Shown here: positions 1 to 64,000 of the stretch, in pieces
Numbering within the stretch: the first letter of the stretch is position 1
Layout of the letters: every line of letters begins with the position of its first letter
From: Cellulophaga sp. 20_2_10
Lineage (GTDB): Bacteria > Bacteroidota > Bacteroidia > Flavobacteriales > Flavobacteriaceae
Reading direction: 5' to 3'
DNA length: 64,000 nt
Assembly (NCBI RefSeq): GCF_023476645.1
Contig: NZ_JAMCOJ010000010.1
Location: 1-64,000 of the forward strand
Program-made: the position numbers and the translations under genes
Notes under the pieces: generated by a model
What the model saw: the letters and a program-made list of their open reading frames with translations, nothing else
Told to the model about the DNA's origin: nothing
The model's database searches: none

Positions 1-10
1 TATTCACCCT

Positions 11-97
11 ATGCAACAGCACTTTATATATTTTCTTTACAGTAAATTTATTGATAGATTTTATATTGGAGAAACTTCTAACCTTAAAATAAGCTAA
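11..97 (+). pseudogene. GIY-YIG nuclease N-terminal remnant
   Basis: A 28-codon reading frame starts at ATG 11 and stops at TAA 95-97. Its translation contains FIYFLYS, then FYIGET and NLK, which is the spacing of the first two strands of UvrC-like GIY-YIG endonuclease domains (a Y-x-L-Y-S strand, then F-Y-x-G-x-T, then an N-L segment). Whole domains of this class are about 80-100 residues, so the rest is missing; after the stop no continuation is visible in the same frame. The frame is also open upstream to the window edge. It is most simply a decayed fragment, but a sequencing or frame error or a chance match cannot be excluded. Confidence 0.45.
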
Positions 98-150
98 AAA
101 GTACTTTTTACCTTTAAATTAATCACTGCAATACAATATTTTAATCTTTC

Positions 151-184
151 TTGTTTTAAAAGAATTTACAAAAACTTATCTTTA
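151..184 (+). promoter_or_regulatory. Possible promoter of the rhodanese gene
   Basis: TTG at 151-153 and TATCTTTA at 177-184 resemble the Bacteroidota -33 TTG and -7 TAnnTTTG boxes. The last -7 base is A rather than G and the spacer is 23, so the match is imperfect. The expected start of transcription would be about 190, just before the GTG at 203. Confidence 0.3.
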
Positions 185-202
185 CCTAAAACAATAAATC
201 TT

Positions 203-700
203 GTGATTAAAAAACCTACACTTCTTTTTTGCGTATTTCTTTTATTCTCGGTTCAAGGTTTTACGCAGTCATCTATAAAAAAACTATTAATAAAATACAA
301 CACAGAGAGTATACCATACATCTCTATAGATTCTTTATCCACCAAAACAAATATTGTTTTACTAGACACAAGAGAAGAACTAGAATTTAACACAAGCCAT
401 ATAAAAGGAGCTATCTGTGTTGGATACGATTTTTTTAACTTGGAAAAAGTAACTACTAAAATAACAGATAAAAACGCAGAGATAATTGTGTACTGCTCTA
501 TCGGCATACGTTCTGAGGATATTGGAGAAAAACTAAAAGATGCAGGTTACACCAACGTAAAAAACTTATATGGAGGTATTTTTGAATGGAAGAACAAGAA
601 CAACCCCGTTTACACTTTAGACAACACAGAGACAAATAATATACATACACACAGTAAGGGTTGGTCTAAATTAGTGACCAATGCCGTGAAAATTTATTAA
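203..700 (+). CDS. Exported rhodanese-domain protein
   Basis: 165 residues with a GTG start. Residues 1-21 form a signal peptide (hydrophobic core ending near GFTQS). A single rhodanese domain follows: LLDTREELEF near 53-62, then HIKGA, the active-site loop CSIGIRS at 98-104 with candidate catalytic Cys98, and YGGIFEWK at 123-130. Rhodanese domains carry sulfur as a Cys persulfide or bind other thiophilic species; the substrate here is unknown. It is the first complete gene of a run with a TIGR04282 transferase, a purine nucleoside phosphorylase and a TIGR04283 glycosyltransferase. The neighbour begins 7 bases after its stop, so cotranscription is likely. Confidence 0.85.
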   Translation: MIKKPTLLFCVFLLFSVQGFTQSSIKKLLIKYNTESIPYISIDSLSTKTNIVLLDTREELEFNTSHIKGAICVGYDFFNLEKVTTKITDKNAEIIVYCSIGIRSEDIGEKLKDAGYTNVKNLYGGIFEWKNKNNPVYTLDNTETNNIHTHSKGWSKLVTNAVKIY

Positions 701-707
701 TTACATT

Positions 708-1334
708 TTGAAAAATTTAAACAAAAACTTACTGTTAATCTTTACACGAAATCCTGAATTAGGAAAATGTAAAACTCGATTAGCCGCCAAAACGGGTGAC
801 CAAGCTGCTCTAGATATTTACAAATTCTTATTAGCGCATACCGTTTCGGTTACCGAGAATTTAAAGGCAGACAAACAGGTACATTACTCTGTTGCTATTA
901 GAAAAAATGATATTTGGAACACCAACATCTACGATAAAAAATTGCAAGACGGGGACAACCTTGGTATACGTATGCTAAATGCCTTTAATCAAGGTTTTAA
1001 AGATGGATACAAAAATATTATTATTGTTGGTAGTGATATGTTCGATATCACTACAGAAGACTTAAATAACGCATTTGAACAACTAGACCAACACAATTTT
1101 GTTATTGGTCCAGCAACAGATGGTGGATACTATTTATTAGGAATGAAAAAACTTAATTCTGCTATTTTTAAAAATAAAATTTGGGGCACAGACACTGTTC
1201 TACAAGACACTTTAGATAATTTAAAAGACGAAAACATAAAGTTATTAGAAGCTAAAAATGATGTTGATTATTACGAAGACATCAAAGATATTGAAGCTTT
1301 TAAACCTTTTTTAAAACATATAAAAAATGATTAA
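708..1334 (+). CDS. TIGR04282 (DUF2064) family transferase
   Basis: 208 residues with a TTG start 7 bases after the rhodanese stop; no good in-frame ATG lies near. It has the nucleotidyl/glycosyl-transferase-A fold motifs of the DUF2064 family: TRNPELGKCKTRLA at 13-26, a GSDMFDI metal-site segment at 108-114, and GPATDGGYYLLG at 134-145. In NCBI naming, TIGR04282 is an arsenosugar biosynthesis glycosyltransferase, originally named an rSAM/selenodomain-associated transferase. The partner family TIGR04283 is encoded three genes downstream, which supports the assignment. Its last 8 bases overlap the phosphorylase gene, so translation is probably coupled. The substrate is inferred only. Confidence 0.85.
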   Translation: MKNLNKNLLLIFTRNPELGKCKTRLAAKTGDQAALDIYKFLLAHTVSVTENLKADKQVHYSVAIRKNDIWNTNIYDKKLQDGDNLGIRMLNAFNQGFKDGYKNIIIVGSDMFDITTEDLNNAFEQLDQHNFVIGPATDGGYYLLGMKKLNSAIFKNKIWGTDTVLQDTLDNLKDENIKLLEAKNDVDYYEDIKDIEAFKPFLKHIKND

Positions 1335-2142
1335 ACAAGAAATTGAAGACTCTATAGCATACCTAACAAACAAAGGTTTTGATTCTCCTGAAATAGGAAT
1401 TGTTTTAGGCACAGGACTAGGAAGCTTAGCCAATGAAATAGAAAATCCAATTGAGGCTCATTACAACAACATTCCTTTTTTTCCACTAGCAACAGTAGAA
1501 TTCCACACAGGAAAATTAATTTACGGCACACTAGAGGGTAAAAAAGTAGTCGTAATGCAAGGTCGGTTTCATATGTATGAAGGTTATGATTTACTAGACG
1601 TAACATACCCCATACGTGTAATGCATAAACTTGGCATTAAAAAACTTTTTATTTCTAATGCCGCAGGTGCAATTAACCTAGACTTTAAAAAAGGAGATAT
1701 TATGCTACTAGAAGACCATATAAATCTTTTAGGAGGCTCTCCGCTTGCTTTTAAAGGTGTTTCTCAGTTTGGCGAGCGCTTTGTAGATATGGGCGAACCA
1801 TACGATGTAGAAATGCGTAAAACACTACAAGACATTGCTAAAAAAGAAAACATTACTATGCACGCTGGCGTATACGCATCTGTGCTAGGCCCGCAGTTAG
1901 AAACTAAGGCTGAATACAGAATGCTTAAAATTATTGGTGCAGATGCTGTTGGCATGAGTACCGTACCGGAGGTTATAGTTGCCAACCATTTAAAACTACC
2001 TGTTGTTGCCGTATCTGTATTAACAGATGAATGTGACCCTAACAATCTAGAACCTGCTAACATTAAAGAAATTATTAGAATAGCCGGAGAAACAGAGCCA
2101 CAAATGATAAAACTTTTTAGAGGTCTACTTAAAACAATGTAA
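1327..2142 (+). CDS. Purine nucleoside phosphorylase, trimeric type
   Basis: 271 residues, the usual length of family-2 (trimeric) purine nucleoside phosphorylase, which splits inosine or guanosine with phosphate into base and ribose-1-phosphate. Visible motifs are GTGLG at 28-32, QGRFHMYEGY at 78-87 in the phosphate site, NAAGAIN at 111-117, GPQLET at 188-193 and ADAVGMSTVPE at 205-215. The base-contacting loop reads VLTDEC. The gene sits between two transferases of the arsenosugar-type cluster, so it may act on an adenosyl-derived intermediate there rather than only in purine salvage; that role is inferred. The ATG overlaps the preceding gene by 8 bases. Confidence 0.92.
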   Translation: MIKQEIEDSIAYLTNKGFDSPEIGIVLGTGLGSLANEIENPIEAHYNNIPFFPLATVEFHTGKLIYGTLEGKKVVVMQGRFHMYEGYDLLDVTYPIRVMHKLGIKKLFISNAAGAINLDFKKGDIMLLEDHINLLGGSPLAFKGVSQFGERFVDMGEPYDVEMRKTLQDIAKKENITMHAGVYASVLGPQLETKAEYRMLKIIGADAVGMSTVPEVIVANHLKLPVVAVSVLTDECDPNNLEPANIKEIIRIAGETEPQMIKLFRGLLKTM

Positions 2143-2181
2143 GTTTTTTAGATTTTAAAAGACAAACTAAGAAATATACAA

Positions 2182-2934
2182 TTGAAAATGGTTTATAAAA
2201 TATCTGCCCTAGTAATTACCATAGTAACGCTTGGTTATTTTTATTTCAGCTCTTCTAAAACTATAGAAGAGACTTCGTTTAATGAAGTACCTAGTAACGA
2301 AAAATGGAGTGCTTTACTTCAGAAAAACGTAAATGCAAATGGCGATGTAAACTATAAAGCGTTTTTACAAGACAAGGCTGGCTTAGAAGAATACCTTACT
2401 CTTTTACAAAAAAACTCTCCCGCTAAAAATTGGTCAAAAAATCAGAAATTAGCATATTACATCAACCTTTACAATGCTGGTACTGTAAAATTAATAGTAG
2501 ATAATTATCCAACAAAAAGTATAAAAGACATAAAATCTCCTTGGGACAAAGATGTTGTTGCCATTGGAGATAAAATGTTTTCTTTAGGGTATATAGAACA
2601 CAAGGTTTTGCGTAAAATGAATGAACCACGTATACATTTTGCAATAAATTGCGCGTCTTACTCTTGTCCTAAATTAGTTAACAACGCTTTTTTAGCGAGC
2701 ACTATGGATGCACAACTAGAAACTGCTGCCAAAGATTTTATAGCTGATAAAAAAAGAAATAAAATAAGCACTAATGATGTTCAGTTATCTGAAATATTTA
2801 AGTGGTTTAAAAGTGACTTTACAGAGAACACATCTTTAATAGGTTTTATAAACAAATACGCCACAGTAAAAATAGTAGAAGATGCTAAGGTAAAATACAT
2901 AGACTATAACTGGAGCCTTAATGAAGCAAAATAA
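2182..2934 (+). CDS. DUF547 protein, membrane-anchored
   Basis: 250 residues from a TTG start; an in-frame ATG two codons later (2188) is equally plausible. Residues about 5-23 form a membrane anchor or uncleaved signal. The rest is a DUF547 domain: YYINLYNAGTVKLI near 92-105, and FAINCASYSCPKL at 153-165 with the conserved Cys157 and Cys162. DUF547 has no agreed biochemical role. The 3' end overlaps the next glycosyltransferase by 14 bases, which ties it to this cluster. A second DUF547 gene lies at 8613-9332. Confidence 0.85.
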   Translation: MKMVYKISALVITIVTLGYFYFSSSKTIEETSFNEVPSNEKWSALLQKNVNANGDVNYKAFLQDKAGLEEYLTLLQKNSPAKNWSKNQKLAYYINLYNAGTVKLIVDNYPTKSIKDIKSPWDKDVVAIGDKMFSLGYIEHKVLRKMNEPRIHFAINCASYSCPKLVNNAFLASTMDAQLETAAKDFIADKKRNKISTNDVQLSEIFKWFKSDFTENTSLIGFINKYATVKIVEDAKVKYIDYNWSLNEAK

Positions 2935-3619
2935 GCTAAGTATTATAATTCCTGTTTACAACGAAGAAGCTACTATTGCAAAGCTTATTACCGCAATAAA
3001 ACAACGTAGTACTTTTAAACAAATAGCAGAAATAATTGTAGTCGATGGTGGCAGTATAGATAATACTATCGTTATTGCATCTACTCTTAATGTTACTGTA
3101 ATTTCTTCAGGCAAAGGACGCGCTAAGCAAATGAATGCTGGCGCAAAAGCTGCCAAAGGAGATATTCTCTATTTTCTACACGCAGACACTATTCCTCCAT
3201 ATCAATTTGATTGTAAAATATTAAAAACCACAACTAAAGACAGAGCTGCTGGCAGTTTTAGAATGCAGTTTGATAGCAAAAGTTTCTTCTTAAAATTCTT
3301 TGCTTGGTTTACTCGTATAAATCATAAAGTATGTAGAGGCGGTGACCAATCGCTTTTTATTTCTAAAGATTTATTCTTTAAGCTGAATGGCTTTAACGAA
3401 AAGTACATAATCTATGAAGACGGAGAACTTATAGAACGCCTATATAAATCTACCAAATTTGCCATTATTAAAGATAAAGTAACTACCTCTGCTAGAAAAT
3501 ATCAGCAAAAAGGAATGATAACTTTACAGTATCATTTTGGTATTATCCACCTAAAAAAAACGCTAGGCAAAAGCCCAGAAGAACTTCACAAGTACTACAA
3601 AAAAAATATTGCGAGTTAG
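2921..3619 (+). CDS. TIGR04283 family GT2 glycosyltransferase
   Basis: 232-residue family-2 glycosyltransferase with no membrane segments. Motifs: SIIIPVYNEEATI near 7-19, VDGGSIDNT at 41-49, the GRAKQMNAGA stretch at 66-75 typical of TIGR04283, HADT at 87-90 as the metal-binding acidic site, and RGGDQSLF before the acceptor region. TIGR04283 enzymes are named for arsenosugar biosynthesis and usually travel with TIGR04282 proteins, as here. The radical SAM and methyltransferase genes expected of a full pathway are not inside the window. The gene converges on the amidase gene; the two ends overlap by 4 bases (3616-3619). Confidence 0.88.
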   Translation: MKQNKLSIIIPVYNEEATIAKLITAIKQRSTFKQIAEIIVVDGGSIDNTIVIASTLNVTVISSGKGRAKQMNAGAKAAKGDILYFLHADTIPPYQFDCKILKTTTKDRAAGSFRMQFDSKSFFLKFFAWFTRINHKVCRGGDQSLFISKDLFFKLNGFNEKYIIYEDGELIERLYKSTKFAIIKDKVTTSARKYQQKGMITLQYHFGIIHLKKTLGKSPEELHKYYKKNIAS

Positions 3620-4632
3620 TTGTTCTTTTTATGATCTAGCAAAACACCCTCACTAATCCACTTTGCCAGTGCTTGTCTATTTTCCGGAACCAATATACGT
3701 TTCTGATCCTTTTTATTTTGAATATTTCCTATTTCTATATACGCCATAGCTGGCATTGTATTTTTAACCAAGTATAAGCCACTCCTATCTAAAAAAGTAC
3801 CTGTATAATCTCTGTTCGGCTGGTATTCTTTATACTTATCATCAAACGTTTTGTGTATACTTTCTGCCAAACGCTTACCATTACTACTTTTTTCATGATG
3901 GTAAAAGAAAACATCTATATTTTGACCCACACTCCTGCTATCTATATGCGTAACTATTAACCGTTGATACTTTCCCTTGTTTTTTATATACAAGTCGTTT
4001 ACGGCGTCTACCCTTTGCTTTAAACGCTCTACTTGATTTAATGGTATTACTTTATTTGGGTAACAAACCTCATCATAATCTACCATTAGTAATTTCTCAT
4101 CTCGTATGCCATCATTTTCATCTCTAATAATAATGTAAACCAAAGCTCCGTGAGCTATTAACTCCCTTCCTAAACGCAAGGTAATGTCATATGCATATTC
4201 GTCTTCAGAAATTAACTTTTTACCATATTTTGTAACAGCTCCAGGATCTGGGCCACCGTGACCAGAAATCAAATAATAAACAGCTCCTTTAAGTTTTGTG
4301 CTTTTTTGTTCTACTGTTGCATATTTTTTACCAAAAATAGGATAGCCGTTAACTATTGCAGGTAACGCTTCTTTTCCATCAACCTTAATAAGTCTATCTG
4401 GAATTATATATGTTCTACCCTCGTATAAATGTTTTCCATTTCTAAGGTTATCTTTATTTATAGCAATAAAATCTGAGTAATATTTAGACGGACTCATATC
4501 AAACTTACGAAGCAGCGTATAAATACCTTCGCCTTTTTGAGCTACAACCGTTTTTTCTTTATCTTGAGAATAGAGTTGAGTGCAGGCTAAAAACAACGCC
4601 ACACTAACTATTACAAACTTCTTAATTATCAT
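3616..4632 (-). CDS. N-acetylmuramoyl-L-alanine amidase with LysM-like region
   Basis: 338 residues. A signal peptide occupies about 1-22. A LysM-like segment follows at roughly 30-80 (GEGIYTLLRKF, then IPDRL). The rest is an Amidase_3 zinc hydrolase: SGHGG with His125, DEY with Glu145, VTHIDSR with His229, and IEIGN with Glu300 as candidate catalytic Glu. These enzymes cut the bond between MurNAc and L-alanine in peptidoglycan during daughter-cell separation or remodelling, in the periplasm. The neighbour upstream (BamA/TamA-like) starts 25 bases away and may be cotranscribed. Confidence 0.9.
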   Translation of the reverse strand: MIIKKFVIVSVALFLACTQLYSQDKEKTVVAQKGEGIYTLLRKFDMSPSKYYSDFIAINKDNLRNGKHLYEGRTYIIPDRLIKVDGKEALPAIVNGYPIFGKKYATVEQKSTKLKGAVYYLISGHGGPDPGAVTKYGKKLISEDEYAYDITLRLGRELIAHGALVYIIIRDENDGIRDEKLLMVDYDEVCYPNKVIPLNQVERLKQRVDAVNDLYIKNKGKYQRLIVTHIDSRSVGQNIDVFFYHHEKSSNGKRLAESIHKTFDDKYKEYQPNRDYTGTFLDRSGLYLVKNTMPAMAYIEIGNIQNKKDQKRILVPENRQALAKWISEGVLLDHKKNN

Positions 4633-4657
4633 TTATAGGACTTTTACGCAAATATTA

Positions 4658-5920
4658 TCAAAAATACTGCCCAATTCCAAAAACTAAGCCTTTTGATGCA
4701 TTTTTTGTTACTCCATAGCCGTAATCTATTCTAAAAATGGCATTAAAAATCTTCTTATGCATAAATCGAAGTCCAACTCCAGGATAAACCCTAATATTCT
4801 CCGGTTCTAAAAAATCTTGAAACTCTCCTCCTGGATTACGCCACGTACCGGCATCTACAAATGTATTTCCCTGTAATACAAACCAACTTTTATCTACCAA
4901 GGTATATCTATACTCTGTATTTAAAACCAAAGCGCCAGTACCTCTATCTATTATATTACCAACACCTCTTATATTTATATTGTTATCCACAGAAAAAGGA
5001 GCAAAAGGTGTTTCATCATTAGTAGCTAAACCAACTCGCAATCTATTAGCCCAGTTGCCACGCTCACCTACTCTTTTGTAGTAAACAAAGTCGTTAAAGG
5101 CTACTACAAAATTATCTAGTTCTTTTGTAGAACTATGCACGTACTGAAAATTTAAAGAACTTTTGAATCCGTCTAAATATTGGTAATGGTATTGTATGTT
5201 GCTGTATTTATAAATGGCTTTATAAGAAAACTTATTTACATCCAATGCTTGCGGCACTGTTTCGTTAGTAGCCCCACGTATGTAATTGTATTTTTCAGTA
5301 AAAAAATTAAGCCCTAAATCTATGCTGTGGTTTTGGTTAAATTGATACAAACCAAGAACCTCTATAGAAGAGTTGTGATATTTATAATCTGCCGAAGATC
5401 CATCAAAAAAAATAGGCTCTTGTGTTTTTAAATTGTTATAGCTAACAGCTAAACCTGCTTTTGCACTAAATAGATACGGAGCTCTAAGCAAAACGCCATA
5501 AGAGTTAAATATGTCTTTCTGATAAAAACCACCTACTGTAATATTTCGACCTGTAAAATTAAACTCCTGCAAACCAACCCTAAAAGCAAAATCATCATTA
5601 GAAGAGGTATACAAATTTGCAAACGGTATAATAGTAAAATTCTCTTCTACAGTAAAAACTAAGTTATAACTAGTATCTACCGTGTTTTGCACCAATTGAA
5701 AAGTAGCATTTGCGATAGACGGTAATTTCTTAAGTTGGTTTACAGCAATACGTATAGTGCTAGAATCTGTAAGGATACCTTTTTCTATGGCTACAATACT
5801 TTTTAAGAAAGATACTTTGGTTTTTTTAGCTCCAACAAAACTAACGTCTGCTATTTTTAGTTCTTGTGAAAAACCAGTTACACAAAAAAGAATTAGAAAT
5901 AAGAATAGTAATTTTTTCAT
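4658..5920 (-). CDS. BamA/TamA-like outer-membrane beta-barrel protein
   Basis: 420 residues with a signal peptide 1-19 ending FSQ. Residues about 20-90 look like one POTRA domain (VSFVGAKKTKVSFLKSIV), followed by alternating beta strands and a C-terminal surface-antigen barrel: DNNINIRGVGN, LNTEYRY, VGLRFMHKKIFNAIFRIDYGYG, ending GIGQYF with the terminal aromatic typical of outer-membrane barrels. It is much shorter than BamA, with a single POTRA, so it is more likely a small Omp85-superfamily member than the essential assembly factor. Only two bases separate it from the upstream lipoprotein gene. Confidence 0.8.
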   Translation of the reverse strand: MKKLLFLFLILFCVTGFSQELKIADVSFVGAKKTKVSFLKSIVAIEKGILTDSSTIRIAVNQLKKLPSIANATFQLVQNTVDTSYNLVFTVEENFTIIPFANLYTSSNDDFAFRVGLQEFNFTGRNITVGGFYQKDIFNSYGVLLRAPYLFSAKAGLAVSYNNLKTQEPIFFDGSSADYKYHNSSIEVLGLYQFNQNHSIDLGLNFFTEKYNYIRGATNETVPQALDVNKFSYKAIYKYSNIQYHYQYLDGFKSSLNFQYVHSSTKELDNFVVAFNDFVYYKRVGERGNWANRLRVGLATNDETPFAPFSVDNNINIRGVGNIIDRGTGALVLNTEYRYTLVDKSWFVLQGNTFVDAGTWRNPGGEFQDFLEPENIRVYPGVGLRFMHKKIFNAIFRIDYGYGVTKNASKGLVFGIGQYF

Positions 5921-5922
5921 AA

Positions 5923-6657
5923 TTATGGAGAAAAGTTGGTTTCTACAAGCAAGTTAACCCAATTGTCTTGGCTAACTGCCATTAATGTAAAACCATAGTT
6001 TTTGGTTCGAATTAAGTTTGGTGGTGATTTTTTTGTAATATTTAAAACAACATTATCTAAATTATAATACTGAAACATTTTGTCGAAAGTGTACGTTCCT
6101 GATAAAAAATTAGAATCAGCATCTGTTAGCACCTGAAAATAGATAGCAGAATCCGTATACAAACCATCTTCCCAAGAAAAAACAGGCATTATTGGGTTAT
6201 CAGAATTTATACTAACTGTGCTTTGCTTTTCTGTAGGCTTTGTAATGTGTTTTAGATGTATTGGATTGCATATATGAACCTTACCTTCTTCAATAAAAGA
6301 AACAACAACCCATTTTTCTTTAGATGACTCAACAGAAAAACGCTTTAGCTCGCCATTAAAAACATCAAAGATAACAGGAGCTTTTTCTGTGTATGTATCA
6401 AAATTATTTTTATCAACCTCTAAATTTTCAGTTTCAAAATATCTAAAATTAGTAGCTCCTTCTCTAGGATAAAAAAATACATTTACTCCCCCTTTGTTGT
6501 CTGCACTAGCTGCACAAGCAATAACATTATCTTTAACTACGGTTTCGCCATCCAGTGCAACTTTTAAAGAAGATACGTTTGCTAATCCATCTTCTGAACA
6601 ACCATAGGTTATCAAAATTAAAAAAAGAAAAAAATATTTTAATTTACTTAAAGCCAT
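5923..6657 (-). CDS. Lipoprotein of unknown function
   Basis: 244 residues. A hydrophobic signal is followed by a lipobox LITYGC with lipidated Cys20. I recognise no domain in the rest. It is beta-rich, with a repeated-strand look. The start codon lies inside the end of the GH113-like gene (14-base overlap), and the BamA/TamA-like gene follows after 2 bases, so the three are likely one transcript. A role at the inner leaflet of the outer membrane or the cell surface is inferred only from the lipobox. Confidence 0.75.
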   Translation of the reverse strand: MALSKLKYFFLFLILITYGCSEDGLANVSSLKVALDGETVVKDNVIACAASADNKGGVNVFFYPREGATNFRYFETENLEVDKNNFDTYTEKAPVIFDVFNGELKRFSVESSKEKWVVVSFIEEGKVHICNPIHLKHITKPTEKQSTVSINSDNPIMPVFSWEDGLYTDSAIYFQVLTDADSNFLSGTYTFDKMFQYYNLDNVVLNITKKSPPNLIRTKNYGFTLMAVSQDNWVNLLVETNFSP

Positions 6658-7645
6658 AATATTCTTTTAAAACCAATTCCGCTGGTTTATTTTGCGGTGT
6701 AAACCTGTTGTTTTCTGATCCTCCAACATTGTCATGATCTATAAACCATTTCCAAACATAACCACCAGCAAACCAATCCTCTGTCCAAAACATTTCTAAA
6801 ATAGCTTTAGTTGCATTAGATTGCGCTTCTAAATTTACATTAGTTTGGTTACGATCTACCAGCCACGGTCTTTCTCCTGTAAAATCCATACTTCTGTACC
6901 CATATTCCGTAAACAAGATTGGCTTACTAATAGAGTCAGACATTTGTTTTAATGCTTTTTTATGTGGCTGCCAACCTGCTTTTAACTGCGCTATAGTTGG
7001 GTGTTGCTCTTTGGACAATGGAAAATAAGCATCTACACCTACATAATCTATTTTATCCCAAAAAGGCACCTTAGGGTACTCATCCCAATTTGCAGCATAC
7101 GTTAATTTACCTTTGTATACTTTTTTAACTTCTACTATTAAATTGCTCCAGAAATCTGGTCTTTGCAGTACAAATTTTTTCAACTCTGTACCAATACAAA
7201 AAACATCTACTTTTACTTCTTGCGCTAGAGTCGCATAACTCAAAATAAAATCTGAATACGATTTTTCAAGCGTTTGCCAGTGTTCCTCAGAATTCATTTC
7301 TAGAGTGCCCGTAAACTTACCGTCTCTAATCCATATCTGGGGTTTTAGCATCACACTTATGTTATTCTTATGTAGTATTTCTACATAGTGTTTAATACCA
7401 TCACTTCTTTCCCCAAACCATTGCCTATCCGAGTTAAAAATTAGCTCTGGCTCATTCACATCTCTTATAAAACCAAATGGCATAACGGAGGCTGCGTTTG
7501 CATTTATAGCCAAAATTGGAGCTATATTTTTCTGAGTAACCTTCTCTCTAGAAGAAACAAAACTTACGCCATTTATTTTTTTTTCAACTTGACTATTACA
7601 AGAGAATTGTAAGCAACATACTATAAGGAGACCTAACTTTTTCAC
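6644..7645 (-). CDS. GH113-like glycoside hydrolase lipoprotein
   Basis: 333 residues. The lipobox QFSC places the lipidated Cys at 16. The body is a TIM-barrel hydrolase resembling GH113 and other clan GH-A enzymes: CIGTEL offers Glu154 as acid/base and LFTEYGYRS offers Glu247 as nucleophile, with GVDAYFP near 203-209 and YVWKWF near the end. GH113 enzymes act on beta-mannan; the actual substrate here is not shown. The lipidated form suggests surface or periplasmic anchoring. It leads a three-gene set with an unknown lipoprotein and an outer-membrane barrel. Confidence 0.8.
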   Translation of the reverse strand: MKKLGLLIVCCLQFSCNSQVEKKINGVSFVSSREKVTQKNIAPILAINANAASVMPFGFIRDVNEPELIFNSDRQWFGERSDGIKHYVEILHKNNISVMLKPQIWIRDGKFTGTLEMNSEEHWQTLEKSYSDFILSYATLAQEVKVDVFCIGTELKKFVLQRPDFWSNLIVEVKKVYKGKLTYAANWDEYPKVPFWDKIDYVGVDAYFPLSKEQHPTIAQLKAGWQPHKKALKQMSDSISKPILFTEYGYRSMDFTGERPWLVDRNQTNVNLEAQSNATKAILEMFWTEDWFAGGYVWKWFIDHDNVGGSENNRFTPQNKPAELVLKEYYGFK

Positions 7646-7692
7646 AAACTATAATTTTAAGCCTCCTAAAATACGTTATTTAATAATAGCTC

Positions 7693-8571
7693 CTAGAAAA
7701 TTGCTCTAAGTCCTAAGTTAAATGTTTCTCCTAGTCCTGTATTATCACCTCCAACAAAGTTAGTATACAACAACTCTAAGTTAAGTGCATTTGTAAGCTG
7801 GTATTTTGCACCACCACCTAAGGCTGTGTAATTCTGACTAAAATCGTTACCTAAATCTATACGTTGCGAGTGTTGTGCTAAAGCTAAAACTGTAAACTTA
7901 TTTGCTGGAAAATAACTTAGAAAAATACCTGGCGTTAACCCTAAACTGTTATTTGCAAAGCTCTTATCTTTATCTCCAAAATTAAGTTCTGTATTTAACT
8001 CTGTGAATAGCTGCCACTTGTCTCCTGGAAATGTATAATCATAGAAAAATCTGTTTTGCCAAATAAATCCGTTTTGATCTAAAAAAACACCATTCTCAGT
8101 TTCATTATCTACCAAAGGAATATATAAAGAACTCTGAATAGAAAAATTACCAACAGACTCAAAAGGCACAAACTTTACAGATGGCGCAAAAGATGTTAAG
8201 CCTGCTCTAGAAATACCATCTTCGCTCTTAAATTTTAATGCATCTAAAGTTTCAGTACCATTTATGGTATTAGAACGTATTTTAAGTATTACACCAACAT
8301 TCCATCTATTATTTTCTCCAACACCGGTATATCCTTCTAAAGTAGATGTAAAAAATGTTTGTCTTGGCTGCCTGCCATCTGTAAATGTACTTCTTGTTTC
8401 TGTGTAAATATTATTAAACCATTTAATATCAAACTGTCCCTTTCCTATTAATTTAGATGGTGTGTATTGTTGTATGTTGCTCTTTTGTGCATCATCTTCA
8501 TCTTCTTGGGAGTATCCTAAAAATGCAGTTAGTAAACCTAATACTAAGGCAATTGTTTTTATTTGTTTCAT
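7693..8571 (-). CDS. Putative outer-membrane beta-barrel protein
   Basis: 292 residues. A signal peptide at 1-21 is followed by an acidic stretch EDEDD and then strands with alternating hydrophobic residues, ending LRAIF. Glycine-rich turns (NRWNVGVILKIRS, NLGLRAIF) suit a porin-like or meta-pathway-type barrel, but I cannot name the family. It lies 47 bases from the GH113-like gene and 41 from the DUF547 gene. The mRNA leader carries an AAC microsatellite just before the start codon. Confidence 0.65.
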   Translation of the reverse strand: MKQIKTIALVLGLLTAFLGYSQEDEDDAQKSNIQQYTPSKLIGKGQFDIKWFNNIYTETRSTFTDGRQPRQTFFTSTLEGYTGVGENNRWNVGVILKIRSNTINGTETLDALKFKSEDGISRAGLTSFAPSVKFVPFESVGNFSIQSSLYIPLVDNETENGVFLDQNGFIWQNRFFYDYTFPGDKWQLFTELNTELNFGDKDKSFANNSLGLTPGIFLSYFPANKFTVLALAQHSQRIDLGNDFSQNYTALGGGAKYQLTNALNLELLYTNFVGGDNTGLGETFNLGLRAIF

Positions 8572-8580
8572 AATTGTTTT

Positions 8581-8604
8581 GTTGTTGTTGTTGTTGTTGT
8601 TGTT
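8581..8604 (-). repeat. (AAC)8 microsatellite in a 5' leader
   Basis: Eight perfect GTT units on the + strand read as (AAC)8 in the transcript of the 292-residue outer-membrane protein. The last unit ends 9 bases before the ATG. A change in unit number would move the start codon relative to upstream signals by multiples of three, without shifting a reading frame. Confidence 0.9.
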
Positions 8605-8612
8605 TCGTGTAA

Positions 8613-9332
8613 CTATTGTTTATTTAATGTCCAGTCATATGGGTAATAAGACACTTTTGCTTTCGTATCAATCTTTTCTTCTCTGTATAGGTTTACAAAA
8701 TCTATTAATGATTTTCCGTCTTGTGTAAAATCCCCTTTGTACCATTCAAAAATCTGAGAAAGCTTTACCTTATTTTTATGAACCATTATAAAACTTGGAT
8801 TATTAATCGCTATTTGCGTTTGTATTTGCAATTGATCCTCTAGTAAACTTGGCATATAGGCTTCGTTAATAATTGGAGGACAACCTAGGCCTGCACATAC
8901 CAATACAAAATGAAAACGTGGTTCTTTAGGAAAAACTGAGCGTAACATTTTATGTTCCATATCATTTAACGTAAGTTCCTTACCTGCTACATTGTGTTTA
9001 ATTTTATCAAAAAAACCTGCTTTATCTAGCGGAGACTTTAAAGGATAATTATTTACCACATTTTTAATTACTGATATATTGTAAGCATTAATCCAAAATG
9101 CTTGGTATTCCGTAGCCTTACTTTTTGTTACCTGTATAGATTTAATATCTGTAACCAACTCATCTAATAATGCGGGACTTGCCTTTATATCCTTATAGGC
9201 TACTTTACCGTTAGCCACATAAGTATTAAAAAAAGTGTTAGCTTTAGTGAAAAACTGATTTGTATCTTGAGAATAAATAGATGTACTACTTAAAAAGAAG
9301 AGCATTACTGTTATTTTAATAGTATTTTTCAT
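8613..9332 (-). CDS. Exported DUF547 protein
   Basis: 239 residues with a cleavable-looking signal peptide 1-22 (STSIYSQ). The DUF547 signature is clear: YQAFWINAYNISVIKN near 76-91, then FVLVCAGLGCPPI at 142-154 with two conserved cysteines, and LSQIFEWYKGDF near the C-terminus. It is a paralogue of the gene at 2182-2934 but has a cleavable signal instead of an anchor. No function is established for the family. It is the first gene of a leftward group. Confidence 0.85.
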   Translation of the reverse strand: MKNTIKITVMLFFLSSTSIYSQDTNQFFTKANTFFNTYVANGKVAYKDIKASPALLDELVTDIKSIQVTKSKATEYQAFWINAYNISVIKNVVNNYPLKSPLDKAGFFDKIKHNVAGKELTLNDMEHKMLRSVFPKEPRFHFVLVCAGLGCPPIINEAYMPSLLEDQLQIQTQIAINNPSFIMVHKNKVKLSQIFEWYKGDFTQDGKSLIDFVNLYREEKIDTKAKVSYYPYDWTLNKQ

Positions 9333-9547
9333 AATAAGATTGGTGTTATTTAATAAGTATGTCGATCTCTTTTAACAAAACATACAACATTGTCTTTATT
9401 TTATCTGAAGCAAAGAAACCCGTTAAGTATCACATTTTCATAACAAAAAGAAATCAAGTTTATTCTTATTTAGAAAACATATAAATAACCAATTCTCCGT
9501 TAAGTTTAGCCGTTTAAGCACGACAGAGACACTATTATTTTAAATCT

Positions 9548-10891
9548 ATGGAGCACATTGTTATTATTGGAAATGGTATTGCAGGCATAACAGCCGCAAG
9601 ACACATTCGTAAATTATCTGACAAAAGAATCACAATTATTTCTGCCGAATCCGAGTACTTCTTTTCTAGAACTGCACTTATGTATGTTTATATGGGACAT
9701 ATGAAATTTGAGCACACACAACCTTATGAAAATTGGTTTTGGAAAAAAAACAGAATAGATCTTGTAAAAGGATATGTTAACAATGTAGACCACGCAAATA
9801 AAAAAGTACAATTAGAAGACTCTTCTATTTCTTATGATAAATTAATTATTGCAACCGGCTCTAAACCAAATAAATTTGGATGGCCAGGACAAGATTTAAA
9901 AGGCGTACAAGGCTTATACTCTAAACAAGATTTAGAACAACTACAAGAAAATGCTCCTGATAACAAAACGTGTAAAAGAGCGGTTATAGTTGGTGGAGGG
10001 TTAATTGGTATAGAAATGGCTGAAATGCTCCGTAGTCGCAAAATACCAGTTACTTTTTTAGTTAGAGAAAATAGTTTTTGGAATGGTGTTTTACCTAAGG
10101 GTGAGTCCGAACTTATTAACGAACACATTCTAGAACACCATATAGACTTACGTTTAAATACCAATTTAGTAGAAATTATTTCTGATGAAAACGGTCGCGC
10201 AAAAGCTATTACCACAGATAAAGGAGAAACTATAGAATGTAGCGTTGTTGGCCTTACAGCAGGCGTATCGCCAAATGTAGATTTCTTAAAAGAATCTGGG
10301 ATAGAATTAGGTCGTGGCGTTAAAGTAAATAGGCTTTTAGAGACTACTATTAAAGACATTTATGCCATTGGAGACTGCGCAGAACAGCACCAAGGTATAG
10401 ACAACAGAAGACCAATTGAAGCTGTTTGGTACACAGGAAGAATGATGGGCGAAACTCTTGCACAAACCATTTGCGGCAACCAAACGGAATACAAACCTGG
10501 ACACTGGTTTAACTCGGCTAAATTTCTAGATGTAGAGTACCAAACCTATGGCTGGGTATTTAGTGAGCGTAGCAAACAAGATCACGAGGCTCATTTTCAC
10601 TGGAGACATCCTAAAGAAAAAATATGTATTACAGTTGCATACCATAAAGACACTAAAGAATTTTTAGGTATAAATACATTCGGAATTCGTATGAGACACG
10701 AGGTTTTTAACAAGTGGCTAACCCAGAAAAAAGAAGTAGAATACGTGCTTCAATATTTAAAAGATGCCAATTTTGATCCTGAATTTTATAAGCAATACGA
10801 AACTGAAATTTTAGCAAAGTACAATGCTGAATTTAACACTAGCTTATCAACAAAAAAGAAAAGTTTAAAAAGAATATTCAACATCGCTTAA
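9548..10891 (+). CDS. FAD-dependent NAD(P)H oxidoreductase
   Basis: 447 residues of the pyridine nucleotide-disulfide oxidoreductase class. FAD Rossmann motif GNGIAG at 8-13, ATGS at 102-105, NAD(P) Rossmann motif GGGLIG at 149-154, and AIGDC at 273-277 for the flavin ribityl contact. No CxxxxC redox disulfide follows the first Rossmann motif, so it resembles NirB or ferredoxin-reductase-type proteins rather than disulfide reductases. It is soluble. The next gene, 12 bases downstream, encodes a membrane iron-sulfur protein, so an electron-transfer pair is a fair inference; donors and acceptors are unknown. Confidence 0.88.
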   Translation: MEHIVIIGNGIAGITAARHIRKLSDKRITIISAESEYFFSRTALMYVYMGHMKFEHTQPYENWFWKKNRIDLVKGYVNNVDHANKKVQLEDSSISYDKLIIATGSKPNKFGWPGQDLKGVQGLYSKQDLEQLQENAPDNKTCKRAVIVGGGLIGIEMAEMLRSRKIPVTFLVRENSFWNGVLPKGESELINEHILEHHIDLRLNTNLVEIISDENGRAKAITTDKGETIECSVVGLTAGVSPNVDFLKESGIELGRGVKVNRLLETTIKDIYAIGDCAEQHQGIDNRRPIEAVWYTGRMMGETLAQTICGNQTEYKPGHWFNSAKFLDVEYQTYGWVFSERSKQDHEAHFHWRHPKEKICITVAYHKDTKEFLGINTFGIRMRHEVFNKWLTQKKEVEYVLQYLKDANFDPEFYKQYETEILAKYNAEFNTSLSTKKKSLKRIFNIA

Positions 10892-10903
10892 TCAATAAAA
10901 AAA

Positions 10904-12484
10904 ATGAAGACAATTAAATATTTAGGCCTTGTTATTTTCTTAGTGGGATTGGGCATTTTTGCTGCAACACCCTTTTTAGGGAATTTTAAAGTAGACCAAA
11001 AAGGTTTTGATGAAATTATTACGAGTCAAGGTATTAAAAGTGAAATCTTAATTAAAGATCTTAGCTCTAAAATAATAAATAAGGATTTTTCTAGTTCAAC
11101 GTTTTTAGCTCCTGTTTTAGAAGACGCAATAGAGCGTGCTAATGCTACACATATAAAAAACAAAGAATGGGGCAAAAAGGTTTACGCTACCGGAGATAAT
11201 ATGGCCGCAGCAATGCGTAAATCCTCTAGTTATGGCTTTATTCCCGAGAACAAAGGCATTATGTGGTTTTTAACCTTTGGTTTAGGTATAATAGGCGCAT
11301 TGCTTTTTATATTACCTAATATTGTTTTACTTGGTAAAAAAGGAATAAAGAATGATGGTATTTACCTGCAAAGCGCTACAAATCGCGGTTTAGTTGCCTG
11401 GCTTGTTTTCTTCTTTTTAGTAAGTTTTTATATCATACTTTATTTCTTTTCTGAATACGCAGTAAACTGGACATTTTTAGTAGATCCTATTAGTGAAACT
11501 CTTAGTGGCAACCCTGCAGGTCATTGGTTTGTTTACGGATTTATGTACTGTGTAGTTATGTCTGTTATGGCAGTACGTATGTACATAAAATACAGGCATA
11601 ATATGTATCAAATATTCCGTACTACGTCTGTTTTATTTTTTCAGATAGTATTTGCATTCTTAATTCCGGAAATTATGGTGCGTTTGCAAATGCCTTATTA
11701 TGATTTTAAAAATGCGTTTCCGCTAGATTACGATTTCTTTTTTCAATGGAACTTAAAAGATCTTATTGCCAATGGCGGCATAGGAATATTTATTCTTGTT
11801 TGGGGTATTGTATTAACGTTAGTAATTGTACCAATAATGGTTTATTTCTTTGGAAAAAGATGGTACTGTTCTTGGGTTTGTGGCTGTGGCGGTTTAGCAG
11901 AAACATTAGGAGATCCATATAGACAACATTCAAGCAAATCTTTATTTTCTTGGAAAGTAGAACGCTGGTTAATACATGCTGTACTGGTTTTTGCGGTAGG
12001 TATGACGCTTATGACCCTTTACAGTTTCTTTGCAGAGTCTAGCACAGTATTAGGCATAAAAACACAAACAGTACAAAACGTATATAGTCTTTTAATTGGT
12101 GCAATTTTCGCTGGAGTTATTGGCACTGGATTCTATCCAATTTTTGGAAACAGAGTATGGTGTAGATTTGGTTGTCCTTTAGCCGCTTATTTAGGTTTTG
12201 TACAACGTTTTAAATCTAGATTTAGAATTACAACAAACGGTGGTCAATGTATTTCTTGTGGTAACTGCTCTACCTATTGTGAGCAAGGTATAGATGTGCG
12301 TGCTTATGCGCAAAAAGGAGAAAACATTGTACGTTCTAGTTGTGTAGGTTGTGGTGTATGTTCTGCTGTTTGCCCTCGTGGAGTTTTAAAATTAGAAAAC
12401 GGACCAGAAGAAGGACGTATTAACCCTACAGAAGTTTTATTAGGTAACGATGTTGATCTAATGGATTTGGTCAATAAAAAATAA
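10904..12484 (+). CDS. Membrane 4Fe-4S ferredoxin protein, NapH/CcoG-like
   Basis: 526 residues. An N-terminal membrane segment (about 5-25) is followed by a soluble stretch and then several membrane helices from about 120 on. Cys-rich motifs CSWVCGCGG and WCRFGCP flank membrane segments as in NapH/RdxA-type proteins. The C-terminus has two ferredoxin clusters, each C-x2-C-x2-C-x3-C: Cys449, 452, 455, 459 and Cys480, 483, 486, 490. It should move electrons between a quinone or cytosolic donor and a membrane acceptor. The upstream flavoprotein is the natural partner. Confidence 0.85.
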   Translation: MKTIKYLGLVIFLVGLGIFAATPFLGNFKVDQKGFDEIITSQGIKSEILIKDLSSKIINKDFSSSTFLAPVLEDAIERANATHIKNKEWGKKVYATGDNMAAAMRKSSSYGFIPENKGIMWFLTFGLGIIGALLFILPNIVLLGKKGIKNDGIYLQSATNRGLVAWLVFFFLVSFYIILYFFSEYAVNWTFLVDPISETLSGNPAGHWFVYGFMYCVVMSVMAVRMYIKYRHNMYQIFRTTSVLFFQIVFAFLIPEIMVRLQMPYYDFKNAFPLDYDFFFQWNLKDLIANGGIGIFILVWGIVLTLVIVPIMVYFFGKRWYCSWVCGCGGLAETLGDPYRQHSSKSLFSWKVERWLIHAVLVFAVGMTLMTLYSFFAESSTVLGIKTQTVQNVYSLLIGAIFAGVIGTGFYPIFGNRVWCRFGCPLAAYLGFVQRFKSRFRITTNGGQCISCGNCSTYCEQGIDVRAYAQKGENIVRSSCVGCGVCSAVCPRGVLKLENGPEEGRINPTEVLLGNDVDLMDLVNKK

Positions 12485-12488
12485 AAAT

Positions 12489-12971
12489 ATGTTTTACCGC
12501 TTAATCCTTGTTTCTGTTATTTTAGTAACAGCCGTTATAAATACAGATTCTAAAAAATACAATAAAGAATTTTACCCATCTGGAGCTATAAAATCTGAAG
12601 GATGGACAAAAAATAATATAAAAGAAGGTTTTTGGAAATTCTATTATGAAGATAAATCTTTGGCCAAACAAGGACATTATGAAGACAATAAAAAAGAAAA
12701 GTATTGGTACTTTTACTCGCCAGAAGGAAAATTAGAAAAAGAAGGTCGTTTTAAAAGCGATGAAAAAACCGGTTGGTGGCAGTTTTATACAAGTAGTGGC
12801 AAAATAAATCATAAATGCCAATTGGTACATGATCTTAAAAATGGATACTGCTTAAAATATAAAAATGAAAAATTATCTTCTGCAGAAAAATATAAAAATG
12901 GCAAAAAGATTAAAGAATGGTTTAGTTTTGCTGGTTTTAAAAAGGAAAATAACTTATCCGATTTAAGGTAA
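12489..12971 (+). CDS. MORN-repeat (YwqK-like) protein
   Basis: 160 residues with a short hydrophobic N-terminus (about 5-17). Three to four MORN_2-like repeats follow, with the pattern YPSGAIKSEGWTKNNIKEGFW, EGRFKSDEKTGWW and so on. Bacteroidota proteins of this sort are often labelled YwqK-family, but no toxin partner is visible here. It starts 4 bases after the ferredoxin gene, and its stop overlaps the next glycosyltransferase start by one base, so it belongs to the same transcript. No molecular role can be assigned. Confidence 0.75.
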   Translation: MFYRLILVSVILVTAVINTDSKKYNKEFYPSGAIKSEGWTKNNIKEGFWKFYYEDKSLAKQGHYEDNKKEKYWYFYSPEGKLEKEGRFKSDEKTGWWQFYTSSGKINHKCQLVHDLKNGYCLKYKNEKLSSAEKYKNGKKIKEWFSFAGFKKENNLSDLR

Positions 12972-13660
12972 TGACAGAAATAAACGTAATTATTCCGGCT
13001 TATAATGAGGCCGAATCTATTGGGAAAGTTATAAAAGAAATACCTTCTTCTGTTTCTGAAATCATTGTTGTTAATAATAATTCTACAGATGAAACAGTTG
13101 CAAATGCAATAAAAGCAGGTGCTACGGTACTTACAGAAACCAGAAAAGGATACGGCTATGCCTGCCTAAAAGGTATGGATTATATCGCTAAAAAAGCTAG
13201 TAAGCCAGATATCATCGTATTTATTGACGGAGACTACTCAGATTATCCAGAAGAATTAACAAAGATTGTAGAACCTATCTTAAAAAATAATTTTGATTTT
13301 GTAGTTGGTGCCCGCACTAGAAAATTAAGAGAAAAAGGAAGTATGACACCCCAACAAGTTTTTGGAAATAAACTTGCTACAGTGTTAATGAAAATCTTCT
13401 TTAGGGCTAATTTCACTGACCTTGGACCATTTAGAGCTATTAAATACAATACCCTATTAGCACTAGATATGCAAGACAAAACTTATGGATGGACGGTTGA
13501 AATGCAACTTAAAATTCTAAAGAAAAAGTTAAAATATATAGAGGTACCTGTACGTTATAAAAAAAGAATTGGCGTATCAAAGGTCTCAGGCACAGTAAAA
13601 GGTACTATATTTGCCGGTATAAAAATCCTTGGATGGATATTTAAATACAGCTTTAAATAA
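12971..13660 (+). CDS. GT2 glycosyltransferase, polyprenyl-phosphate sugar synthase-like
   Basis: 229 residues with no membrane segment. Motifs of the DPM1/DPM-like subgroup: VIIPAYNEAESIGKVI at 6-21, VNNNSTDET at 34-42 and FIDGDYSDYP near 84-93 with the DGD metal site. Enzymes of this subgroup move a sugar from a nucleotide to polyprenyl phosphate. The genes downstream encode a membrane processive-type GT2 and a GT-C type membrane enzyme that could use such lipid-linked sugars. The start overlaps the preceding stop by one base. Confidence 0.85.
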   Translation: MTEINVIIPAYNEAESIGKVIKEIPSSVSEIIVVNNNSTDETVANAIKAGATVLTETRKGYGYACLKGMDYIAKKASKPDIIVFIDGDYSDYPEELTKIVEPILKNNFDFVVGARTRKLREKGSMTPQQVFGNKLATVLMKIFFRANFTDLGPFRAIKYNTLLALDMQDKTYGWTVEMQLKILKKKLKYIEVPVRYKKRIGVSKVSGTVKGTIFAGIKILGWIFKYSFK

Positions 13661-13662
13661 AT

Positions 13663-15147
13663 ATGGAAATTGCAATTACATACATAATTATTGGTATCTA
13701 CAGTTTAGCTCTTTTGTTGATCTTTTTCTACAGCCTAGCACAACTTAATCTGCTAGTCAATTATTTAGGCTACAAAAGAAGAAACAAAGACGCACCTAAA
13801 TTTAACCTTTTAGATGCAAAAGAGATTCCTTTAGTAACGATACAACTTCCTATTTACAATGAAGAATATGTAGTTGAAAGACTTTTAGAAAACATTGCAA
13901 AAATAGAATACCCAAGTAGCAAACTAGAAATTCAAGTTTTAGATGACTCCACAGATGATTCTGTTATAGATACAGCGAAACAAATTGAAGAGCTGCAAAA
14001 AACTGGTTTAGACATACAACATATTAGAAGAACCAACAGACAAGGCTATAAAGCTGGTGCTCTAAAAGAAGGTCTAATAACAGCAAAAGGTGATTTTATT
14101 GCTATTTTTGATGCCGATTTTTTACCTGACTCAGACTGGTTAAAGAAAACTGTTATTTACTTTAAAGATGAAGAAATAGGAGTTGTACAAACGAGATGGG
14201 GACATATAAACAGAGATTATTCTGTGTTAACAAGAATACAAGCCTTTGCACTGGATGCTCACTTTACTTTAGAACAAGTTGGTAGAAACGCTAAGGGACA
14301 CTTTATAAACTTTAATGGTACAGCTGGTATTTGGAGAAAGACCTGTATTATAGATGCTGGTAACTGGGAAGGCGATACCTTAACTGAGGATTTAGACTTA
14401 AGTTACCGCGCACAATTAAAAAACTGGAAATTTAAATATTTAGAAGACGTAGAAACACCCGCTGAATTGCCGGTTGTTATTTCTGCTGCTCGTTCGCAAC
14501 AATTTAGATGGAATAAAGGTGGTGCAGAAAACTTTAGAAAATCTGTAGTTAGCGTTGTTAGTGCTAAAAACATCTCTTTTAAAACGAAGTTCCACGGTGT
14601 AATGCACTTACTAAACAGCTCAATGTTTTTATGTGTATTTCTAGTTGCTCTTTTAAGCATACCAATGCTTTACATAAAAAACAGAAACGAATCTTTAGGC
14701 TGGGTTTTTGAAGTAACTAGCTTCTTTATTTTAAGCACTGTAATTTTATTTGTTTGTTATTGGTTTACATTTAAAAGCATACAAGGAAGTAGCTTTAGTA
14801 AATTTATAGATTACATAAGACTTTTCTTTACATTCTTTTCTATTGCCTTAGGTTTCTCTTTACACAATACACTTGCCGTTATAGAAGGACACAGAGGTAA
14901 AAGAAGTGAATTTGTACGTACTCCTAAATTTAATATTAATAACATATCTGATAGTTGGAAAGGAAATAAATACCTTACTAAAAAATTATCTCCAAATATG
15001 ATTTTAGAATTTGGTCTAATGCTATATTTCTTATTTGGCATGTACTCTGCTATTCCTCTTAACGATTTTGGATTGTTCCCTTTTCACTTTATGTTGTTCT
15101 TAGGGTTTGGGTACGTTTTCTTTAATTCGCTTACAGCTAAGGCTTAA
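13663..15147 (+). CDS. Cellulose-synthase-like membrane glycosyltransferase
   Basis: 494 residues. One membrane helix lies at about 5-27 and several in the last 180 residues. The catalytic domain carries all four processive GT2 signatures: DDS at 94-96, DAD at 150-152, TED at 241-243 and QQFRW at 279-283 (Q-x-x-R-W). Such enzymes polymerise or transfer beta-linked sugars across the inner membrane. No bcsB, bcsZ or c-di-GMP PilZ domain is seen nearby, so true cellulose synthesis is unlikely. It begins 2 bases after the DPM1-like gene. Confidence 0.87.
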   Translation: MEIAITYIIIGIYSLALLLIFFYSLAQLNLLVNYLGYKRRNKDAPKFNLLDAKEIPLVTIQLPIYNEEYVVERLLENIAKIEYPSSKLEIQVLDDSTDDSVIDTAKQIEELQKTGLDIQHIRRTNRQGYKAGALKEGLITAKGDFIAIFDADFLPDSDWLKKTVIYFKDEEIGVVQTRWGHINRDYSVLTRIQAFALDAHFTLEQVGRNAKGHFINFNGTAGIWRKTCIIDAGNWEGDTLTEDLDLSYRAQLKNWKFKYLEDVETPAELPVVISAARSQQFRWNKGGAENFRKSVVSVVSAKNISFKTKFHGVMHLLNSSMFLCVFLVALLSIPMLYIKNRNESLGWVFEVTSFFILSTVILFVCYWFTFKSIQGSSFSKFIDYIRLFFTFFSIALGFSLHNTLAVIEGHRGKRSEFVRTPKFNINNISDSWKGNKYLTKKLSPNMILEFGLMLYFLFGMYSAIPLNDFGLFPFHFMLFLGFGYVFFNSLTAKA

Positions 15148-15187
15148 AAATATTATTTTACAGTGTAATCAGTTTAATGATCTTTGA

Positions 15188-15841
15188 ATGGATAAATTTG
15201 AAATTCATATTTCTCCTGAAATAATTAATCAGATAAAAATAGGTATTGAAAAATACGAATCACTCCAAAAAAAAGATGGATTTATCAAACTAGCAAATTT
15301 AGGATGGTATGTTAACGGAAAAACATCTCTCACTCAAGCTTCTAATTTAATGGATCTTGCTCATAACGGAAAAGTATCTGATATCAACAATTACCTAACT
15401 AACTATTATAAAAAAGAATTATCGGAAAGGATATTTTCTTTTGACAAATTTCAGTCTAAACGTTCGTTTATAATAAAAGAGGCAGTTGAATGTCATTTAT
15501 CAGGTAAATATTATGCATCTGTACCTTTGTTTTTACCACAAGCAGATGGTCTATGTAGTAAACTTCTATTTAAAACCAAGGATAGGAAAAGAGAGCTCAA
15601 ACAACTAGTAAAAGGAAAAATAAAAAATGATTTTTTTCTAAACATACTTAATTCAGTTCTGAGGACGAATAAAATTGATGAATATTTTTCTGATGATTTT
15701 GATACATCGACTGGACTGAATAGACACGCTGTTTTACACGGTTATGACACCGATTATGGCACAGAATTAAACAGTTTAAAAGCTTTCTCTTTACTGCTTT
15801 TTATTTATGATTTCCTCATTTTCAAAAATGAAAAATCATAA
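15188..15841 (+). CDS. HEPN-like protein of unknown function
   Basis: 217 residues, all-helical by appearance, with no signal peptide. Near the C-terminus the sequence LNRHAVLHG holds Arg179-x4-His184, which fits the R-x4-6-H motif of HEPN-superfamily ribonucleases found in toxin and abortive-infection systems. A cluster of basic residues lies at 132-147. It sits alone between two glycosyltransferase genes, is followed by about 215 AT-rich bases without a gene, and has no visible antitoxin or nucleotidyltransferase partner, so it looks like an accessory insertion. RNase activity is inferred from the motif only. Confidence 0.65.
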   Translation: MDKFEIHISPEIINQIKIGIEKYESLQKKDGFIKLANLGWYVNGKTSLTQASNLMDLAHNGKVSDINNYLTNYYKKELSERIFSFDKFQSKRSFIIKEAVECHLSGKYYASVPLFLPQADGLCSKLLFKTKDRKRELKQLVKGKIKNDFFLNILNSVLRTNKIDEYFSDDFDTSTGLNRHAVLHGYDTDYGTELNSLKAFSLLLFIYDFLIFKNEKS

Positions 15842-16056
15842 AGAGTCCGATTAATATTGACATAAATCTAGATTAAAACATTTCTTCATATTAAATTTCT
15901 ATTTTAAATTTATTTGCAATCATAATTTTGTTAGGATAGTGAATTTTTAATGACTATTGCATTTATACACTTCATTTCTTAACTATATTACTTAGAAAAG
16001 AGAATTGTATATTTTTTAGTACTTTAGAAGACTTAATGTAAATTATAATTTTAGTA

Positions 16057-17430
16057 ATGCTAGTAAAAATTTCATCATACTATAGGCTACATAAAATACC
16101 TATACTATTACTTGTTGCTAGCTTACTTTTTTATTACACTTTTGCCTATTACTTAGATCGTACAGACTTTCCAAAACTTATTACGCTTGCCGCTGCGTTA
16201 TTTTTTCTTTGCTACAAGCTTATTCAATTCGAAAAATGGAATTTTAAACTACTGCTAACAGCAGGGATACTGTTTAGACTTGTATTTTTGTTTGTGATTC
16301 CAATACTGTCTCAAGATTTTCATAGATTTATCTGGGACGGAGAATTAGTTCTGCAAGGTATAAACCCGTATTTACAGACCCCAAATACCATAATAAAAGA
16401 AGGTACTATACTCATAGAAAATTCTGCGCAGATGTATGCTAGTATGGGAGAAATTAGTGCAAAAAACTTTAGTAATTACCCTCCCCTAAACCAGTTACTA
16501 TTTGCTTTTGCAGCTCTGTTTTCTGGTAAAAGTGCAATTGGTGGTATTGTTACAATGCGTTTAATTATTATTCTAGCAGATATTGGTATTGTCTACTTTG
16601 GAAGAAAGTTACTTTTAAAACTAAATTTATCATCACACTTACTATTTTGGTATTTTTTAAATCCATTGGTAATTATAGAGCTTACCGGTAATCTTCATTT
16701 TGAAGGTGTAATGCTATTTTTCTTTATATGGAGTATGTATCTCCTTAGTCAAAAAAAATACATTTTAGCTGCTCCAATCCTAGCTTTTTCTATCGCTATA
16801 AAATTAGTGCCACTTATCTTTTTACCACTATTCTTAAGACATTTAGGAGTTAAAAAAGCTATTCAGTTTTATGCAATAATAGGAGTAACAATACTTGCTT
16901 TACTGCTTCCCTTCTATTCATCAGAGTTTATAAATAACTATACTACTACAATAGGACTCTGGTTTAGTAATTTTGAGTTTAATGCTAGTATTTACAATAT
17001 CGTAAAAAAGATAGCCGAGTTAAACGGGAGTAAAAATTGGGAAACCATAAGAGCATTTGGCAAAATATCACCTTATATAACCATTTCTGTTGTTTTACTT
17101 TTCTCCTTTTTAAAGAGCAACAAAACAATAACTAGCTTATTCACTAGTATGCTTTGGGTCCTTACCATTTATTACTTTATTTCTACAACAGTACATCCTT
17201 GGTACATTATTTCTTTAGTAGTACTTAGTCTATTTACTAGGTTTAGATATGCTATTTTATGGTCTGCTGCTGTATTTCTAAGCTATTGGACATACTCTAA
17301 TCCAAATTTTACAGAGCATTTAGGAATACTAACAATTGAGTATACTTTAATTTTAGGCTATATTTTATACGAAATACTTAGACTAAACAAACAAAAATTA
17401 CTTTTTTCGAAAAATAAAACAGTAAATTAG
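16057..17430 (+). CDS. GT-C/GT87-like polytopic mannosyltransferase
   Basis: 457 residues with about eleven membrane segments. The first extracytoplasmic loop contains LSQDFHRFIWDGELVLQGINPY, whose acidic residues match the catalytic loop of GT-C enzymes that use polyprenyl-phosphate sugars. It ends with a basic cytoplasmic tail. Two glycosyltransferases upstream, one of them a probable polyprenyl-phosphate sugar synthase, suggest a shared glycolipid or glycan pathway, now separated by the HEPN-like gene. The exact donor and product are unknown. Confidence 0.75.
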   Translation: MLVKISSYYRLHKIPILLLVASLLFYYTFAYYLDRTDFPKLITLAAALFFLCYKLIQFEKWNFKLLLTAGILFRLVFLFVIPILSQDFHRFIWDGELVLQGINPYLQTPNTIIKEGTILIENSAQMYASMGEISAKNFSNYPPLNQLLFAFAALFSGKSAIGGIVTMRLIIILADIGIVYFGRKLLLKLNLSSHLLFWYFLNPLVIIELTGNLHFEGVMLFFFIWSMYLLSQKKYILAAPILAFSIAIKLVPLIFLPLFLRHLGVKKAIQFYAIIGVTILALLLPFYSSEFINNYTTTIGLWFSNFEFNASIYNIVKKIAELNGSKNWETIRAFGKISPYITISVVLLFSFLKSNKTITSLFTSMLWVLTIYYFISTTVHPWYIISLVVLSLFTRFRYAILWSAAVFLSYWTYSNPNFTEHLGILTIEYTLILGYILYEILRLNKQKLLFSKNKTVN

Positions 17431-17449
17431 GTCAGCTCAATATAATTTG

Positions 17450-17457
17450 TACATTTG
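17450..17457 (+). promoter_or_regulatory. -7 box of the arginine operon leader
   Basis: TACATTTG is an exact match to the Bacteroidota -7 consensus TAnnTTTG. The matching -33 position (17427-17430) reads TTAG, a weak fit. Transcription would begin near 17464, only a few bases before the leader ATG at 17466, making the leader ORF almost leaderless. Confidence 0.5.
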
Positions 17458-17465
17458 ATATTGTA

Positions 17466-17549
17466 ATGAGCAAGAACACAAACATTTTATTTACCAGCAG
17501 GGTTTCTACACCCTTAGCTATGCTTGTTCCTGCACGTCGCCGCCCGTAA
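17466..17549 (+). CDS. Arginine operon leader peptide ending Arg-Arg-Arg-Pro
   Basis: A 27-codon ORF, too short for routine callers, lies between a consensus -7 box and an intrinsic-terminator hairpin, ahead of the arginine biosynthesis operon. It begins MSKNTNILFTSR and ends AMLVPARRRP then TAA. The three consecutive Arg codons (CGT CGC CGC at 17535-17543) followed by Pro immediately precede the stop. An Arg run in a leader before arginine genes is the classical sign of amino-acid-sensing translation, either by starvation stalling or by a nascent-chain arrest. The local GC content is well above the surrounding sequence. Expression is not shown. The exact coupling between translation and termination is unresolved. 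Confidence 0.7.
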   Translation: MSKNTNILFTSRVSTPLAMLVPARRRP

Positions 17550-17553
17550 GGGT
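17510..17553 (+). promoter_or_regulatory. Leader stem enclosing the Arg codons
   Basis: ACCCTTA at 17510-17516 is the exact reverse complement of TAAGGGT at 17547-17553, giving a 7-bp stem whose 30-base loop holds the Arg codons and whose 3' arm includes the leader stop codon. A translating or stalled ribosome would disrupt it. It does not overlap the terminator hairpin, so it is not a simple antiterminator. Confidence 0.45.
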
Positions 17554-17566
17554 ATATACTTCTTTT

Positions 17567-17594
17567 GGAATTAGGTGAGTCCAGTTCCGTTTTT
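17567..17594 (+). terminator. Attenuator-like intrinsic terminator before the arg genes
   Basis: GGAATT at 17567-17572 pairs with AGTTCC at 17583-17588 (one G-U pair); after one bulged A, GG pairs with CC around the loop TGAGT. The stem is followed by GTTTTT (17589-17594). It lies 45 bases before the first arg-operon gene and after the leader ORF, where a terminator makes sense only as a conditional attenuator. TTCC at 17527-17530 could compete for the GGAA arm, but that pairing is short. Confidence 0.6.
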
Positions 17595-17638
17595 CAAAAC
17601 ATAAAATTTTTCAATACTAACATAAAAAGCAACAGTCA

Positions 17639-18265
17639 ATGAGAATTGTAATTGCTAATGCATCGCATATTAAATATGCGCAGATAATTTCTGATACTAT
17701 TACAGATTCTGCTAAGGTTCGCGGCACAGGCATTGCGAAGCGTACGCCAGAGTATATACAAAAAAGGTTGCAAAATGGTAATGCCGTTATTGCCTTAGAC
17801 GGAGAGACATTTGCAGGTTTCTGCTATATAGAAGTTTGGGGACACAATAAGTTTGTTGCTAACTCTGGTCTTATTGTACACCCAGATTTTAGAAATTTAG
17901 GGCTAGCCAAGCAAATTAAAGAACACATTTTTAAACTCTCCAGAGAAAAATTCCCCGAAGCTAAAATTTTTGGAATTACTACGGGCTTAGCGGTTATGAA
18001 AATGAATTATGAGCTTGGTTACAAACCAGTTACATTTTCTGAACTTACAGACGATCCTGAATTCTGGAAAGGGTGCCAAACGTGTAAAAATTTTGATGTT
18101 CTAACCAGAACAGAACAAAAAATGTGCTTATGCACTGGTATGCTTTACAATCCTGCTGCAAAGGCAAAAGCTACCGATAAAAAAGAAGTCGACAGTAAAG
18201 TATTTAAAAGATTAAAAAGTATTAAAGAGCATTTGTTCTTAAAAAAGAAAAATAAAGATGAGTAA
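17639..18265 (+). CDS. GNAT N-acetyltransferase of the arginine operon
   Basis: 208 residues. The GNAT fold occupies about 1-135, with the acetyl-CoA loop region HPDFRNLGLAKQI at 81-93. The C-terminal part has four cysteines, C146-x2-C149 and C163-x-C165, which look like a metal site or redox switch. As first gene of an arginine operon with no other argA or argJ visible, it is the likely glutamate N-acetyltransferase (or other N-acyltransferase) that starts the pathway. Its end overlaps argG by 8 bases. The reaction is inferred from context; the acyl donor could be acetyl- or succinyl-CoA. Confidence 0.8.
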   Translation: MRIVIANASHIKYAQIISDTITDSAKVRGTGIAKRTPEYIQKRLQNGNAVIALDGETFAGFCYIEVWGHNKFVANSGLIVHPDFRNLGLAKQIKEHIFKLSREKFPEAKIFGITTGLAVMKMNYELGYKPVTFSELTDDPEFWKGCQTCKNFDVLTRTEQKMCLCTGMLYNPAAKAKATDKKEVDSKVFKRLKSIKEHLFLKKKNKDE

Positions 18266-19454
18266 ATTAGTTTTAGCATATAGTGGTGGTTTAGATACGT
18301 CTTACTGCGCAAAATATTTATCAAAAGACAAAGGTTTTGAGGTGCACGCTGTTAGTGTAAACACTGGCGGGTTCTCTAAAGAAGAAATAACTAACATAAA
18401 AAAGAAAGCAATAGAATTAGGCGCAACAAGCTACACCTCTATAGATGCTGTACAAACATTTTACAAGAAGGTTGTAAAATATCTAATTTTTGGGAATGTT
18501 CTAAAAAACAACACGTACCCATTATCTGTTAGTGCAGAACGTATTGTACAAGCTATAGAAATTGTAAATCACGCTAAAAAAATAGGAGCTAAATACATTG
18601 CTCACGGTAGTACTGGTGCTGGGAATGATCAGGTTAGGTTTGATCTAATTTTCCAAATCATTGCTCCAGAAATCGAAATTATTACTCCTATCAGGGATAA
18701 TCAATTATCTAGAGAGGTAGAAATTGCATACCTAAAAGAAAACGGCGTAGATTATCCTTGGGAAAAAGCAAAATACTCTATTAATAAAGGGCTTTGGGGA
18801 ACTTCTGTTGGCGGTGAAGAAACATTAACGTCTCACTCCCCATTGCCAGATACAGCATATCCTAGTCAGCTTGAAGAAAGAAATCCTATAGATGTAAAAT
18901 TAACCTTTACCAAAGGAGAATTAACGGCTATTAATGGTGAAGAAGATAAACCAATTCACAACATTACAAAACTAAATACAGTTGCGTCCTTGTTTGCTAT
19001 TGGTAGAGATATACACGTTGGCGATACAATTATTGGTATTAAAGGTAGAGTTGGCTTTGAGGCTGCGGCATCTTTACTAATTATAAAAGCGCACCATTTA
19101 CTAGAAAAACACACGCTAACAAAATGGCAACAATACCAAAAAGAGCAACAAGGTAATTTTTATGGTATGTTATTACATGAAGGCAATTACCTAGATGAAG
19201 TTATGCGTAATATAGAAGTATTTTTAGCAGACACGCAAAAAAATGTTTCTGGTGATGTTTTTATTACATTACACCCATACAGATTTGAGCTTAACGGAAT
19301 AACATCTAAACACGACCTTATGAATGCTTCTTTTGGTAGTTATGGTGAAATGAATAAAGGCTGGACAGCAGATGATGCTAAAGGATTTATTAAAATAATT
19401 GCGAACGCTGGTAAAATATACAATCATGTAAATAAAAATTTAAAAGATGATTAA
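18258..19454 (+). CDS. argG: Argininosuccinate synthase
   Basis: 398 residues, normal for the enzyme, which joins citrulline and aspartate with ATP. The ATP-pyrophosphatase P-loop AYSGGLDTS is at 7-15, with AHGSTGAGNDQVRF near 114-127 and the KYSINKGLWGTS stretch in the synthetase domain. The start overlaps the acetyltransferase by 8 bases and the stop overlaps argC by 8, so translation is tightly coupled. It is the penultimate step of the pathway, the last being argH at the far end of the operon. Confidence 0.96.
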   Translation: MSKLVLAYSGGLDTSYCAKYLSKDKGFEVHAVSVNTGGFSKEEITNIKKKAIELGATSYTSIDAVQTFYKKVVKYLIFGNVLKNNTYPLSVSAERIVQAIEIVNHAKKIGAKYIAHGSTGAGNDQVRFDLIFQIIAPEIEIITPIRDNQLSREVEIAYLKENGVDYPWEKAKYSINKGLWGTSVGGEETLTSHSPLPDTAYPSQLEERNPIDVKLTFTKGELTAINGEEDKPIHNITKLNTVASLFAIGRDIHVGDTIIGIKGRVGFEAAASLLIIKAHHLLEKHTLTKWQQYQKEQQGNFYGMLLHEGNYLDEVMRNIEVFLADTQKNVSGDVFITLHPYRFELNGITSKHDLMNASFGSYGEMNKGWTADDAKGFIKIIANAGKIYNHVNKNLKDD

Positions 19455-20421
19455 CATTGGTATTATAGGCGGTTCTGGCTATACAGGAGGCGAGTTAATA
19501 AGATTACTTTTAAATCATTCTGAAGCAAATATAGATTTTGTTTACAGTACAACTAGAGCTGGAAAAAAAATAGCATCTGCTCATCAGGATTTATTAGGGC
19601 AGACAAACCTAGAGTTTACAGGAAATGTAAATCTAGATGTAGATCTTGTTTTTCTATGCCTTGGACACGGAAACTCAACTTCATTCTTACTAGAAAATTC
19701 GTTTTCTAACAATACTAAAATTATAGATTTAAGTAATGATTTTAGATTACATAATGATGCCATTTTAAATGGAAAAGAGTTTATCTACGGCTTACCTGAA
19801 ACAAATATTGAAAAAATAAAATCTGCCAGTTTTATAGCAAACCCAGGATGTTTTGCCACAGCAATTCAGCTTGCATTATTACCATTGGCTAAAGCAAATA
19901 TTTTACATAATGATGTACATATAAATGCAGTAACAGGTAGTACTGGCGCTGGCGTAAAACCAGGGGACTCTACTCATTTTAGCATGCGTAATAACAATGT
20001 ATCTTGGTACAAGCCATTTACACATCAACATTTAGGCGAAATAGGCGAAAATTTACATTCTTATAAAAATGAAATTGGCGAATTACTGTTTCTTCCGCAA
20101 AGAGGAAATTTTACTAGAGGTATTTTTGCTACTGCCTATACAAAATACAAGGGCAGTTTAGAAGATGCTTATGAGTTGTATACTAGTTTTTATGCTGACG
20201 CGAAATTTACACATATATCTGATACAGAAATTCACTTAAAACAAGTAGTAAATACCAACCAATGTCACTTGCATTTACACCTACACAATGGTAATTTATT
20301 AATTACATCTGTTATTGATAATTTACTAAAAGGCGCATCTGGACAAGCGGTACAGAATATGAATTTAATGTACGGCTTTAATGAAGATGAAGGCCTAAAC
20401 TTAAAAGCATCCGCATTTTAA
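19447..20421 (+). CDS. argC: N-acetyl-gamma-glutamyl-phosphate reductase
   Basis: 324 residues of the shorter (type 2-like) ArgC form. NADP-binding GGSGYTGGEL at 8-17, active-site NPGCFATA with Cys135, and a HQHLGEI motif for the catalytic His. It reduces N-acyl-glutamyl phosphate to the semialdehyde. In this family of pathways the acyl group could be acetyl or succinyl. It overlaps argG by 8 bases. Confidence 0.95.
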   Translation: MINIGIIGGSGYTGGELIRLLLNHSEANIDFVYSTTRAGKKIASAHQDLLGQTNLEFTGNVNLDVDLVFLCLGHGNSTSFLLENSFSNNTKIIDLSNDFRLHNDAILNGKEFIYGLPETNIEKIKSASFIANPGCFATAIQLALLPLAKANILHNDVHINAVTGSTGAGVKPGDSTHFSMRNNNVSWYKPFTHQHLGEIGENLHSYKNEIGELLFLPQRGNFTRGIFATAYTKYKGSLEDAYELYTSFYADAKFTHISDTEIHLKQVVNTNQCHLHLHLHNGNLLITSVIDNLLKGASGQAVQNMNLMYGFNEDEGLNLKASAF

Positions 20422-20448
20422 CATCAATCTAAAAAATAAAAAACCAAT

Positions 20449-21246
20449 ATGAAACTAGCTATTATAGGTGCCGGAAACTTAGGACTGTCTATTGCCAAAG
20501 GTATTTTAAACTCTAACGGTGCTACAACTATGTATTTAACAAAAAGAAATACAGATAGTATTAAAGAATTTGAAAGTTACGGAAATGTAACAGTTACAGC
20601 TAACAATAGGGAAGCAGTACAAAACTCTGATGTATTAATCTTTGCGGTACAACCAGATCATTTTGAAGGTATTTTAAATGATGTAAAAGATTTACTTACA
20701 GAAAAACACATTGTAATATCTACTATAACTGGTTTTAATATAAAAAAGATTGAAGCTGTAGTAGGCAAAGAGACTTATATAATTAGAAGTATGCCTAACA
20801 CAGCAATTTCTGTAGGACAGTCTATGACGTGTATTTGTAGTAATGAAATGGGTAAAAAACGAATAGAATTAGCCAAAGCTATTTTTAATAGAATGGGACA
20901 TTCATTAGAAATTCCAGAAAGTCAAATGCAAGCAGCAACTGTTATTTGCGCAAGCGGAATTGCCTTTTGGATGCGACTAATACGTGCAACTACACAAGGA
21001 GCTATACAATTAGGTTTTGACGCTAAAGAAGCACAAGAACTAGCAATGTATACCTGTAATGGAGCTGCTAGTTTGCTCATAGAATCTGGCAACCACCCAG
21101 AGCAAGAAATAGACCGTGTAACTACGCCAATGGGTTGTACTATTAAAGGCTTAAATGAAATGGAACACCAAGGACTTAGCTCTTCTTTAATTAGAGGAAT
21201 TGTGGCTTCGTTTGATAAAATAAGTGAGTTTAAAGTAAAAAATTAA
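20449..21246 (+). CDS. proC: Pyrroline-5-carboxylate reductase
   Basis: 265 residues. The NAD(P) motif IGAGNLGLSIAKG lies at 5-17, RSMPNTAISVGQS in the middle, and the C-terminal dimer helix GAASLLIESGNHPEQ with TTPMGCTIKGL. It makes proline from pyrroline-5-carboxylate. Its place inside an arginine operon links proline formation to the glutamate semialdehyde chemistry of arginine synthesis and is usual in Flavobacteriia. It is 27 bases after argC and 2 before argD. Confidence 0.93.
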   Translation: MKLAIIGAGNLGLSIAKGILNSNGATTMYLTKRNTDSIKEFESYGNVTVTANNREAVQNSDVLIFAVQPDHFEGILNDVKDLLTEKHIVISTITGFNIKKIEAVVGKETYIIRSMPNTAISVGQSMTCICSNEMGKKRIELAKAIFNRMGHSLEIPESQMQAATVICASGIAFWMRLIRATTQGAIQLGFDAKEAQELAMYTCNGAASLLIESGNHPEQEIDRVTTPMGCTIKGLNEMEHQGLSSSLIRGIVASFDKISEFKVKN

Positions 21247-21248
21247 GG

Positions 21249-22382
21249 ATGAATTTATTTGATGTATACCCTTTATATAATGTAACTCCGGTTTCTGCAA
21301 AAGGCAGCCAAGTTATAGATGATAAAGGTCAGGAATATTTAGATTTTTATGGTGGTCATGCAGTAATTTCTATAGGACATTCTCACCCACATTATGTACG
21401 CAGAATTAAAGAACAATTAGACAAAATTGGCTTTTATAGCAATGCCATACAAAATCCATTACAAGGGGAGTTAGCAGAAAAATTAGTACAACTATCTAAC
21501 TGCCATGATTACAATTTATTTTTATGCAATTCTGGCGCAGAAGCTAATGAAAATGCTCTAAAACTAGCATCATTCTATACTAATAAATCTAGAGTTATTG
21601 CTTTTAAAAATGGATTTCATGGGCGGACTTCTGCTGCTGTTGCGGCTACAGATAATGCCGCTATTAACGCACCCATTAACAAGCAACAAAAAGTAACTTT
21701 TTTAGAGTTTGATGACCTAAGTAGTTTTACCTCAGAAATTGAAAAAGACGATGTTTGCGCAGTTATTTTAGAGGCTGTACAAGGTGTTGGTGGTTTAGAT
21801 GAACCTACTACAGAATTTTACCAAAAAATAGAAGCTTTATGTAAAAAACACAATGTTGTTTTAATTGCAGACGAAGTACAATCTGGTTACGGTAGAACGG
21901 GTAAATTTTTTGCTTTTCAGCATCATAGTATACAACCTGACATTATAACTATTGCCAAAGGTATGGGTAATGGATTCCCAGTTGGTGGTGTTCTAATTCA
22001 GGAAAAAATTAAAGCATCTCACGGCTTATTAGGTACCACTTTTGGTGGCAACCACTTGGCTTGTGCCGCATCATTAGCTGTTTTAGAAGTTATAGAACAA
22101 GAAGATTTACTGCGTAATACAACTAAAATGCACGGCTACTTTTTAGAAAAGGCTGCAGCAATACCACAAATTAAAAAAGTAAAAGGTCGCGGCTTAATGT
22201 TAGGACTTCAGTTTGATTTTGAAGTTGGCGAACTAAGAAAAAAAATGATATACGATCAGTTTGTATTTACTGGCGGAGCTAAGGATAAAACCTTATTACG
22301 TATTCTGCCTGCACTAAACATAACCACAGCTTTAATAGATGTGTTTTTTGATGCTTTACAAGCCGAATTAAATAAATTATAA
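21249..22382 (+). CDS. argD: N-acylornithine aminotransferase
   Basis: 377 residues, class-III PLP aminotransferase. Markers: CNSGAEANENALKLA, FHGRTSAAVAATDN, IADEVQSGYGRTGK and the Schiff-base Lys237 in IAKGMGNGFPVGG, then TTFGGNHLACAA. It converts N-acylglutamate semialdehyde to N-acylornithine with glutamate as donor. The stop overlaps the carbamoyltransferase start by one base. Confidence 0.94.
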   Translation: MNLFDVYPLYNVTPVSAKGSQVIDDKGQEYLDFYGGHAVISIGHSHPHYVRRIKEQLDKIGFYSNAIQNPLQGELAEKLVQLSNCHDYNLFLCNSGAEANENALKLASFYTNKSRVIAFKNGFHGRTSAAVAATDNAAINAPINKQQKVTFLEFDDLSSFTSEIEKDDVCAVILEAVQGVGGLDEPTTEFYQKIEALCKKHNVVLIADEVQSGYGRTGKFFAFQHHSIQPDIITIAKGMGNGFPVGGVLIQEKIKASHGLLGTTFGGNHLACAASLAVLEVIEQEDLLRNTTKMHGYFLEKAAAIPQIKKVKGRGLMLGLQFDFEVGELRKKMIYDQFVFTGGAKDKTLLRILPALNITTALIDVFFDALQAELNKL

Positions 22383-23320
22383 TGAAAAATTACGTTTCCA
22401 TAGCAGCTATAGATTCGCTTCCCAATTGGGTTAACGAAGCCATAGAATTAAAGAAAAATCCTAAGAAACATAAAAACTTAGGAGAAGATAAAACCATTGT
22501 ATTATTATTCTTTAATAACAGTTTAAGAACACGGCTAAGCACACAAAAAGCTGCTCAAAACTTAGGCCTAGAAGTTATTGTAATGAATTTTGGATCTGAA
22601 GGTTGGACCCTTGAATTTACAGATGGCACTGTTATGGACCAAGGTACATCTGAACACATAAAAGAAGCTGCACAAGTGGTTTCTCAGTACTGCGATGTTA
22701 TTGGCATTAGAGCTTTTGCAAATTTACAAAGCAAAGAAGATGATGAAGCAGAATTGGTTATAAACGGATTTAAAAAATACGCTACTGTTCCTATTCTAAA
22801 TATGGAAAGCTCTGTGGGACATCCATTACAAGCATTAGCAGACGCTATTACTCTGGCAGAAAACAACACAAAGTCAAAACCAAAAGTGGTCCTTTCATGG
22901 GCGCCACACCCTAAGGCTTTACCGCATGCAGTTGCCAATTCTTTTGTAGAAATGATGCATTTACAAGATGCCGAGTTTGTAATTACACACCCTAAAGGAT
23001 ACGAGTTAAGTTCTAAAATTACAAAAGGAGCAACTATAGAATACGACCAAGATAAAGCCTTAGAAAATGCAGATTTTGTTTATGTTAAAAATTGGAGTAG
23101 CTATCAAAATTATGGGCAAGTTTTAAATAATGATAAAAGCTGGACAATGACTTTAGATAAATTAGGCGCTGCTAAATTTATGCACTGCTTGCCTGTGCGT
23201 AGAAATGTAATTGTTACAGATGCTGTTTTAGACAGCAATCAGTCTTTGGTGATAGAACAAGCAAATAATAGAACATTTGCGGCGCAAATAGCACTAAAAA
23301 AAATACTAGAAAACCTCTAA
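22382..23320 (+). CDS. argF': N-acylornithine carbamoyltransferase
   Basis: 312 residues. The carbamoyl-phosphate motif is NSLRTR at 46-51 (S-x-R-T-R), and MHCLPVRRNV appears near the C-terminus. The sequence EGWTLEF and the following EHIKEAA region are those of the acetyl/succinylornithine enzymes rather than ordinary ornithine carbamoyltransferases, as found in Xanthomonas and Bacteroides. I cannot tell acetyl- from succinylornithine specificity by eye. Use of an acylated ornithine means that deacylation (argE) comes after carbamoylation, which matches the downstream gene. Confidence 0.92.
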   Translation: MKNYVSIAAIDSLPNWVNEAIELKKNPKKHKNLGEDKTIVLLFFNNSLRTRLSTQKAAQNLGLEVIVMNFGSEGWTLEFTDGTVMDQGTSEHIKEAAQVVSQYCDVIGIRAFANLQSKEDDEAELVINGFKKYATVPILNMESSVGHPLQALADAITLAENNTKSKPKVVLSWAPHPKALPHAVANSFVEMMHLQDAEFVITHPKGYELSSKITKGATIEYDQDKALENADFVYVKNWSSYQNYGQVLNNDKSWTMTLDKLGAAKFMHCLPVRRNVIVTDAVLDSNQSLVIEQANNRTFAAQIALKKILENL

Positions 23321-23322
23321 TT

Positions 23323-24102
23323 ATGAAAGAAAAAGTAGCTGTTATAAAAATTGGTGGAGCTGTTATTGAAAACAAGGAAGAACTAAGTAAGTTTTTAGCT
23401 GCTTTTTCTAAAATTGAAGGTCCAAAAATACTAGTTCACGGTGGTGGAAAACTAGCAACTGAACTTGGAAAAAAATTAGGAATTGAATCTAAACTGGTAA
23501 ACGGAAGACGTATTACAGACGCTAAAGGTTTAGATTTAATTACTATGGTTTACGGAGGTTTAGTGAACAAACAAATTGTTGCAGAACTACAAGCTTTAAA
23601 CTGTAACGCTATTGGATTAAGTGGCGCAGATGCCAATATAATACAGGCAGTAAAACGCCCCGTAAAAGATATAGATTATGGTTTTGCTGGCGACATCACT
23701 ACTGTAAATGCCAACGCTATAGATGCAATGTTACAAAATAACTGGACGCCCGTTTTTTGTGCGCTTACACATACTAAAGCCGGACAATTACTAAATACAA
23801 ATGCGGACACCATAGCCTCTGAAATTGCAATTGCAATGAGTAGTTTATATGATACTACCTTGTATTATTGTTTTGAAAAGAAAGGTGTTTTACTAGATAT
23901 TACAAATGAAAAATCTGTAGTTAAAAAATTAAATACAGAAACCTACAAGGAACTTTTAGACAGTAAAATTATTGCTAATGGTATGTTGCCAAAACTAGAG
24001 AATTGCTTTAATGCGCTTCATAAAAAAGTAGGGACTGTATGCATAGGAGATGTTTCTATGTTAAACAAAAACGAAACGCTTTACACGACTATAACATTAT
24101 AA
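23323..24102 (+). CDS. argB: N-acetylglutamate kinase
   Basis: 259 residues of the amino-acid kinase family: VIKIGGAVI at 7-15, LVHGGGKLA at 37-45, NGRRITD near 60-66 and GLSGADANII in the substrate region. It phosphorylates N-acylglutamate ahead of argC. It lacks the N-terminal helix of the hexameric arginine-inhibited kinases, so classical feedback inhibition is unlikely, leaving room for leader-based control. It is 2 bases from both neighbours. Confidence 0.94.
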   Translation: MKEKVAVIKIGGAVIENKEELSKFLAAFSKIEGPKILVHGGGKLATELGKKLGIESKLVNGRRITDAKGLDLITMVYGGLVNKQIVAELQALNCNAIGLSGADANIIQAVKRPVKDIDYGFAGDITTVNANAIDAMLQNNWTPVFCALTHTKAGQLLNTNADTIASEIAIAMSSLYDTTLYYCFEKKGVLLDITNEKSVVKKLNTETYKELLDSKIIANGMLPKLENCFNALHKKVGTVCIGDVSMLNKNETLYTTITL

Positions 24103-24103
24103 A

Positions 24104-25168
24104 ATGGAACAGAAACAGCTTACAGAAAAGGCTTTAGATTTATTAAAGGAGCTTATCTCTATACAATCATTTTCATCAGAGGAAGATAAAACAGCAGACG
24201 CAATAGAAAACTGGTTTACAAGTTTTAATATTCCGTTTACTAGAGATAATAACAATGTTTATGCTAAAAATAAACATTGGGACAGTAATAAACCTACGTT
24301 ACTTTTAAACTCGCATCATGATACTGTAAAACCGAACTCCGCTTACACTAAAGATCCATTTAATGCACACGTAGAAAACGGCAAATTGTATGGTCTAGGA
24401 AGCAATGATGCTGGTGGTTGTTTGGTGTCTTTACTGGCTACATTTTCTCACTACTACACTAAAGAAAACTTAAATCATAACATACTTATGGTTGCTTCTA
24501 TGGAAGAAGAATCTGCCGGACCAAATAGCTTAAGAGGCCTGTTACCTAAGCTTCCAAAAATTGATGTTGCTATTGTTGGCGAACCTACATTAATGCAATT
24601 AGCCGTTGCAGAAAAAGGACTTATTGTTTTTGATGCAGAAGTAAAAGGAACTCCTTCTCATGCAGCACATCCAAATAATGACAACTCCATTTACAACACT
24701 ATAAAAGTGTTAGAGTGGTTTAAAAACTATTCTTTCTCTAAGGTTTCAGATGTTTTAGGCGAAGTAAAACTTACGGTAACACAAATTAATGCAGGCAAAC
24801 AACACAACGTTGTGCCAGCTAAGGTAGACTTAGTTATAGATGTTAGAGTAAATGACAAATACACCAATAAAGAAGTGGCGGATATGCTACAAAATGAAGC
24901 TCCTTGCAAACTTACTCCTCGTGGTTTAAAGCTAAATTCTTCAGCCATAGACAAAAACCACCCATTAGCACAGGCTGGCTTAGCTCTAGGAAGAGAAACA
25001 TATGGTTCTCCTACATTATCAGACCAAGCGGCATTAACGTGTCAATCTTTAAAATTAGGCCCAGGAGACAGCACTAGATCGCATTCTGCAGATGAGTTTA
25101 TTTATGTAAACGAAATTGAGGAAGGTATAGATTTATACATTAAAATATTAAACGGGTTTCTGCAATAA
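24104..25168 (+). CDS. argE: M20 deacylase (acetylornithine/acetylcitrulline deacetylase)
   Basis: 354 residues, M20 metallopeptidase family. Zinc and catalytic residues: NSHHDT with His72, GLGSNDAGG with Asp102, MEEESAG with Glu134/135, GEPT near 164, and a late SADEF with the final His region. With argF' acting on acylornithine, the natural substrate is probably N-acylcitrulline, giving citrulline for argG. The gene starts one base after argB. Confidence 0.92.
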   Translation: MEQKQLTEKALDLLKELISIQSFSSEEDKTADAIENWFTSFNIPFTRDNNNVYAKNKHWDSNKPTLLLNSHHDTVKPNSAYTKDPFNAHVENGKLYGLGSNDAGGCLVSLLATFSHYYTKENLNHNILMVASMEEESAGPNSLRGLLPKLPKIDVAIVGEPTLMQLAVAEKGLIVFDAEVKGTPSHAAHPNNDNSIYNTIKVLEWFKNYSFSKVSDVLGEVKLTVTQINAGKQHNVVPAKVDLVIDVRVNDKYTNKEVADMLQNEAPCKLTPRGLKLNSSAIDKNHPLAQAGLALGRETYGSPTLSDQAALTCQSLKLGPGDSTRSHSADEFIYVNEIEEGIDLYIKILNGFLQ

Positions 25169-25196
25169 GCAATCAACTAAAAAAAACGAAAAGACT

Positions 25197-26471
25197 ATGA
25201 AACTTTGGGATAAAGGATTTAGTACCGATAAAAAAATAGATCATTTTACAGTTGGTAATGACAGAGAATTAGATTTGCTACTTGCTAAATATGATATTGT
25301 TGCTTCTAAAGCACATGCAAAAATGCTGGGTAAAATTGGACTTATTACTGCACAAGAAACAGAGAGTCTAGTTAAAGAACTTAATGAGATTGCTAAAACT
25401 ATAGAAAAGGGCACTTTTGTTATTGAAGATTCTTTTGAGGATATGCACTCTAAAATAGAGTTTATACTAACAAAAAAGCTAGGTGACACCGGAAAAAAAA
25501 TACATACTGCACGTTCTAGAAACGATCAGGTTTTAGTGGCAATGCACTTGTATTTAAAAGATGAGTTATCAGAAATTAAAAGTGAAGTAAAAGTTTTATT
25601 TAACCTGCTTTTAAATCTTGCTGACAAGCATAAAAATGTACTGCTACCAGGTTATACACATTTACAAATTGCTATGCCTTCTTCTTTTGGACTTTGGTTT
25701 TCTGCCTATGCAGAAAGTTTAATAGATGATTTGTACTTTGTTGATGCTGCTTACAAAATAGCAGATCAGAATCCGCTTGGTAGTGCTGCTGGTTACGGAA
25801 GTTCTTTTCCTATAGACCGTGATTTTACTACTAAAGAAATGGGTTTTGCAACGCAGAAATTTAATGTTGTCGCCGCACAAATGGGACGTGGAAAAGTAGA
25901 AAAAGCTGCTGCTTTTGGAATTAGTAATGTTGCCGCTACCCTATCTAAAATGGCTATGGATATTTGCTTGTATATGAGTCAGAATTTTAATTTTATTTCT
26001 TTTCCGGACGAACTTACAACAGGTTCTAGCATTATGCCACATAAAAAAAACCCAGATGTGTTTGAGTTGATACGTGGTAAATGCAATAAATTACAATCTA
26101 TACCAAACCAATTAATTTTAATAACAAATAACTTACCTAGTGGCTATCACAGAGATTTACAATTGGTAAAAGAGGTAATTATACCTGCCATACAGGATGT
26201 AAAAGCGTGTTTAGAGATATTAACCTTTAGCTTAAAAGAAGTACGTGTAAACGAGACTATTTTAGACGACCCTAAATATGATTATTTGTTTAGTGTAGAT
26301 ACGTTAAACGAGTTGGTTTTAAACGGAGTGCCGTTTAGGGATGCTTATAAAAAAATGGGGAAAGAAATTAATGAAGGCACTTTTTCTCCTAAAAAGGATA
26401 TTAAACATACACACCAAGGTAGTTTAGGTAATTTATGTCTACAAGAAATTAGAAATAAATTAGTTGATTAA
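25197..26471 (+). CDS. argH: Argininosuccinate lyase
   Basis: 424 residues, fumarase/aspartase superfamily. HTARSRNDQV near 101-110, TGSSIMPHKKNPD beginning near 275 with the mobile catalytic serine loop, and QNPLGSAAGYGSSFP. It releases fumarate and arginine. It is the last gene of the operon; a strong terminator follows 30 bases after its stop. Confidence 0.95.
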   Translation: MKLWDKGFSTDKKIDHFTVGNDRELDLLLAKYDIVASKAHAKMLGKIGLITAQETESLVKELNEIAKTIEKGTFVIEDSFEDMHSKIEFILTKKLGDTGKKIHTARSRNDQVLVAMHLYLKDELSEIKSEVKVLFNLLLNLADKHKNVLLPGYTHLQIAMPSSFGLWFSAYAESLIDDLYFVDAAYKIADQNPLGSAAGYGSSFPIDRDFTTKEMGFATQKFNVVAAQMGRGKVEKAAAFGISNVAATLSKMAMDICLYMSQNFNFISFPDELTTGSSIMPHKKNPDVFELIRGKCNKLQSIPNQLILITNNLPSGYHRDLQLVKEVIIPAIQDVKACLEILTFSLKEVRVNETILDDPKYDYLFSVDTLNELVLNGVPFRDAYKKMGKEINEGTFSPKKDIKHTHQGSLGNLCLQEIRNKLVD

Positions 26472-26500
26472 ACGCTAAACCTTTTTCCCTAAAAAAAAAT

Positions 26501-26530
26501 AAAACCCCTGTTATCAGGGGTTTTATTTTA
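26501..26530 (+). terminator. Terminator of the arginine operon
   Basis: AAAACCCCTG at 26501-26510 and CAGGGGTTTT at 26515-26524 form a perfect 10-bp stem around TTAT, followed by TATTTTA. This ends the operon 30 bases after argH. Confidence 0.9.
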
Positions 26531-26596
26531 GCTGTAAATAAGCTAAAAAATACCTATTGCAATTTCTAATTTTACATCATCCTAAAAATGTAAAAT

Positions 26597-26662
26597 ATGA
26601 AAGCTATACTAGTTTATATTGTCCTTTTAATTGTTGCTGTTTTAAGTGTTATTACTTATTAA
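26597..26662 (+). CDS. 21-residue membrane micropeptide
   Basis: ATG at 26597 opens a 21-codon frame, beginning MKAILVYIVLLIVAVLSV and ending TY before TAA. One Lys is followed by an uninterrupted hydrophobic run long enough for a membrane helix. It stands alone between two terminators (26501-26530 and 26670-26697), which suggests its own transcript. Small single-helix proteins like this are common and often regulatory or assembly-related; no function can be read. A chance ORF is possible. Confidence 0.45.
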   Translation: MKAILVYIVLLIVAVLSVITY

Positions 26663-26669
26663 GCATAAA

Positions 26670-26697
26670 AAAAGCCGTGTTATTAAACACAGCTTTT
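26670..26697. terminator. Bidirectional terminator
   Basis: AAAAAGC-c-GTGTT and ACAC-a-GCTTTT form a hairpin with one internal mismatch and an A-rich 5' and T-rich 3' flank. It can stop transcription from the micropeptide side and from the leftward pseudouridine-synthase gene, whose stop is at 26703. Confidence 0.75.
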
Positions 26698-26702
26698 ACA
26701 TA

Positions 26703-27539
26703 TTAGTTAACCATTCCTAAATTAACAACTTCTTGTTTTGTTAGGTAACGCCAATGTCCTCTTGGTAAATCTTTTTTGGTTAAACCGCCATAAATTACTC
26801 TGTCTAATTTAGAAACCTCGTAATCTAGGTGTTCAAATATTTTAGTAACAATATTACTTCTACTGCTAAAAAGCTCTATACCAACTTGGTTTTTTGGAGC
26901 ATTATCTACATAGCTAATATCGTGAACGTTTACTACTTTTTCATCGATAGCTAAACCGTCTTGAATTCTTTTTAAATCTACAGAACGCAAAGGCTTATTA
27001 AGTTCTACGTGGTATATTTTACGTAATCCGTTTTTAGGATTAACCAAACGTCTTGTCATTTCCATATCATTGGTAAACAACAATAAACCTGTAGAGGTTT
27101 TAGCCATTTTATCTACTGGTAATAATGTTGCTTTAGAAGCACTAGAAATTAATCCAGCTACATTTCTTTTACCTTGTTCGTTTCTAACAGTTGTGCTAAA
27201 ATCTTTTGGCTTATTTAATAAAACGTATTCTCTTTTTTCAGGATTTAAATGTCTACCATCAAACTTAACAACGTCATCTAGTTTAACTTTATATCCCATT
27301 TCTGATATTACTTTACCATTTACAGTAACACTACCAGCCGCAATAAAAACATCTGCTTCTCTTCTAGAACAAACTCCAGAGTTAGCAACGTATTTATTTA
27401 ATCTTATAGAGTTAGGATCTAATGGCTTTGGAGGATTCTTTGCTTTTGGAGCACCTGAACCAGTAAAATTCCTCTTTCTTGCGCCTCCATTATCCTTTCC
27501 TGAAGATTTTCTGTCCTTATTATAGTCAGACTTACCCAT
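26703..27539 (-). CDS. RsuA/RluB-family pseudouridine synthase, catalytic Asp position changed
   Basis: 278 residues. A basic, disordered N-terminus (about 1-42) precedes an S4 RNA-binding domain (IRLNKYVANSGVCSRREAD at 45-63) and a pseudouridine-synthase domain. In this family the catalytic motif reads PVGRLDxxTxGLLL. Here the aligned segment is PVDKMAKTSTGLLL (141-154), which puts Ala146 where the catalytic Asp is expected; the nearest Asp is Asp143, three residues earlier. The flanking TNDMEMTRRL and LDRVIYGGLTKKDLPRG parts are normal. It may be an inactive RNA-binding paralogue; a shifted active Asp is the alternative. Confidence 0.85.
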   Translation of the reverse strand: MGKSDYNKDRKSSGKDNGGARKRNFTGSGAPKAKNPPKPLDPNSIRLNKYVANSGVCSRREADVFIAAGSVTVNGKVISEMGYKVKLDDVVKFDGRHLNPEKREYVLLNKPKDFSTTVRNEQGKRNVAGLISSASKATLLPVDKMAKTSTGLLLFTNDMEMTRRLVNPKNGLRKIYHVELNKPLRSVDLKRIQDGLAIDEKVVNVHDISYVDNAPKNQVGIELFSSRSNIVTKIFEHLDYEVSKLDRVIYGGLTKKDLPRGHWRYLTKQEVVNLGMVN

Positions 27540-27600
27540 TGTATTATATTTTTTGCAAAGGTAACAAAGGAATTTGAATAACTATCTAATTGTTTAACTA

Positions 27601-27663
27601 ATTAATCTTTAAACGCAACAGTACTTTGTGGTTCTCTATTTACCTGTAAATTAGTAACATCTG
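27601..27663 (-). pseudogene. Duplicated 3' tail of the nitrilase gene
   Basis: These 63 bases match 28353-28415 in the same orientation with only three mismatches. On the minus strand they encode DVTNLQVNREPQSTVAFKD and a stop, against DVTNLQVNRERQTTVAFKD in the intact nitrilase. Nothing nitrilase-like lies upstream of the fragment. It is a partial duplication or the remains of a rearranged second copy. Confidence 0.85.
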
Positions 27664-27765
27664 AGCTAAAAACACCAGTCCTGTTCGCTAGATATATAGA
27701 ACCCCTATTTCACTTTAGGCAAGCTAATTTATTGGGGAATTATTTCTTCTTTTTCAAATAATCTT

Positions 27766-27799
27766 CCCCGCTAGCGAAAGTATCTTGCTAGCACTGTTA
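27766..27799 (+). repeat. REP-like repeat, copy 1
   Basis: CCCCGCTAGCGAAAGTATCT then TGCTAGCACTGTTA. It shares its frame CCCCGCTAGCG-AAG-ATCTTGCT with copy 2 at 28298-28331, in the same orientation. GCTAGC at 27770-27775 can pair with GCTAGC at 27787-27792. Short GC-rich dyads of this kind in an AT-rich genome resemble REP elements. Confidence 0.6.
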
Positions 27800-27805
27800 G
27801 GTAAA

Positions 27806-28258
27806 TTATTTTTGATTTTTGATTAAGCACACTAAAGAGGGTATCCAAAGTAACCAAACAATTATTGTTATTATGGCGTGAATAAATTGATAAAACTTTG
27901 GGGGTATATTATTTTTCCTTTTAAAAACACTAGTTGTTATTGGTGTAGTCCAAACTGGAAAGCTACCATCTAAAGTTATATACTTTTCTATTGTATTTTC
28001 ATCTCCAAAAATTCTTGCTGATCCACCGCCTTTCTTTAATACTCCAAAATAATAATATAAATTTGTACCTCCTCTACCTGCATTAGGTGTTTTTTTATGA
28101 ATAATTAACTCGTTTTTAATTATTTTTTCTCTTAAAAATAGTGAAACGTATAACCATTTCTGGTTGTTAAAATTATTTACTAAACCGTCTATTAAACTAG
28201 TTACACCTAATATAATAATTGCAATTAGCATTACCTTTTTTATTTTTTTATGCAACAT
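27806..28258 (-). CDS. Hypothetical protein with two membrane helices
   Basis: 150 residues. Membrane helices at about 8-27 and 127-147 flank a soluble middle with GRGGTNLYYYFGVLKKGGGSARIFG, which is beta-rich. I recognise no family. The ORF lies between two REP-like repeats and between a nitrilase-tail copy and the intact nitrilase gene, so it sits inside a rearranged segment and may have come with it. No partner gene is visible. Confidence 0.6.
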   Translation of the reverse strand: MLHKKIKKVMLIAIIILGVTSLIDGLVNNFNNQKWLYVSLFLREKIIKNELIIHKKTPNAGRGGTNLYYYFGVLKKGGGSARIFGDENTIEKYITLDGSFPVWTTPITTSVFKRKNNIPPKFYQFIHAIITIIVWLLWIPSLVCLIKNQK

Positions 28259-28297
28259 ATAGTTTTATAAAATATACTTATCAAATAATAGGCTCTA

Positions 28298-28331
28298 CCC
28301 CGCTAGCGCAAGCATCTTGCTTGTGCCGTTA
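28298..28331 (+). repeat. REP-like repeat, copy 2
   Basis: CCCCGCTAGCGCAAGCATCT then TGCTTGTGCCGTTA. GCGCAAGC at 28306-28313 pairs with GCTTGTGC at 28319-28326 (one G-U pair) around ATCTT, giving an 8-bp hairpin. It is a direct repeat of 27766-27799 about 530 bases away, flanking the hypothetical membrane protein gene. Confidence 0.65.
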
Positions 28332-28353
28332 AACAAATATTTAAACTAAAAAA

Positions 28354-29304
28354 TTAATCTTTAAACGCAACAGTGGTTTGTCGTTCTCTATTTACCTGTA
28401 AATTAGTAACATCTGGTCTTGAGTAATGCCCAACAGGATCAAAGTTTTGTCGCTCTTCATACACTCTATTAAAATCTATTTCCTGGTAAATTACACCTTC
28501 TTTATGTAGTACAGGCGCAACTATCCACTCGCCATCTGGACCTGCAATACAAGAGCCTCCATTTGCCAAAACATCTGGTGCTTTTTCCAAAATTTTAGCA
28601 AGGTGTGGTGTGTCTTCAGGAAAATCTTCTTTTTTCATTAAAGATGATACAGAAATAACATAACTACGAGATTCACGTGCTATAAAACGTGTAATATCTT
28701 TTGTGTTGTGCTCGCTACCAGGCCAAACCGCAATATGTAAATTTTCTCCTAAACCGTAAAGCGCTGCTCTTGGCAAAGGCATCCAATTTTCCCAACAATT
28801 TAGTCCGCCAACCGTAAATTCTTTTAAAGGATGCACTTGCAAACCGTTACCATCTCCTGGCGCCCAAGTTAAGCGCTCATCATACGTTGGTTGTAGTTTT
28901 CTGTGTACAGATTTTATTTCTCCGTCTGCATTTATATACACCAAAGAACAGTATATACTATGTCCGCCTCTGTCTTTAGCACGTTCCATAATTCCTATGT
29001 AAATAGCCATTTTATGGGTTTTGGCTAGCTCACAAATACTGTTTAACTCACCAGCTTCTATTTGTATGGAGTTGCGAACATAATGTGCGTGTATTTCTTT
29101 ATTTACTTTTAAATCCCAAGCAGCACCATTGGTATGTGCCAACCAAAATGGGTAACCTGGCAGTAATGCTTCACCAAATACTAAAAGTTCTGTGTTTTCT
29201 TTTGCTGCGGTAACAATTGTAGCTTCAATTTTACCAATTGTTGCTTCTTTATTTAGCCAAACCGGAGAAATTTGCGCCAAACCTACTTTTAATATGTTGT
29301 TCAT
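28354..29304 (-). CDS. Nitrilase-family carbon-nitrogen hydrolase
   Basis: 316 residues with the complete Glu-Lys-Cys triad: VFGEALLPG (Glu45), HRKLQPTYDERLTW (Lys136) and GLNCWENWMP (Cys170). The CWENWMP context and length match true nitrilases or cyanide hydratase-like enzymes rather than amidases, so a nitrile to acid plus ammonia reaction is likely; the substrate is unknown. Its last 63 bases are duplicated at 27601-27663. The start codon abuts the prenyltransferase stop, so it may be the last gene of a mevalonate/isoprenoid transcript. Confidence 0.88.
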   Translation of the reverse strand: MNNILKVGLAQISPVWLNKEATIGKIEATIVTAAKENTELLVFGEALLPGYPFWLAHTNGAAWDLKVNKEIHAHYVRNSIQIEAGELNSICELAKTHKMAIYIGIMERAKDRGGHSIYCSLVYINADGEIKSVHRKLQPTYDERLTWAPGDGNGLQVHPLKEFTVGGLNCWENWMPLPRAALYGLGENLHIAVWPGSEHNTKDITRFIARESRSYVISVSSLMKKEDFPEDTPHLAKILEKAPDVLANGGSCIAGPDGEWIVAPVLHKEGVIYQEIDFNRVYEERQNFDPVGHYSRPDVTNLQVNRERQTTVAFKD

Positions 29305-30209
29305 TATAATATTCTGTTTAGGACGAGATTTATATCGACCAACAAAATACTAAAAACACCGCTTATAATTACAAACTTTAAGATATTATGTAATGTATTG
29401 TATTGCTTTTTTGTGTCTGATTTCCATAGAAATACCAAAAAAATAACCAAGAGCAATACTGCTAATTTAAAATAGTAGTGCATGTGGCCAACATCAAAAT
29501 TATAAATAAGTAATAGCGATGGTACCAAACTAAACGCTACTAAAATAGTAATTGCAATTTTAGATGTTTTGGCTCCGTAAAGCACAGGAATAGTTTTGTA
29601 ATTCTGCGCCAAATCGCCTGCTATGTTTTCTAAATCTTTAATCATTTCACGTGCTAATATGAGTAAAAACAAGAATATGGCGTGGACAAAAATTACAGTT
29701 TCAAAGTTTTTATAGTAGACAAACACCACAAAAAATGGCGTTATAGCTAGTGTTGCAGATACAAAATTGCCTAGTAATGGTATTTTTTTTAATTTGTGTG
29801 AATAGTACCAGATTCCAAAAATATAAGACGAGAAAAAGAGTACTGCTTTAAAAGATACATAGCTGGCAAAAAACACCGCCAAAAAGTTAAGCACAAAATA
29901 GGTTGTTAGTTTGGTACGCTGACTTACCAGCCTGTCTAACATTGTTTTTTTTGGCTTATTGATAAGATCTTTCTCCGAGTCGTAAAAATTATTAATAATA
30001 TAACCCGATGCAATAACCATTGCGGATACAAGCACTATAATAAACAAATTGACATCAAAAACTACTTTACGCAACGGTAAATTTGGTGCCAATATATAAA
30101 TTGATGCCAAATATTGAGCCAGAGCAATTACCAAAATATTGTAACCTCTAACCACAGAAAACAGACTTAAGAACTTTAAAACAACGTGTTTGTTCTTTCT
30201 GTTAAGCAT
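29304..30209 (-). CDS. UbiA-family prenyltransferase
   Basis: 301 residues with about eight membrane helices. The first Asp-rich motif is NNFYDSEKD (Asn74, Asp77, Asp81) and the second DLENIAGD follows in the middle loop. Flavobacterial relatives are often labelled geranylgeranylglycerol-phosphate geranylgeranyltransferase, but the acceptor cannot be read here; menaquinone or another lipid acceptor remains possible. The next gene upstream encodes mevalonate kinase, 18 bases away, which supports an isoprenoid role. Confidence 0.85.
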   Translation of the reverse strand: MLNRKNKHVVLKFLSLFSVVRGYNILVIALAQYLASIYILAPNLPLRKVVFDVNLFIIVLVSAMVIASGYIINNFYDSEKDLINKPKKTMLDRLVSQRTKLTTYFVLNFLAVFFASYVSFKAVLFFSSYIFGIWYYSHKLKKIPLLGNFVSATLAITPFFVVFVYYKNFETVIFVHAIFLFLLILAREMIKDLENIAGDLAQNYKTIPVLYGAKTSKIAITILVAFSLVPSLLLIYNFDVGHMHYYFKLAVLLLVIFLVFLWKSDTKKQYNTLHNILKFVIISGVFSILLVDINLVLNRIL

Positions 30210-30227
30210 AAAGTAAAAATAAAATTT

Positions 30228-31163
30228 TTAGAAATTATAAACTACCTCTAGGTTGTAATCTTTTAACTCTTTACGTGCGCCATCTATATCTTCTGTAAAA
30301 CCTAAGATATAACCACCACCACCAGAACCACAAAGTTTTAAGTAGTATTTATTAGTGTCTATCCCGTGTTTCCATAATTTATGAAACTGAGACGGAATCA
30401 TTGGTTTAAAATGATCTAATACTACGTGAGATAATTGTTTTATGTTGCCAAAAAGCGACTTTACATTACCATTAATAAAATCTTCTACACAAGCATCTGT
30501 ATGTTTTATAAACTGGTCTTTAAGCATATGCCTAAAACCATCTTCTTTCATACGCTCCATGAAAAGCTGTACCATTGGTGCAGTTTCGCCAATTATACCA
30601 CTATCTAACAAAAATACAGCTCCTGTACCTTGGTTGTTTTGAGATGGTATACTTGTAGACTCTATATTGTCTTTAGAATTTATTAAAATTGGCAAGCTTA
30701 AGTAACTGTTTAAAGGGTCTAAACCAGAAGATTTACCGTGGAAAAAAGATTCCATTTTACTAAAAACGCCTTTAAGCGTTAGTAATTTATCTTTAGTTAA
30801 ATTCTCTAAAACAGTAATTTTATTGTGTGCATACTTATGGTAAACAGCAGCAACAAGTGCACCACTACTACCTACTCCGTACCCTTGCGGTATAGAGCTA
30901 TCAAAATACATCCCTTCTGCAACATCTGTTTTAAGCGCCTCTATGTCAAAAGAAAAACTCTCGTCTTCTTTAGATACTTTTTCTAGATATGTAGCAAAAC
31001 GCTGTAAACTCTCATTAGACTTTTTAGCCTCGTCAGATAATTTATCAGAAGATTTTAATGCTCCTTTAAAGAAATTATAAGGTATAGAAAGTCCTTTAGA
31101 ATCTTTTATGATTCCGTACTCTCCAAATAATAGAATTTTTGAGTAAAATAAAGGTCCTTTCAT
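30228..31163 (-). CDS. Mevalonate kinase (GHMP family)
   Basis: 311 residues. The GHMP signature PQGYGVGSSGALVAAV at 92-107 forms the phosphate loop, LLFGEYGI is at 11-18, KSSGLDPLNSY in the middle and KLCGSGGGGYILGF near the C-terminus. With diphosphomevalonate decarboxylase next to it, phosphorylation of mevalonate on the way to isopentenyl diphosphate is the best call. It lies 22 bases after mvaD. Confidence 0.88.
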   Translation of the reverse strand: MKGPLFYSKILLFGEYGIIKDSKGLSIPYNFFKGALKSSDKLSDEAKKSNESLQRFATYLEKVSKEDESFSFDIEALKTDVAEGMYFDSSIPQGYGVGSSGALVAAVYHKYAHNKITVLENLTKDKLLTLKGVFSKMESFFHGKSSGLDPLNSYLSLPILINSKDNIESTSIPSQNNQGTGAVFLLDSGIIGETAPMVQLFMERMKEDGFRHMLKDQFIKHTDACVEDFINGNVKSLFGNIKQLSHVVLDHFKPMIPSQFHKLWKHGIDTNKYYLKLCGSGGGGYILGFTEDIDGARKELKDYNLEVVYNF

Positions 31164-31185
31164 TTTTAAATATCTAATTACTAAT

Positions 31186-32268
31186 TTACAATTGTTTAGC
31201 GCCTAAACCAATTCTATCACAAAGATACTGCTCGTTTTCACAATATGCAACAAGCTCATCTTTAATAAACTGGTATACCTGCTCTTTTTCGCTCTCTGGG
31301 TACAAAACATGCACATTGGCACCAGCATCTAAAGTAAAACAAATATTTGACTTACTTATTGCTCTAAACTCCCATATTTTGTTGATAATCTGCAGCGTAT
31401 TTGGCTTCATTAGAATAAAATACGGCATACTTGTCATCATCATTGCGTGCAGCGTTAACGCCTCACTCTCAACAATTTCTATAAAACGCTTTAAATTACC
31501 TTCTTTAAAAACCGTTTGCAAATCATTTAAATTTGTGTGCGCTTGTGCAAAACGCTCTTTAGCAAATGGGTGGTTGTGCATTAAATTATGACCAACAGTA
31601 CTACTTACTTGTTTTTGACCTTTGTCTACTAACAGAATAGTATCGTGGTAATTTTTAAAAACCGAATGTACCTCGTTTGGGTACTTTATACCAAACAAAT
31701 CTGTACTACCTTCTGTATTTGCGTGATTTCCCCATTGTACCAACGGACCTTCTATACTACGACAAGCACTACCAGAGCCTAAACGTGCTAAAAACGATGC
31801 TTTGTTATTAAAAAAAGCTGTTGTTATAGATGGATTTAGTTCTTTCTCTAAACTCATTAAACACAACGCCAAAGCAGACATACCACTGGCAGATGATGCA
31901 ATACCACTACTGTGTGGAAAAGAGTTTGATGTTTCAATTTTAAAATAATACTCCTTTAAAAACGGAAGATAAGTTTCAATACGCGCTAAAAAAGTTTCAA
32001 TTTTTGGTTTAAAATCTTCTTTAGGTTTTCCTTCAAAAAATAAATCGAATGAAAAATTACCCCCTTTACTATCTAACTTTTTATACGTTATAGAGGTTGT
32101 TGTTGCACAGGCATCTAACGTAAAGCTAATAGATGGGTTTGCAGGAATCTGATTCTCTTTTTTACCCCAATACTTTACCAAAGCAATATTACTGGGCGAT
32201 TTCCATTTTACAGTTCCTTCTAAAACAGTATTTGTATAGGCCTTAGGCACAAACTCCTCTTGGGTCAT
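31186..32268 (-). CDS. mvaD: Diphosphomevalonate decarboxylase
   Basis: 360 residues. VKYWGK at 31-36, the GHMP glycine/serine loop HSSGIASSASGMSA at 119-132, GSGSACRSIEG near 175, and TLDAGANVHVLY near the C-terminus. It converts mevalonate 5-diphosphate to isopentenyl diphosphate with ATP. Together with mevalonate kinase it shows that this organism uses the mevalonate route, which is common in Flavobacteriia. Confidence 0.93.
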   Translation of the reverse strand: MTQEEFVPKAYTNTVLEGTVKWKSPSNIALVKYWGKKENQIPANPSISFTLDACATTTSITYKKLDSKGGNFSFDLFFEGKPKEDFKPKIETFLARIETYLPFLKEYYFKIETSNSFPHSSGIASSASGMSALALCLMSLEKELNPSITTAFFNNKASFLARLGSGSACRSIEGPLVQWGNHANTEGSTDLFGIKYPNEVHSVFKNYHDTILLVDKGQKQVSSTVGHNLMHNHPFAKERFAQAHTNLNDLQTVFKEGNLKRFIEIVESEALTLHAMMMTSMPYFILMKPNTLQIINKIWEFRAISKSNICFTLDAGANVHVLYPESEKEQVYQFIKDELVAYCENEQYLCDRIGLGAKQL

Positions 32269-32352
32269 ATTTTAAATTTTAGCAAATATAAAAAAGAAAA
32301 GTCCACCAGAATTGAGGTACAGCCAATAAAGAGTAATCTTAGCTATTAAAAC

Positions 32353-32886
32353 CTATAAAGTTTCACTAATTTCTATAAGCTTTGCCATTGTTTTGTAGTT
32401 CCTAGTGGTGGCTTGTACTTTTAGTTTACGCTCAAAGAAGTTATTGTTACATTTTGCTTTTCCAAAACCGTTTAAGCAATGTAAATAGATACAGCTATTA
32501 GTTATTACAAATTTCTCTGTTTCATAAGTTCCTTTGTTTACTTCTGAAATAAGCACTGTATCTGGGGCTGATTTTAGCAACACAAAATAGGTTTCTTTTT
32601 CTTCTTCAGCTGTAAACGGATTGCTCTTAAAAATTGTTAGCAAGGCTGATGCTGCTACCACTAAAACAGGAACATCTAACTTAAAAGTGTTTAAAATTTG
32701 GGTCTGTATTTTTTCTGATAAAACAGTTATATCAACCTCATCAGAAGTAAAAACAACAGTACCACTTTGTATGTATGTTGTTACGTTATCTAGTTTTAAT
32801 TTTAGTAGCATCTGTTTTAAATCTACCATTAAAACTTTATTCTTACCGCTAACGTTTATGCCTCTTAAAAGCGCTATATAAATCAT
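32353..32886 (-). CDS. DUF1697 protein
   Basis: 177 residues with the family opening YIALLRGINVSGKNKVLM and the later YIQSGTVVF segment. DUF1697 proteins are small, cytoplasmic and widespread; no activity is agreed. The start overlaps the flavoprotein stop by 4 bases, so it is cotranscribed with it. Confidence 0.85.
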   Translation of the reverse strand: MIYIALLRGINVSGKNKVLMVDLKQMLLKLKLDNVTTYIQSGTVVFTSDEVDITVLSEKIQTQILNTFKLDVPVLVVAASALLTIFKSNPFTAEEEKETYFVLLKSAPDTVLISEVNKGTYETEKFVITNSCIYLHCLNGFGKAKCNNNFFERKLKVQATTRNYKTMAKLIEISETL

Positions 32887-34166
32887 CCTAATTTAGAAAT
32901 TGCTTGTGCAGCCATAAAACCACCTGTCCACGCGTTCTGAAAATTAAAACCTCCAGTAATAGCATCTACATTTATTACTTCGCCAGCAAAATATAAGTTT
33001 TTTGCTATTTTGCTCTCGTATGTTTTAAAGTTTACCTCTTTTAAATCTATTCCTCCTGCGGTTACAAACTCCTCTTTAAAGGTACTCTTACCGTTTACAG
33101 AAAACTCACTTTCTGTTAACTGGTCTGCTAAGTTCTGTAATTGTGTTTTGGTTGCTCCTGCCCATTTTACAGTTTCGTCTATGTCTGCTGCTTTTACCAA
33201 GTTTACCCACAAACGCCTAGGAATATCTAATATTTTGGTGCGCAAAATTGTTTTCTTAGGATCTGTTTCTTTCACCGAGCTTAAATACTCTAAAACTGCA
33301 CCCGGAACCATATCTGGCAACCAATTTACCTGCACTACAAACTGATAATTCTTAGAATGCAACAACGTAGCTCCCCACGCAGATAGTTTTAAAATTGCAG
33401 GTCCGCTCATTCCCCAATGTGTAATTAGCAAGGGGCCTTCTGCCTCTAACAATGGTTTTTTACGAACCGCGGTTTTTATTTTACTAGATAATTCTGTTGT
33501 GTTACTTTTAGATGCAAAAACAGTTACTCTTGCTGTAGTACTCACACCTGGAATATCTGTAATGCGACTATCTTTTATATTAAATGTAAAAAGGGATGGT
33601 ACTGGTGGTATAATCGTATGCCCTAAACCTTCTAATAAATTCCATATTTTAGGATTACTACCTGTAGCTACAACTACTTTTTTGGTTTGAAATTCTTTTT
33701 TAGGAGTGGTTACCAAAAAACCTAAATCTGGATTATCTGTAACTGCGTATGAAATATTAGAAACTGGGCAAAGTTTCATTACTTTAATACCCAAACGTTC
33801 TGTTTCATTAATAAAACAGTCTATAATACTTTGTGATGAGTCGCTCTGAGGAAAAATACGACCATCTTCTTCTATTTTTAAAGGAACGCCTCTTTCTTCA
33901 AAAAAAGCCATTGTATCTCCTGTACAAAATGTATGAAAAGGACCTAAAAGTTCTTTTTCTCCTCGCGGATAATTTAGCACCAAATCAGCGGGATTAAATT
34001 CGGCATGCGTTACATTACACCTACCACCACCAGATACTTTTACCTTAGCTAATACTGTTTTTCCACGTTCTAAAATAGCAACTTTTAAATCACTATTTTG
34101 CTCTGCAATTTGTATTGCTGTAAAAAAACCTGCAGCGCCTCCGCCAATTATAATAACATCAAACAT
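32883..34166 (-). CDS. BaiN/HI0933-family NAD(P)/FAD-dependent oxidoreductase
   Basis: 427 residues. FAD-binding GGGAAGFFTAIQIAE at 8-22, the family motif SGGGRCNVTH near 45-54, and the C-terminal GGIDLKEVNFKTYESK and FAGEVINVDAITGGFNFQNAW that close over the flavin. Members of the HI0933 family are soluble flavoproteins. BaiN from clostridia works in bile-acid dehydroxylation, but most relatives have unknown substrates. Its start abuts the glycerophosphodiesterase stop. Confidence 0.88.
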   Translation of the reverse strand: MFDVIIIGGGAAGFFTAIQIAEQNSDLKVAILERGKTVLAKVKVSGGGRCNVTHAEFNPADLVLNYPRGEKELLGPFHTFCTGDTMAFFEERGVPLKIEEDGRIFPQSDSSQSIIDCFINETERLGIKVMKLCPVSNISYAVTDNPDLGFLVTTPKKEFQTKKVVVATGSNPKIWNLLEGLGHTIIPPVPSLFTFNIKDSRITDIPGVSTTARVTVFASKSNTTELSSKIKTAVRKKPLLEAEGPLLITHWGMSGPAILKLSAWGATLLHSKNYQFVVQVNWLPDMVPGAVLEYLSSVKETDPKKTILRTKILDIPRRLWVNLVKAADIDETVKWAGATKTQLQNLADQLTESEFSVNGKSTFKEEFVTAGGIDLKEVNFKTYESKIAKNLYFAGEVINVDAITGGFNFQNAWTGGFMAAQAISKLG

Positions 34167-34858
34167 TAGTAAATACGTTCTGGATAATTTGTAAATATAC
34201 CATCTACAAGTAAGTTTTTCATTTTTATTATATTTTCTGGACTATTCACGGTATACGTATACAGTTTAAAACCTTCTGTTTTTATAGCCGCAACAACAGC
34301 TTTTGTAACATCTTTTTCATCTGGATTTATACTTACTGCGCCCAATTGTTTTGCCATAGGTATTGCTAGCAAAGGATCTTCTTCTGTTAACACACCAATA
34401 GCAATTTTACTATTAATTGTTCTCATTGCTATTAGCTCATTCCAATTAAAGCTAGAGATAAAAAACTGATCTAATTTCCAGTTTTTTGCAGTTATATAAT
34501 CTTTAATAATGCTATTTACATCTGTTGCTGTACCTGCGCCTTTTAGCTCAATATTTACAGAAACTTTAGCATTAATAGTATCTAAAACTGTGGTTAGTAA
34601 TGGTATTTTATGATTCCCTACAAGTGTAAGCTCTTGCAATTGTTGCCACGTATAATCTTCAACCTTACCTGTACCATTTGTTAGTCTATTTACCTCATCA
34701 TCATGAAATACAATAATTTCTCCTGTCTTAATTTTAAAGACATCAATCTCTATCATATCCACCTTTAATTCTAAGGCTTTTTGTATAGATGCTAAGGTAT
34801 TTTCGGTCTCATGACCCATTGCTCCTCTATGGCCAACAACAAGTAATTTTTTAGTCAT
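34166..34858 (-). CDS. Glycerophosphodiester phosphodiesterase
   Basis: 230 residues, cytoplasmic (no signal). GHRGAMGHETENT near 8-20 supplies His9 and Arg10, EIDVFKIKTGEIIVFHDDEVNRLTNG the metal Glu/Asp and the catalytic His. It splits glycerophosphodiesters from phospholipid turnover to sn-glycerol-3-phosphate and an alcohol. It leads the leftward group with the BaiN-type flavoprotein and DUF1697. Confidence 0.9.
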   Translation of the reverse strand: MTKKLLVVGHRGAMGHETENTLASIQKALELKVDMIEIDVFKIKTGEIIVFHDDEVNRLTNGTGKVEDYTWQQLQELTLVGNHKIPLLTTVLDTINAKVSVNIELKGAGTATDVNSIIKDYITAKNWKLDQFFISSFNWNELIAMRTINSKIAIGVLTEEDPLLAIPMAKQLGAVSINPDEKDVTKAVVAAIKTEGFKLYTYTVNSPENIIKMKNLLVDGIFTNYPERIY

Positions 34859-34917
34859 ACAAACAAGTATTTACAGTAAAAGTACACAAAGTAATATTGT
34901 AAAAAAACTGCATAAAA

Positions 34918-34946
34918 AAAGGACTAAAACTTAGCTTTAGTCCTTT
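34918..34946 (-). terminator. Terminator after the LacI-type regulator
   Basis: AAAGGACTAAA and TTTAGTCCTTT form an 11-bp stem around ACTTAGC. On the minus strand the 3' arm is followed by a run of T, as expected for an intrinsic terminator 18 bases after the regulator stop. Confidence 0.85.
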
Positions 34947-34964
34947 GTAATCTATTTTAGATTT

Positions 34965-35990
34965 TTAATTTTTTGTAGATTCTCTTTCTACCAATGTAGA
35001 TTGTAGCACCTCTGTTACATAGGTTTCCTCTTCTTCCTCTTTTTCGCTCTCTATTTTTTCTATGAGCATTTTAGAAGACATTTCTCCCATTTGCTCGCCA
35101 TGTTGTGCAATTGCAGTAAGACTTGGGTAAGCGTATTTAGACAAGTTACCATCCGTAAAGCCAATAAACTCTATATCTTCTGGTACTTTTAATCCTTTTT
35201 TAAGTGCAACACGCATACTATACATTGCAAATGTTTCGTGCACACACAAAACAGCATCTACCTCTTCTCTATCGTAAAAATCGCTTATTGCTTTTTCGTC
35301 CATTTTCATTTGAGGCATACTTAAAATTAAGTTTTCATTCACCTCTAAGCCGTGATCACGCAATGCATCACGATACCCATCTGTACGTTGTTTACCAATA
35401 CTCAGGTAATTATCTGTAGTTATTAATGCTATTTTTTTTCGTCCGTTTCCTATTAACTTTTTAACCGCCATATAAGCGCCTTCTCTATCGTTAATAATAA
35501 CTTTATCGCATTTAATTTCATCTGTAACCCTATCAAACATAACCAAAGGAATTCCTTGTTCTGTTATTTCTTTTAAGTGGTTGTAATCGTTTTTTAATTG
35601 TGTTCCTACAGACAAAGACATTATAAAACCATCGATACTGCCATTGGCTAGCATTTCCATATTTATAACCTCTTTATCAAAAGACTCATCAGACAAGCAA
35701 ACAATAACGTTATACCCTTTAGAGTTGGCATAACTTTCTATACCACGAACAACCGTTGTAAAAAAATGGTGCACAATATCTGGTATAATTACACCAATAT
35801 TTTTTGTGCGTTTATTTTTTAAGCTAACCGCAATATTGTTAGGCCTATAATTGTAGAGTTTTGCATATGCTTGTATACGCTCTTTGGTATCTCTGCTTAT
35901 TTCCTCACTATTTTTAAGTGCTTTGGAAACAGTAGAAATAGATACTTCTAATTCTCTTGCAATATGTTTTAGGGTGATAACTTTTTTCAA
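34965..35990 (-). CDS. LacI-family transcriptional regulator
   Basis: 341 residues. Helix-turn-helix ITLKHIARELEVSISTVSKALKN at about 6-28, the hinge helix PNNIAVSLKN, then a periplasmic-binding-protein-like sensor domain with IGVIIPDIVHHFF and DGFIMSL. Such regulators bind a sugar or nucleoside effector. No transport or catabolic operon adjoins it, so the regulon is unknown. It is monocistronic, with a clear terminator. Confidence 0.9.
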   Translation of the reverse strand: MKKVITLKHIARELEVSISTVSKALKNSEEISRDTKERIQAYAKLYNYRPNNIAVSLKNKRTKNIGVIIPDIVHHFFTTVVRGIESYANSKGYNVIVCLSDESFDKEVINMEMLANGSIDGFIMSLSVGTQLKNDYNHLKEITEQGIPLVMFDRVTDEIKCDKVIINDREGAYMAVKKLIGNGRKKIALITTDNYLSIGKQRTDGYRDALRDHGLEVNENLILSMPQMKMDEKAISDFYDREEVDAVLCVHETFAMYSMRVALKKGLKVPEDIEFIGFTDGNLSKYAYPSLTAIAQHGEQMGEMSSKMLIEKIESEKEEEEETYVTEVLQSTLVERESTKN

Positions 35991-36041
35991 AATGAGATTT
36001 TATTATTGTAACTGATGAAAGTACACATAAAAAACAATACT

Positions 36042-36071
36042 ATAAAATATAACAAGCATATTGTATTTTAT
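36042..36071. other. AT-rich dyad upstream of the LacI-type gene
   Basis: ATAAAAT, three bases, ACAA, GCATA, TTGT, ATTTTAT forms an imperfect dyad between the TPR gene end and the regulator start. It could be an operator for the regulator or a weak terminator of the TPR gene; it has no T-run on the relevant strand. Confidence 0.3.
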
Positions 36072-36114
36072 AATTTGCTCTAGTTTGAAGAAATCTTTAA
36101 TTATCTAGTGCTAT

Positions 36115-37272
36115 TTATCCGCCATTCGCAAAAATCTCACTCTTTAATTCGGAAATTCGTTTTTCAGCAAACTTCACAAAATACTGATTCTTAACACCTT
36201 TGGATGCACTTTTTTGTTTTAATTGCGTATAGTAATTAAGCTTTACTTTAGGGTCTTTATAAAACTTATCTGCATAAATACTGGCTTGGTATAAGTATGA
36301 TGGATTTGTTGGGTCTTCGTCAAAAGCCATATTGTAATATTTTATAGCCGTTTTATAATCTTGCTTATCAACAGCAATACGTGCAGCAACTTGGTATTCT
36401 TCATCTAACGAGTACGTATGTGCAGCTATAGCTTTATGTATATAAACCGTTGCACTATCTAGCTCTTTGTCTTTTCTGTACACCTCACTAATTGTACGTA
36501 AGATTTTTACATCTTCATCATCATAACTTAGAAGAAACTTATAGTTCTCTATCGATTTTTTATACTTTTCTAATTTATCATAGGCATACCCTAATCTATT
36601 GTAAGTTTGCTTTTCTATTTTACCTAAATTTAATAGTTTTTCATACCACAGCGCAGATTCTTTAAAATTATCTTTATTAAATAATGCCAATGCCTTTACC
36701 TTTATAAGTACAGGATCGTTTTCAAAAATACGCAGTCCTTTATCTGCATATTTCACAACAGAATCGTTCTCATGCTCTGCAACATAATACACACTTAAAC
36801 GTTGCAAACTACGCAGGTGGGTACTATCTATTTCTAATGCTTTTTTATACCATAATACACTTGTAGCATCTTGTTTTATACCACTATAGGCTCTTGCTAA
36901 ATTGTAACTAAATTCTGGATTAGTTTTAGAAATTTGCACAAGATTACCAAACAACATCGTTGCTTGCTTATACTTGTTCGTTTTTAAATACAACTTACCT
37001 AAGTTAAATCTAGCAACTACTAAACTTGTATCTCTTGTTACAACAGTACTGTATTGAGCAATAGCCTTATCATAATTACCGATAGCGTTATATGCTTTTG
37101 CAATTTGAAGATTTGCACTCGTATTATTTATTTTAGCATACTCGTTAATTGCAGCAGTATAACTACCTGTATTATACAAACTATCTGCTACATTAAAAGC
37201 AGAGGTTTGCGCCCCTGCTTTTAAAAACATAAACAGAACAATTAATACTGTTGTATAATTATTTTTAGTCAT
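36115..37272 (-). CDS. Exported TPR protein
   Basis: 385 residues with a signal peptide 1-21. The rest is about nine tetratricopeptide repeats (for example YNAIGNYDKAIAQY, AYDKLEKYKKSIENY, AVDKQDYKTAIKYY), a protein-interaction scaffold facing the periplasm. Its start overlaps the BlaR1-type gene stop by 8 bases, so it is the distal gene of the BlaI-BlaR1-BlaR1 transcript and may help in sensing or signal relay. Confidence 0.85.
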   Translation of the reverse strand: MTKNNYTTVLIVLFMFLKAGAQTSAFNVADSLYNTGSYTAAINEYAKINNTSANLQIAKAYNAIGNYDKAIAQYSTVVTRDTSLVVARFNLGKLYLKTNKYKQATMLFGNLVQISKTNPEFSYNLARAYSGIKQDATSVLWYKKALEIDSTHLRSLQRLSVYYVAEHENDSVVKYADKGLRIFENDPVLIKVKALALFNKDNFKESALWYEKLLNLGKIEKQTYNRLGYAYDKLEKYKKSIENYKFLLSYDDEDVKILRTISEVYRKDKELDSATVYIHKAIAAHTYSLDEEYQVAARIAVDKQDYKTAIKYYNMAFDEDPTNPSYLYQASIYADKFYKDPKVKLNYYTQLKQKSASKGVKNQYFVKFAEKRISELKSEIFANGG

Positions 37273-38992
37273 TTTTTTTCTGTAGCTTAAATGTAATTGG
37301 CAATGAAAAAGGAACTTTTACGGCTTTTCCTCTTTGCTTACCTGGCGTAACATTTGGTAATTTTTTTATAATACTCAACACAACTTCTTCTAACCTAACA
37401 TCTGGTCCGCGCATCTGAATTTTATCAATACTACCATCTTCCATCATTACAAAACGCACAGAAACTCTACCTTGCACTCCTTCTTTTTGTGCAGATTCTG
37501 GATAGCTAAAATGTTTTCTAATATGCTCATTTATTTTATCATTAAAACAAGCTCTTTTATCTGTAGCATTTTCACAACCTGGAAAAACAGGAACCTCATC
37601 TATTACAGAAAAAGGAACTTCTTTTGCATCTTTATACGACCTATCCTTTTCTTCTTGTTCTTTACGTAACAAGGCTGTTTTTACATCTTTAGTTAATTTT
37701 TCTTTATCACTTTCTGATGTTAACCTAAATGAAATTGGCAATGAAAAAGGAACTCTTACATTTTGCCCCCTTTGCTTACCTGGTTTAAAGTTTGGCAATA
37801 ATTTTATAATACGTATTGCTTCCTCCTCTAGTATTACAGCTGGCCCGCGAGTTTGTAACTCACCTATTTTGCCATCTTCCATAATTACAAAACGTGTAGA
37901 AACTCTACCTTGTATACCTTTCTCTTGAGCTTCTTCTGGGTATCTAAAATGTTTTCTAATGTGCTTATTCATTTTATCATTAAAACAAGCTCTTTTGTCT
38001 GTTGCGTCTTCACAACCTGGAAATACAGGAACATCTTCTATAACTGAAAAAGGCACATCTACTATTACATCCTGTTTAACTGGAGTTTCTTTTACTTCTT
38101 GAATATCACTATCTGTATCTTTTTCTTGACCTTTAGAGGATGTGTAAAAAAGAATGCAAACTATAGTTGGCAACAGCAATAAATACTTGCTTGCCCATAT
38201 TTTTTTAGATTGATTTTTTTGTAACATTTTAATTCGTTTTTTAATTAATGATGATGAAAAGAAGTGATTTATAAATGAGATATTTTCTGTTTGAAAAACT
38301 TGAGACAATAGCAACTCGTACTGCTCTTTCCTATGAGTCTTAGCCACTTTAGCGTCTGCAATAAACTCGTGCACTTCTGATATTCTACTTTGATAAATAT
38401 ATACTAGTGGATTAAACCAATACACAATACGTAATACCTCAAAAAACAATAAATCTAACGTATGCTTTTGTCTAATATGTACTAGTTCGTGTGCAATAAT
38501 ATTAGGATACTCTTTAGTTTTTATTTTATCACCCAAAAAAATAGTTTTAAAGAATGAAAAAGCGCTGTTACTTTGTTTTAAAACAACCTCAGTAAAATCT
38601 GTATAAACAGTTTTTTCTCCTCTTTTACGTAATTTATGCAGTTGGAGTATTTTAAATAAAAATAAAAAAAGTGCCACCACCACTCCAATACTAAAAAGAA
38701 TACCATACCAAGGCATTGTTAATTGTTGCGCTACATTTGTATTATTTAAAAGAGCTGTATTTGTTTCTAAATCGTAATTAGAAAACATAAATGGTGTGTA
38801 AACGGCAACTGCATCTGGCACCTTACTTTTAAATATATCTAAAGTTATTAGTGGCAGTAAAAACGATAGTACACACGTACCCAATAAATACCATCTGTTC
38901 CATTGAAAAAAGGTTTCTCTTCTCAAAAACACATCATAAATAATAAGGAAAACCAACTGAAACGCTAGACATTCTATTACGTATTGTATCAT
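37265..38992 (-). CDS. BlaR1-type M56 peptidase with two TonB-like C-terminal domains
   Basis: 575 residues. N-terminal membrane helices lie at about 3-23, 36-54, 96-115 and 270-285, with the M56 zinc site HELVH at 168-172. After the last helix come two TonB-C-like domains, residues 312-424 and 459-570. These are near-duplicates, each starting VPVFPGCE-ATDKRACFNDK and ending VKVPFSLPI or VRVPFSLPI. BlaR1 itself has a penicillin-binding domain in that position, so the extracellular-side input differs. A signal from the cell envelope cleaving the BlaI-type repressor is the family model. Confidence 0.85.
   Translation of the reverse strand: MIQYVIECLAFQLVFLIIYDVFLRRETFFQWNRWYLLGTCVLSFLLPLITLDIFKSKVPDAVAVYTPFMFSNYDLETNTALLNNTNVAQQLTMPWYGILFSIGVVVALFLFLFKILQLHKLRKRGEKTVYTDFTEVVLKQSNSAFSFFKTIFLGDKIKTKEYPNIIAHELVHIRQKHTLDLLFFEVLRIVYWFNPLVYIYQSRISEVHEFIADAKVAKTHRKEQYELLLSQVFQTENISFINHFFSSSLIKKRIKMLQKNQSKKIWASKYLLLLPTIVCILFYTSSKGQEKDTDSDIQEVKETPVKQDVIVDVPFSVIEDVPVFPGCEDATDKRACFNDKMNKHIRKHFRYPEEAQEKGIQGRVSTRFVIMEDGKIGELQTRGPAVILEEEAIRIIKLLPNFKPGKQRGQNVRVPFSLPISFRLTSESDKEKLTKDVKTALLRKEQEEKDRSYKDAKEVPFSVIDEVPVFPGCENATDKRACFNDKINEHIRKHFSYPESAQKEGVQGRVSVRFVMMEDGSIDKIQMRGPDVRLEEVVLSIIKKLPNVTPGKQRGKAVKVPFSLPITFKLQKKND
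37283..38059 (-). repeat. Tandem intragenic duplication of a TonB-like domain
   Basis: Two imperfect copies, 37721-38059 and 37283-37618, encode the paired TonB-like domains. Their order of residues is almost identical, including PGCE/ATDKRACFNDK and GRVS-RFV-MEDG. The linker of about 35 residues is charged (KEQEEKDRSYKDAK). The duplication is recent enough to be plain at the protein level. Confidence 0.8.
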
Positions 38993-39009
38993 CGTTTTTT
39001 ATATTTTTA

Positions 39010-40386
39010 TTACCGTAATCTAAATGTAATTGGCAATGAGAAAGGAACTTTAACTGCTTTACCATTTTTCATACCAGGATTCATTTTAGGTAATTTACTA
39101 ATAATACGAGCAGCTTCTTTTTCTAAAGACTCGTCTGGACCTCGCATTTGTAAGTTTTTTATAGAGCCATCTTCTTCAATTATAAACCTCATAGATACAA
39201 CACCTTGTATTTCTTTTTCATGAGCTTCTACTGGATAAGCAAAATTCCTTCTAACGTGGTTCCTCATTTGTTTATTAAAACTTTCAAAAGTGTTTACTCC
39301 CTCTTCATTACCAGGAAAACTTGGAAGAACTTCCAGTTCAGAAAAAGCCACTAATTCACCATCAACCTTATTAAAAACTTCGGTATTTTTTATTTCACGA
39401 TTAGATGCTAATTCTTTAAGTTCTGAATCTGATGTAGTTTCAAATGAATTTGGCCTTTTTAAAGCCGTAATAACAACTTCACTTAACGCAGCTGTTGCAT
39501 TTACTTCGCTTTTTGCTTCTACTGCATCTATTTTAGCTTCGTTTTCTGTTTCGCATGATGTGTAAAATAACATCCCTGCAACTAATGGTATTAATGCTAA
39601 ATATTTTAGCTTTAAAACTTTACCGGATTTTGATTTTTGTAACATAACTATTCGTTTTTTAATTAATGATGATTTATAAAAATGGTTGATGAATGAAATA
39701 TTTTTTGTCTCAAAAATTTGAGATAATAATAATTCGTACTGTTCTTTTTTACTTGTTTTACGCACTTTAGAGTCTGCTATAAACTCGTGTACTTCTGATA
39801 TTCTATTCTGATAGATATATACGAGTGGATTAAACCAAAGTACGATGCGCATTACCTCAAAAAATAATAAATCTAAGGTGTGCTTTTGCTTCACATGTAC
39901 TAACTCGTGCTCTAAAATGCCTTCTTCATTTTCTTTTGTAACCGCATCGCCCATAAAAACAGTATTGTAAAATGAAAATGCATTATTGCTTTTTGGGATT
40001 GTAATTTTTATATAGTCTGAGAATTTTTGCTTTTCTCCCGCTTGCGTCAATTTTATAATCTGATAAATTTTATAAACAAACAAAGCAAACGCTACTACTG
40101 CGCCAATTACAAATACCACTTTAAGCCAAGGAAAAATGCTCTCTGTTGCAGCCTGCGGTGAATTTGATGTTAGTATAATTTCATCTAAAACAATGGCTGC
40201 ATATTGTTGTGATACTACAGTTTTAAAGACAGGTAACTTTACAAAGGGCAAAAATAATGATCCTAAAAACGCACCTATTAAATACACTCGGTTGCTCTGA
40301 AAAAAGGTTTCTTTCTTTAAAAACAAATCATAAATTGCTAAAAACAACAACTGAAATGTAACCACTAAAACTATATACTGTACCAT
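39010..40386 (-). CDS. BlaR1-type M56 peptidase with one TonB-like C-terminal domain
   Basis: 458 residues, paralogue of the next gene. Membrane helices lie at about 5-24, 36-50 and 88-110, with another near 266-283; the zinc site HELVH is at 160-164. One TonB-like domain (about 350-457, FPGNEEGVNTFESFNKQ to VPFSLPITFRLR) closes the protein. It begins 5 bases after the BlaI-type gene. In the Bla model the M56 domain is switched on by the envelope sensor and cuts the repressor. Confidence 0.85.
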   Translation of the reverse strand: MVQYIVLVVTFQLLFLAIYDLFLKKETFFQSNRVYLIGAFLGSLFLPFVKLPVFKTVVSQQYAAIVLDEIILTSNSPQAATESIFPWLKVVFVIGAVVAFALFVYKIYQIIKLTQAGEKQKFSDYIKITIPKSNNAFSFYNTVFMGDAVTKENEEGILEHELVHVKQKHTLDLLFFEVMRIVLWFNPLVYIYQNRISEVHEFIADSKVRKTSKKEQYELLLSQIFETKNISFINHFYKSSLIKKRIVMLQKSKSGKVLKLKYLALIPLVAGMLFYTSCETENEAKIDAVEAKSEVNATAALSEVVITALKRPNSFETTSDSELKELASNREIKNTEVFNKVDGELVAFSELEVLPSFPGNEEGVNTFESFNKQMRNHVRRNFAYPVEAHEKEIQGVVSMRFIIEEDGSIKNLQMRGPDESLEKEAARIISKLPKMNPGMKNGKAVKVPFSLPITFRLR

Positions 40387-40391
40387 ACGTT

Positions 40392-40757
40392 CTATTCTTT
40401 ATCGTCTTCTTTAATATCCTTTAAAATTGATTCCAATTCAGATAAACTCATATCGTTCTTTTTCATAAAAAACGATACCATACTTTTAAATGAACCTTGA
40501 AAATAACCTTCCATTAATTTATTAATAGATTGGTTGCTGTAATCTGCTTTTTTAATAAGCGGAAAATACAAATACCCTCTCCCCAACTTTTCGTGACCTA
40601 CAAAACCTTTATTTTCTAGAATACGCACAATCGTAGATACTGTGTTGTATGCTGGCTTTGGTGTTGGCAACTCCTCTATTACATCTGCAACGCTCGTTTT
40701 TTCTAAGCTCCATAGCACTTGCATAATCTCTTCTTCTGCCTTCGTTAACTGCTTCAT
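40392..40757 (-). CDS. BlaI/MecI-type transcriptional repressor
   Basis: 121 residues. A winged helix of the BlaI/MecI/CopY family spans about 1-70, with LTKAEEEIMQVLW at 4-16 and AYNTVSTIVRILENKGFV at 36-53 as recognition region; the rest is the dimerisation part. It is followed immediately by two M56 peptidase genes, the classic repressor-protease pairing. A palindrome lies about 90 bases upstream at 40847-40860. Confidence 0.92.
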   Translation of the reverse strand: MKQLTKAEEEIMQVLWSLEKTSVADVIEELPTPKPAYNTVSTIVRILENKGFVGHEKLGRGYLYFPLIKKADYSNQSINKLMEGYFQGSFKSMVSFFMKKNDMSLSELESILKDIKEDDKE

Positions 40758-40846
40758 TCTTTTTTATTTTATGTAAATTCTAGAACACTGTGAATATGAA
40801 TTTAGTACTATTTATCTGATATTCTTCTGCTAATATAACTAATATT

Positions 40847-40860
40847 TTAGTTTAAACTAA
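40847..40860. promoter_or_regulatory. Palindrome, candidate BlaI operator
   Basis: TTAGTTTAAACTAA is its own reverse complement over 14 bases. Further CTAATA half-like words precede it at 40830 and 40839. It lies in the divergent space between the repressor gene (start 40757) and DUF456 (start 40923), where an autoregulatory operator is expected. Binding is inferred only. Confidence 0.55.
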
Positions 40861-40922
40861 TGTTTTAGGTGAAAAATTTGTAACAAATTGTTCTTATCTT
40901 CGTCAAACAAGTAAATTAAATA

Positions 40923-41441
40923 ATGGATATAGCGCTTTTAGTACTAGGTATTATTCTAATGTTAACTGGTATTATTGGTAGTTTTTTACCTGTTTTACCT
41001 GGGCCACCAATAAGTTGGCTTGGCTTACTAGTGCTATACCTAACAAAAGCGATACCCAACGACTGGGTTTTTCTTAGTGTTACTCTGGTAATAGCATTAG
41101 TAGTTTTTGCTCTAGATTATATTATTCCGGCTATTGGAACCAAAAAATTTGGAGGTACAAAAGCTGGTATGATAGGTACAACTATTGGTTTATTGGTTGC
41201 TATATTTTTTCCTGTATTGGGTATATTTGGAATTGTAGTTTGGCCCTTTGTAGGTGCTTTTGTAGGGGAACTTTTAAATAAAGCCGACCAAAAAACAGCA
41301 TTTAAAGCTGCTTTTGGTTCTTTTATTGGCTTTTTAACCGGTACTTTTTTAAAATTTATGCTCTCTATAATATATATAGGCCTGTTTATTTCTACCGTTT
41401 GGGAATACAGTGAAGCGTTGTTTCCGTTTTTTTACAGTTAA
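40923..41441 (+). CDS. DUF456 membrane protein
   Basis: 172 residues with about five membrane segments and glycine-rich helices (GIIGSFLPVLPGPPISWLGLL, GTKKFGGTKAG). DUF456 proteins are small integral membrane proteins of unknown role. A TATCTTCG word at 40895-40902 could be its -7 box. Its stop lies 10 bases before the preferred start of the M28 peptidase. Confidence 0.85.
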   Translation: MDIALLVLGIILMLTGIIGSFLPVLPGPPISWLGLLVLYLTKAIPNDWVFLSVTLVIALVVFALDYIIPAIGTKKFGGTKAGMIGTTIGLLVAIFFPVLGIFGIVVWPFVGAFVGELLNKADQKTAFKAAFGSFIGFLTGTFLKFMLSIIYIGLFISTVWEYSEALFPFFYS

Positions 41442-41451
41442 AATCATACGT

Positions 41452-42387
41452 ATGAAAAAAATACTATCAACCCTTATACTACTTTCCTTCTTAATTTCTT
41501 GCGGACAAAAAAAGACCAGCTCCCAGACTGTAACTAATATAGATACGGTACGTATTAAAAAAGACTTGCTAAAAATTACAAAAACACAGAATAGCAGAAA
41601 TTATAAAAATATAAAAACCCTTAACTCAATTGCGAGCTACATTAAAGTTGAACTTGCTAAAGTGTGCGACTCTACTACCTACCAAGAATATAAGGTTGAA
41701 AATGAAACTTACAAAAATGTCCTTGGCTCTATGGGCACAGAACATAAAGAACGCTTAATTATTGGTGCCCATTATGATGTTTATGGCGATCAAGAAGGTG
41801 CCGACGATAACGCAAGTGGTGTTGCCGGATTATTAGAACTAGCACGTTTATTAGCTAAAGAAAAACTTGATTATAGAATAGATTTTGTTGCCTACACACT
41901 AGAAGAACCTCCTTTTTTTAGAACTGAGAAAATGGGAAGCTATGTGCATGCAAATTATTTAAAAGATAATAAGATACCTGTAAAGGGTATGATTTGCTTA
42001 GAAATGATTGGTTATTATAACGATGAGGCTAACACACAAACGTACCCTATAGAAGGTATGAGTGCTATTTACGGCAATCGCGCTAATTTTATAACTGTTG
42101 TTCAAAATGAAAAAAGTGGCAGTTTTGGTACAGAAATAGAAAACTTAATGAAAAAACAGAAACTGATACCTACTGTAGCTTTTAAAGGATCTTCTCTTGT
42201 TACTGGCGTAGATTTTTCTGATCATTTAAACTACTGGAATTTAAATTACCCCGCAGTTATGATAACCAACACCTCTTTTTACCGCAACAAAAATTACCAC
42301 ACAAATAAAGATAATTTAGAAACCCTTGCTATTTCTAAAATGAGTGCTGTAATAGAACAATTGTATTATACCATAAAAGAACTATAA
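41452..42387 (+). CDS. M28 family zinc peptidase, lipoprotein
   Basis: The ORF is open from 41410, but ATG 41452 gives a proper signal with lipobox LISC and lipidated Cys17, so I take that start (311 residues). Zinc ligands and catalytic residues: GAHYD with His107 and Asp109, GADDNASG with Asp118/119, EE at 151-152, and SDHLNYW with a late His. M28 enzymes are aminopeptidases acting on peptides, here at the outer membrane or periplasm. It probably shares a transcript with DUF456. Confidence 0.85.
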   Translation: MKKILSTLILLSFLISCGQKKTSSQTVTNIDTVRIKKDLLKITKTQNSRNYKNIKTLNSIASYIKVELAKVCDSTTYQEYKVENETYKNVLGSMGTEHKERLIIGAHYDVYGDQEGADDNASGVAGLLELARLLAKEKLDYRIDFVAYTLEEPPFFRTEKMGSYVHANYLKDNKIPVKGMICLEMIGYYNDEANTQTYPIEGMSAIYGNRANFITVVQNEKSGSFGTEIENLMKKQKLIPTVAFKGSSLVTGVDFSDHLNYWNLNYPAVMITNTSFYRNKNYHTNKDNLETLAISKMSAVIEQLYYTIKEL

Positions 42388-42389
42388 GA

Positions 42390-42429
42390 AAGCATCAAAA
42401 ATTAAATAAATATTCAATTTTTGATGCTT
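42390..42429. terminator. Bidirectional terminator
   Basis: AAGCATCAAAAATT at 42390-42403 is the exact reverse complement of AATTTTTGATGCTT at 42416-42429. It sits between the converging M28 peptidase and nitroreductase genes and can serve both. Confidence 0.85.
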
Positions 42430-42458
42430 CTAAAAAAATAGTACTAGTTAGCAATTAG

Positions 42459-43010
42459 CTACAACCAAACTGTTTTATCTTCAACAGCTCCTCTGGTTGC
42501 TTCAGGAAGCTCGTCATCTGAATATCCCATATAAAAGAAACCAAGACATACTTCTCCTTCTTCCATCGCAAAAAATTCTCCCATATATTTCACCAATCCA
42601 GGAGAACTCCAATAACTACCAATACCCAAATCTGTACACGTAAGCCACATATTTTGTACTGCCATTGCAGTTGCCGCAACTTCTTCCCATTCTGGAACAG
42701 ACTCATTAGGATCTCTCTGCATACAAATAGCAATTATTGCTCCCGCTTTTTGCGGATTATTTATTAGCTTTTCAACCTTAAACTGCTTTGGCTTAGGATC
42801 ATTCTCCATATATTTTAAAGACAAAAACATTCCTAGTTTTGCTCTTGTCTCACCTTGTATTACTTTAAAACGCCAAGGTTCTGTCTTTTTATGTGATGGT
42901 GCCCAATTGCCAGCTTCTAAAACTTTTTCAATTAATTCTTTTGCTATTGGTTTGTCGTTATATTGTGCAGGAAAAACAGATCTCCTCTTCATTATTATAT
43001 CTAAAATCAT
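42459..43010 (-). CDS. Nitroreductase-family flavoprotein
   Basis: 183 residues, single nitroreductase domain. MKRRSVFPAQYNDKPI opens the FMN site, then GNWAPSHKKTEPWRF, AAVAVQNMWLTCTDLGIGSYWSSP, and a C-terminal GFFYMGY strand. It resembles the YdjA-like short subgroup, which reduces nitro or quinone compounds with NAD(P)H. The physiological substrate is unknown. Confidence 0.88.
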   Translation of the reverse strand: MILDIIMKRRSVFPAQYNDKPIAKELIEKVLEAGNWAPSHKKTEPWRFKVIQGETRAKLGMFLSLKYMENDPKPKQFKVEKLINNPQKAGAIIAICMQRDPNESVPEWEEVAATAMAVQNMWLTCTDLGIGSYWSSPGLVKYMGEFFAMEEGEVCLGFFYMGYSDDELPEATRGAVEDKTVWL

Positions 43011-43079
43011 AAGTTCAATTATTAAGCACTACAAAGATAAAGGTTAAGCCAATACACCTTTTAAAAGTATTTGTTAATT

Positions 43080-43973
43080 CTAATTTTTATCACCCAACAA
43101 CAACTGCATACAATGTTTTAAAACAGGGTTTCTATTGTCTTCTTTCCAAATAACAGATAATACTGCTCGTTGTGGTATTTTTTTAAGTTCTATAAATTTT
43201 ACATTCATATTAAAACCTTGCTGTAAAGAAGTAGGCACAATGGCAACGCCCAAATTATTTTCTACCAATGTAAAAATGGTTTGTGCGTGTACAGATTTAT
43301 GAGACACTTTTGGCGTAAAACCCGCATCTTCACAAATGCTCATAACCGTATCATAATACAGCGGACTATAATCTTGCGAAAACAGAATAAAATTCTCATC
43401 TAAAAATTGCTGCATTCCCTTAAAGTTCGTTTCTGTAATTTTATGGTTAGCGGGTACAACTATAGAAAAAGTATCATTAAACACTGGCTTTATTCCCAAA
43501 CCCTTTGGTACTCTTACCATACGCACAAAACCAATATCTAAGCCGTCTTTTAAAACAGCATTTAACTGTGCGTTGTTAGATAGCTCTTCTAAACTGGTAT
43601 TTATTTCTGGAAAAGCATCTTTCAATTTTAATAACAAATCTGGTATTACCGTTTGCATAGCAGAACCTAAAAAGCCAATATTAAGTTCTCCAAACTTACC
43701 CTGACTTATCAATTTTATATGTCGTTTTGTAAGTTCTAAATGATTTAAAATAAACTCTATTTCATCTTTTAAATAAATCCCAGCAACTGTTAACTCCACC
43801 TTTTTTTTATTTCGAATAAAAAGCTGCGTCTCTAGAATTTCTTCCATTTGCTTTATTTGTCTACTTAATCCTGGTTGCGAAATAAACAACCGTTCTGCTG
43901 CTTTTCTAAAGTGTAATTCTTCAGCAACAGCTAAAAAGTAATTAAAATGACGTAATTCTAATTGATAACCCAT
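43080..43973 (-). CDS. LysR-family regulator divergent from hut genes
   Basis: The ORF opens at 44093, but that start would run into hutH; ATG 43973 begins MGYQLELRHFNYFLAVAE, which is the normal LysR N-terminus (297 residues). The helix-turn-helix is near 18-40 (RKAAERLFISQPGLSRQI). A two-lobed effector domain follows (FGELNIGFLGSA, DGLDIGFVR). Its divergence from hutH, with a dyad between, suggests control of histidine use. The effector may be urocanate, but that is only a guess from context. Confidence 0.85.
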   Translation of the reverse strand: MGYQLELRHFNYFLAVAEELHFRKAAERLFISQPGLSRQIKQMEEILETQLFIRNKKKVELTVAGIYLKDEIEFILNHLELTKRHIKLISQGKFGELNIGFLGSAMQTVIPDLLLKLKDAFPEINTSLEELSNNAQLNAVLKDGLDIGFVRMVRVPKGLGIKPVFNDTFSIVVPANHKITETNFKGMQQFLDENFILFSQDYSPLYYDTVMSICEDAGFTPKVSHKSVHAQTIFTLVENNLGVAIVPTSLQQGFNMNVKFIELKKIPQRAVLSVIWKEDNRNPVLKHCMQLLLGDKN

Positions 43974-43995
43974 AGTTATTAGTAATTGACAAATA

Positions 43996-44013
43996 TGATA
44001 TTGGTAATTATCA
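43996..44013. promoter_or_regulatory. Dyad between lysR and hutH
   Basis: TGATA-N8-TATCA (TGATATTGGTAATTATCA) is a perfect 5-bp dyad and contains a T-N11-A type core, the general form of a LysR-regulator site. It is 23 bases from the regulator ATG and about 38 from hutH. Confidence 0.5.
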
Positions 44014-44051
44014 AACTTAATCAATAATTTTATAGTATTAAAATATATGCT

Positions 44052-45632
44052 ATGCTTAACATGCCTAAGACCTTTAATTTTGGAGAAGACCATTTAACCG
44101 CAGGTATTGCACTTTCTATTGCTAGAGGTACAACCAAAGGGTTGATTTCAGATTTCTCTCGTATTAAAATAAGAAACAGCAGTAAAACTGTTGCCAACAT
44201 TGTAGATAAAGGAGATCCAGTTTATGGCATAAATACGGGGTTTGGACCTTTATGCACAACTAAAATATCTAAAGAGGAAACAAAAATATTACAATCTAAT
44301 ATTTTAAAAAGTCATAGTGTTGGCGTTGGCGAACCTATAGACAAAGAGATTGCAAAACTAATGCTTATCTTAAAAATGAATAGTCTAGCACAAGGGTATT
44401 CTGGTATTGCAGAAGCAACCTTAGATCGTATTTTATGGCATATAGATACTAATGCTATACCTGTTGTACCGGCTCAAGGTTCTGTGGGTGCCTCTGGAGA
44501 TTTGGCTCCGCTTTCTCATTTATTTTTACCATTAATTGGTTTGGGTAAGGTTGACTATAATGGTTATATTATGGAGACTTCTTCTTTGTTTGAAAAAACA
44601 GAAATGCAAAGTATAGACTTAGGCCCTAAAGAAGGTTTAGCCCTAATTAATGGCACACAATTTATTGCTGCACACGCTGTAAAAGTGGTAGAAAAATTGC
44701 AAAGTTGCCTTGCACAAGCAGATATTATTGGAGCTATGATGATTGAAGGCTTGCAAGGTTCCATTAAGCCTTTTTATAACGAATTGCACGCATTACGCCC
44801 ATTTAAAGGTAATTTATATGTTGCCAAAAAAGTAAAACGTTTGCTAAAAGGTTCAGAAATTATGGAAGACCACGCAAACTGTGATCGTGTACAAGATCCC
44901 TATTCTTTACGCTGTATACCACAAGTACACGGTGCGTCTAGAAATGCTTGGTTGCATTTAAAAGAATTGTTAGAGATTGAATTAAATTCGGTTACAGACA
45001 ATCCTATTATTATAGATGAAGAACTAACAATTAGTGGTGGTAGTTTTCACGGGCAACCTTTAGCTATGGCTTTAGATTATGCGTGTTTAGCAGCATCTGA
45101 AGTTGGTAACATATCTGACCGAAGAATATATTTAGCATTAGAAGGTAACAGTCCGGGAGTGCCTAAATTATTAATGAGTGAAACCGGAATTAATTCTGGT
45201 TATATGATTTTGCAATACACAACTGCTGCTTTAGCTAGTGAAAACAAAGGACTTTGTTTTCCGTCTAGTGCAGATAGCATACCAACGTCTTTAGGACAAG
45301 AAGACCACGTAAGTATGGGTTCTATTGGAGGGCGTAAAGCATTACAAGTTATTGGAAATGTAGAAAAAATATTAGCTATAGAAATGCTAACTGCAGCACA
45401 GGCTTTTGAATTTAGAAAGCCATTAAAATCGGGCTTATTTTTAGAAGAAGTGCATACCGAGATTCGTAAAAAAGTTGCCTTTGCAGATAAAGACCGTGTT
45501 TTTTCTACAGATATTGAAGCAGGAATAGAAATGATAAAAAACGGAACTATTTTAAAAGCTATTGAAGAGGTTAAACAACGTGAAAACCTAACAATGGATA
45601 TTCCGTTTGCAGATGACTTTGAAATCTACTAA
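44052..45632 (+). CDS. hutH: Histidine ammonia-lyase
   Basis: 526 residues; a second in-frame ATG at 44061 is equally possible. The MIO-forming Ala147-Ser148-Gly149 occurs in GSVGASGDLAPLSH, GINTGFGPL precedes it, and the HGQPLAMALDY and later QEDHVSMG segments are typical. It removes ammonia from histidine to give urocanate. First gene of hutH-hutI-hutU; the hutI start I prefer is one base after its stop. Confidence 0.96.
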   Translation: MLNMPKTFNFGEDHLTAGIALSIARGTTKGLISDFSRIKIRNSSKTVANIVDKGDPVYGINTGFGPLCTTKISKEETKILQSNILKSHSVGVGEPIDKEIAKLMLILKMNSLAQGYSGIAEATLDRILWHIDTNAIPVVPAQGSVGASGDLAPLSHLFLPLIGLGKVDYNGYIMETSSLFEKTEMQSIDLGPKEGLALINGTQFIAAHAVKVVEKLQSCLAQADIIGAMMIEGLQGSIKPFYNELHALRPFKGNLYVAKKVKRLLKGSEIMEDHANCDRVQDPYSLRCIPQVHGASRNAWLHLKELLEIELNSVTDNPIIIDEELTISGGSFHGQPLAMALDYACLAASEVGNISDRRIYLALEGNSPGVPKLLMSETGINSGYMILQYTTAALASENKGLCFPSSADSIPTSLGQEDHVSMGSIGGRKALQVIGNVEKILAIEMLTAAQAFEFRKPLKSGLFLEEVHTEIRKKVAFADKDRVFSTDIEAGIEMIKNGTILKAIEEVKQRENLTMDIPFADDFEIY

Positions 45633-45633
45633 T

Positions 45634-46875
45634 ATGAAACAAAAACTTATAGGCCCTTTTACACAATTATTACCAATGACAGGAATTTCTGTTAAAGGCG
45701 CTGTAAAAGACGAGCAACTTTTAGTAATAGAAAATGGCGGAATAGTAGTTAAGGATAATACTATTATTGCCGTTGGAAAATATTTAGATTTACTAAAGGA
45801 AGTAGACATAAAAGAAACCTTACTTGAAGAAATAAAGGACGACTCTGTATGCCTGCCAGGTTTTATAGATTCTCACACCCATATTTGTTATGGTGGTTCT
45901 AGAGCAAATGATTATGCCATGCGTAATGCAGGAAAAACCTATTTAGAGATTTCTAAAGCTGGTGGTGGTATTTGGGATACCGTTACACAAACCAGAAAAG
46001 CTAGTATGTTAGAACTAGAAGAAGGTATTACCAAAAGAGCAAATAAACATTTAAAAAATGGCGTTACAACTATAGAAGTTAAAAGTGGCTACGGTTTATC
46101 GGTTTACGAAGAACTTAAAATGTTACGCGCTATAAAAAATGTAGATAACAGAATTAAAGCCGATTTAATCTCGACTTGCTTGGCTGCACATATGCACCCA
46201 AAAGATTATCCTGGTACCGCAAGTGACTATTTAGAAGAAATAAGCATCTCCCTTTTTCCCCTAATAAAAGAAGAAAACCTAACAACCAGAATTGATGCTT
46301 TTATTGAAGAAGGTGCATTTACTGCAGAAGTAATTGCGCCTTACTTTAAAAAGGCAAAGGAAATGGGTTTTACAATTACGGTACACGCAGATCAGTTTTC
46401 TACTGGTGGCAGTAAAGTTGCTGTAGATTTTAATGCCGTTAGTGCAGACCACTTAGAGGCTAGTACAGATGAAGAAATAAAAATTTTAGCAAAAAGCGAT
46501 GTTATTTCTACTGCTTTACCTGGTGCAAGTATAGGTCTTGGATGCGCTTTTACACCTGCTCGTAAAATATTAGATGCTGGTGGTGCTGTTGCAATTGCCA
46601 GTGACCATAATCCGGGTTCTGCTCCTATGGGAGATTTACTTACACAAGCTTCAATTTTAGGGACTTTTCAAAAATTAAGTAATGCCGAGGTTTTATCTGG
46701 CATCACTTTTAGAGCCGCTGCTGCTTTAAGTCTTAAAGACAGAGGCGTGTTAGAAAAAGGTCTTATAGCAGATTTTATCTCCTTTCCTACATCAAACTAT
46801 AAAGAAATTTTATACCAACAAGGACAGCTAAAACCGAGTCAAGTCTGGAAAAAAGGAACTAAAATAGATTTTTAG
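45634..46875 (+). CDS. hutI: Imidazolonepropionase
   Basis: The frame opens at 45607, but ATG 45634 gives the proper start MKQKLIGPFTQL (413 residues). Zinc ligands appear in GFIDSHTH (His81, His83), with further His residues in CLAAHMHP and TVHADQF, and the metal Asp in ASDHNPGSAP. It opens the imidazolone ring to N-formimidoylglutamate. It starts one base after hutH. Confidence 0.94.
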   Translation: MKQKLIGPFTQLLPMTGISVKGAVKDEQLLVIENGGIVVKDNTIIAVGKYLDLLKEVDIKETLLEEIKDDSVCLPGFIDSHTHICYGGSRANDYAMRNAGKTYLEISKAGGGIWDTVTQTRKASMLELEEGITKRANKHLKNGVTTIEVKSGYGLSVYEELKMLRAIKNVDNRIKADLISTCLAAHMHPKDYPGTASDYLEEISISLFPLIKEENLTTRIDAFIEEGAFTAEVIAPYFKKAKEMGFTITVHADQFSTGGSKVAVDFNAVSADHLEASTDEEIKILAKSDVISTALPGASIGLGCAFTPARKILDAGGAVAIASDHNPGSAPMGDLLTQASILGTFQKLSNAEVLSGITFRAAAALSLKDRGVLEKGLIADFISFPTSNYKEILYQQGQLKPSQVWKKGTKIDF

Positions 46876-46920
46876 ATCAATAAGACAGTTAAAAATATTT
46901 CAATATTAAAATAGATTAAA

Positions 46921-48924
46921 ATGGATTTTAAATCTCAAATTCTTCAGGGTATACCTACTACATTACCTGCAAAAAGAGAATATGCACAAGATGCTAATCA
47001 CGCTCCAAAAAGAAAAGACATTCTTTCTTTAGAAGAGAAAAAGTTAGCCTTAAAAAATGCATTACGTTATTTTCCTGCTGCTTGGCACGCAGAATTATCA
47101 AAAGAATTTGCGAACGAACTACAAAATTATGGTCGTATTTATATGTTTAGGTTTAAACCTGAATATGATATTTACGCAAGACCAATATCAGAATATCCAG
47201 CAAAAACACCACAAGCTGCAGCATTACAATTAATGATTCAGAATAACTTAGATCCTGCGGTTGCACAACATCCAGAGGAACTAATTACCTATGGTGGTAA
47301 TGGTGCGGTTTTTCAAAATTGGGCTCAATACGTACTAACTATGCAGTATTTAGCAACAATGACAGAGGAACAAACGTTGCACATTTATTCTGGTCATCCA
47401 ATGGGACTTTTCCCTTCTACTAAAGAGGCTCCACGTGTTGTTGTTACCAACGGAATGATGATTCCTAATTACTCTAAACCAGACGATTGGGAAAAATATA
47501 ATGCTCTTGGTGTTACCCAATACGGACAAATGACAGCCGGTTCTTATATGTACATTGGTCCACAAGGTATTGTACATGGAACTACAATTACAGTAATGAA
47601 CGCATTTAGAAAAGTATTAGAACCGAATGAAACCTCTGCAGGTAAAATATTTTTAACTGCTGGTTTGGGTGGTATGAGTGGCGCACAACCAAAAGCTGGT
47701 AATATTGCGGGTTGTATTACTATTTGCGCAGAGGTTAATGCAGCGGCAGCAACAAAAAGACACGCACAAGGCTGGGTAGATGTTTTAATTGACACTATTG
47801 ATGATTTAATTGATAGAACCAAAAAAGCACAACAAAACAATGAGGTTGTTTCTATAGCTTACATTGGTAATATTGTAGAGGTTTGGGAACGTTTTTATGA
47901 AGAAGACATTTTTGTTCATTTAGGATCAGACCAAACATCTTTGCACAACCCATGGGCAGGTGGTTATTACCCTGTAGATCTCTCTTTTGAAGAATCTAAC
48001 GAGTTAATGAGTGCAAACCCTAATGCTTTTAAGCAAAAAGTACAAGAGTCTTTAAAAAGACAAGTAGCTGCAATTAATAAACATACAGCTAATGGTACCT
48101 ATTTTTTTGATTATGGCAATGCCTTTTTACTAGAAGCATCTCGTGCTGGTGGTGCTGTTATGGCAGAGAATAATATAGATTTTAAATACCCATCTTATGT
48201 GCAAGATATATTAGGACCTATGTGTTTTGATTATGGTTTTGGACCTTTCCGTTGGGTGTGTTCTTCTGGTAAGCCTAAAGATTTACAAAAAACAGACGCT
48301 ATTGCCTTAAAAGTAATGGAAGAAATTAAAGCTACTGCTCCAGAAGAAATTCAGCAACAAATGCAAGATAATATTACTTGGATTAGGGAGGCAGAACAAA
48401 ACAAACTGGTTGTAGGCTCACAAGCACGTATTTTATATGCAGATGCAGAAGGTAGAGCAAAAATTGCAGAAGCATTTAACCAAGCCATAAAAACAGGAGA
48501 ACTTTCTGCTCCTATAGTTTTAGGTAGAGACCACCATGATGTTAGTGGTACAGATTCTCCTTTTAGAGAAACCAGTAATATTTATGATGGCAGTAAGTTT
48601 ACCGCAGATATGGCCATACACAATGTAATTGGCGATAGTTTTAGAGGCGCAACTTGGGTATCTATTCACAATGGCGGCGGCGTAGGCTGGGGAGAAGTCA
48701 TAAATGGTGGCTTTGGTATGGTTTTAGATGGCTCTACAGAAGCTTCTAAGAAATTAAAAAATATGCTTTTTTATGATGTAAATAACGGTATATCTAGACG
48801 AAGCTGGGCACGTAATAAAGAGGCTATTTTTGCCATAGAACGAGAAATGGAAAGAACTCCGACCTTAAAGGTTACCGTTCCAAATTTGGTTGAAGCGCAT
48901 TTATTAGACAATTTATTTGCTTAG
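46921..48924 (+). CDS. hutU: Urocanate hydratase, long form
   Basis: 667 residues, about 110 longer than the common bacterial enzyme and similar to the long Bacteroidota and animal forms. NAD-binding GGNGAVFQNW near 120-130, TAGLGGMSGAQPKAG near 242-256, FDYGNAFLLEA and the DHHDVSGTDSPFRETSN stretch. It hydrates urocanate to imidazolonepropionate using tightly bound NAD as a reactant. No formimidoylglutamase (hutG) gene follows in this window. Confidence 0.95.
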   Translation: MDFKSQILQGIPTTLPAKREYAQDANHAPKRKDILSLEEKKLALKNALRYFPAAWHAELSKEFANELQNYGRIYMFRFKPEYDIYARPISEYPAKTPQAAALQLMIQNNLDPAVAQHPEELITYGGNGAVFQNWAQYVLTMQYLATMTEEQTLHIYSGHPMGLFPSTKEAPRVVVTNGMMIPNYSKPDDWEKYNALGVTQYGQMTAGSYMYIGPQGIVHGTTITVMNAFRKVLEPNETSAGKIFLTAGLGGMSGAQPKAGNIAGCITICAEVNAAAATKRHAQGWVDVLIDTIDDLIDRTKKAQQNNEVVSIAYIGNIVEVWERFYEEDIFVHLGSDQTSLHNPWAGGYYPVDLSFEESNELMSANPNAFKQKVQESLKRQVAAINKHTANGTYFFDYGNAFLLEASRAGGAVMAENNIDFKYPSYVQDILGPMCFDYGFGPFRWVCSSGKPKDLQKTDAIALKVMEEIKATAPEEIQQQMQDNITWIREAEQNKLVVGSQARILYADAEGRAKIAEAFNQAIKTGELSAPIVLGRDHHDVSGTDSPFRETSNIYDGSKFTADMAIHNVIGDSFRGATWVSIHNGGGVGWGEVINGGFGMVLDGSTEASKKLKNMLFYDVNNGISRRSWARNKEAIFAIEREMERTPTLKVTVPNLVEAHLLDNLFA

Positions 48925-49053
48925 ACGTAGAATTACAATTAATTTTAAACATCAGAAAATAACAATAGCCCTTACGTTCTGCTATAAAAATAATTAATAG
49001 AACAATAGATAATAGGTATAGTTCGTTGTTAAGGAAATAGGAATTTATTTGAC

Positions 49054-49061
49054 TAACTTTG
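49054..49061 (+). promoter_or_regulatory. -7 box of the thioredoxin gene
   Basis: TAACTTTG fits TAnnTTTG exactly and lies 22 bases before the ATG. No good -33 TTG at the usual spacing is seen (a TTG lies 25 bases upstream). Confidence 0.5.
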
Positions 49062-49083
49062 TATAATATTAAAAAATAAAATT

Positions 49084-49401
49084 ATGGCATTAGAAATAAC
49101 AGACGCAACTTTTGACGAAGTTGTTTTAAAAAGTGACAAACCAGTTGTTGTAGATTTTTGGGCAGCTTGGTGTGGTCCATGTAGAATGGTTGGTCCTATC
49201 ATTGACGAAGTTAGTTCTGAGTACGAAGGAAAAGCTATTGTTGGTAAAGTAGACGTAGATGCAAACCAAGAATTTGCTGCGAAATACGGTGTACGTAACA
49301 TACCAACTGTATTAGTATTTAAAAATGGTGAAATGGTTAGCAGACAAGTTGGTGTTTCTCCAAAACAAGTTTATACAGACGCAATAGACGCTTTATTATA
49401 G
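49084..49401 (+). CDS. trxA: Thioredoxin
   Basis: 105 residues, canonical size. Active site [10 protein letters not shown] with Cys30 and Cys33, cis-Pro in NIPTVLVF, and the usual VDVDAN. It is cytoplasmic (no signal), unlike the exported thioredoxin-fold proteins at 54339-59249. It reduces protein disulfides with NADPH through thioredoxin reductase. It has its own promoter box and terminator. Confidence 0.96.
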
Positions 49402-49420
49402 TCTAAAGCATACAATTATA

Positions 49421-49452
49421 AAAAAGGGTTTGGCGTTTGTCAAACCCTTTTT
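49421..49452 (+). terminator. Terminator of trxA
   Basis: AAAAAGGGTTTG and CAAACCCTTTTT form a perfect 12-bp stem around GCGTTTGT, ending in a T-run. It follows trxA by 20 bases and precedes the M1 aminopeptidase gene. Confidence 0.9.
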
Positions 49453-49479
49453 TATTTTTACTACTTATCTAAACTCCAT

Positions 49480-52050
49480 ATGAAAAAATATACGCTACTT
49501 GTTCTAATAGCATTAACCTTGGTTGGTTGTCCACAAAAAAAAGAAAGGCCTACTAGTTTGCCTATAGAAAAAGGCATTTCTTTAAATCTAGCTAAATACA
49601 GAAGAGAACAGATTAAAGATTTACACTATGCGTTAGATTTTTCTATTCCTAAAAATCTAGAAGATCCAATACCTACTACCTTAACACTTACGGCATACAT
49701 TGCTGACTTACAATACGATCTTATTTTAGATTTTAATGAAAAAAAAGATCATTTAAAAACACTTAGCGTAAATGGTGTAAGCGCACCAATTAACCATACC
49801 AACGAGCATTTAATTATTTCTAGTGACCTATTAATAATAGGTGAAAATAAAATTGAGATTTCTTTTAACGCAGGCGAGTTATCGCTTAACAGAAACGAAG
49901 AGTTTTTATATACGTTATTAGTACCAGACAGAGCTAGTACATTGTTTCCTTGTTTAGATCAGCCTAACTTAAAAGCAACTTACGATTTAACCATTACAGC
50001 TCCTAAAGATTGGAAAGTACTTTGCGGAGGCACAGAAAAAGAAAAAATAGAAAAAGAAAAAGAAGGGTATACTACTCATATTTTTAATACTACAGATAAA
50101 ATGAGCACCTACTTGTTTTCATTTGTAGCTGGTAAGTTTACCGAGGAAATTAAAAATCCTGGTGCATTTGATATGCGCTTTTTATACCGAGAAAACAATA
50201 AAGAAAAAATTGCAGAGAGTACTAGTGAGGTATTTAATATTCACCAACAATCTTTAGACTTTCTTATAGACTATACCAACTATAAATTTCCATTCCAAAA
50301 AATGGATTTTGCTAGTATACCGCCTTTTCAGTATGGTGGTATGGAGCACGTAGGAGCCATACAATACAGAGAATCATCTTTGTTTTTAGATAAGAATGCT
50401 ACTCAGAATCAAAAATTATCTCGTGCTAAATTAATTGCTCATGAAACATCACATATGTGGTTTGGAGATTTAGTGACAATGCAATGGTTTAATGATGTTT
50501 GGCTAAAAGAAGTGTTTGCTAATTTTATGGCAGATAAAATTATGAATCCACTTTTTCCGGATATAGACCATCAATTAAAATTTATGATGACCCACTACCC
50601 TAGTGCTTATTCAGAAGATCGCACCAAAGGTACTAACCCTATTAGGCAAGATTTAGACAATCTAAAAAATGCAGGTTCTTTATATGGTAGAATCATTTAT
50701 AACAAAGCTCCTATAATGATGCAGCAATTAGAAGCCGTTTTAGGAAAAGACGCTTTTAAAGAAGGTATGCAAGAGTACATAAAAACCTTTGCTAATGGTA
50801 ATGCAGATTGGAATGATTTGGTTTCTATTTTAGACAAAAAATCTGATGTAGACATAAAGAACTGGTCAGACGTTTGGGTAAACAAATCTGGAAGGCCTGT
50901 TTTTACAGATCATATTACCTATAAGGATAACAAAATAGCAAATTTTACAATTACACAAAAAGCAGAAGATGGTACAGATAAAATATGGCCACAATCTTTT
51001 GCTATACAACTTATATATAAAGACAGTGTAAAAACTATAAATACAACTATAAGCGGTAAAACTCTTGATCTTAAAGAAACTAAAGGACTTGCAATGCCAG
51101 AGCAAGTTATTTATAACTCTAACGGTTTTGGCTATGGTGTTTTTCCAGTTCATGTAGCTAACATTGCTAAAATAAAAGATATTAAAGACGATACTGCACG
51201 TGCTTACAGCTATATTAATTTATATGAAGTATTTTTAAACAACAAAGTACCTGCTTTAGATGCCTATAACGTATTTTTAAACGGAGTGGCATCAGAAAAA
51301 AATGAACTTATTCTAGATTATGTTTCAGGTAGAACTAGAGATTTATATTGGAGTTTTTTATCAGAAAAAAGTAAAAAAGAAATACAAGCAGCAACAGAAG
51401 ATACGTTGTTTGCTCTAGTAAAAAGCACTAAACCTAAGGCATTTAAAAAAACTATTTTTAATCTTTATAAGTCCATTTCAGCATCAAACAAAGCAATACA
51501 TAATTTATATGCCATTTGGAAAAAAGAGATGAGTATACCAGAATTATTTTTAAACGAAGACGATTATACCAGTCTTGCTGCCGAATTAGTTATAAAAAAG
51601 CACTCAAAGTCTACCGAAATTTTAAAAGAGCAAGAAACACGTATTAGTAATCCAGATAAACTAGCAAGGTTTAAGTGGTTACAACCGTCTTTAAGCAACA
51701 ATGTAAAAGAAAGAGATGCTTTTATGGTTTCTTTATTTGATGCTAAAAACAGAGAAAAAGAATCTTGGGTATTGGCAGCGTTAGGTTACATACACCATCC
51801 TTTACGCCAAACCGAAAGTAAAAAACACTTAGAAAAGTGTTTAAATAAGTTAGAAGAAATACAACTAACAGGAGATATATTTTTTCCTAAGAATTGGCTA
51901 GCAAGCTCTATTGGGCAGTACACATCTAAAGATGCTTACCAAATACTTGAAGGTTTTTTAGCTAAAAACCCTAACTTTAATACTATTCTGTTGAAAAAAA
52001 TATTGCAAACCACGGATGATTTAGAAAAGGCGCAAACCATAAAATTATAA
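49480..52050 (+). CDS. M1 family zinc aminopeptidase, lipoprotein
   Basis: 856 residues. Lipobox LVGC gives lipidated Cys17. The gluzincin core is complete: GGMEHVGAI for the N-terminal amine, HETSH at 321-325 and Glu344 for H-E-x2-H-x18-E, with a C-terminal helical part. It trims N-terminal residues from peptides in the envelope. The next gene (DUF58) begins 5 bases later, so they may share a transcript. Confidence 0.92.
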   Translation: MKKYTLLVLIALTLVGCPQKKERPTSLPIEKGISLNLAKYRREQIKDLHYALDFSIPKNLEDPIPTTLTLTAYIADLQYDLILDFNEKKDHLKTLSVNGVSAPINHTNEHLIISSDLLIIGENKIEISFNAGELSLNRNEEFLYTLLVPDRASTLFPCLDQPNLKATYDLTITAPKDWKVLCGGTEKEKIEKEKEGYTTHIFNTTDKMSTYLFSFVAGKFTEEIKNPGAFDMRFLYRENNKEKIAESTSEVFNIHQQSLDFLIDYTNYKFPFQKMDFASIPPFQYGGMEHVGAIQYRESSLFLDKNATQNQKLSRAKLIAHETSHMWFGDLVTMQWFNDVWLKEVFANFMADKIMNPLFPDIDHQLKFMMTHYPSAYSEDRTKGTNPIRQDLDNLKNAGSLYGRIIYNKAPIMMQQLEAVLGKDAFKEGMQEYIKTFANGNADWNDLVSILDKKSDVDIKNWSDVWVNKSGRPVFTDHITYKDNKIANFTITQKAEDGTDKIWPQSFAIQLIYKDSVKTINTTISGKTLDLKETKGLAMPEQVIYNSNGFGYGVFPVHVANIAKIKDIKDDTARAYSYINLYEVFLNNKVPALDAYNVFLNGVASEKNELILDYVSGRTRDLYWSFLSEKSKKEIQAATEDTLFALVKSTKPKAFKKTIFNLYKSISASNKAIHNLYAIWKKEMSIPELFLNEDDYTSLAAELVIKKHSKSTEILKEQETRISNPDKLARFKWLQPSLSNNVKERDAFMVSLFDAKNREKESWVLAALGYIHHPLRQTESKKHLEKCLNKLEEIQLTGDIFFPKNWLASSIGQYTSKDAYQILEGFLAKNPNFNTILLKKILQTTDDLEKAQTIKL

Positions 52051-52054
52051 ATTT

Positions 52055-52978
52055 ATGAACCTAAAGGACAATTTAAATGCGCAACCACTACTAAACCTAT
52101 CGCTTTTAGCTAAACAGGTAGTAGAAGGTTTTATTAGTGGAATACATAAGAGTCCGTTTCATGGGTTTTCTGCAGAATTTGCAGAGCATAAAATTTACAA
52201 TAAAGGAGAAAGCACCAAACATATAGATTGGAAGCTTTTTGCTAAGACAGATAAGCTGTATACTAAAAAATACGAGGAAGAAACGAACTTAAGGTGTCAT
52301 ATGATCTTAGATAACTCTGCTTCTATGTATTATCCTGAAGTAAAAAAACTAGACGTAAACAACTTAAATAAAATAGGTTTTGGCGTATTAGCTATTGCTG
52401 GTTTAATGAATATTTTAAAAAAACAGAGAGATGCTGTTGGTTTAAGTATTTATTCTGATGCCTATAATTTTTATTCCTCTGAAAAAAGTAGTGAACGTCA
52501 CCACCAAATGCTTTTGGCAAAGCTTACGGAAGTGGTAACAGATAAAAATCCGGCTCAGAAAACAAAAACATATACTTATTTACACCAAATAGCGGAAAAA
52601 ATGCACAAACGTAGTTTGGTATTTCTTTTTACAGATATGTTTCAGACAGAAGAAGAGGACGAAAAATTGTTTGATGCATTGCAACATTTAAAATATAATA
52701 AACATGAAGTTGTACTTTTTCATCTACTGGATAAAGAAAAAGAACTTTTTTTTAATTTTGATGATGCCCCTAAGCGTTTTGTAGATGTAGAGACCAACCA
52801 AGAGATAGATTTGTATGCAGAGAATGTAAAAGAAGCGTACCAAAAAGAGTTAACTTCTTATCTATCAGACATCAAATTAAAGTGCGCACAATACAAGATA
52901 AAATACGTGGCTGTAGATGTTGCTCAAAATTTTGCTTCAATTTTTAATACCTATATGGTGGAGCGACAAAAATTTTAA
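52055..52978 (+). CDS. DUF58 protein with VWA-like fold
   Basis: 307 residues. The family motif GESTKHIDWKLFAKT at 51-65 is followed by a MIDAS-type D-x-S-x-S (LDNSASM, Asp86, Ser88, Ser90), so the VWA-like metal site is intact. DUF58 proteins usually work with MoxR ATPases, but none is adjacent here. No membrane segment or signal peptide is seen. Confidence 0.88.
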   Translation: MNLKDNLNAQPLLNLSLLAKQVVEGFISGIHKSPFHGFSAEFAEHKIYNKGESTKHIDWKLFAKTDKLYTKKYEEETNLRCHMILDNSASMYYPEVKKLDVNNLNKIGFGVLAIAGLMNILKKQRDAVGLSIYSDAYNFYSSEKSSERHHQMLLAKLTEVVTDKNPAQKTKTYTYLHQIAEKMHKRSLVFLFTDMFQTEEEDEKLFDALQHLKYNKHEVVLFHLLDKEKELFFNFDDAPKRFVDVETNQEIDLYAENVKEAYQKELTSYLSDIKLKCAQYKIKYVAVDVAQNFASIFNTYMVERQKF

Positions 52979-53007
52979 AAAAAAATTAAAAATTCTTTCA
53001 AAAAGTT

Positions 53008-53037
53008 TTGCAGAACCAAATAACCTCTGTATATTTG
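53008..53037 (+). promoter_or_regulatory. Promoter of tRNA-Asp
   Basis: TTG at 53008-53010, a 19-base spacer and TATATTTG at 53030-53037 is a full consensus Bacteroidota promoter. Transcription should start near 53044, about 11 bases before the mature tRNA. Confidence 0.8.
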
Positions 53038-53054
53038 CAACCGCTAAACGCCAC

Positions 53055-53128
53055 GGTCTGGTAGTTCAGTTGGTTAGAATACCTGCCTGTCACGCAGGGG
53101 GTCGCGGGTTCGAGTCCCGTCCAGACCG
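53055..53128 (+). tRNA. tRNA-Asp (GTC)
   Basis: A 74-base cloverleaf: acceptor GGTCTGG pairs with CCAGACC, the anticodon stem CCTGC/GCAGG encloses CTGTCAC with anticodon GTC, and the T arm GCGGG-TTCGAGT-CCCGT is complete. Discriminator G at 53128 is usual for tRNA-Asp. CCA is not encoded. Confidence 0.97.
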
Positions 53129-53129
53129 C

Positions 53130-53159
53130 AAAAACCTTCAACATTTGTTGAAGGTTTTT
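53130..53159 (+). terminator. Terminator of tRNA-Asp
   Basis: AAAAACCTTCAAC and GTTGAAGGTTTTT make a 13-bp stem around ATTT and end in a T-run, one base after the tRNA discriminator. Confidence 0.9.
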
Positions 53160-53289
53160 TTGGTTTTATACCTTTTTGAAAGTGAAAAAATTAGATTACC
53201 CTAAAAAAGTTTTCAGCTTTAATTCTGCCTCTTTTTTTAAAATTAGTCGCTACAACACCTTTTCCATACCTCACTTTATTTTAATCATT

Positions 53290-53297
53290 TATCTTTG
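53290..53297 (+). promoter_or_regulatory. -7 box of the DUF808 gene
   Basis: TATCTTTG matches TAnnTTTG exactly, 60 bases before the ATG at 53358. No clear -33 TTG is present. Confidence 0.45.
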
Positions 53298-53357
53298 TGA
53301 CTTCAACAGTTTAAAGAAAAAGTATATTTTTAAACTTTTAAAAAAAGATAGACACAT

Positions 53358-54245
53358 ATGGCATCAGGTTTTTTTGCATTATTAGATGATATAGCAGCGC
53401 TTATGGACGATGTTGCTGTTATGAGTAAAGTAGCTGCTAAAAAGACAGCAGGTATCCTTGGAGATGATTTAGCTGTGAATGCAGAAAAGGCTTCTGGTTT
53501 TATATCTGACAGAGAATTACCTGTACTATGGGCCATTACTAAAGGTTCTTTTTTAAATAAACTTATTATTTTACCCTTTGCTTTTTTACTAAGTGCTTTT
53601 ATACCTATTGCCGTAACTGTTATTCTTGTTTTAGGTGGTTTATACTTAGCTTATGAAGGTGCAGAAAAAATATATGAATTTGTATCTGGTCAAAAACACG
53701 ATACTGCAGAGCTTTTAGATGACGATATTACTATTGAAGAGCTTATGGTTCTTGAAAAGCAACGTATTAAATCTGCTATAGTTACAGACTTTATCTTATC
53801 TGTAGAAATTGTAATTATTGCATTGGGAACAGTTACCAGCGAACCTATTACAACACAAATTATAGTAGTTACTGTAATTGCAATTATAGCTACCGTTGGA
53901 GTTTATGGTATTGTTGCACTAATTGTTAGAATGGATGAGTTTGGCTTAAAACTAATAAACTTAAATGAACGTGACGATAGCTTCTCTGACAAGGTCGGAA
54001 ACCTGCTTGTAAATGCTTTACCTTGGGTTATTAAATTTTTAGCTGTTGTTGGCACACTAGCACTACTTTCTGTTGCTGGTGGCGTATTTGCACACAATAT
54101 AGATTACTTCCATCATTTAATAGAAGATATTCCTTTACCTGCTATGCTAAAAGAGTTTTTGCTTGGCTTGGCTATAGGATTACTAACCTTACCCATTATT
54201 GGTTTATTTAAAATGATGTTTGGTAAAAAGAAAAAAGCACATTAA
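53358..54245 (+). CDS. DUF808 membrane protein
   Basis: 295 residues. The N-terminus MASGFFALLDDIAALMDDVA is the DUF808 (YedI-like) signature. About six membrane helices follow and a basic tail KKKKAH ends the protein. The function of the family is not known. It is transcribed alone: a promoter box precedes it and a hairpin terminator follows. Confidence 0.9.
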   Translation: MASGFFALLDDIAALMDDVAVMSKVAAKKTAGILGDDLAVNAEKASGFISDRELPVLWAITKGSFLNKLIILPFAFLLSAFIPIAVTVILVLGGLYLAYEGAEKIYEFVSGQKHDTAELLDDDITIEELMVLEKQRIKSAIVTDFILSVEIVIIALGTVTSEPITTQIIVVTVIAIIATVGVYGIVALIVRMDEFGLKLINLNERDDSFSDKVGNLLVNALPWVIKFLAVVGTLALLSVAGGVFAHNIDYFHHLIEDIPLPAMLKEFLLGLAIGLLTLPIIGLFKMMFGKKKKAH

Positions 54246-54270
54246 AAAACAGACGCTTTACTGCATAAAA

Positions 54271-54294
54271 AAAACCTTCATTGCTGAAGGTTTT
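54271..54294 (+). terminator. Terminator after DUF808
   Basis: AAAACCTTCA and TGAAGGTTTT form a perfect 10-bp stem around TTGC, followed by more T. The leftward TlpA gene ends nearby at 54339, so the hairpin may serve both directions. Confidence 0.85.
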
Positions 54295-54338
54295 TTATGT
54301 TTCTTTTTTAATTCTTTACCCCACCTATACTACAGGTC

Positions 54339-55550
54339 TTAGTTTTTAAAAAGTTCCTCTAATTTTTTATCCAGTTCCTCGCCTCTTAAATCTATAGCAA
54401 CTATAAGGCCTTCACTATTAATTAAAAAACTAGCAGGTATTCCTGAAACAGAATATAATTTTGCCGCAAGGTTATCACGCCCCTTTAAGTCAGATACTTG
54501 GGTCCAAGGCATATTATCATCCTTAATAGCTTTTAACCAAGAGTCTTTATTATCATCAATAGAAACAGCTAAAACATCAAAACCTTTCTCCTTATATTTA
54601 GTATAAACTTTTAGCACGTTAGGGTTTTCCTTTCGACAAGGACCACACCAAGATGCCCAAAAATCTAACAACATATATTTATTTTTTTTTAATACTTCGC
54701 TTGCCTTAACAGGTTTTCCGTTTTGGTCATTTAAAGTAAAGTCTTTATAAGAGTTACCTACAGTTACCTCCGCTTTTAAACGTGTATATTCTGCCTTTCT
54801 TAATATTTCGTTATAGTAATATTGTCTTAAATGAGATAAGTTTAGAGATGCATCTAAAGATTTAAAAACACTATCACATTGCTTGGGCGTATTAAAAGGT
54901 GGTATACTCCAGTGATACAACATAGGAAGTGCAAAAATCTTTTTTAATTCATTATTGCTACTTACTGTTTTTAATAAATATTCATTTCTGGCTAGTTCTG
55001 CCTCTTTACTTTTGCTTTCTATTTTTTTTACCACTGCCAAATCCTCTGCAGACCATTCTTCTTTTGGCAACTTACCATTATCTCCTAGTTTCCTATAATC
55101 AGCAGCAAAAAACATTGTTTCTTTATTAATTTCTTTTAACCCATTACCATAGACCTCGTATTGGTCGTTAACAACAGAACCTGTTAATTCACTTTCTATA
55201 AAAGTTTCCCCTTCTTTTTCCTTTTGTTTAATTGATAAGGACATAGTACAATTATCCATTACAAATTGTGTCCATACATTAAGACTATCATCTTCAAAAC
55301 TAAAAACAACTAATGCGGGAGGATTAATTAATTTTCCTTCAAACTTAAATTTACCATTAACTATTTCTACCGGATCAAATTGCTGAACACTCATATCCTC
55401 ACTAACTACAAGTTTTAAGTAAACCTTTTGATCAGGAATACCATCTACCTCTCCGTTAATTACAAAACCAACAACTTCTTTAGTTTCCTTTTTATTTGTA
55501 TTACAAGCTGTAATTATAATAAGGAACAATGCTACTAAACATTTTTTCAT
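54339..55550 (-). CDS. TlpA-like thioredoxin lipoprotein with DUF4369 (distal copy)
   Basis: 403 residues. Lipobox ITAC gives Cys16. Residues about 25-125 fit a DUF4369 domain, a helical linker follows, and the C-terminal third is a TlpA/AhpC-TSA-type thioredoxin fold with WASWCGPCRKENP (Cys302, Cys305). Such envelope thioredoxins reduce or resolve disulfides, for example in c-type cytochromes or imported substrates. It is the last gene of the SusCD island and a paralogue of 58035-59249. Confidence 0.88.
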   Translation of the reverse strand: MKKCLVALFLIIITACNTNKKETKEVVGFVINGEVDGIPDQKVYLKLVVSEDMSVQQFDPVEIVNGKFKFEGKLINPPALVVFSFEDDSLNVWTQFVMDNCTMSLSIKQKEKEGETFIESELTGSVVNDQYEVYGNGLKEINKETMFFAADYRKLGDNGKLPKEEWSAEDLAVVKKIESKSKEAELARNEYLLKTVSSNNELKKIFALPMLYHWSIPPFNTPKQCDSVFKSLDASLNLSHLRQYYYNEILRKAEYTRLKAEVTVGNSYKDFTLNDQNGKPVKASEVLKKNKYMLLDFWASWCGPCRKENPNVLKVYTKYKEKGFDVLAVSIDDNKDSWLKAIKDDNMPWTQVSDLKGRDNLAAKLYSVSGIPASFLINSEGLIVAIDLRGEELDKKLEELFKN

Positions 55551-55563
55551 TTTGTTAAAATTT

Positions 55564-55980
55564 TTATTTTTTATCTAATGCGATCTTGGCGTTTTCTAAA
55601 AGAGTTGAGGCAGCTATTAAACCACTAGATCTTGTTACTAAATCTCCATTAGAATTTACAAATAATAGTGTTGGATAGGAATCTATTTGATAATACTGAG
55701 CCAATTCTACCCCCTCACCTTTTTCCATATCTATAGCAACTGATATAAAATTATCATTAAAAAAAGAGCCAACTTCTTCTTGCGGAAACACTGTTTTAAC
55801 AAGCTCTTTACAAGGACCACACCAAACCGTAAAACAATCTATAAATACCAGTTTATTTTCTTTTTTAGCTAATGCCAAAATACTTTCAAAAGAATCTTTT
55901 TTAAAATTGATTCCTTTTTCTTGCGCAAAAGAAACATGTAAGAACAAAGCCATTATTAGTATACTTGTTATTTTTTTCAT
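55564..55980 (-). CDS. Exported thioredoxin-family protein
   Basis: The ORF is open to 56037, but ATG 55980 starts MKKITSILIMALFLHVSFAQ, a clean signal peptide, so I take that start (138 residues). The active site TVWCGPCKEL holds Cys54 and Cys57; FIDCF before it adds a third Cys. The chain resembles DsbD-gamma or thioredoxin_7-type domains. The DsbD-alpha-like gene is directly upstream, so the two look like a split DsbD without its membrane part. Confidence 0.85.
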   Translation of the reverse strand: MKKITSILIMALFLHVSFAQEKGINFKKDSFESILALAKKENKLVFIDCFTVWCGPCKELVKTVFPQEEVGSFFNDNFISVAIDMEKGEGVELAQYYQIDSYPTLLFVNSNGDLVTRSSGLIAASTLLENAKIALDKK

Positions 55981-56000
55981 CTTTATTCGTTTAAATACTA

Positions 56001-56513
56001 TCACAATGAAATCATTTTTGTTTTTGGCGGAAAACATTGAAACGGATCACAAGCTTGATAATACAGACCTGCCCTGAACTCCCCTTGTATTTTTACTGCA
56101 TCTTTAACATTGTAATACCTGATAAAAAACAACTCATCACCTACGTAAATACTTGAACTTTCATTAAACTCCTCATCAAAAGGTTTTTCCCATTCTCCTA
56201 TTGGTAGCAAAGCTCCTTCTGGAAACTTCACCTCTATTGTAGTTGGTATAAAAGGAGATCCCTTTGTTACCTTAGAATAAATATGCCAATCTGTAAAGAT
56301 GGATGCTTTTATAACCACAGCTAATTGCTTTTTACTTTCTGCCCAAACTAATTTTGCATTAACAGTTACCGGATCTTGTACCGTTGGATCTTGTGTTACA
56401 AGGTCTTTTTCTGCTATTGAAACCAATAATTCTAAAGTAGCATCTACTTTTTGCGCTTTTAGTTGTACAGTAAGTAATAAGAGTAGCGCTATTATGTAAT
56501 ATATACGTTTCAT
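56001..56513 (-). CDS. DsbD alpha-domain protein
   Basis: 170 residues. Signal peptide 1-20 (LKAQ), then an immunoglobulin-like DsbD N-terminal domain with the redox pair Cys155-x4-Cys160 in YQACDPFQCFPP. In full DsbD this domain takes electrons from the membrane domain and passes them to periplasmic partners. Here it is a stand-alone protein encoded 5 bases after an unrecognised exported protein and before a thioredoxin, which points to a periplasmic thiol relay. Confidence 0.82.
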   Translation of the reverse strand: MKRIYYIIALLLLLTVQLKAQKVDATLELLVSIAEKDLVTQDPTVQDPVTVNAKLVWAESKKQLAVVIKASIFTDWHIYSKVTKGSPFIPTTIEVKFPEGALLPIGEWEKPFDEEFNESSSIYVGDELFFIRYYNVKDAVKIQGEFRAGLYYQACDPFQCFPPKTKMISL

Positions 56514-56518
56514 AAATA

Positions 56519-58015
56519 TTATTTAACTGTATTAACCAACCATTTATAACCACCAGATTCTGTAAAAAACAAACGATCCTTATTGGTCGTAAGCCAAGTT
56601 TTATACTCGGCTGTAGTTGTAAAACTTTGTTCTGTATACCTATCTAAAACCCGTTTTCCTAATTTTGCTTTTTTACCACCTTTATCTAAAAGAGACACCG
56701 CATTTTCTAATAACTCTATTTTTCTATTAGATACACCAAGTTTTTTTACATCTTCATCTACAATTATATCATTATCTGTTGCTATTAAATATTCTTTATT
56801 TGTATTTAAATAGGACAAGTAACCGTTTATATCTGCACCAAATTTCTTATACATATCTTCCCCTATTTGCTTTGGTAACCAAGAATCTAAAGTTGGTATA
56901 GGTTCCATTTTATCTAAAAACGATTGCTGAAACTTATTTAACTTTTCACCATTAGCAATTTTGGCCTCTAATTCTTTTTTTCTGTCAAAATCTTTTTTCT
57001 TGTATTTTAACCATTTGGATTTAAACTCGTTAAAATTTTCTTGTGTTACATCTCTATTTTTAAAAAAAAGATATGAATCTCTAATTTTAATACGATCATT
57101 CATTTTTTTGGCTACAAGACTTACACCATTAAAATTTTTCATATACACTATGGCATTAGAAAATACTTTTTGAGCCTCATCTGTCATATAATCTGGTGAA
57201 GCACTAAAACCCCATAAAAATAAATTACCGTGCCTACCAATTGCCACGGCATCCATACTTTTAGTATTGTCTCCTCCAGAAATATATTCTGTATCCGGAG
57301 AATCTAAAAAACCAGCGCCCCTAGATACCATTCCTATTTGGTAGTCTGAGTTTTTAAAGTCTAACCCTTGTACCCTCCATGAAGGTATTTCCTTGGGAAT
57401 AGTACTAGAATTAGGATAATGATAAAAATTGCTTGGTGTTTTTTTAGTAGTAAATGTTAAATCTACTTTTTCTGGTGTATTAAAAATAGGATGTTCAGTT
57501 TTAACATTATACGCATCTCCGCTTAGACATAAACAGCTCCAATCTAATTTGCTCCCTATAGATTGCCCCATATCTGGACCAACTTTACCAACAAATATAG
57601 TTGCAGATTTATAATTACCAGATAAATATGCCGCAGGCAGGTATTTTGTAACATTACCTTCTGCATCTTTTTCTATTACTGCTTCTTTAATTGACGTAGT
57701 TAATTCATCAATAATTGTAACATCATAATCTAAAGACATTTCCTCTTTAAACTCCCTAGCGTCTACAGCTTGCACATTAGTAAAACGTGTGTTTAAATAC
57801 AACATAAAAGCGGGCCACCTAGAGATAACATCTAATCTCGCTCTGTCTGAGTTTGCATTAAAAAATTTAGACGTTGTAGGTCTTTCTAGTTTAGGGTTAA
57901 AACCAACATACAACACCTTAATATTTTGTTTTTCTATTCCTCTTTGAGCACTAACCACATAGGAGATAAAAAGCACGCACAATACTAGTGCATAAAACAT
58001 TTTGTTTTTTTTCAT
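56519..58015 (-). CDS. Unrecognised exported protein of the SusCD-redox island
   Basis: 498 residues with a signal peptide 1-23 (VVSAQ). The first half, starting IKVLYVGFNP and containing YDVTIIDELT and FLWGFSASPDYMT, has the alternating strand-helix look of ThuA- or glutamine-amidotransferase-like folds, but I am not confident. The second half (about 300-498) is lysine-rich and helical. A CLCL cysteine pair lies near 186-188. It sits between TlpA and DsbD-alpha genes with gaps of 19 and 5 bases, so it belongs to this operon and may be the substrate-handling component. Confidence 0.7.
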   Translation of the reverse strand: MKKNKMFYALVLCVLFISYVVSAQRGIEKQNIKVLYVGFNPKLERPTTSKFFNANSDRARLDVISRWPAFMLYLNTRFTNVQAVDAREFKEEMSLDYDVTIIDELTTSIKEAVIEKDAEGNVTKYLPAAYLSGNYKSATIFVGKVGPDMGQSIGSKLDWSCLCLSGDAYNVKTEHPIFNTPEKVDLTFTTKKTPSNFYHYPNSSTIPKEIPSWRVQGLDFKNSDYQIGMVSRGAGFLDSPDTEYISGGDNTKSMDAVAIGRHGNLFLWGFSASPDYMTDEAQKVFSNAIVYMKNFNGVSLVAKKMNDRIKIRDSYLFFKNRDVTQENFNEFKSKWLKYKKKDFDRKKELEAKIANGEKLNKFQQSFLDKMEPIPTLDSWLPKQIGEDMYKKFGADINGYLSYLNTNKEYLIATDNDIIVDEDVKKLGVSNRKIELLENAVSLLDKGGKKAKLGKRVLDRYTEQSFTTTAEYKTWLTTNKDRLFFTESGGYKWLVNTVK

Positions 58016-58034
58016 ACTATTATTTTATCTAGAT

Positions 58035-59249
58035 TTATTTTTTAAATTTATTTCCGTACATTTTAATTAGGCGCTTATCCATATAAGAACCACGCATATT
58101 ATCTGTAACTATTTTTCCGTCTGGACCTATTAAAAAACAAGCTGGTATACCTTGTACTTTGTATATTTTATTTATATCTCCATTAAAGGCAGTAGTGTCA
58201 ATATATTGCTTCCAATACATTTGCTCTTCTTTAACAGCTTCTTGCCAGCTATCTTTATTTTCATCTAAAGAAATACTTACGATATTAAAACCTTCTGGGT
58301 TATACAATTTATATACCTCCTTTAAATGAGGAATATCTGCTCTACAAGGGCCGCACCATGAGGCCCAAAATTCGACCAAAGTGTACTTGTTCTTTTCTAT
58401 TAAACTAGATAGTTTTACCAATTTGTTTTTAGAATTAACAAAAGTTAAGTCTACATAATCTGCACCTACAGAAACACGACTATATTCTTTTATTTCGTTA
58501 AGTAAGATAGGATTAACATCATCTGTATCTAAAGAGAGTAACCTATAAAATTGGTCTTTACTAAACTTAACACCTATAAACTTCATAGCGCAGTATGCCG
58601 TGTACTGACCCACCGAATTATTAAAATTATTTTTCGTAAAGTTGAAAATATATTCCTTCTTTTTATCTGAATTAACCTCGAACCTAGATGCCAGATTAAT
58701 ACCTTCGTCTATGGTTAGTTTTTTCTTCTCTTTCCAATTTTTGGTGTTTTCTTCCCAAAGAGCGGCAGTTTCTTTAGTTATTGGAGCTAAATTACTTTGA
58801 AAATCTACATATTGCACATGGCTTTTAGAGCCTTCTATTTTTATATTTTGATAATCATATTTGCTACTACGAATAGCATTTAACGTAGCAATTTCATTTT
58901 CTTTAGCCTCTATGTTTATAGTACTATTTTCTAAAAACAAAGGAATTGTAAGCCGGTCTCCTCGCTTTTTTATAGTATCTTCTACCGTAATAAAATATAA
59001 AGCAGGTTTATTTGTTTTACCTATAAACTGAAACCCGCCTTTCTTTAGTATCGTAGTTTTACTTATTTCCGTACCATTATTAAAATAGTCTGGGCTTTGT
59101 AACTTTAAGGTAATTTCTACGCCCTCTACTACTCCTTTTAAATTACCATTAATGGTATACACCTCTTCAATTTCACCTGTATTTGTTTTATTCTCTTTAC
59201 AAGAAAAACACAACACAAATAACATAATTAAGCTTAATATTTTTTTCAT
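58035..59249 (-). CDS. TlpA-like thioredoxin lipoprotein with DUF4369 (proximal copy)
   Basis: 404 residues. The signal ends CFSC, a probable lipobox with Cys17. A DUF4369 domain spans about 28-130, and the C-terminal TlpA fold has WASWCGPCRADIP with Cys299 and Cys302. It shares its layout with the distal TlpA gene. It lies 110 bases after the MORN gene, the widest gap in the operon, where a -7 box and a dyad are found, so it may also have its own promoter. Confidence 0.88.
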   Translation of the reverse strand: MKKILSLIMLFVLCFSCKENKTNTGEIEEVYTINGNLKGVVEGVEITLKLQSPDYFNNGTEISKTTILKKGGFQFIGKTNKPALYFITVEDTIKKRGDRLTIPLFLENSTINIEAKENEIATLNAIRSSKYDYQNIKIEGSKSHVQYVDFQSNLAPITKETAALWEENTKNWKEKKKLTIDEGINLASRFEVNSDKKKEYIFNFTKNNFNNSVGQYTAYCAMKFIGVKFSKDQFYRLLSLDTDDVNPILLNEIKEYSRVSVGADYVDLTFVNSKNKLVKLSSLIEKNKYTLVEFWASWCGPCRADIPHLKEVYKLYNPEGFNIVSISLDENKDSWQEAVKEEQMYWKQYIDTTAFNGDINKIYKVQGIPACFLIGPDGKIVTDNMRGSYMDKRLIKMYGNKFKK

Positions 59250-59303
59250 TATATATTTTTGATTTTGTAAAACTCCTATTAATATTAAGATGGTTTTATC
59301 CTG

Positions 59304-59329
59304 CTTACAAACATAAAAGTGTTTGCAAG
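59304..59329 (-). promoter_or_regulatory. -7 box inside a dyad before the proximal TlpA gene
   Basis: On the minus strand TATGTTTG (59308-59315) fits TAnnTTTG. It lies inside a dyad, CTTGCAAACA-CTTTTA-TGTTTGTAAG, with a 10-bp stem including one mismatch that becomes G-U in RNA. It could be an internal promoter with an overlapping operator, or an mRNA hairpin. Confidence 0.4.
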
Positions 59330-59359
59330 TAAACTAATAACAATATAAAAACTAGTTGT

Positions 59360-60031
59360 TTACACAGAAATTACCACGTGCCAATTTCCTTTTTGATAGA
59401 TATCAAAAACAGCATTGTACCTAACATTACTTATGGTAAAACTCACTTCTATTCTCTCTAAGGGAAAATTAGCATTGGTAATTGTTTTTACATTGGCAAT
59501 TACCTCTACAAGAGAATTTTTATTATCACTTATATCTAATACGCCAGAAGATATCTGTGCGCCATTAGAGTAAACTTCAAAACTAACTTGGTTAAGTGTT
59601 CCTGCTTTCTTTTGAAAATCTATATTTCTAATTCCACTATCTGATGTAACCTTGTATGGTTCTTTATATTTACCTAAATACTCATTATCTTTAAAATAAC
59701 CGTCTTCAGTTTTTACTATAGCTTTGTTACCATCTAAAGTTATTTTTTTGCCTTTACCATCCATTTCTCCTTTAGAAAACTCACCTATGTAATAGCTTCC
59801 ATTTCCCCAAGTATAGGTTCCTTGCCCGTGCGGCAGTCCTTTTTTAAATTCTCCTTCATATACATCTTCTATACCTAAAGCTTTGCCTTGACCATTTGCT
59901 AAACCTTTTTTGGTTTCTCCTTTATACTCTTGACCTATAGCCTCTAGCTTAACTGCTCCTTTTTGTTGTGCATAGTTTAAATTAATAGTCAAAACCAGAA
60001 CTAAAAATAATATTGCTTTATATTTTTTCAT
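59360..60031 (-). CDS. Exported MORN-repeat protein
   Basis: 223 residues with a signal peptide 1-21. Three MORN repeats occupy about 35-100 (YKGETKKGLANGQGK, YEGEFKKGLPHGQGTY, YIGEFSKGEMDGKGK). The C-terminal 100 residues form a separate beta-rich part I do not recognise. It lies between SusD and the first TlpA gene, so it is probably exported to the periplasm with the same system. Confidence 0.8.
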   Translation of the reverse strand: MKKYKAILFLVLVLTINLNYAQQKGAVKLEAIGQEYKGETKKGLANGQGKALGIEDVYEGEFKKGLPHGQGTYTWGNGSYYIGEFSKGEMDGKGKKITLDGNKAIVKTEDGYFKDNEYLGKYKEPYKVTSDSGIRNIDFQKKAGTLNQVSFEVYSNGAQISSGVLDISDNKNSLVEVIANVKTITNANFPLERIEVSFTISNVRYNAVFDIYQKGNWHVVISV

Positions 60032-60047
60032 ACTTTTTAATATTATT

Positions 60048-60082
60048 AGAGCAACCTTTTAGGGACTTAAAAAGGGTGCTCT
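60048..60082 (-). other. Intercistronic stem-loop between susD and the MORN gene
   Basis: AGAGCA pairs with TGCTCT and, inside it, CCTTTT with AAAAGG, in the 58-base gap after the SusD stop. The transcript has no T-run after the stem, so it is not an ordinary terminator; stabilising the upstream susCD message is a possible role. Confidence 0.45.
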
Positions 60083-60089
60083 TAAATTA

Positions 60090-61436
60090 TTACTCTCTTA
60101 TATTTTGTTTCATATTCGGATTAAAATTCATTGTCTCTGGTGGAATAGGAAACACATACCTACTAGAATTTGGTTGTAAAATATATTCCTCTTCTTCTAA
60201 ATTATGTGTTATTGTTTTCGCATATCCCGACTCTAGATTTAGCCTTTTTAAATCAAACCAACGCACACCTGTAGACATCATTTCTCTGCGTCTTTCCTCT
60301 AGCACAAAAGTTAATGCCTGTTCCTTTGTTGTAACTCCCTCAATATCTACGTAGTCTACAATACGATTTCTACGTAATTCATTTAAATCATCTAAAACAT
60401 CTGATACACTAGCGTCTAAAAGTCTTGCATTACATTCTGCTCTAATAACATACATTTCTGACACGGAAACACAATGATTACTTAGTGTAGAATAAGATTT
60501 TTGCATAAGTCCTCTCCAGCTTAAAGCCCAAATACCGTTTACTCTAATATCATTATCCAAATCGTAAAGTGCTTGTGTCTCCTGGGTCATACTACCGCCT
60601 GTATACCCATAAGATCCAGAAAAATACCTGTTTACATATTGCTCACTATTATACAAAACACCTAAATTTTCGTTGGTTGTATAATCTGCTAAATCCCCAT
60701 GCACTTCTAAAGCTAAATTGGCATTTTCTCTAGCTTTTTCATAGTCTCCCATTTGCAAATAAACTCTAGCCAACAAACCATAACCAGCAGCCCTACCTGC
60801 TCTAGTTATACCTTTTGGATCTATAGGCAAATCGTTAACAGACTCATTTAAATCCTTTAAAATAAAATCGTAAGTCTCTTGCAAAGTAGATCTTTGTTTG
60901 CTTTCTGCTAAAACATCAGGAATTGTAACCACAGGAACTCCTAAATCTATATTTGCGGTAGATTTAGTGTATTGTTTTGCAAAAGCATTGACTAAAATAA
61001 AATACTCATAAGAGCGCATTGTACGTGCTTCTGCTTTTATCTCTTTCTTTGCCTGAGAATCTTTTCCTGTTGCCTTATCAATACCTTTTACAATAAAATT
61101 ATACGTATAAATATTCTCATAAGATCTGTTCCAAAGGTTCACTTGTGAATTAATAGGAAACAAATCTGCCTCCCATTTTAAGTACCTAATTGGTAAATTT
61201 TCTGGACTTGTTATATCTCCCAGAAAAGAAATTATTGGCTCCGCATCATCTGCAGAAATAAATAAAATTTCCTCGTCTGATGTGCTATGGATTGAATAGG
61301 CACCACCAACCAGTAAACGATCAAAATCTTCTATTTTCTCTGGTATTAACTTACCTATTGGTTCTACATCTAAATACTCATTACAACTAGTTAATCCTAG
61401 TAGTAGTACTATTGTATATATTATATGATTTTTCAT
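60090..61436 (-). CDS. RagB/SusD-family lipoprotein
   Basis: 448 residues, on the short side for SusD. Lipobox LTSC gives Cys18, followed by NEYLDVEP, the usual SusD start. TPR-like helices appear (GYGLLARVYLQMGDYEKARENANLAL), and the C-terminal ERRREMMSTGVRWFDLKRL and YVFPIPPETMNFNPNMKQN are hallmark SusD features. It lies on the outer face and forms the lid of the SusC channel. The start is 15 bases from the SusC stop. Confidence 0.93.
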   Translation of the reverse strand: MKNHIIYTIVLLLGLTSCNEYLDVEPIGKLIPEKIEDFDRLLVGGAYSIHSTSDEEILFISADDAEPIISFLGDITSPENLPIRYLKWEADLFPINSQVNLWNRSYENIYTYNFIVKGIDKATGKDSQAKKEIKAEARTMRSYEYFILVNAFAKQYTKSTANIDLGVPVVTIPDVLAESKQRSTLQETYDFILKDLNESVNDLPIDPKGITRAGRAAGYGLLARVYLQMGDYEKARENANLALEVHGDLADYTTNENLGVLYNSEQYVNRYFSGSYGYTGGSMTQETQALYDLDNDIRVNGIWALSWRGLMQKSYSTLSNHCVSVSEMYVIRAECNARLLDASVSDVLDDLNELRRNRIVDYVDIEGVTTKEQALTFVLEERRREMMSTGVRWFDLKRLNLESGYAKTITHNLEEEEYILQPNSSRYVFPIPPETMNFNPNMKQNIRE

Positions 61437-61451
61437 TTTTTTAATTTTTTA

Positions 61452-64000
61452 TTAGAAACTAACATTAATACCTAAACTAAACGCTGGTCTTACGGGGAAA
61501 TACCTTGCTCCTATTCCATGAGCTTCTGGGTCTATACCTTCATCATTATTAGCTATTAACCATAGGTTGTTACCCCTAAGGTTAATATTTGCACTTTTTA
61601 TACCTAATGTCTTTGTTAAATCTGTTGGCAACGAGTACCCTAAAATCACCTCTCTTAATCTAATAAAACCAGCATCTACAACATTTTTGGTACTGTATTT
61701 AGAAAAAGTAGATGTATACAAATCTGATGACGATTTGCTAATTGCAGGGACATCTGTAAACGCCTCATCTCCTGGCTGCTGCCATGCGTATTGCGCATTT
61801 GAGTTTACATTTTGTGGCCTGCTATAAATCTGATCTCCGTTATAAGAATCTTTAAGTAATTTATGTCCTTGATTTGTTACAAACATAAATGATAAACTTA
61901 AATTTTTGTATGTAATGTTGTTTGAAAAAGAACCTGTAAAGGTTGGACTTAATGTACCAGCATATACTAAATCTTCTTTTACCACGTCTCTATATGGACT
62001 AAAATACCCTTCTACTGTTTTTATCTCCCCACTGTTGGTCTTTATTCTAGCATTACCATTTTCATCTAAACCAGCCCAGTCAAAAACATAGAAGCTATTT
62101 GCAGGATTACCCTCTAAACTTTGTGGCCTTTGAGCTAAGAAAACAGGATATTGTTCATTAACAAATACCTCTTTAACTTTGTTTTTATTATGCCTTAAAA
62201 CAATGTTAGATGTCCATATAAAATTGTTTGTTCTAACATTAGTTGTTCCTAGAGATACTTCTATACCATCATTAGTTATAGATGCATCATTTTTAAGTAC
62301 ATAATTACTTCCGTTTGTTGGGTCATTTTTACCAAAAGCAAAAATGTCTGTTGTATTTTTCTTGTAATAATCTACTCCTAGCTTAACATTGTTATTAAAC
62401 ATCGCTATATCTAATCCTACGTTTTTAGTAGATGTACGTTCCCAGCGTAAATTACTAATTGCAGGAGTTGTAATTTCTAATCCTTCTACACCACCAGCTC
62501 TTGAAGACAAGGCGTAAGATGCAATATCAAAAGGGCCATATAAATTAGCTATATTTCCATTAACACCGTAAGAACCTCTTATCGCTAAATTGCTTATAAA
62601 ATCTACATCAAAAAAGTCTTCGTTGTCTATATTCCATTTACCGCCTACAGACCAAAATGGCTTATATCTATACTTAGGATCTGTGCCAAAAAGGTTAGAT
62701 TGATCTAAACGAATACTACCTGTTAACACATATTTTCTATCAAAATCATAACTCATATTACCATATGCAGAAAAGAACCTGTTTGTACTCTCAGTTATTC
62801 TATCATTAAAGTTTATTCCTCCAGACAATATACCTATTGGGTGGTTAATATTATCAACAGTGCTATTACTTGCAGACCCAATTCTATACTTATCTACTGG
62901 TAAAGTATTTAATGAAAACTCATCATACCCAAACCTATCTGTTGTTATGCTAGAGTTAAACATATGCCTAACCTCTGAGCCAGCTAAAGCTCTTATATTA
63001 TGTTTACCAAAACTTACCTCATAATCTAATTGTACTCTACCCGTATAGGCATTAGAGTCTCCTCTGGTTTCTATAATTCTGCCTCCTCTTGGGATGTTTA
63101 GCGTTGTATTATCTCCATTATAATCTACTGGTGATAAATTATTTACAAGAGATCTAATCTCGTAAGATTCTTCTGTTGCAATTCTGGTGTTTCTATTAGA
63201 GCCAGATTCATATTTAAAACCAAAAGTTCCGCGTAATCCTTTTGCTAAATCTGCATGTAACATCGCCTGTATACGTGCATTTAGACCATAGCTTTCTTGG
63301 GTGTAACTTTTTAATTCATTTAACGGATAATAGGTTTCATCATACAAACCTAAATCTACTAGACGTTGTATTTCTATTGGATCTTTACCTCCGTACAATC
63401 CTCCACTTGCTATTGCACCAAATTCCCCCACGGTACCGACAGTAACTGGTAACGGGTTTCCGTTTTCATCAGCAAACAACTCATAAGAACTTATTTGATT
63501 TAAAACAATTTCTCTATTGTATGGTATAGATTTATTGTTTGAAAAAGTTAAATTTCCATTTATATCTAACTTCACTTTTTTAGAAATATCCGTACTATTC
63601 TGAAAATCGAAAATAGTACGTTCAGATTTATCACCTACAAATGAAGACTTACTACTTGTATAGTTTAAAGTAGCTCTAAAAACATTATTATCTCCACCAC
63701 CACTAATACTTAAGTTGTGCTGATGTTCTATTGGACTTTGTGTAAAGTAATCTGAAATTTGAGATAGATTATCTCTACTTCTTAATGGATTAATGCGTGC
63801 ATCTACCTGAGCTTGAGTAAGGCTCCCTTCATTCATAGCCGCCATTGCATTAAAAACCGCCGTACGTGCATCTGGGGAATCATAAAAGTGATTATTTGCC
63901 AAAGTCCACTCATACGTATGGTATGCGTATGATGCCTGGTTTTGCGCTCCAATAATCTGAGCATCTACCAAATCTGAAGAAGATAATCTGTTTAATCTAT
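61452..64000 (-). CDS. SusC/RagA-family TonB-linked transporter, 5' end outside the window
   Basis: About 848 residues of the C-terminal part are visible; the frame runs open to the right edge (the residues just before LVDAQIIGAQ read RLNRLSSSD), so an apparent start at 63971 (TTG) is an artefact. The visible part is the end of the plug and the whole barrel: NLSISGGGDNNVFRATLNY, many aromatic-rich strands, INLRGNNLWL and a terminal LGINVSF. SusC proteins take up oligosaccharides, peptides or other large ligands with TonB energy. The linked thioredoxin-like proteins suggest an unusual cargo. Confidence 0.93.
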   Translation of the reverse strand, partial: RLNRLSSSDLVDAQIIGAQNQASYAYHTYEWTLANNHFYDSPDARTAVFNAMAAMNEGSLTQAQVDARINPLRSRDNLSQISDYFTQSPIEHQHNLSISGGGDNNVFRATLNYTSSKSSFVGDKSERTIFDFQNSTDISKKVKLDINGNLTFSNNKSIPYNREIVLNQISSYELFADENGNPLPVTVGTVGEFGAIASGGLYGGKDPIEIQRLVDLGLYDETYYPLNELKSYTQESYGLNARIQAMLHADLAKGLRGTFGFKYESGSNRNTRIATEESYEIRSLVNNLSPVDYNGDNTTLNIPRGGRIIETRGDSNAYTGRVQLDYEVSFGKHNIRALAGSEVRHMFNSSITTDRFGYDEFSLNTLPVDKYRIGSASNSTVDNINHPIGILSGGINFNDRITESTNRFFSAYGNMSYDFDRKYVLTGSIRLDQSNLFGTDPKYRYKPFWSVGGKWNIDNEDFFDVDFISNLAIRGSYGVNGNIANLYGPFDIASYALSSRAGGVEGLEITTPAISNLRWERTSTKNVGLDIAMFNNNVKLGVDYYKKNTTDIFAFGKNDPTNGSNYVLKNDASITNDGIEVSLGTTNVRTNNFIWTSNIVLRHNKNKVKEVFVNEQYPVFLAQRPQSLEGNPANSFYVFDWAGLDENGNARIKTNSGEIKTVEGYFSPYRDVVKEDLVYAGTLSPTFTGSFSNNITYKNLSLSFMFVTNQGHKLLKDSYNGDQIYSRPQNVNSNAQYAWQQPGDEAFTDVPAISKSSSDLYTSTFSKYSTKNVVDAGFIRLREVILGYSLPTDLTKTLGIKSANINLRGNNLWLIANNDEGIDPEAHGIGARYFPVRPAFSLGINVSF

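Follow-up and report, generated by a model that had tools for sequence, protein, structure and literature searches.

The arg operon of many Flavobacteriaceae is preceded by a conserved leader, in which a short open reading frame (ORF) carries CGN arginine codons at its end, where a first hairpin, P2, forms, and in which a second hairpin, P3, with a near-invariant tip, follows after a spacer of conserved length. How would such a leader work? We propose that arginine is sensed by the ribosome that reads the arginine codons, that occupancy of P2 is the switch, and that premature termination is the likeliest output, an explanation towards which, taken as a whole, we lean by a modest degree. Its sensing half is much firmer than its output half: codon sensing by the leader is well supported by the comparison of related sequences, while the output, be it premature termination, decay or a factor that binds P3, is something we infer.

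The window, by which we mean the whole 64,000-nucleotide stretch that was analysed, comes from a Cellulophaga genome whose nearest named relative is C. fucicola. Its features at this locus, with the kind of evidence for each, are as follows.

17450-17457, + strand: -7 promoter box TACATTTG (consensus TAnnTTTG); sequence
17466-17549, + strand: leader ORF of 27 codons, MSKNTNILFTSRVSTPLAMLVPARRRP-stop; frame open in relatives
17500-17513, + strand: P1, a possible hairpin GGGT-TTCTAC-ACCC within the leader ORF; weak
17535-17546, + strand: Arg-Arg-Arg-Pro codons CGT CGC CGC CCG, putative sensing codons; CGN conservation
17541-17554, + strand: P2 hairpin CGCCC-GTAA-GGGTA, with the stop codon in its loop; covariation
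17555-17566, + strand: A/U-rich unpaired spacer between P2 and P3; length conserved
17567-17588, + strand: P3 hairpin GGAATT-A-GG-TGAGT-CC-AGTTCC, with a bulged A and the tip GG-UGNGU-CC; covariation
17589-17595, + strand: GTTTTTC tail, which makes P3 terminator-like in the window species; sequence
17589-17638, + strand: G-poor stretch from P3 to the first gene; base composition
17639-18265, + strand: first gene, a GNAT acetyltransferase; PF00583, E 4.1e-6
18258-26471, + strand: argG, argC, proC, argD, argF-type carbamoyltransferase, argB, argE and argH; Pfam and NCBIfam

A preliminary description of this DNA had noted the -7 box, the ORF, the arginine codons, a 7-bp complementarity and the hairpin, and all of them lie at the positions it gave. 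In the window sequence, the leader folded alone reaches a z of -0.59, with 55 of 200 shuffles folding as well, and a consensus terminator scan of the window does not list the P3 hairpin. The window alone is no proof of an element; comparison with relatives is what settles its reality. The relatives comprise 189 loci with the GNAT gene, 22 of which fail the anchor CGN-CGN-C; the 134 distinct loci left were clustered to 95 representatives. Alignment A1 has 101 rows, namely the 95 representatives and six of the 22 failures, added by hand. The other 16 failures have no P3 tip adjoining the gene, L155 having a copy farther upstream (L258). Alignment A2, which is fitted to the structure, holds 100 of the 101 rows of A1 (L054 is omitted), and A3 holds 58 of 84 distinct P3 stretches.

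Promoter and leader ORF

The leader ORF runs from an ATG at 17466 to a TAA at 17547-17549, and transcription is predicted to start at about 17462. The distance from the box to the start codon is 7 or 8 nt in 48 of the 79 representatives in which both are recognised, and in F. psychrophilum the TAnnTTTG box spans -12 to -5 (PMC9723704, section 15). Because the start codon lies 7-8 nt past a box at -12 to -5, translation of the leader ORF is probably that of a near-leaderless message, with a predicted 5' UTR of about 4 nt here and of about 3-4 nt generally; leaderless mRNAs make up 5.5% of the mRNAs of F. psychrophilum (PMC9723704, section 15).

The preliminary description had suspected an arginine-codon leader ORF ahead of the arg operon, and such an ORF is indeed conserved in Flavobacteriaceae. 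It had also reasoned that an ORF lost from otherwise conserved surroundings would speak against this, and the comparison came out the opposite way: over the 20 codons that precede the Arg pair, the 95 representatives have one in-frame stop between them, against 114 and 103 stops in the other frames. P1 was considered as a fixed part of the element and set aside, since its position varies and its support is weak (mean z of -1.28 against mononucleotide shuffles of the 95 representatives).

Arginine codons and the leader peptide

The run CGT CGC CGC occupies 17535-17543. CGN stands at the penultimate Arg position in 97 of the 101 rows, and AGA or AGG in none, a count that has to be read with the fact that 95 of these rows were picked by a pattern requiring CGN; the six rows chosen without that pattern have CCN, GCN or CGN at this position. 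In 13 ORFs of the window, with 111 Arg codons among them, AGA is used 68 times and CGN 32 times. The last Arg codon, whose third base falls inside the P2 stem, ends in C in 93 of the 95 representatives, whereas the preceding Arg codon ends in T in 66, C in 26 and A in 3, and this contrast indicates that an RNA stem is selected besides the protein code.

The last 12 residues of the leader peptide contain between two and six arginines, with a mean of 3.9. Among the last 14 residues none is constant besides RR-P, the constancy of which is fixed by the selection pattern. In L142 and L149 the leader ends R-R-T; here an A in place of C gives Thr instead of Pro, and the opposite arm of P2 compensates with a U in place of G. 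Likewise, the P2 loop contains no stop in eight of the 101 rows (L130, L142, L149, L151, L163, L176, L179 and L185), and in L130 the next in-frame stop sits in the P3 tip. As far as these sequences go, the proline and the loop stop can be lost while the Arg codons and P2 are retained, and such variants favour codon sensing and oppose a fixed arrest peptide.

The P2 and P3 hairpins

In its general form, CGCCC-GUAA-GGGUG, P2 covers the last Arg codon, the proline codon and the stop. C17541 and A17554, at the outer end of P2, do not pair in the window species, which is one of 21 among 100 rows with this outermost pair open; overall, 95.2% of the cells of P2 (helix 1) are paired. A compensatory change takes C-G to A-U in two rows, and G-U becomes G-C in six, so that covariation support, as read from the alignment, is thinner for P2 than for P3. 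A 7-bp complementarity between ACCCTTA at 17510-17516 and TAAGGGT at 17547-17553, which had been described as a stem enclosing the Arg codons, is present in the window and turned out to be a local feature: its pairing score in the relatives is 13.99, against 13.8 in mononucleotide and codon shuffles. The conserved stem at the end of the leader is P2 instead, judging by the same comparison. A seeming excess of pairing between the P2 loop plus 3' arm and the ORF (8.11 against 7.35) was likewise discarded, as it is gone after pair-strength weighting (13.99 against 13.8).

The spacer between P2 and P3 is 12-13 nt long in 85 of the 101 rows and 11-14 nt long in 98, with TG at the boundary of spacer and P3 in 75. 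The his and trp pauses have a similar distance from hairpin to 3' end and a TG boundary. This likeness suggests P2 as a candidate RNA-polymerase pause hairpin, which would hold the polymerase just ahead of P3.

P3 is distinguished by its tip, in which G, T, G and G are identical in 101 of 101 rows; the tip reads GGTGAGTCC in 80 rows, GGTGTGTCC in 14 and GGTGCGTCC in three, and four other forms occur in one row each. Both outer and inner pairs of P3 covary, and the bulged A is missing in L179 and L180. An intrinsic terminator had been read here from the window, and in the window species there is indeed a hairpin with U5 within 17567-17595; as a general property, however, intrinsic termination did not stand, as at least five T in the 8 nt after P3 are found in 12 of the 95 representatives and fewer in the other 83. 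The invariant tip is not accounted for by a role in termination, and it hints at a binding partner. The possibility that P3 copies the anti-anti-SD (AGGUGA) as the main reason for its tip was rejected, since L145, L157 and L179 lose AGGUGA and the hairpin stays.

From P3 to the first gene the median distance is 49 nt, and the range is 44-56 nt with five values dropped at each end. In this stretch the ratio of C to G is 2.36 in the 95 representatives, against 1.23 in 17 upstream regions, all of them from this one window; a G-poor stretch would, as a weak indication, suit Rho.

Taken together, P2 and P3 have 96.8% of cells paired, against 90.0% in shuffles, and eight pairs are changed on both sides; compensatory cells number 85, against 26.8 in shuffles. 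None of 500 shuffles reaches this structure on any measure, and slid versions of it are paired in 24-65%. RNAalifold, run on A1, which is not fitted to the structure, recovered P3 together with the inner two pairs of P2, with eight of ten pairs compensated. All of the seven column pairs with the strongest covariation belong to the P2/P3 structure; the eighth lies outside it and equals the seventh to three decimals.

Is there a conserved partner that would turn this pair of hairpins into the textbook two-hairpin switch? The preliminary description had found none evident in the window, and the relatives bear this out, with no 2:3 pairing conserved among them and no covariation that points to one. 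A trp-like 2:3 antiterminator, formed by the spacer with a P3 arm, has a mean of -2.5 kcal/mol, against -3.0 kcal/mol with shuffled spacers, and was rejected, as 61% of the spacer shuffles are as good. A covariation scan of the alignment revealed no alternative pair able to form an antiterminator. Similarly, pairing of the P3 tip is at the level of shuffles with the ORF (6.87 against 6.79), with the stretch before the gene (5.85 against 5.96) and with the start of the first gene (6.06 against 6.11), and so is pairing of the P2 3' arm downstream (6.79 against 6.97).

Distribution of the element

Within the family, a covariance model of P2 and P3 (R1) matches 182 of 299 genomes and, counted by genus, 150 of 236. 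Each listed genome has one match with the exception of G092, whose weak second match (E 6.2e-4) falls within a long ORF, on the opposite strand, and was judged to be chance. The match in G348 (E 5.5e-4) looks like a coding region, as judged from its sequence, and the 182 positive genomes may include a few weak false matches. The GNAT gene occurs in 63 of the 102 sampled genera (G018-G119), and R1 at E 1e-3 in 59 of these 63. When the four others were rechecked, G098 was found to have a weak copy just before the GNAT gene (E 0.029), G082 and G086 had weak matches elsewhere only, and G050 had none. Conversely, G101 has R1 without the usual GNAT. A model of P3 alone, searched in 40 genomes, detected the arg copy in 23, with E values of 4.9e-4 or below; all non-arg matches were at E 0.0016 or worse, and there was a single copy per genome.

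Four of 295 genomes match in a class-level search, all of them Flavobacteriaceae, a family with few members in that sample. Two matches on viral contigs were dismissed as chance, the contigs being GC-rich and phage-like and without arg genes. By eye, the outgroup loci L183, L189 and L196 have Arg codons, a P2-like stem and, at the place of P3, another hairpin that lacks the tip and that has a U-rich tail in L189. No such element lies near the gene in L190-L195 or L197-L200. In L190 and L191 (family f15), an ORF with an Arg-containing, REPNR-like tail precedes the GNAT gene and is followed by a GC-rich hairpin; this may be an arginine leader in its own right.

None of 196 genomes of the order yielded an ArgR (PF02863) match, and 8 of 14 control genomes did, Bacteroides included. 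The leader would be the likely arg regulator in Flavobacteriaceae.

Proposed mechanism and alternatives

We propose that the transcript, which would start about 4 nt before the ORF, is translated as a near-leaderless message, and that P2 is a hairpin-stabilised RNA-polymerase pause right before the synthesis of P3. With ample charged tRNA-Arg, the ribosome would finish at the stop codon and depart, and P2 would refold; with P2 and P3 folded, premature termination would be favoured and the operon turned down. Where a U-run follows P3, as in the window species and a few others, termination may be intrinsic; elsewhere it may rely on Rho or another factor. With tRNA-Arg short, the ribosome would be parked on the CGN codons, P2 would stay open and the operon would be transcribed. 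An antiterminator hairpin has no part in this scheme; the switch would be whether a ribosome occupies P2. A bolder version, which we regard as possible but doubtful, is that this is a switch of new design, in which stalling at Arg codons is read by P2 without an antiterminator, P3 binds a factor or arginine, and the whole replaces ArgR throughout the family.

Little is known about amino-acid regulation in Flavobacteriaceae, a family abundant in the sea and in soils. Leader-peptide attenuation is familiar from the his, trp, leu, thr and phe operons, and the leader described here, if our reading is true, would add an arg member to the class. It also poses the question of how a stalled ribosome can control an operon without an antiterminator, in a bacterial group that does not use Shine-Dalgarno pairing (PMC9976891, in part). 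Furthermore, the existence of a hidden RNA-binding partner can be tested directly, given the invariant tip of P3.

What else could account for these features? That the element takes two inputs, codon sensing and the binding of an arg-specific protein or of arginine to P3, which would decide termination or stability, seems to us unlikely. The identity of the tip in all 101 rows, the bulged A beside two G-C pairs, the single P3 copy per genome and a shape like those of the MS2 coat-protein operator and of arginine-binding RNA folds all speak for it; against it, no partner emerged, the bulge is absent from L179 and L180, the codons would already sense arginine, and L183, L189 and L196 have a hairpin without the tip at the place of P3. 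Rather improbable, in our judgement, is control of mRNA decay or translation, in the manner of speF/orf34, with a stalled or terminating ribosome altering the access of a nuclease or access to the start site of the first gene, and transcription unaffected. The two Arg codons of Salmonella orf34 act partly in this way (PMC6386406, in part), and P3 stands at a near-constant 49 nt before the first gene, but neither P3 nor P2 pairs with the gene start above chance in the comparisons given above (6.06 against 6.11 and 6.79 against 6.97).

The preliminary description had entertained a nascent-chain arrest at RRRP. In such a reading, the R-R-R-P chain would stall at the stop codon on free arginine. 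RR-P does lie directly before the stop, and Pro-stop is a slow context, as in TnaC; yet P2 is kept in the two lineages in which Pro has become Thr (L142 and L149), 8 of 101 rows have a displaced stop, and the residues before the Arg pair are variable. The conserved peptide and stop context that mark arrest peptides such as TnaC, SpeFL and fungal AAP were not found among the relatives, and we give this explanation very little weight. As for a textbook trp/his attenuator, with P3 as an ordinary intrinsic terminator, GTTTTTC does follow P3 in the window species, but there is no conserved 2:3 pairing, the U-run occurs in 12 of 95 representatives, and the invariant tip would go unexplained, which leaves the idea barely credible.

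Relation to known leaders

The codon-sensing leader that we favour resembles the trp and his attenuators of E. coli (Rfam Trp_leader and His_leader) in having a short ORF with codons for the product of its own operon, and in a first hairpin that lies over these codons and carries the stop, followed by a second hairpin downstream. Of the features that define these attenuators, comparison revealed a leader ORF with its frame and own-amino-acid codons kept, and a first hairpin over the regulatory codons, P2; a mutually exclusive antiterminator was found neither upstream nor downstream, and a U-run terminator is present in the window species and absent in general (12 of 95). In contrast to trp and his, the arg leader has no antiterminator pairing, a second hairpin mostly without a U-run, an invariant tip, and no Rfam match. 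With two defining features absent, it is attenuator-like in its presumed working but is not filed as a trp/his member. A search of the window with Rfam returned only a tRNA at gathering score, and nine leader loci searched at E up to 1 returned tRNA and a weak minus-strand DUF805 match (E 0.11), none on the element.

Likenesses can also be drawn with leaders that read arginine. In orf34 of Salmonella speF, consecutive Arg codons sense arginine by ribosome pausing, with a hairpin past the stop and the involvement of Rho; however, the target is ornithine decarboxylase, the structure is another one, the leader is 516 nt long, and the codons are AGG/CGG near the start of the ORF (PMC6386406, in part). 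Similarly, the leader ORF rbfL of S. aureus pauses at Arg codons under arginine limitation but has eight codons, with AGA/AGG, and blocks the next ribosome-binding site, and the parts of PMC13009471 that deal with it describe no conserved hairpins. uORFC-8-2, before cysS, shares tandem regulatory codons in a first stem, then a second stem, and a single gene class; it differs in an intrinsic terminator with a U-run, in reading cysteine, and in belonging to alphaproteobacteria (PMC8632094, in part).

Within the same family, F. psychrophilum is reported to show strong clues of leader-peptide attenuation before amino-acid operons, but the passages of PMC9723704 covered here set out neither a leader for arginine nor a run of codons nor a structure. 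Leader-like sORFs are mentioned for Bacteroides (PMC7366714, in part), and the main text of PMC11109978 mentions neither arginine nor Bacteroid-. Searches of an open-access library turned up no account of an arginine leader in Bacteroidota. In the same order we observed hisG leaders in L210 (about 1330-1470) and L220 (about 1320-1440), with the His runs MRNNNTHHHHFTTCYQAS and MNINRLHHHPHYKNFTEVSE, strong hairpins and U-runs. These are plain attenuators, and codon-sensing leaders thus do occur in the order.

The arg operon and its proline genes

In the operon of the window, argC, proC, argB and argH pass NCBIfam cut-offs, and the other genes match below cut-off and are named by best match and gene order. 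In G006 (L257) and G101 (L255) the first gene encodes a different GNAT-like protein, the leader is kept and the arg operon follows, which indicates that the leader belongs to the operon.

Finally, we note that proC lies inside the arginine operon (20449-21246 of the window), that proA and proB are also in the operon in L261 and L263, and that the L262 stretch has proA and proB without proC. The Arg-Arg-Arg-Pro end of the leader uses CCG, a locally rare codon, and combined sensing of arginine and proline by the leader is conceivable. As to the variants ending in RRT, one (L276) is without pro genes in the 10 kb read, and the other (L277) has proC.
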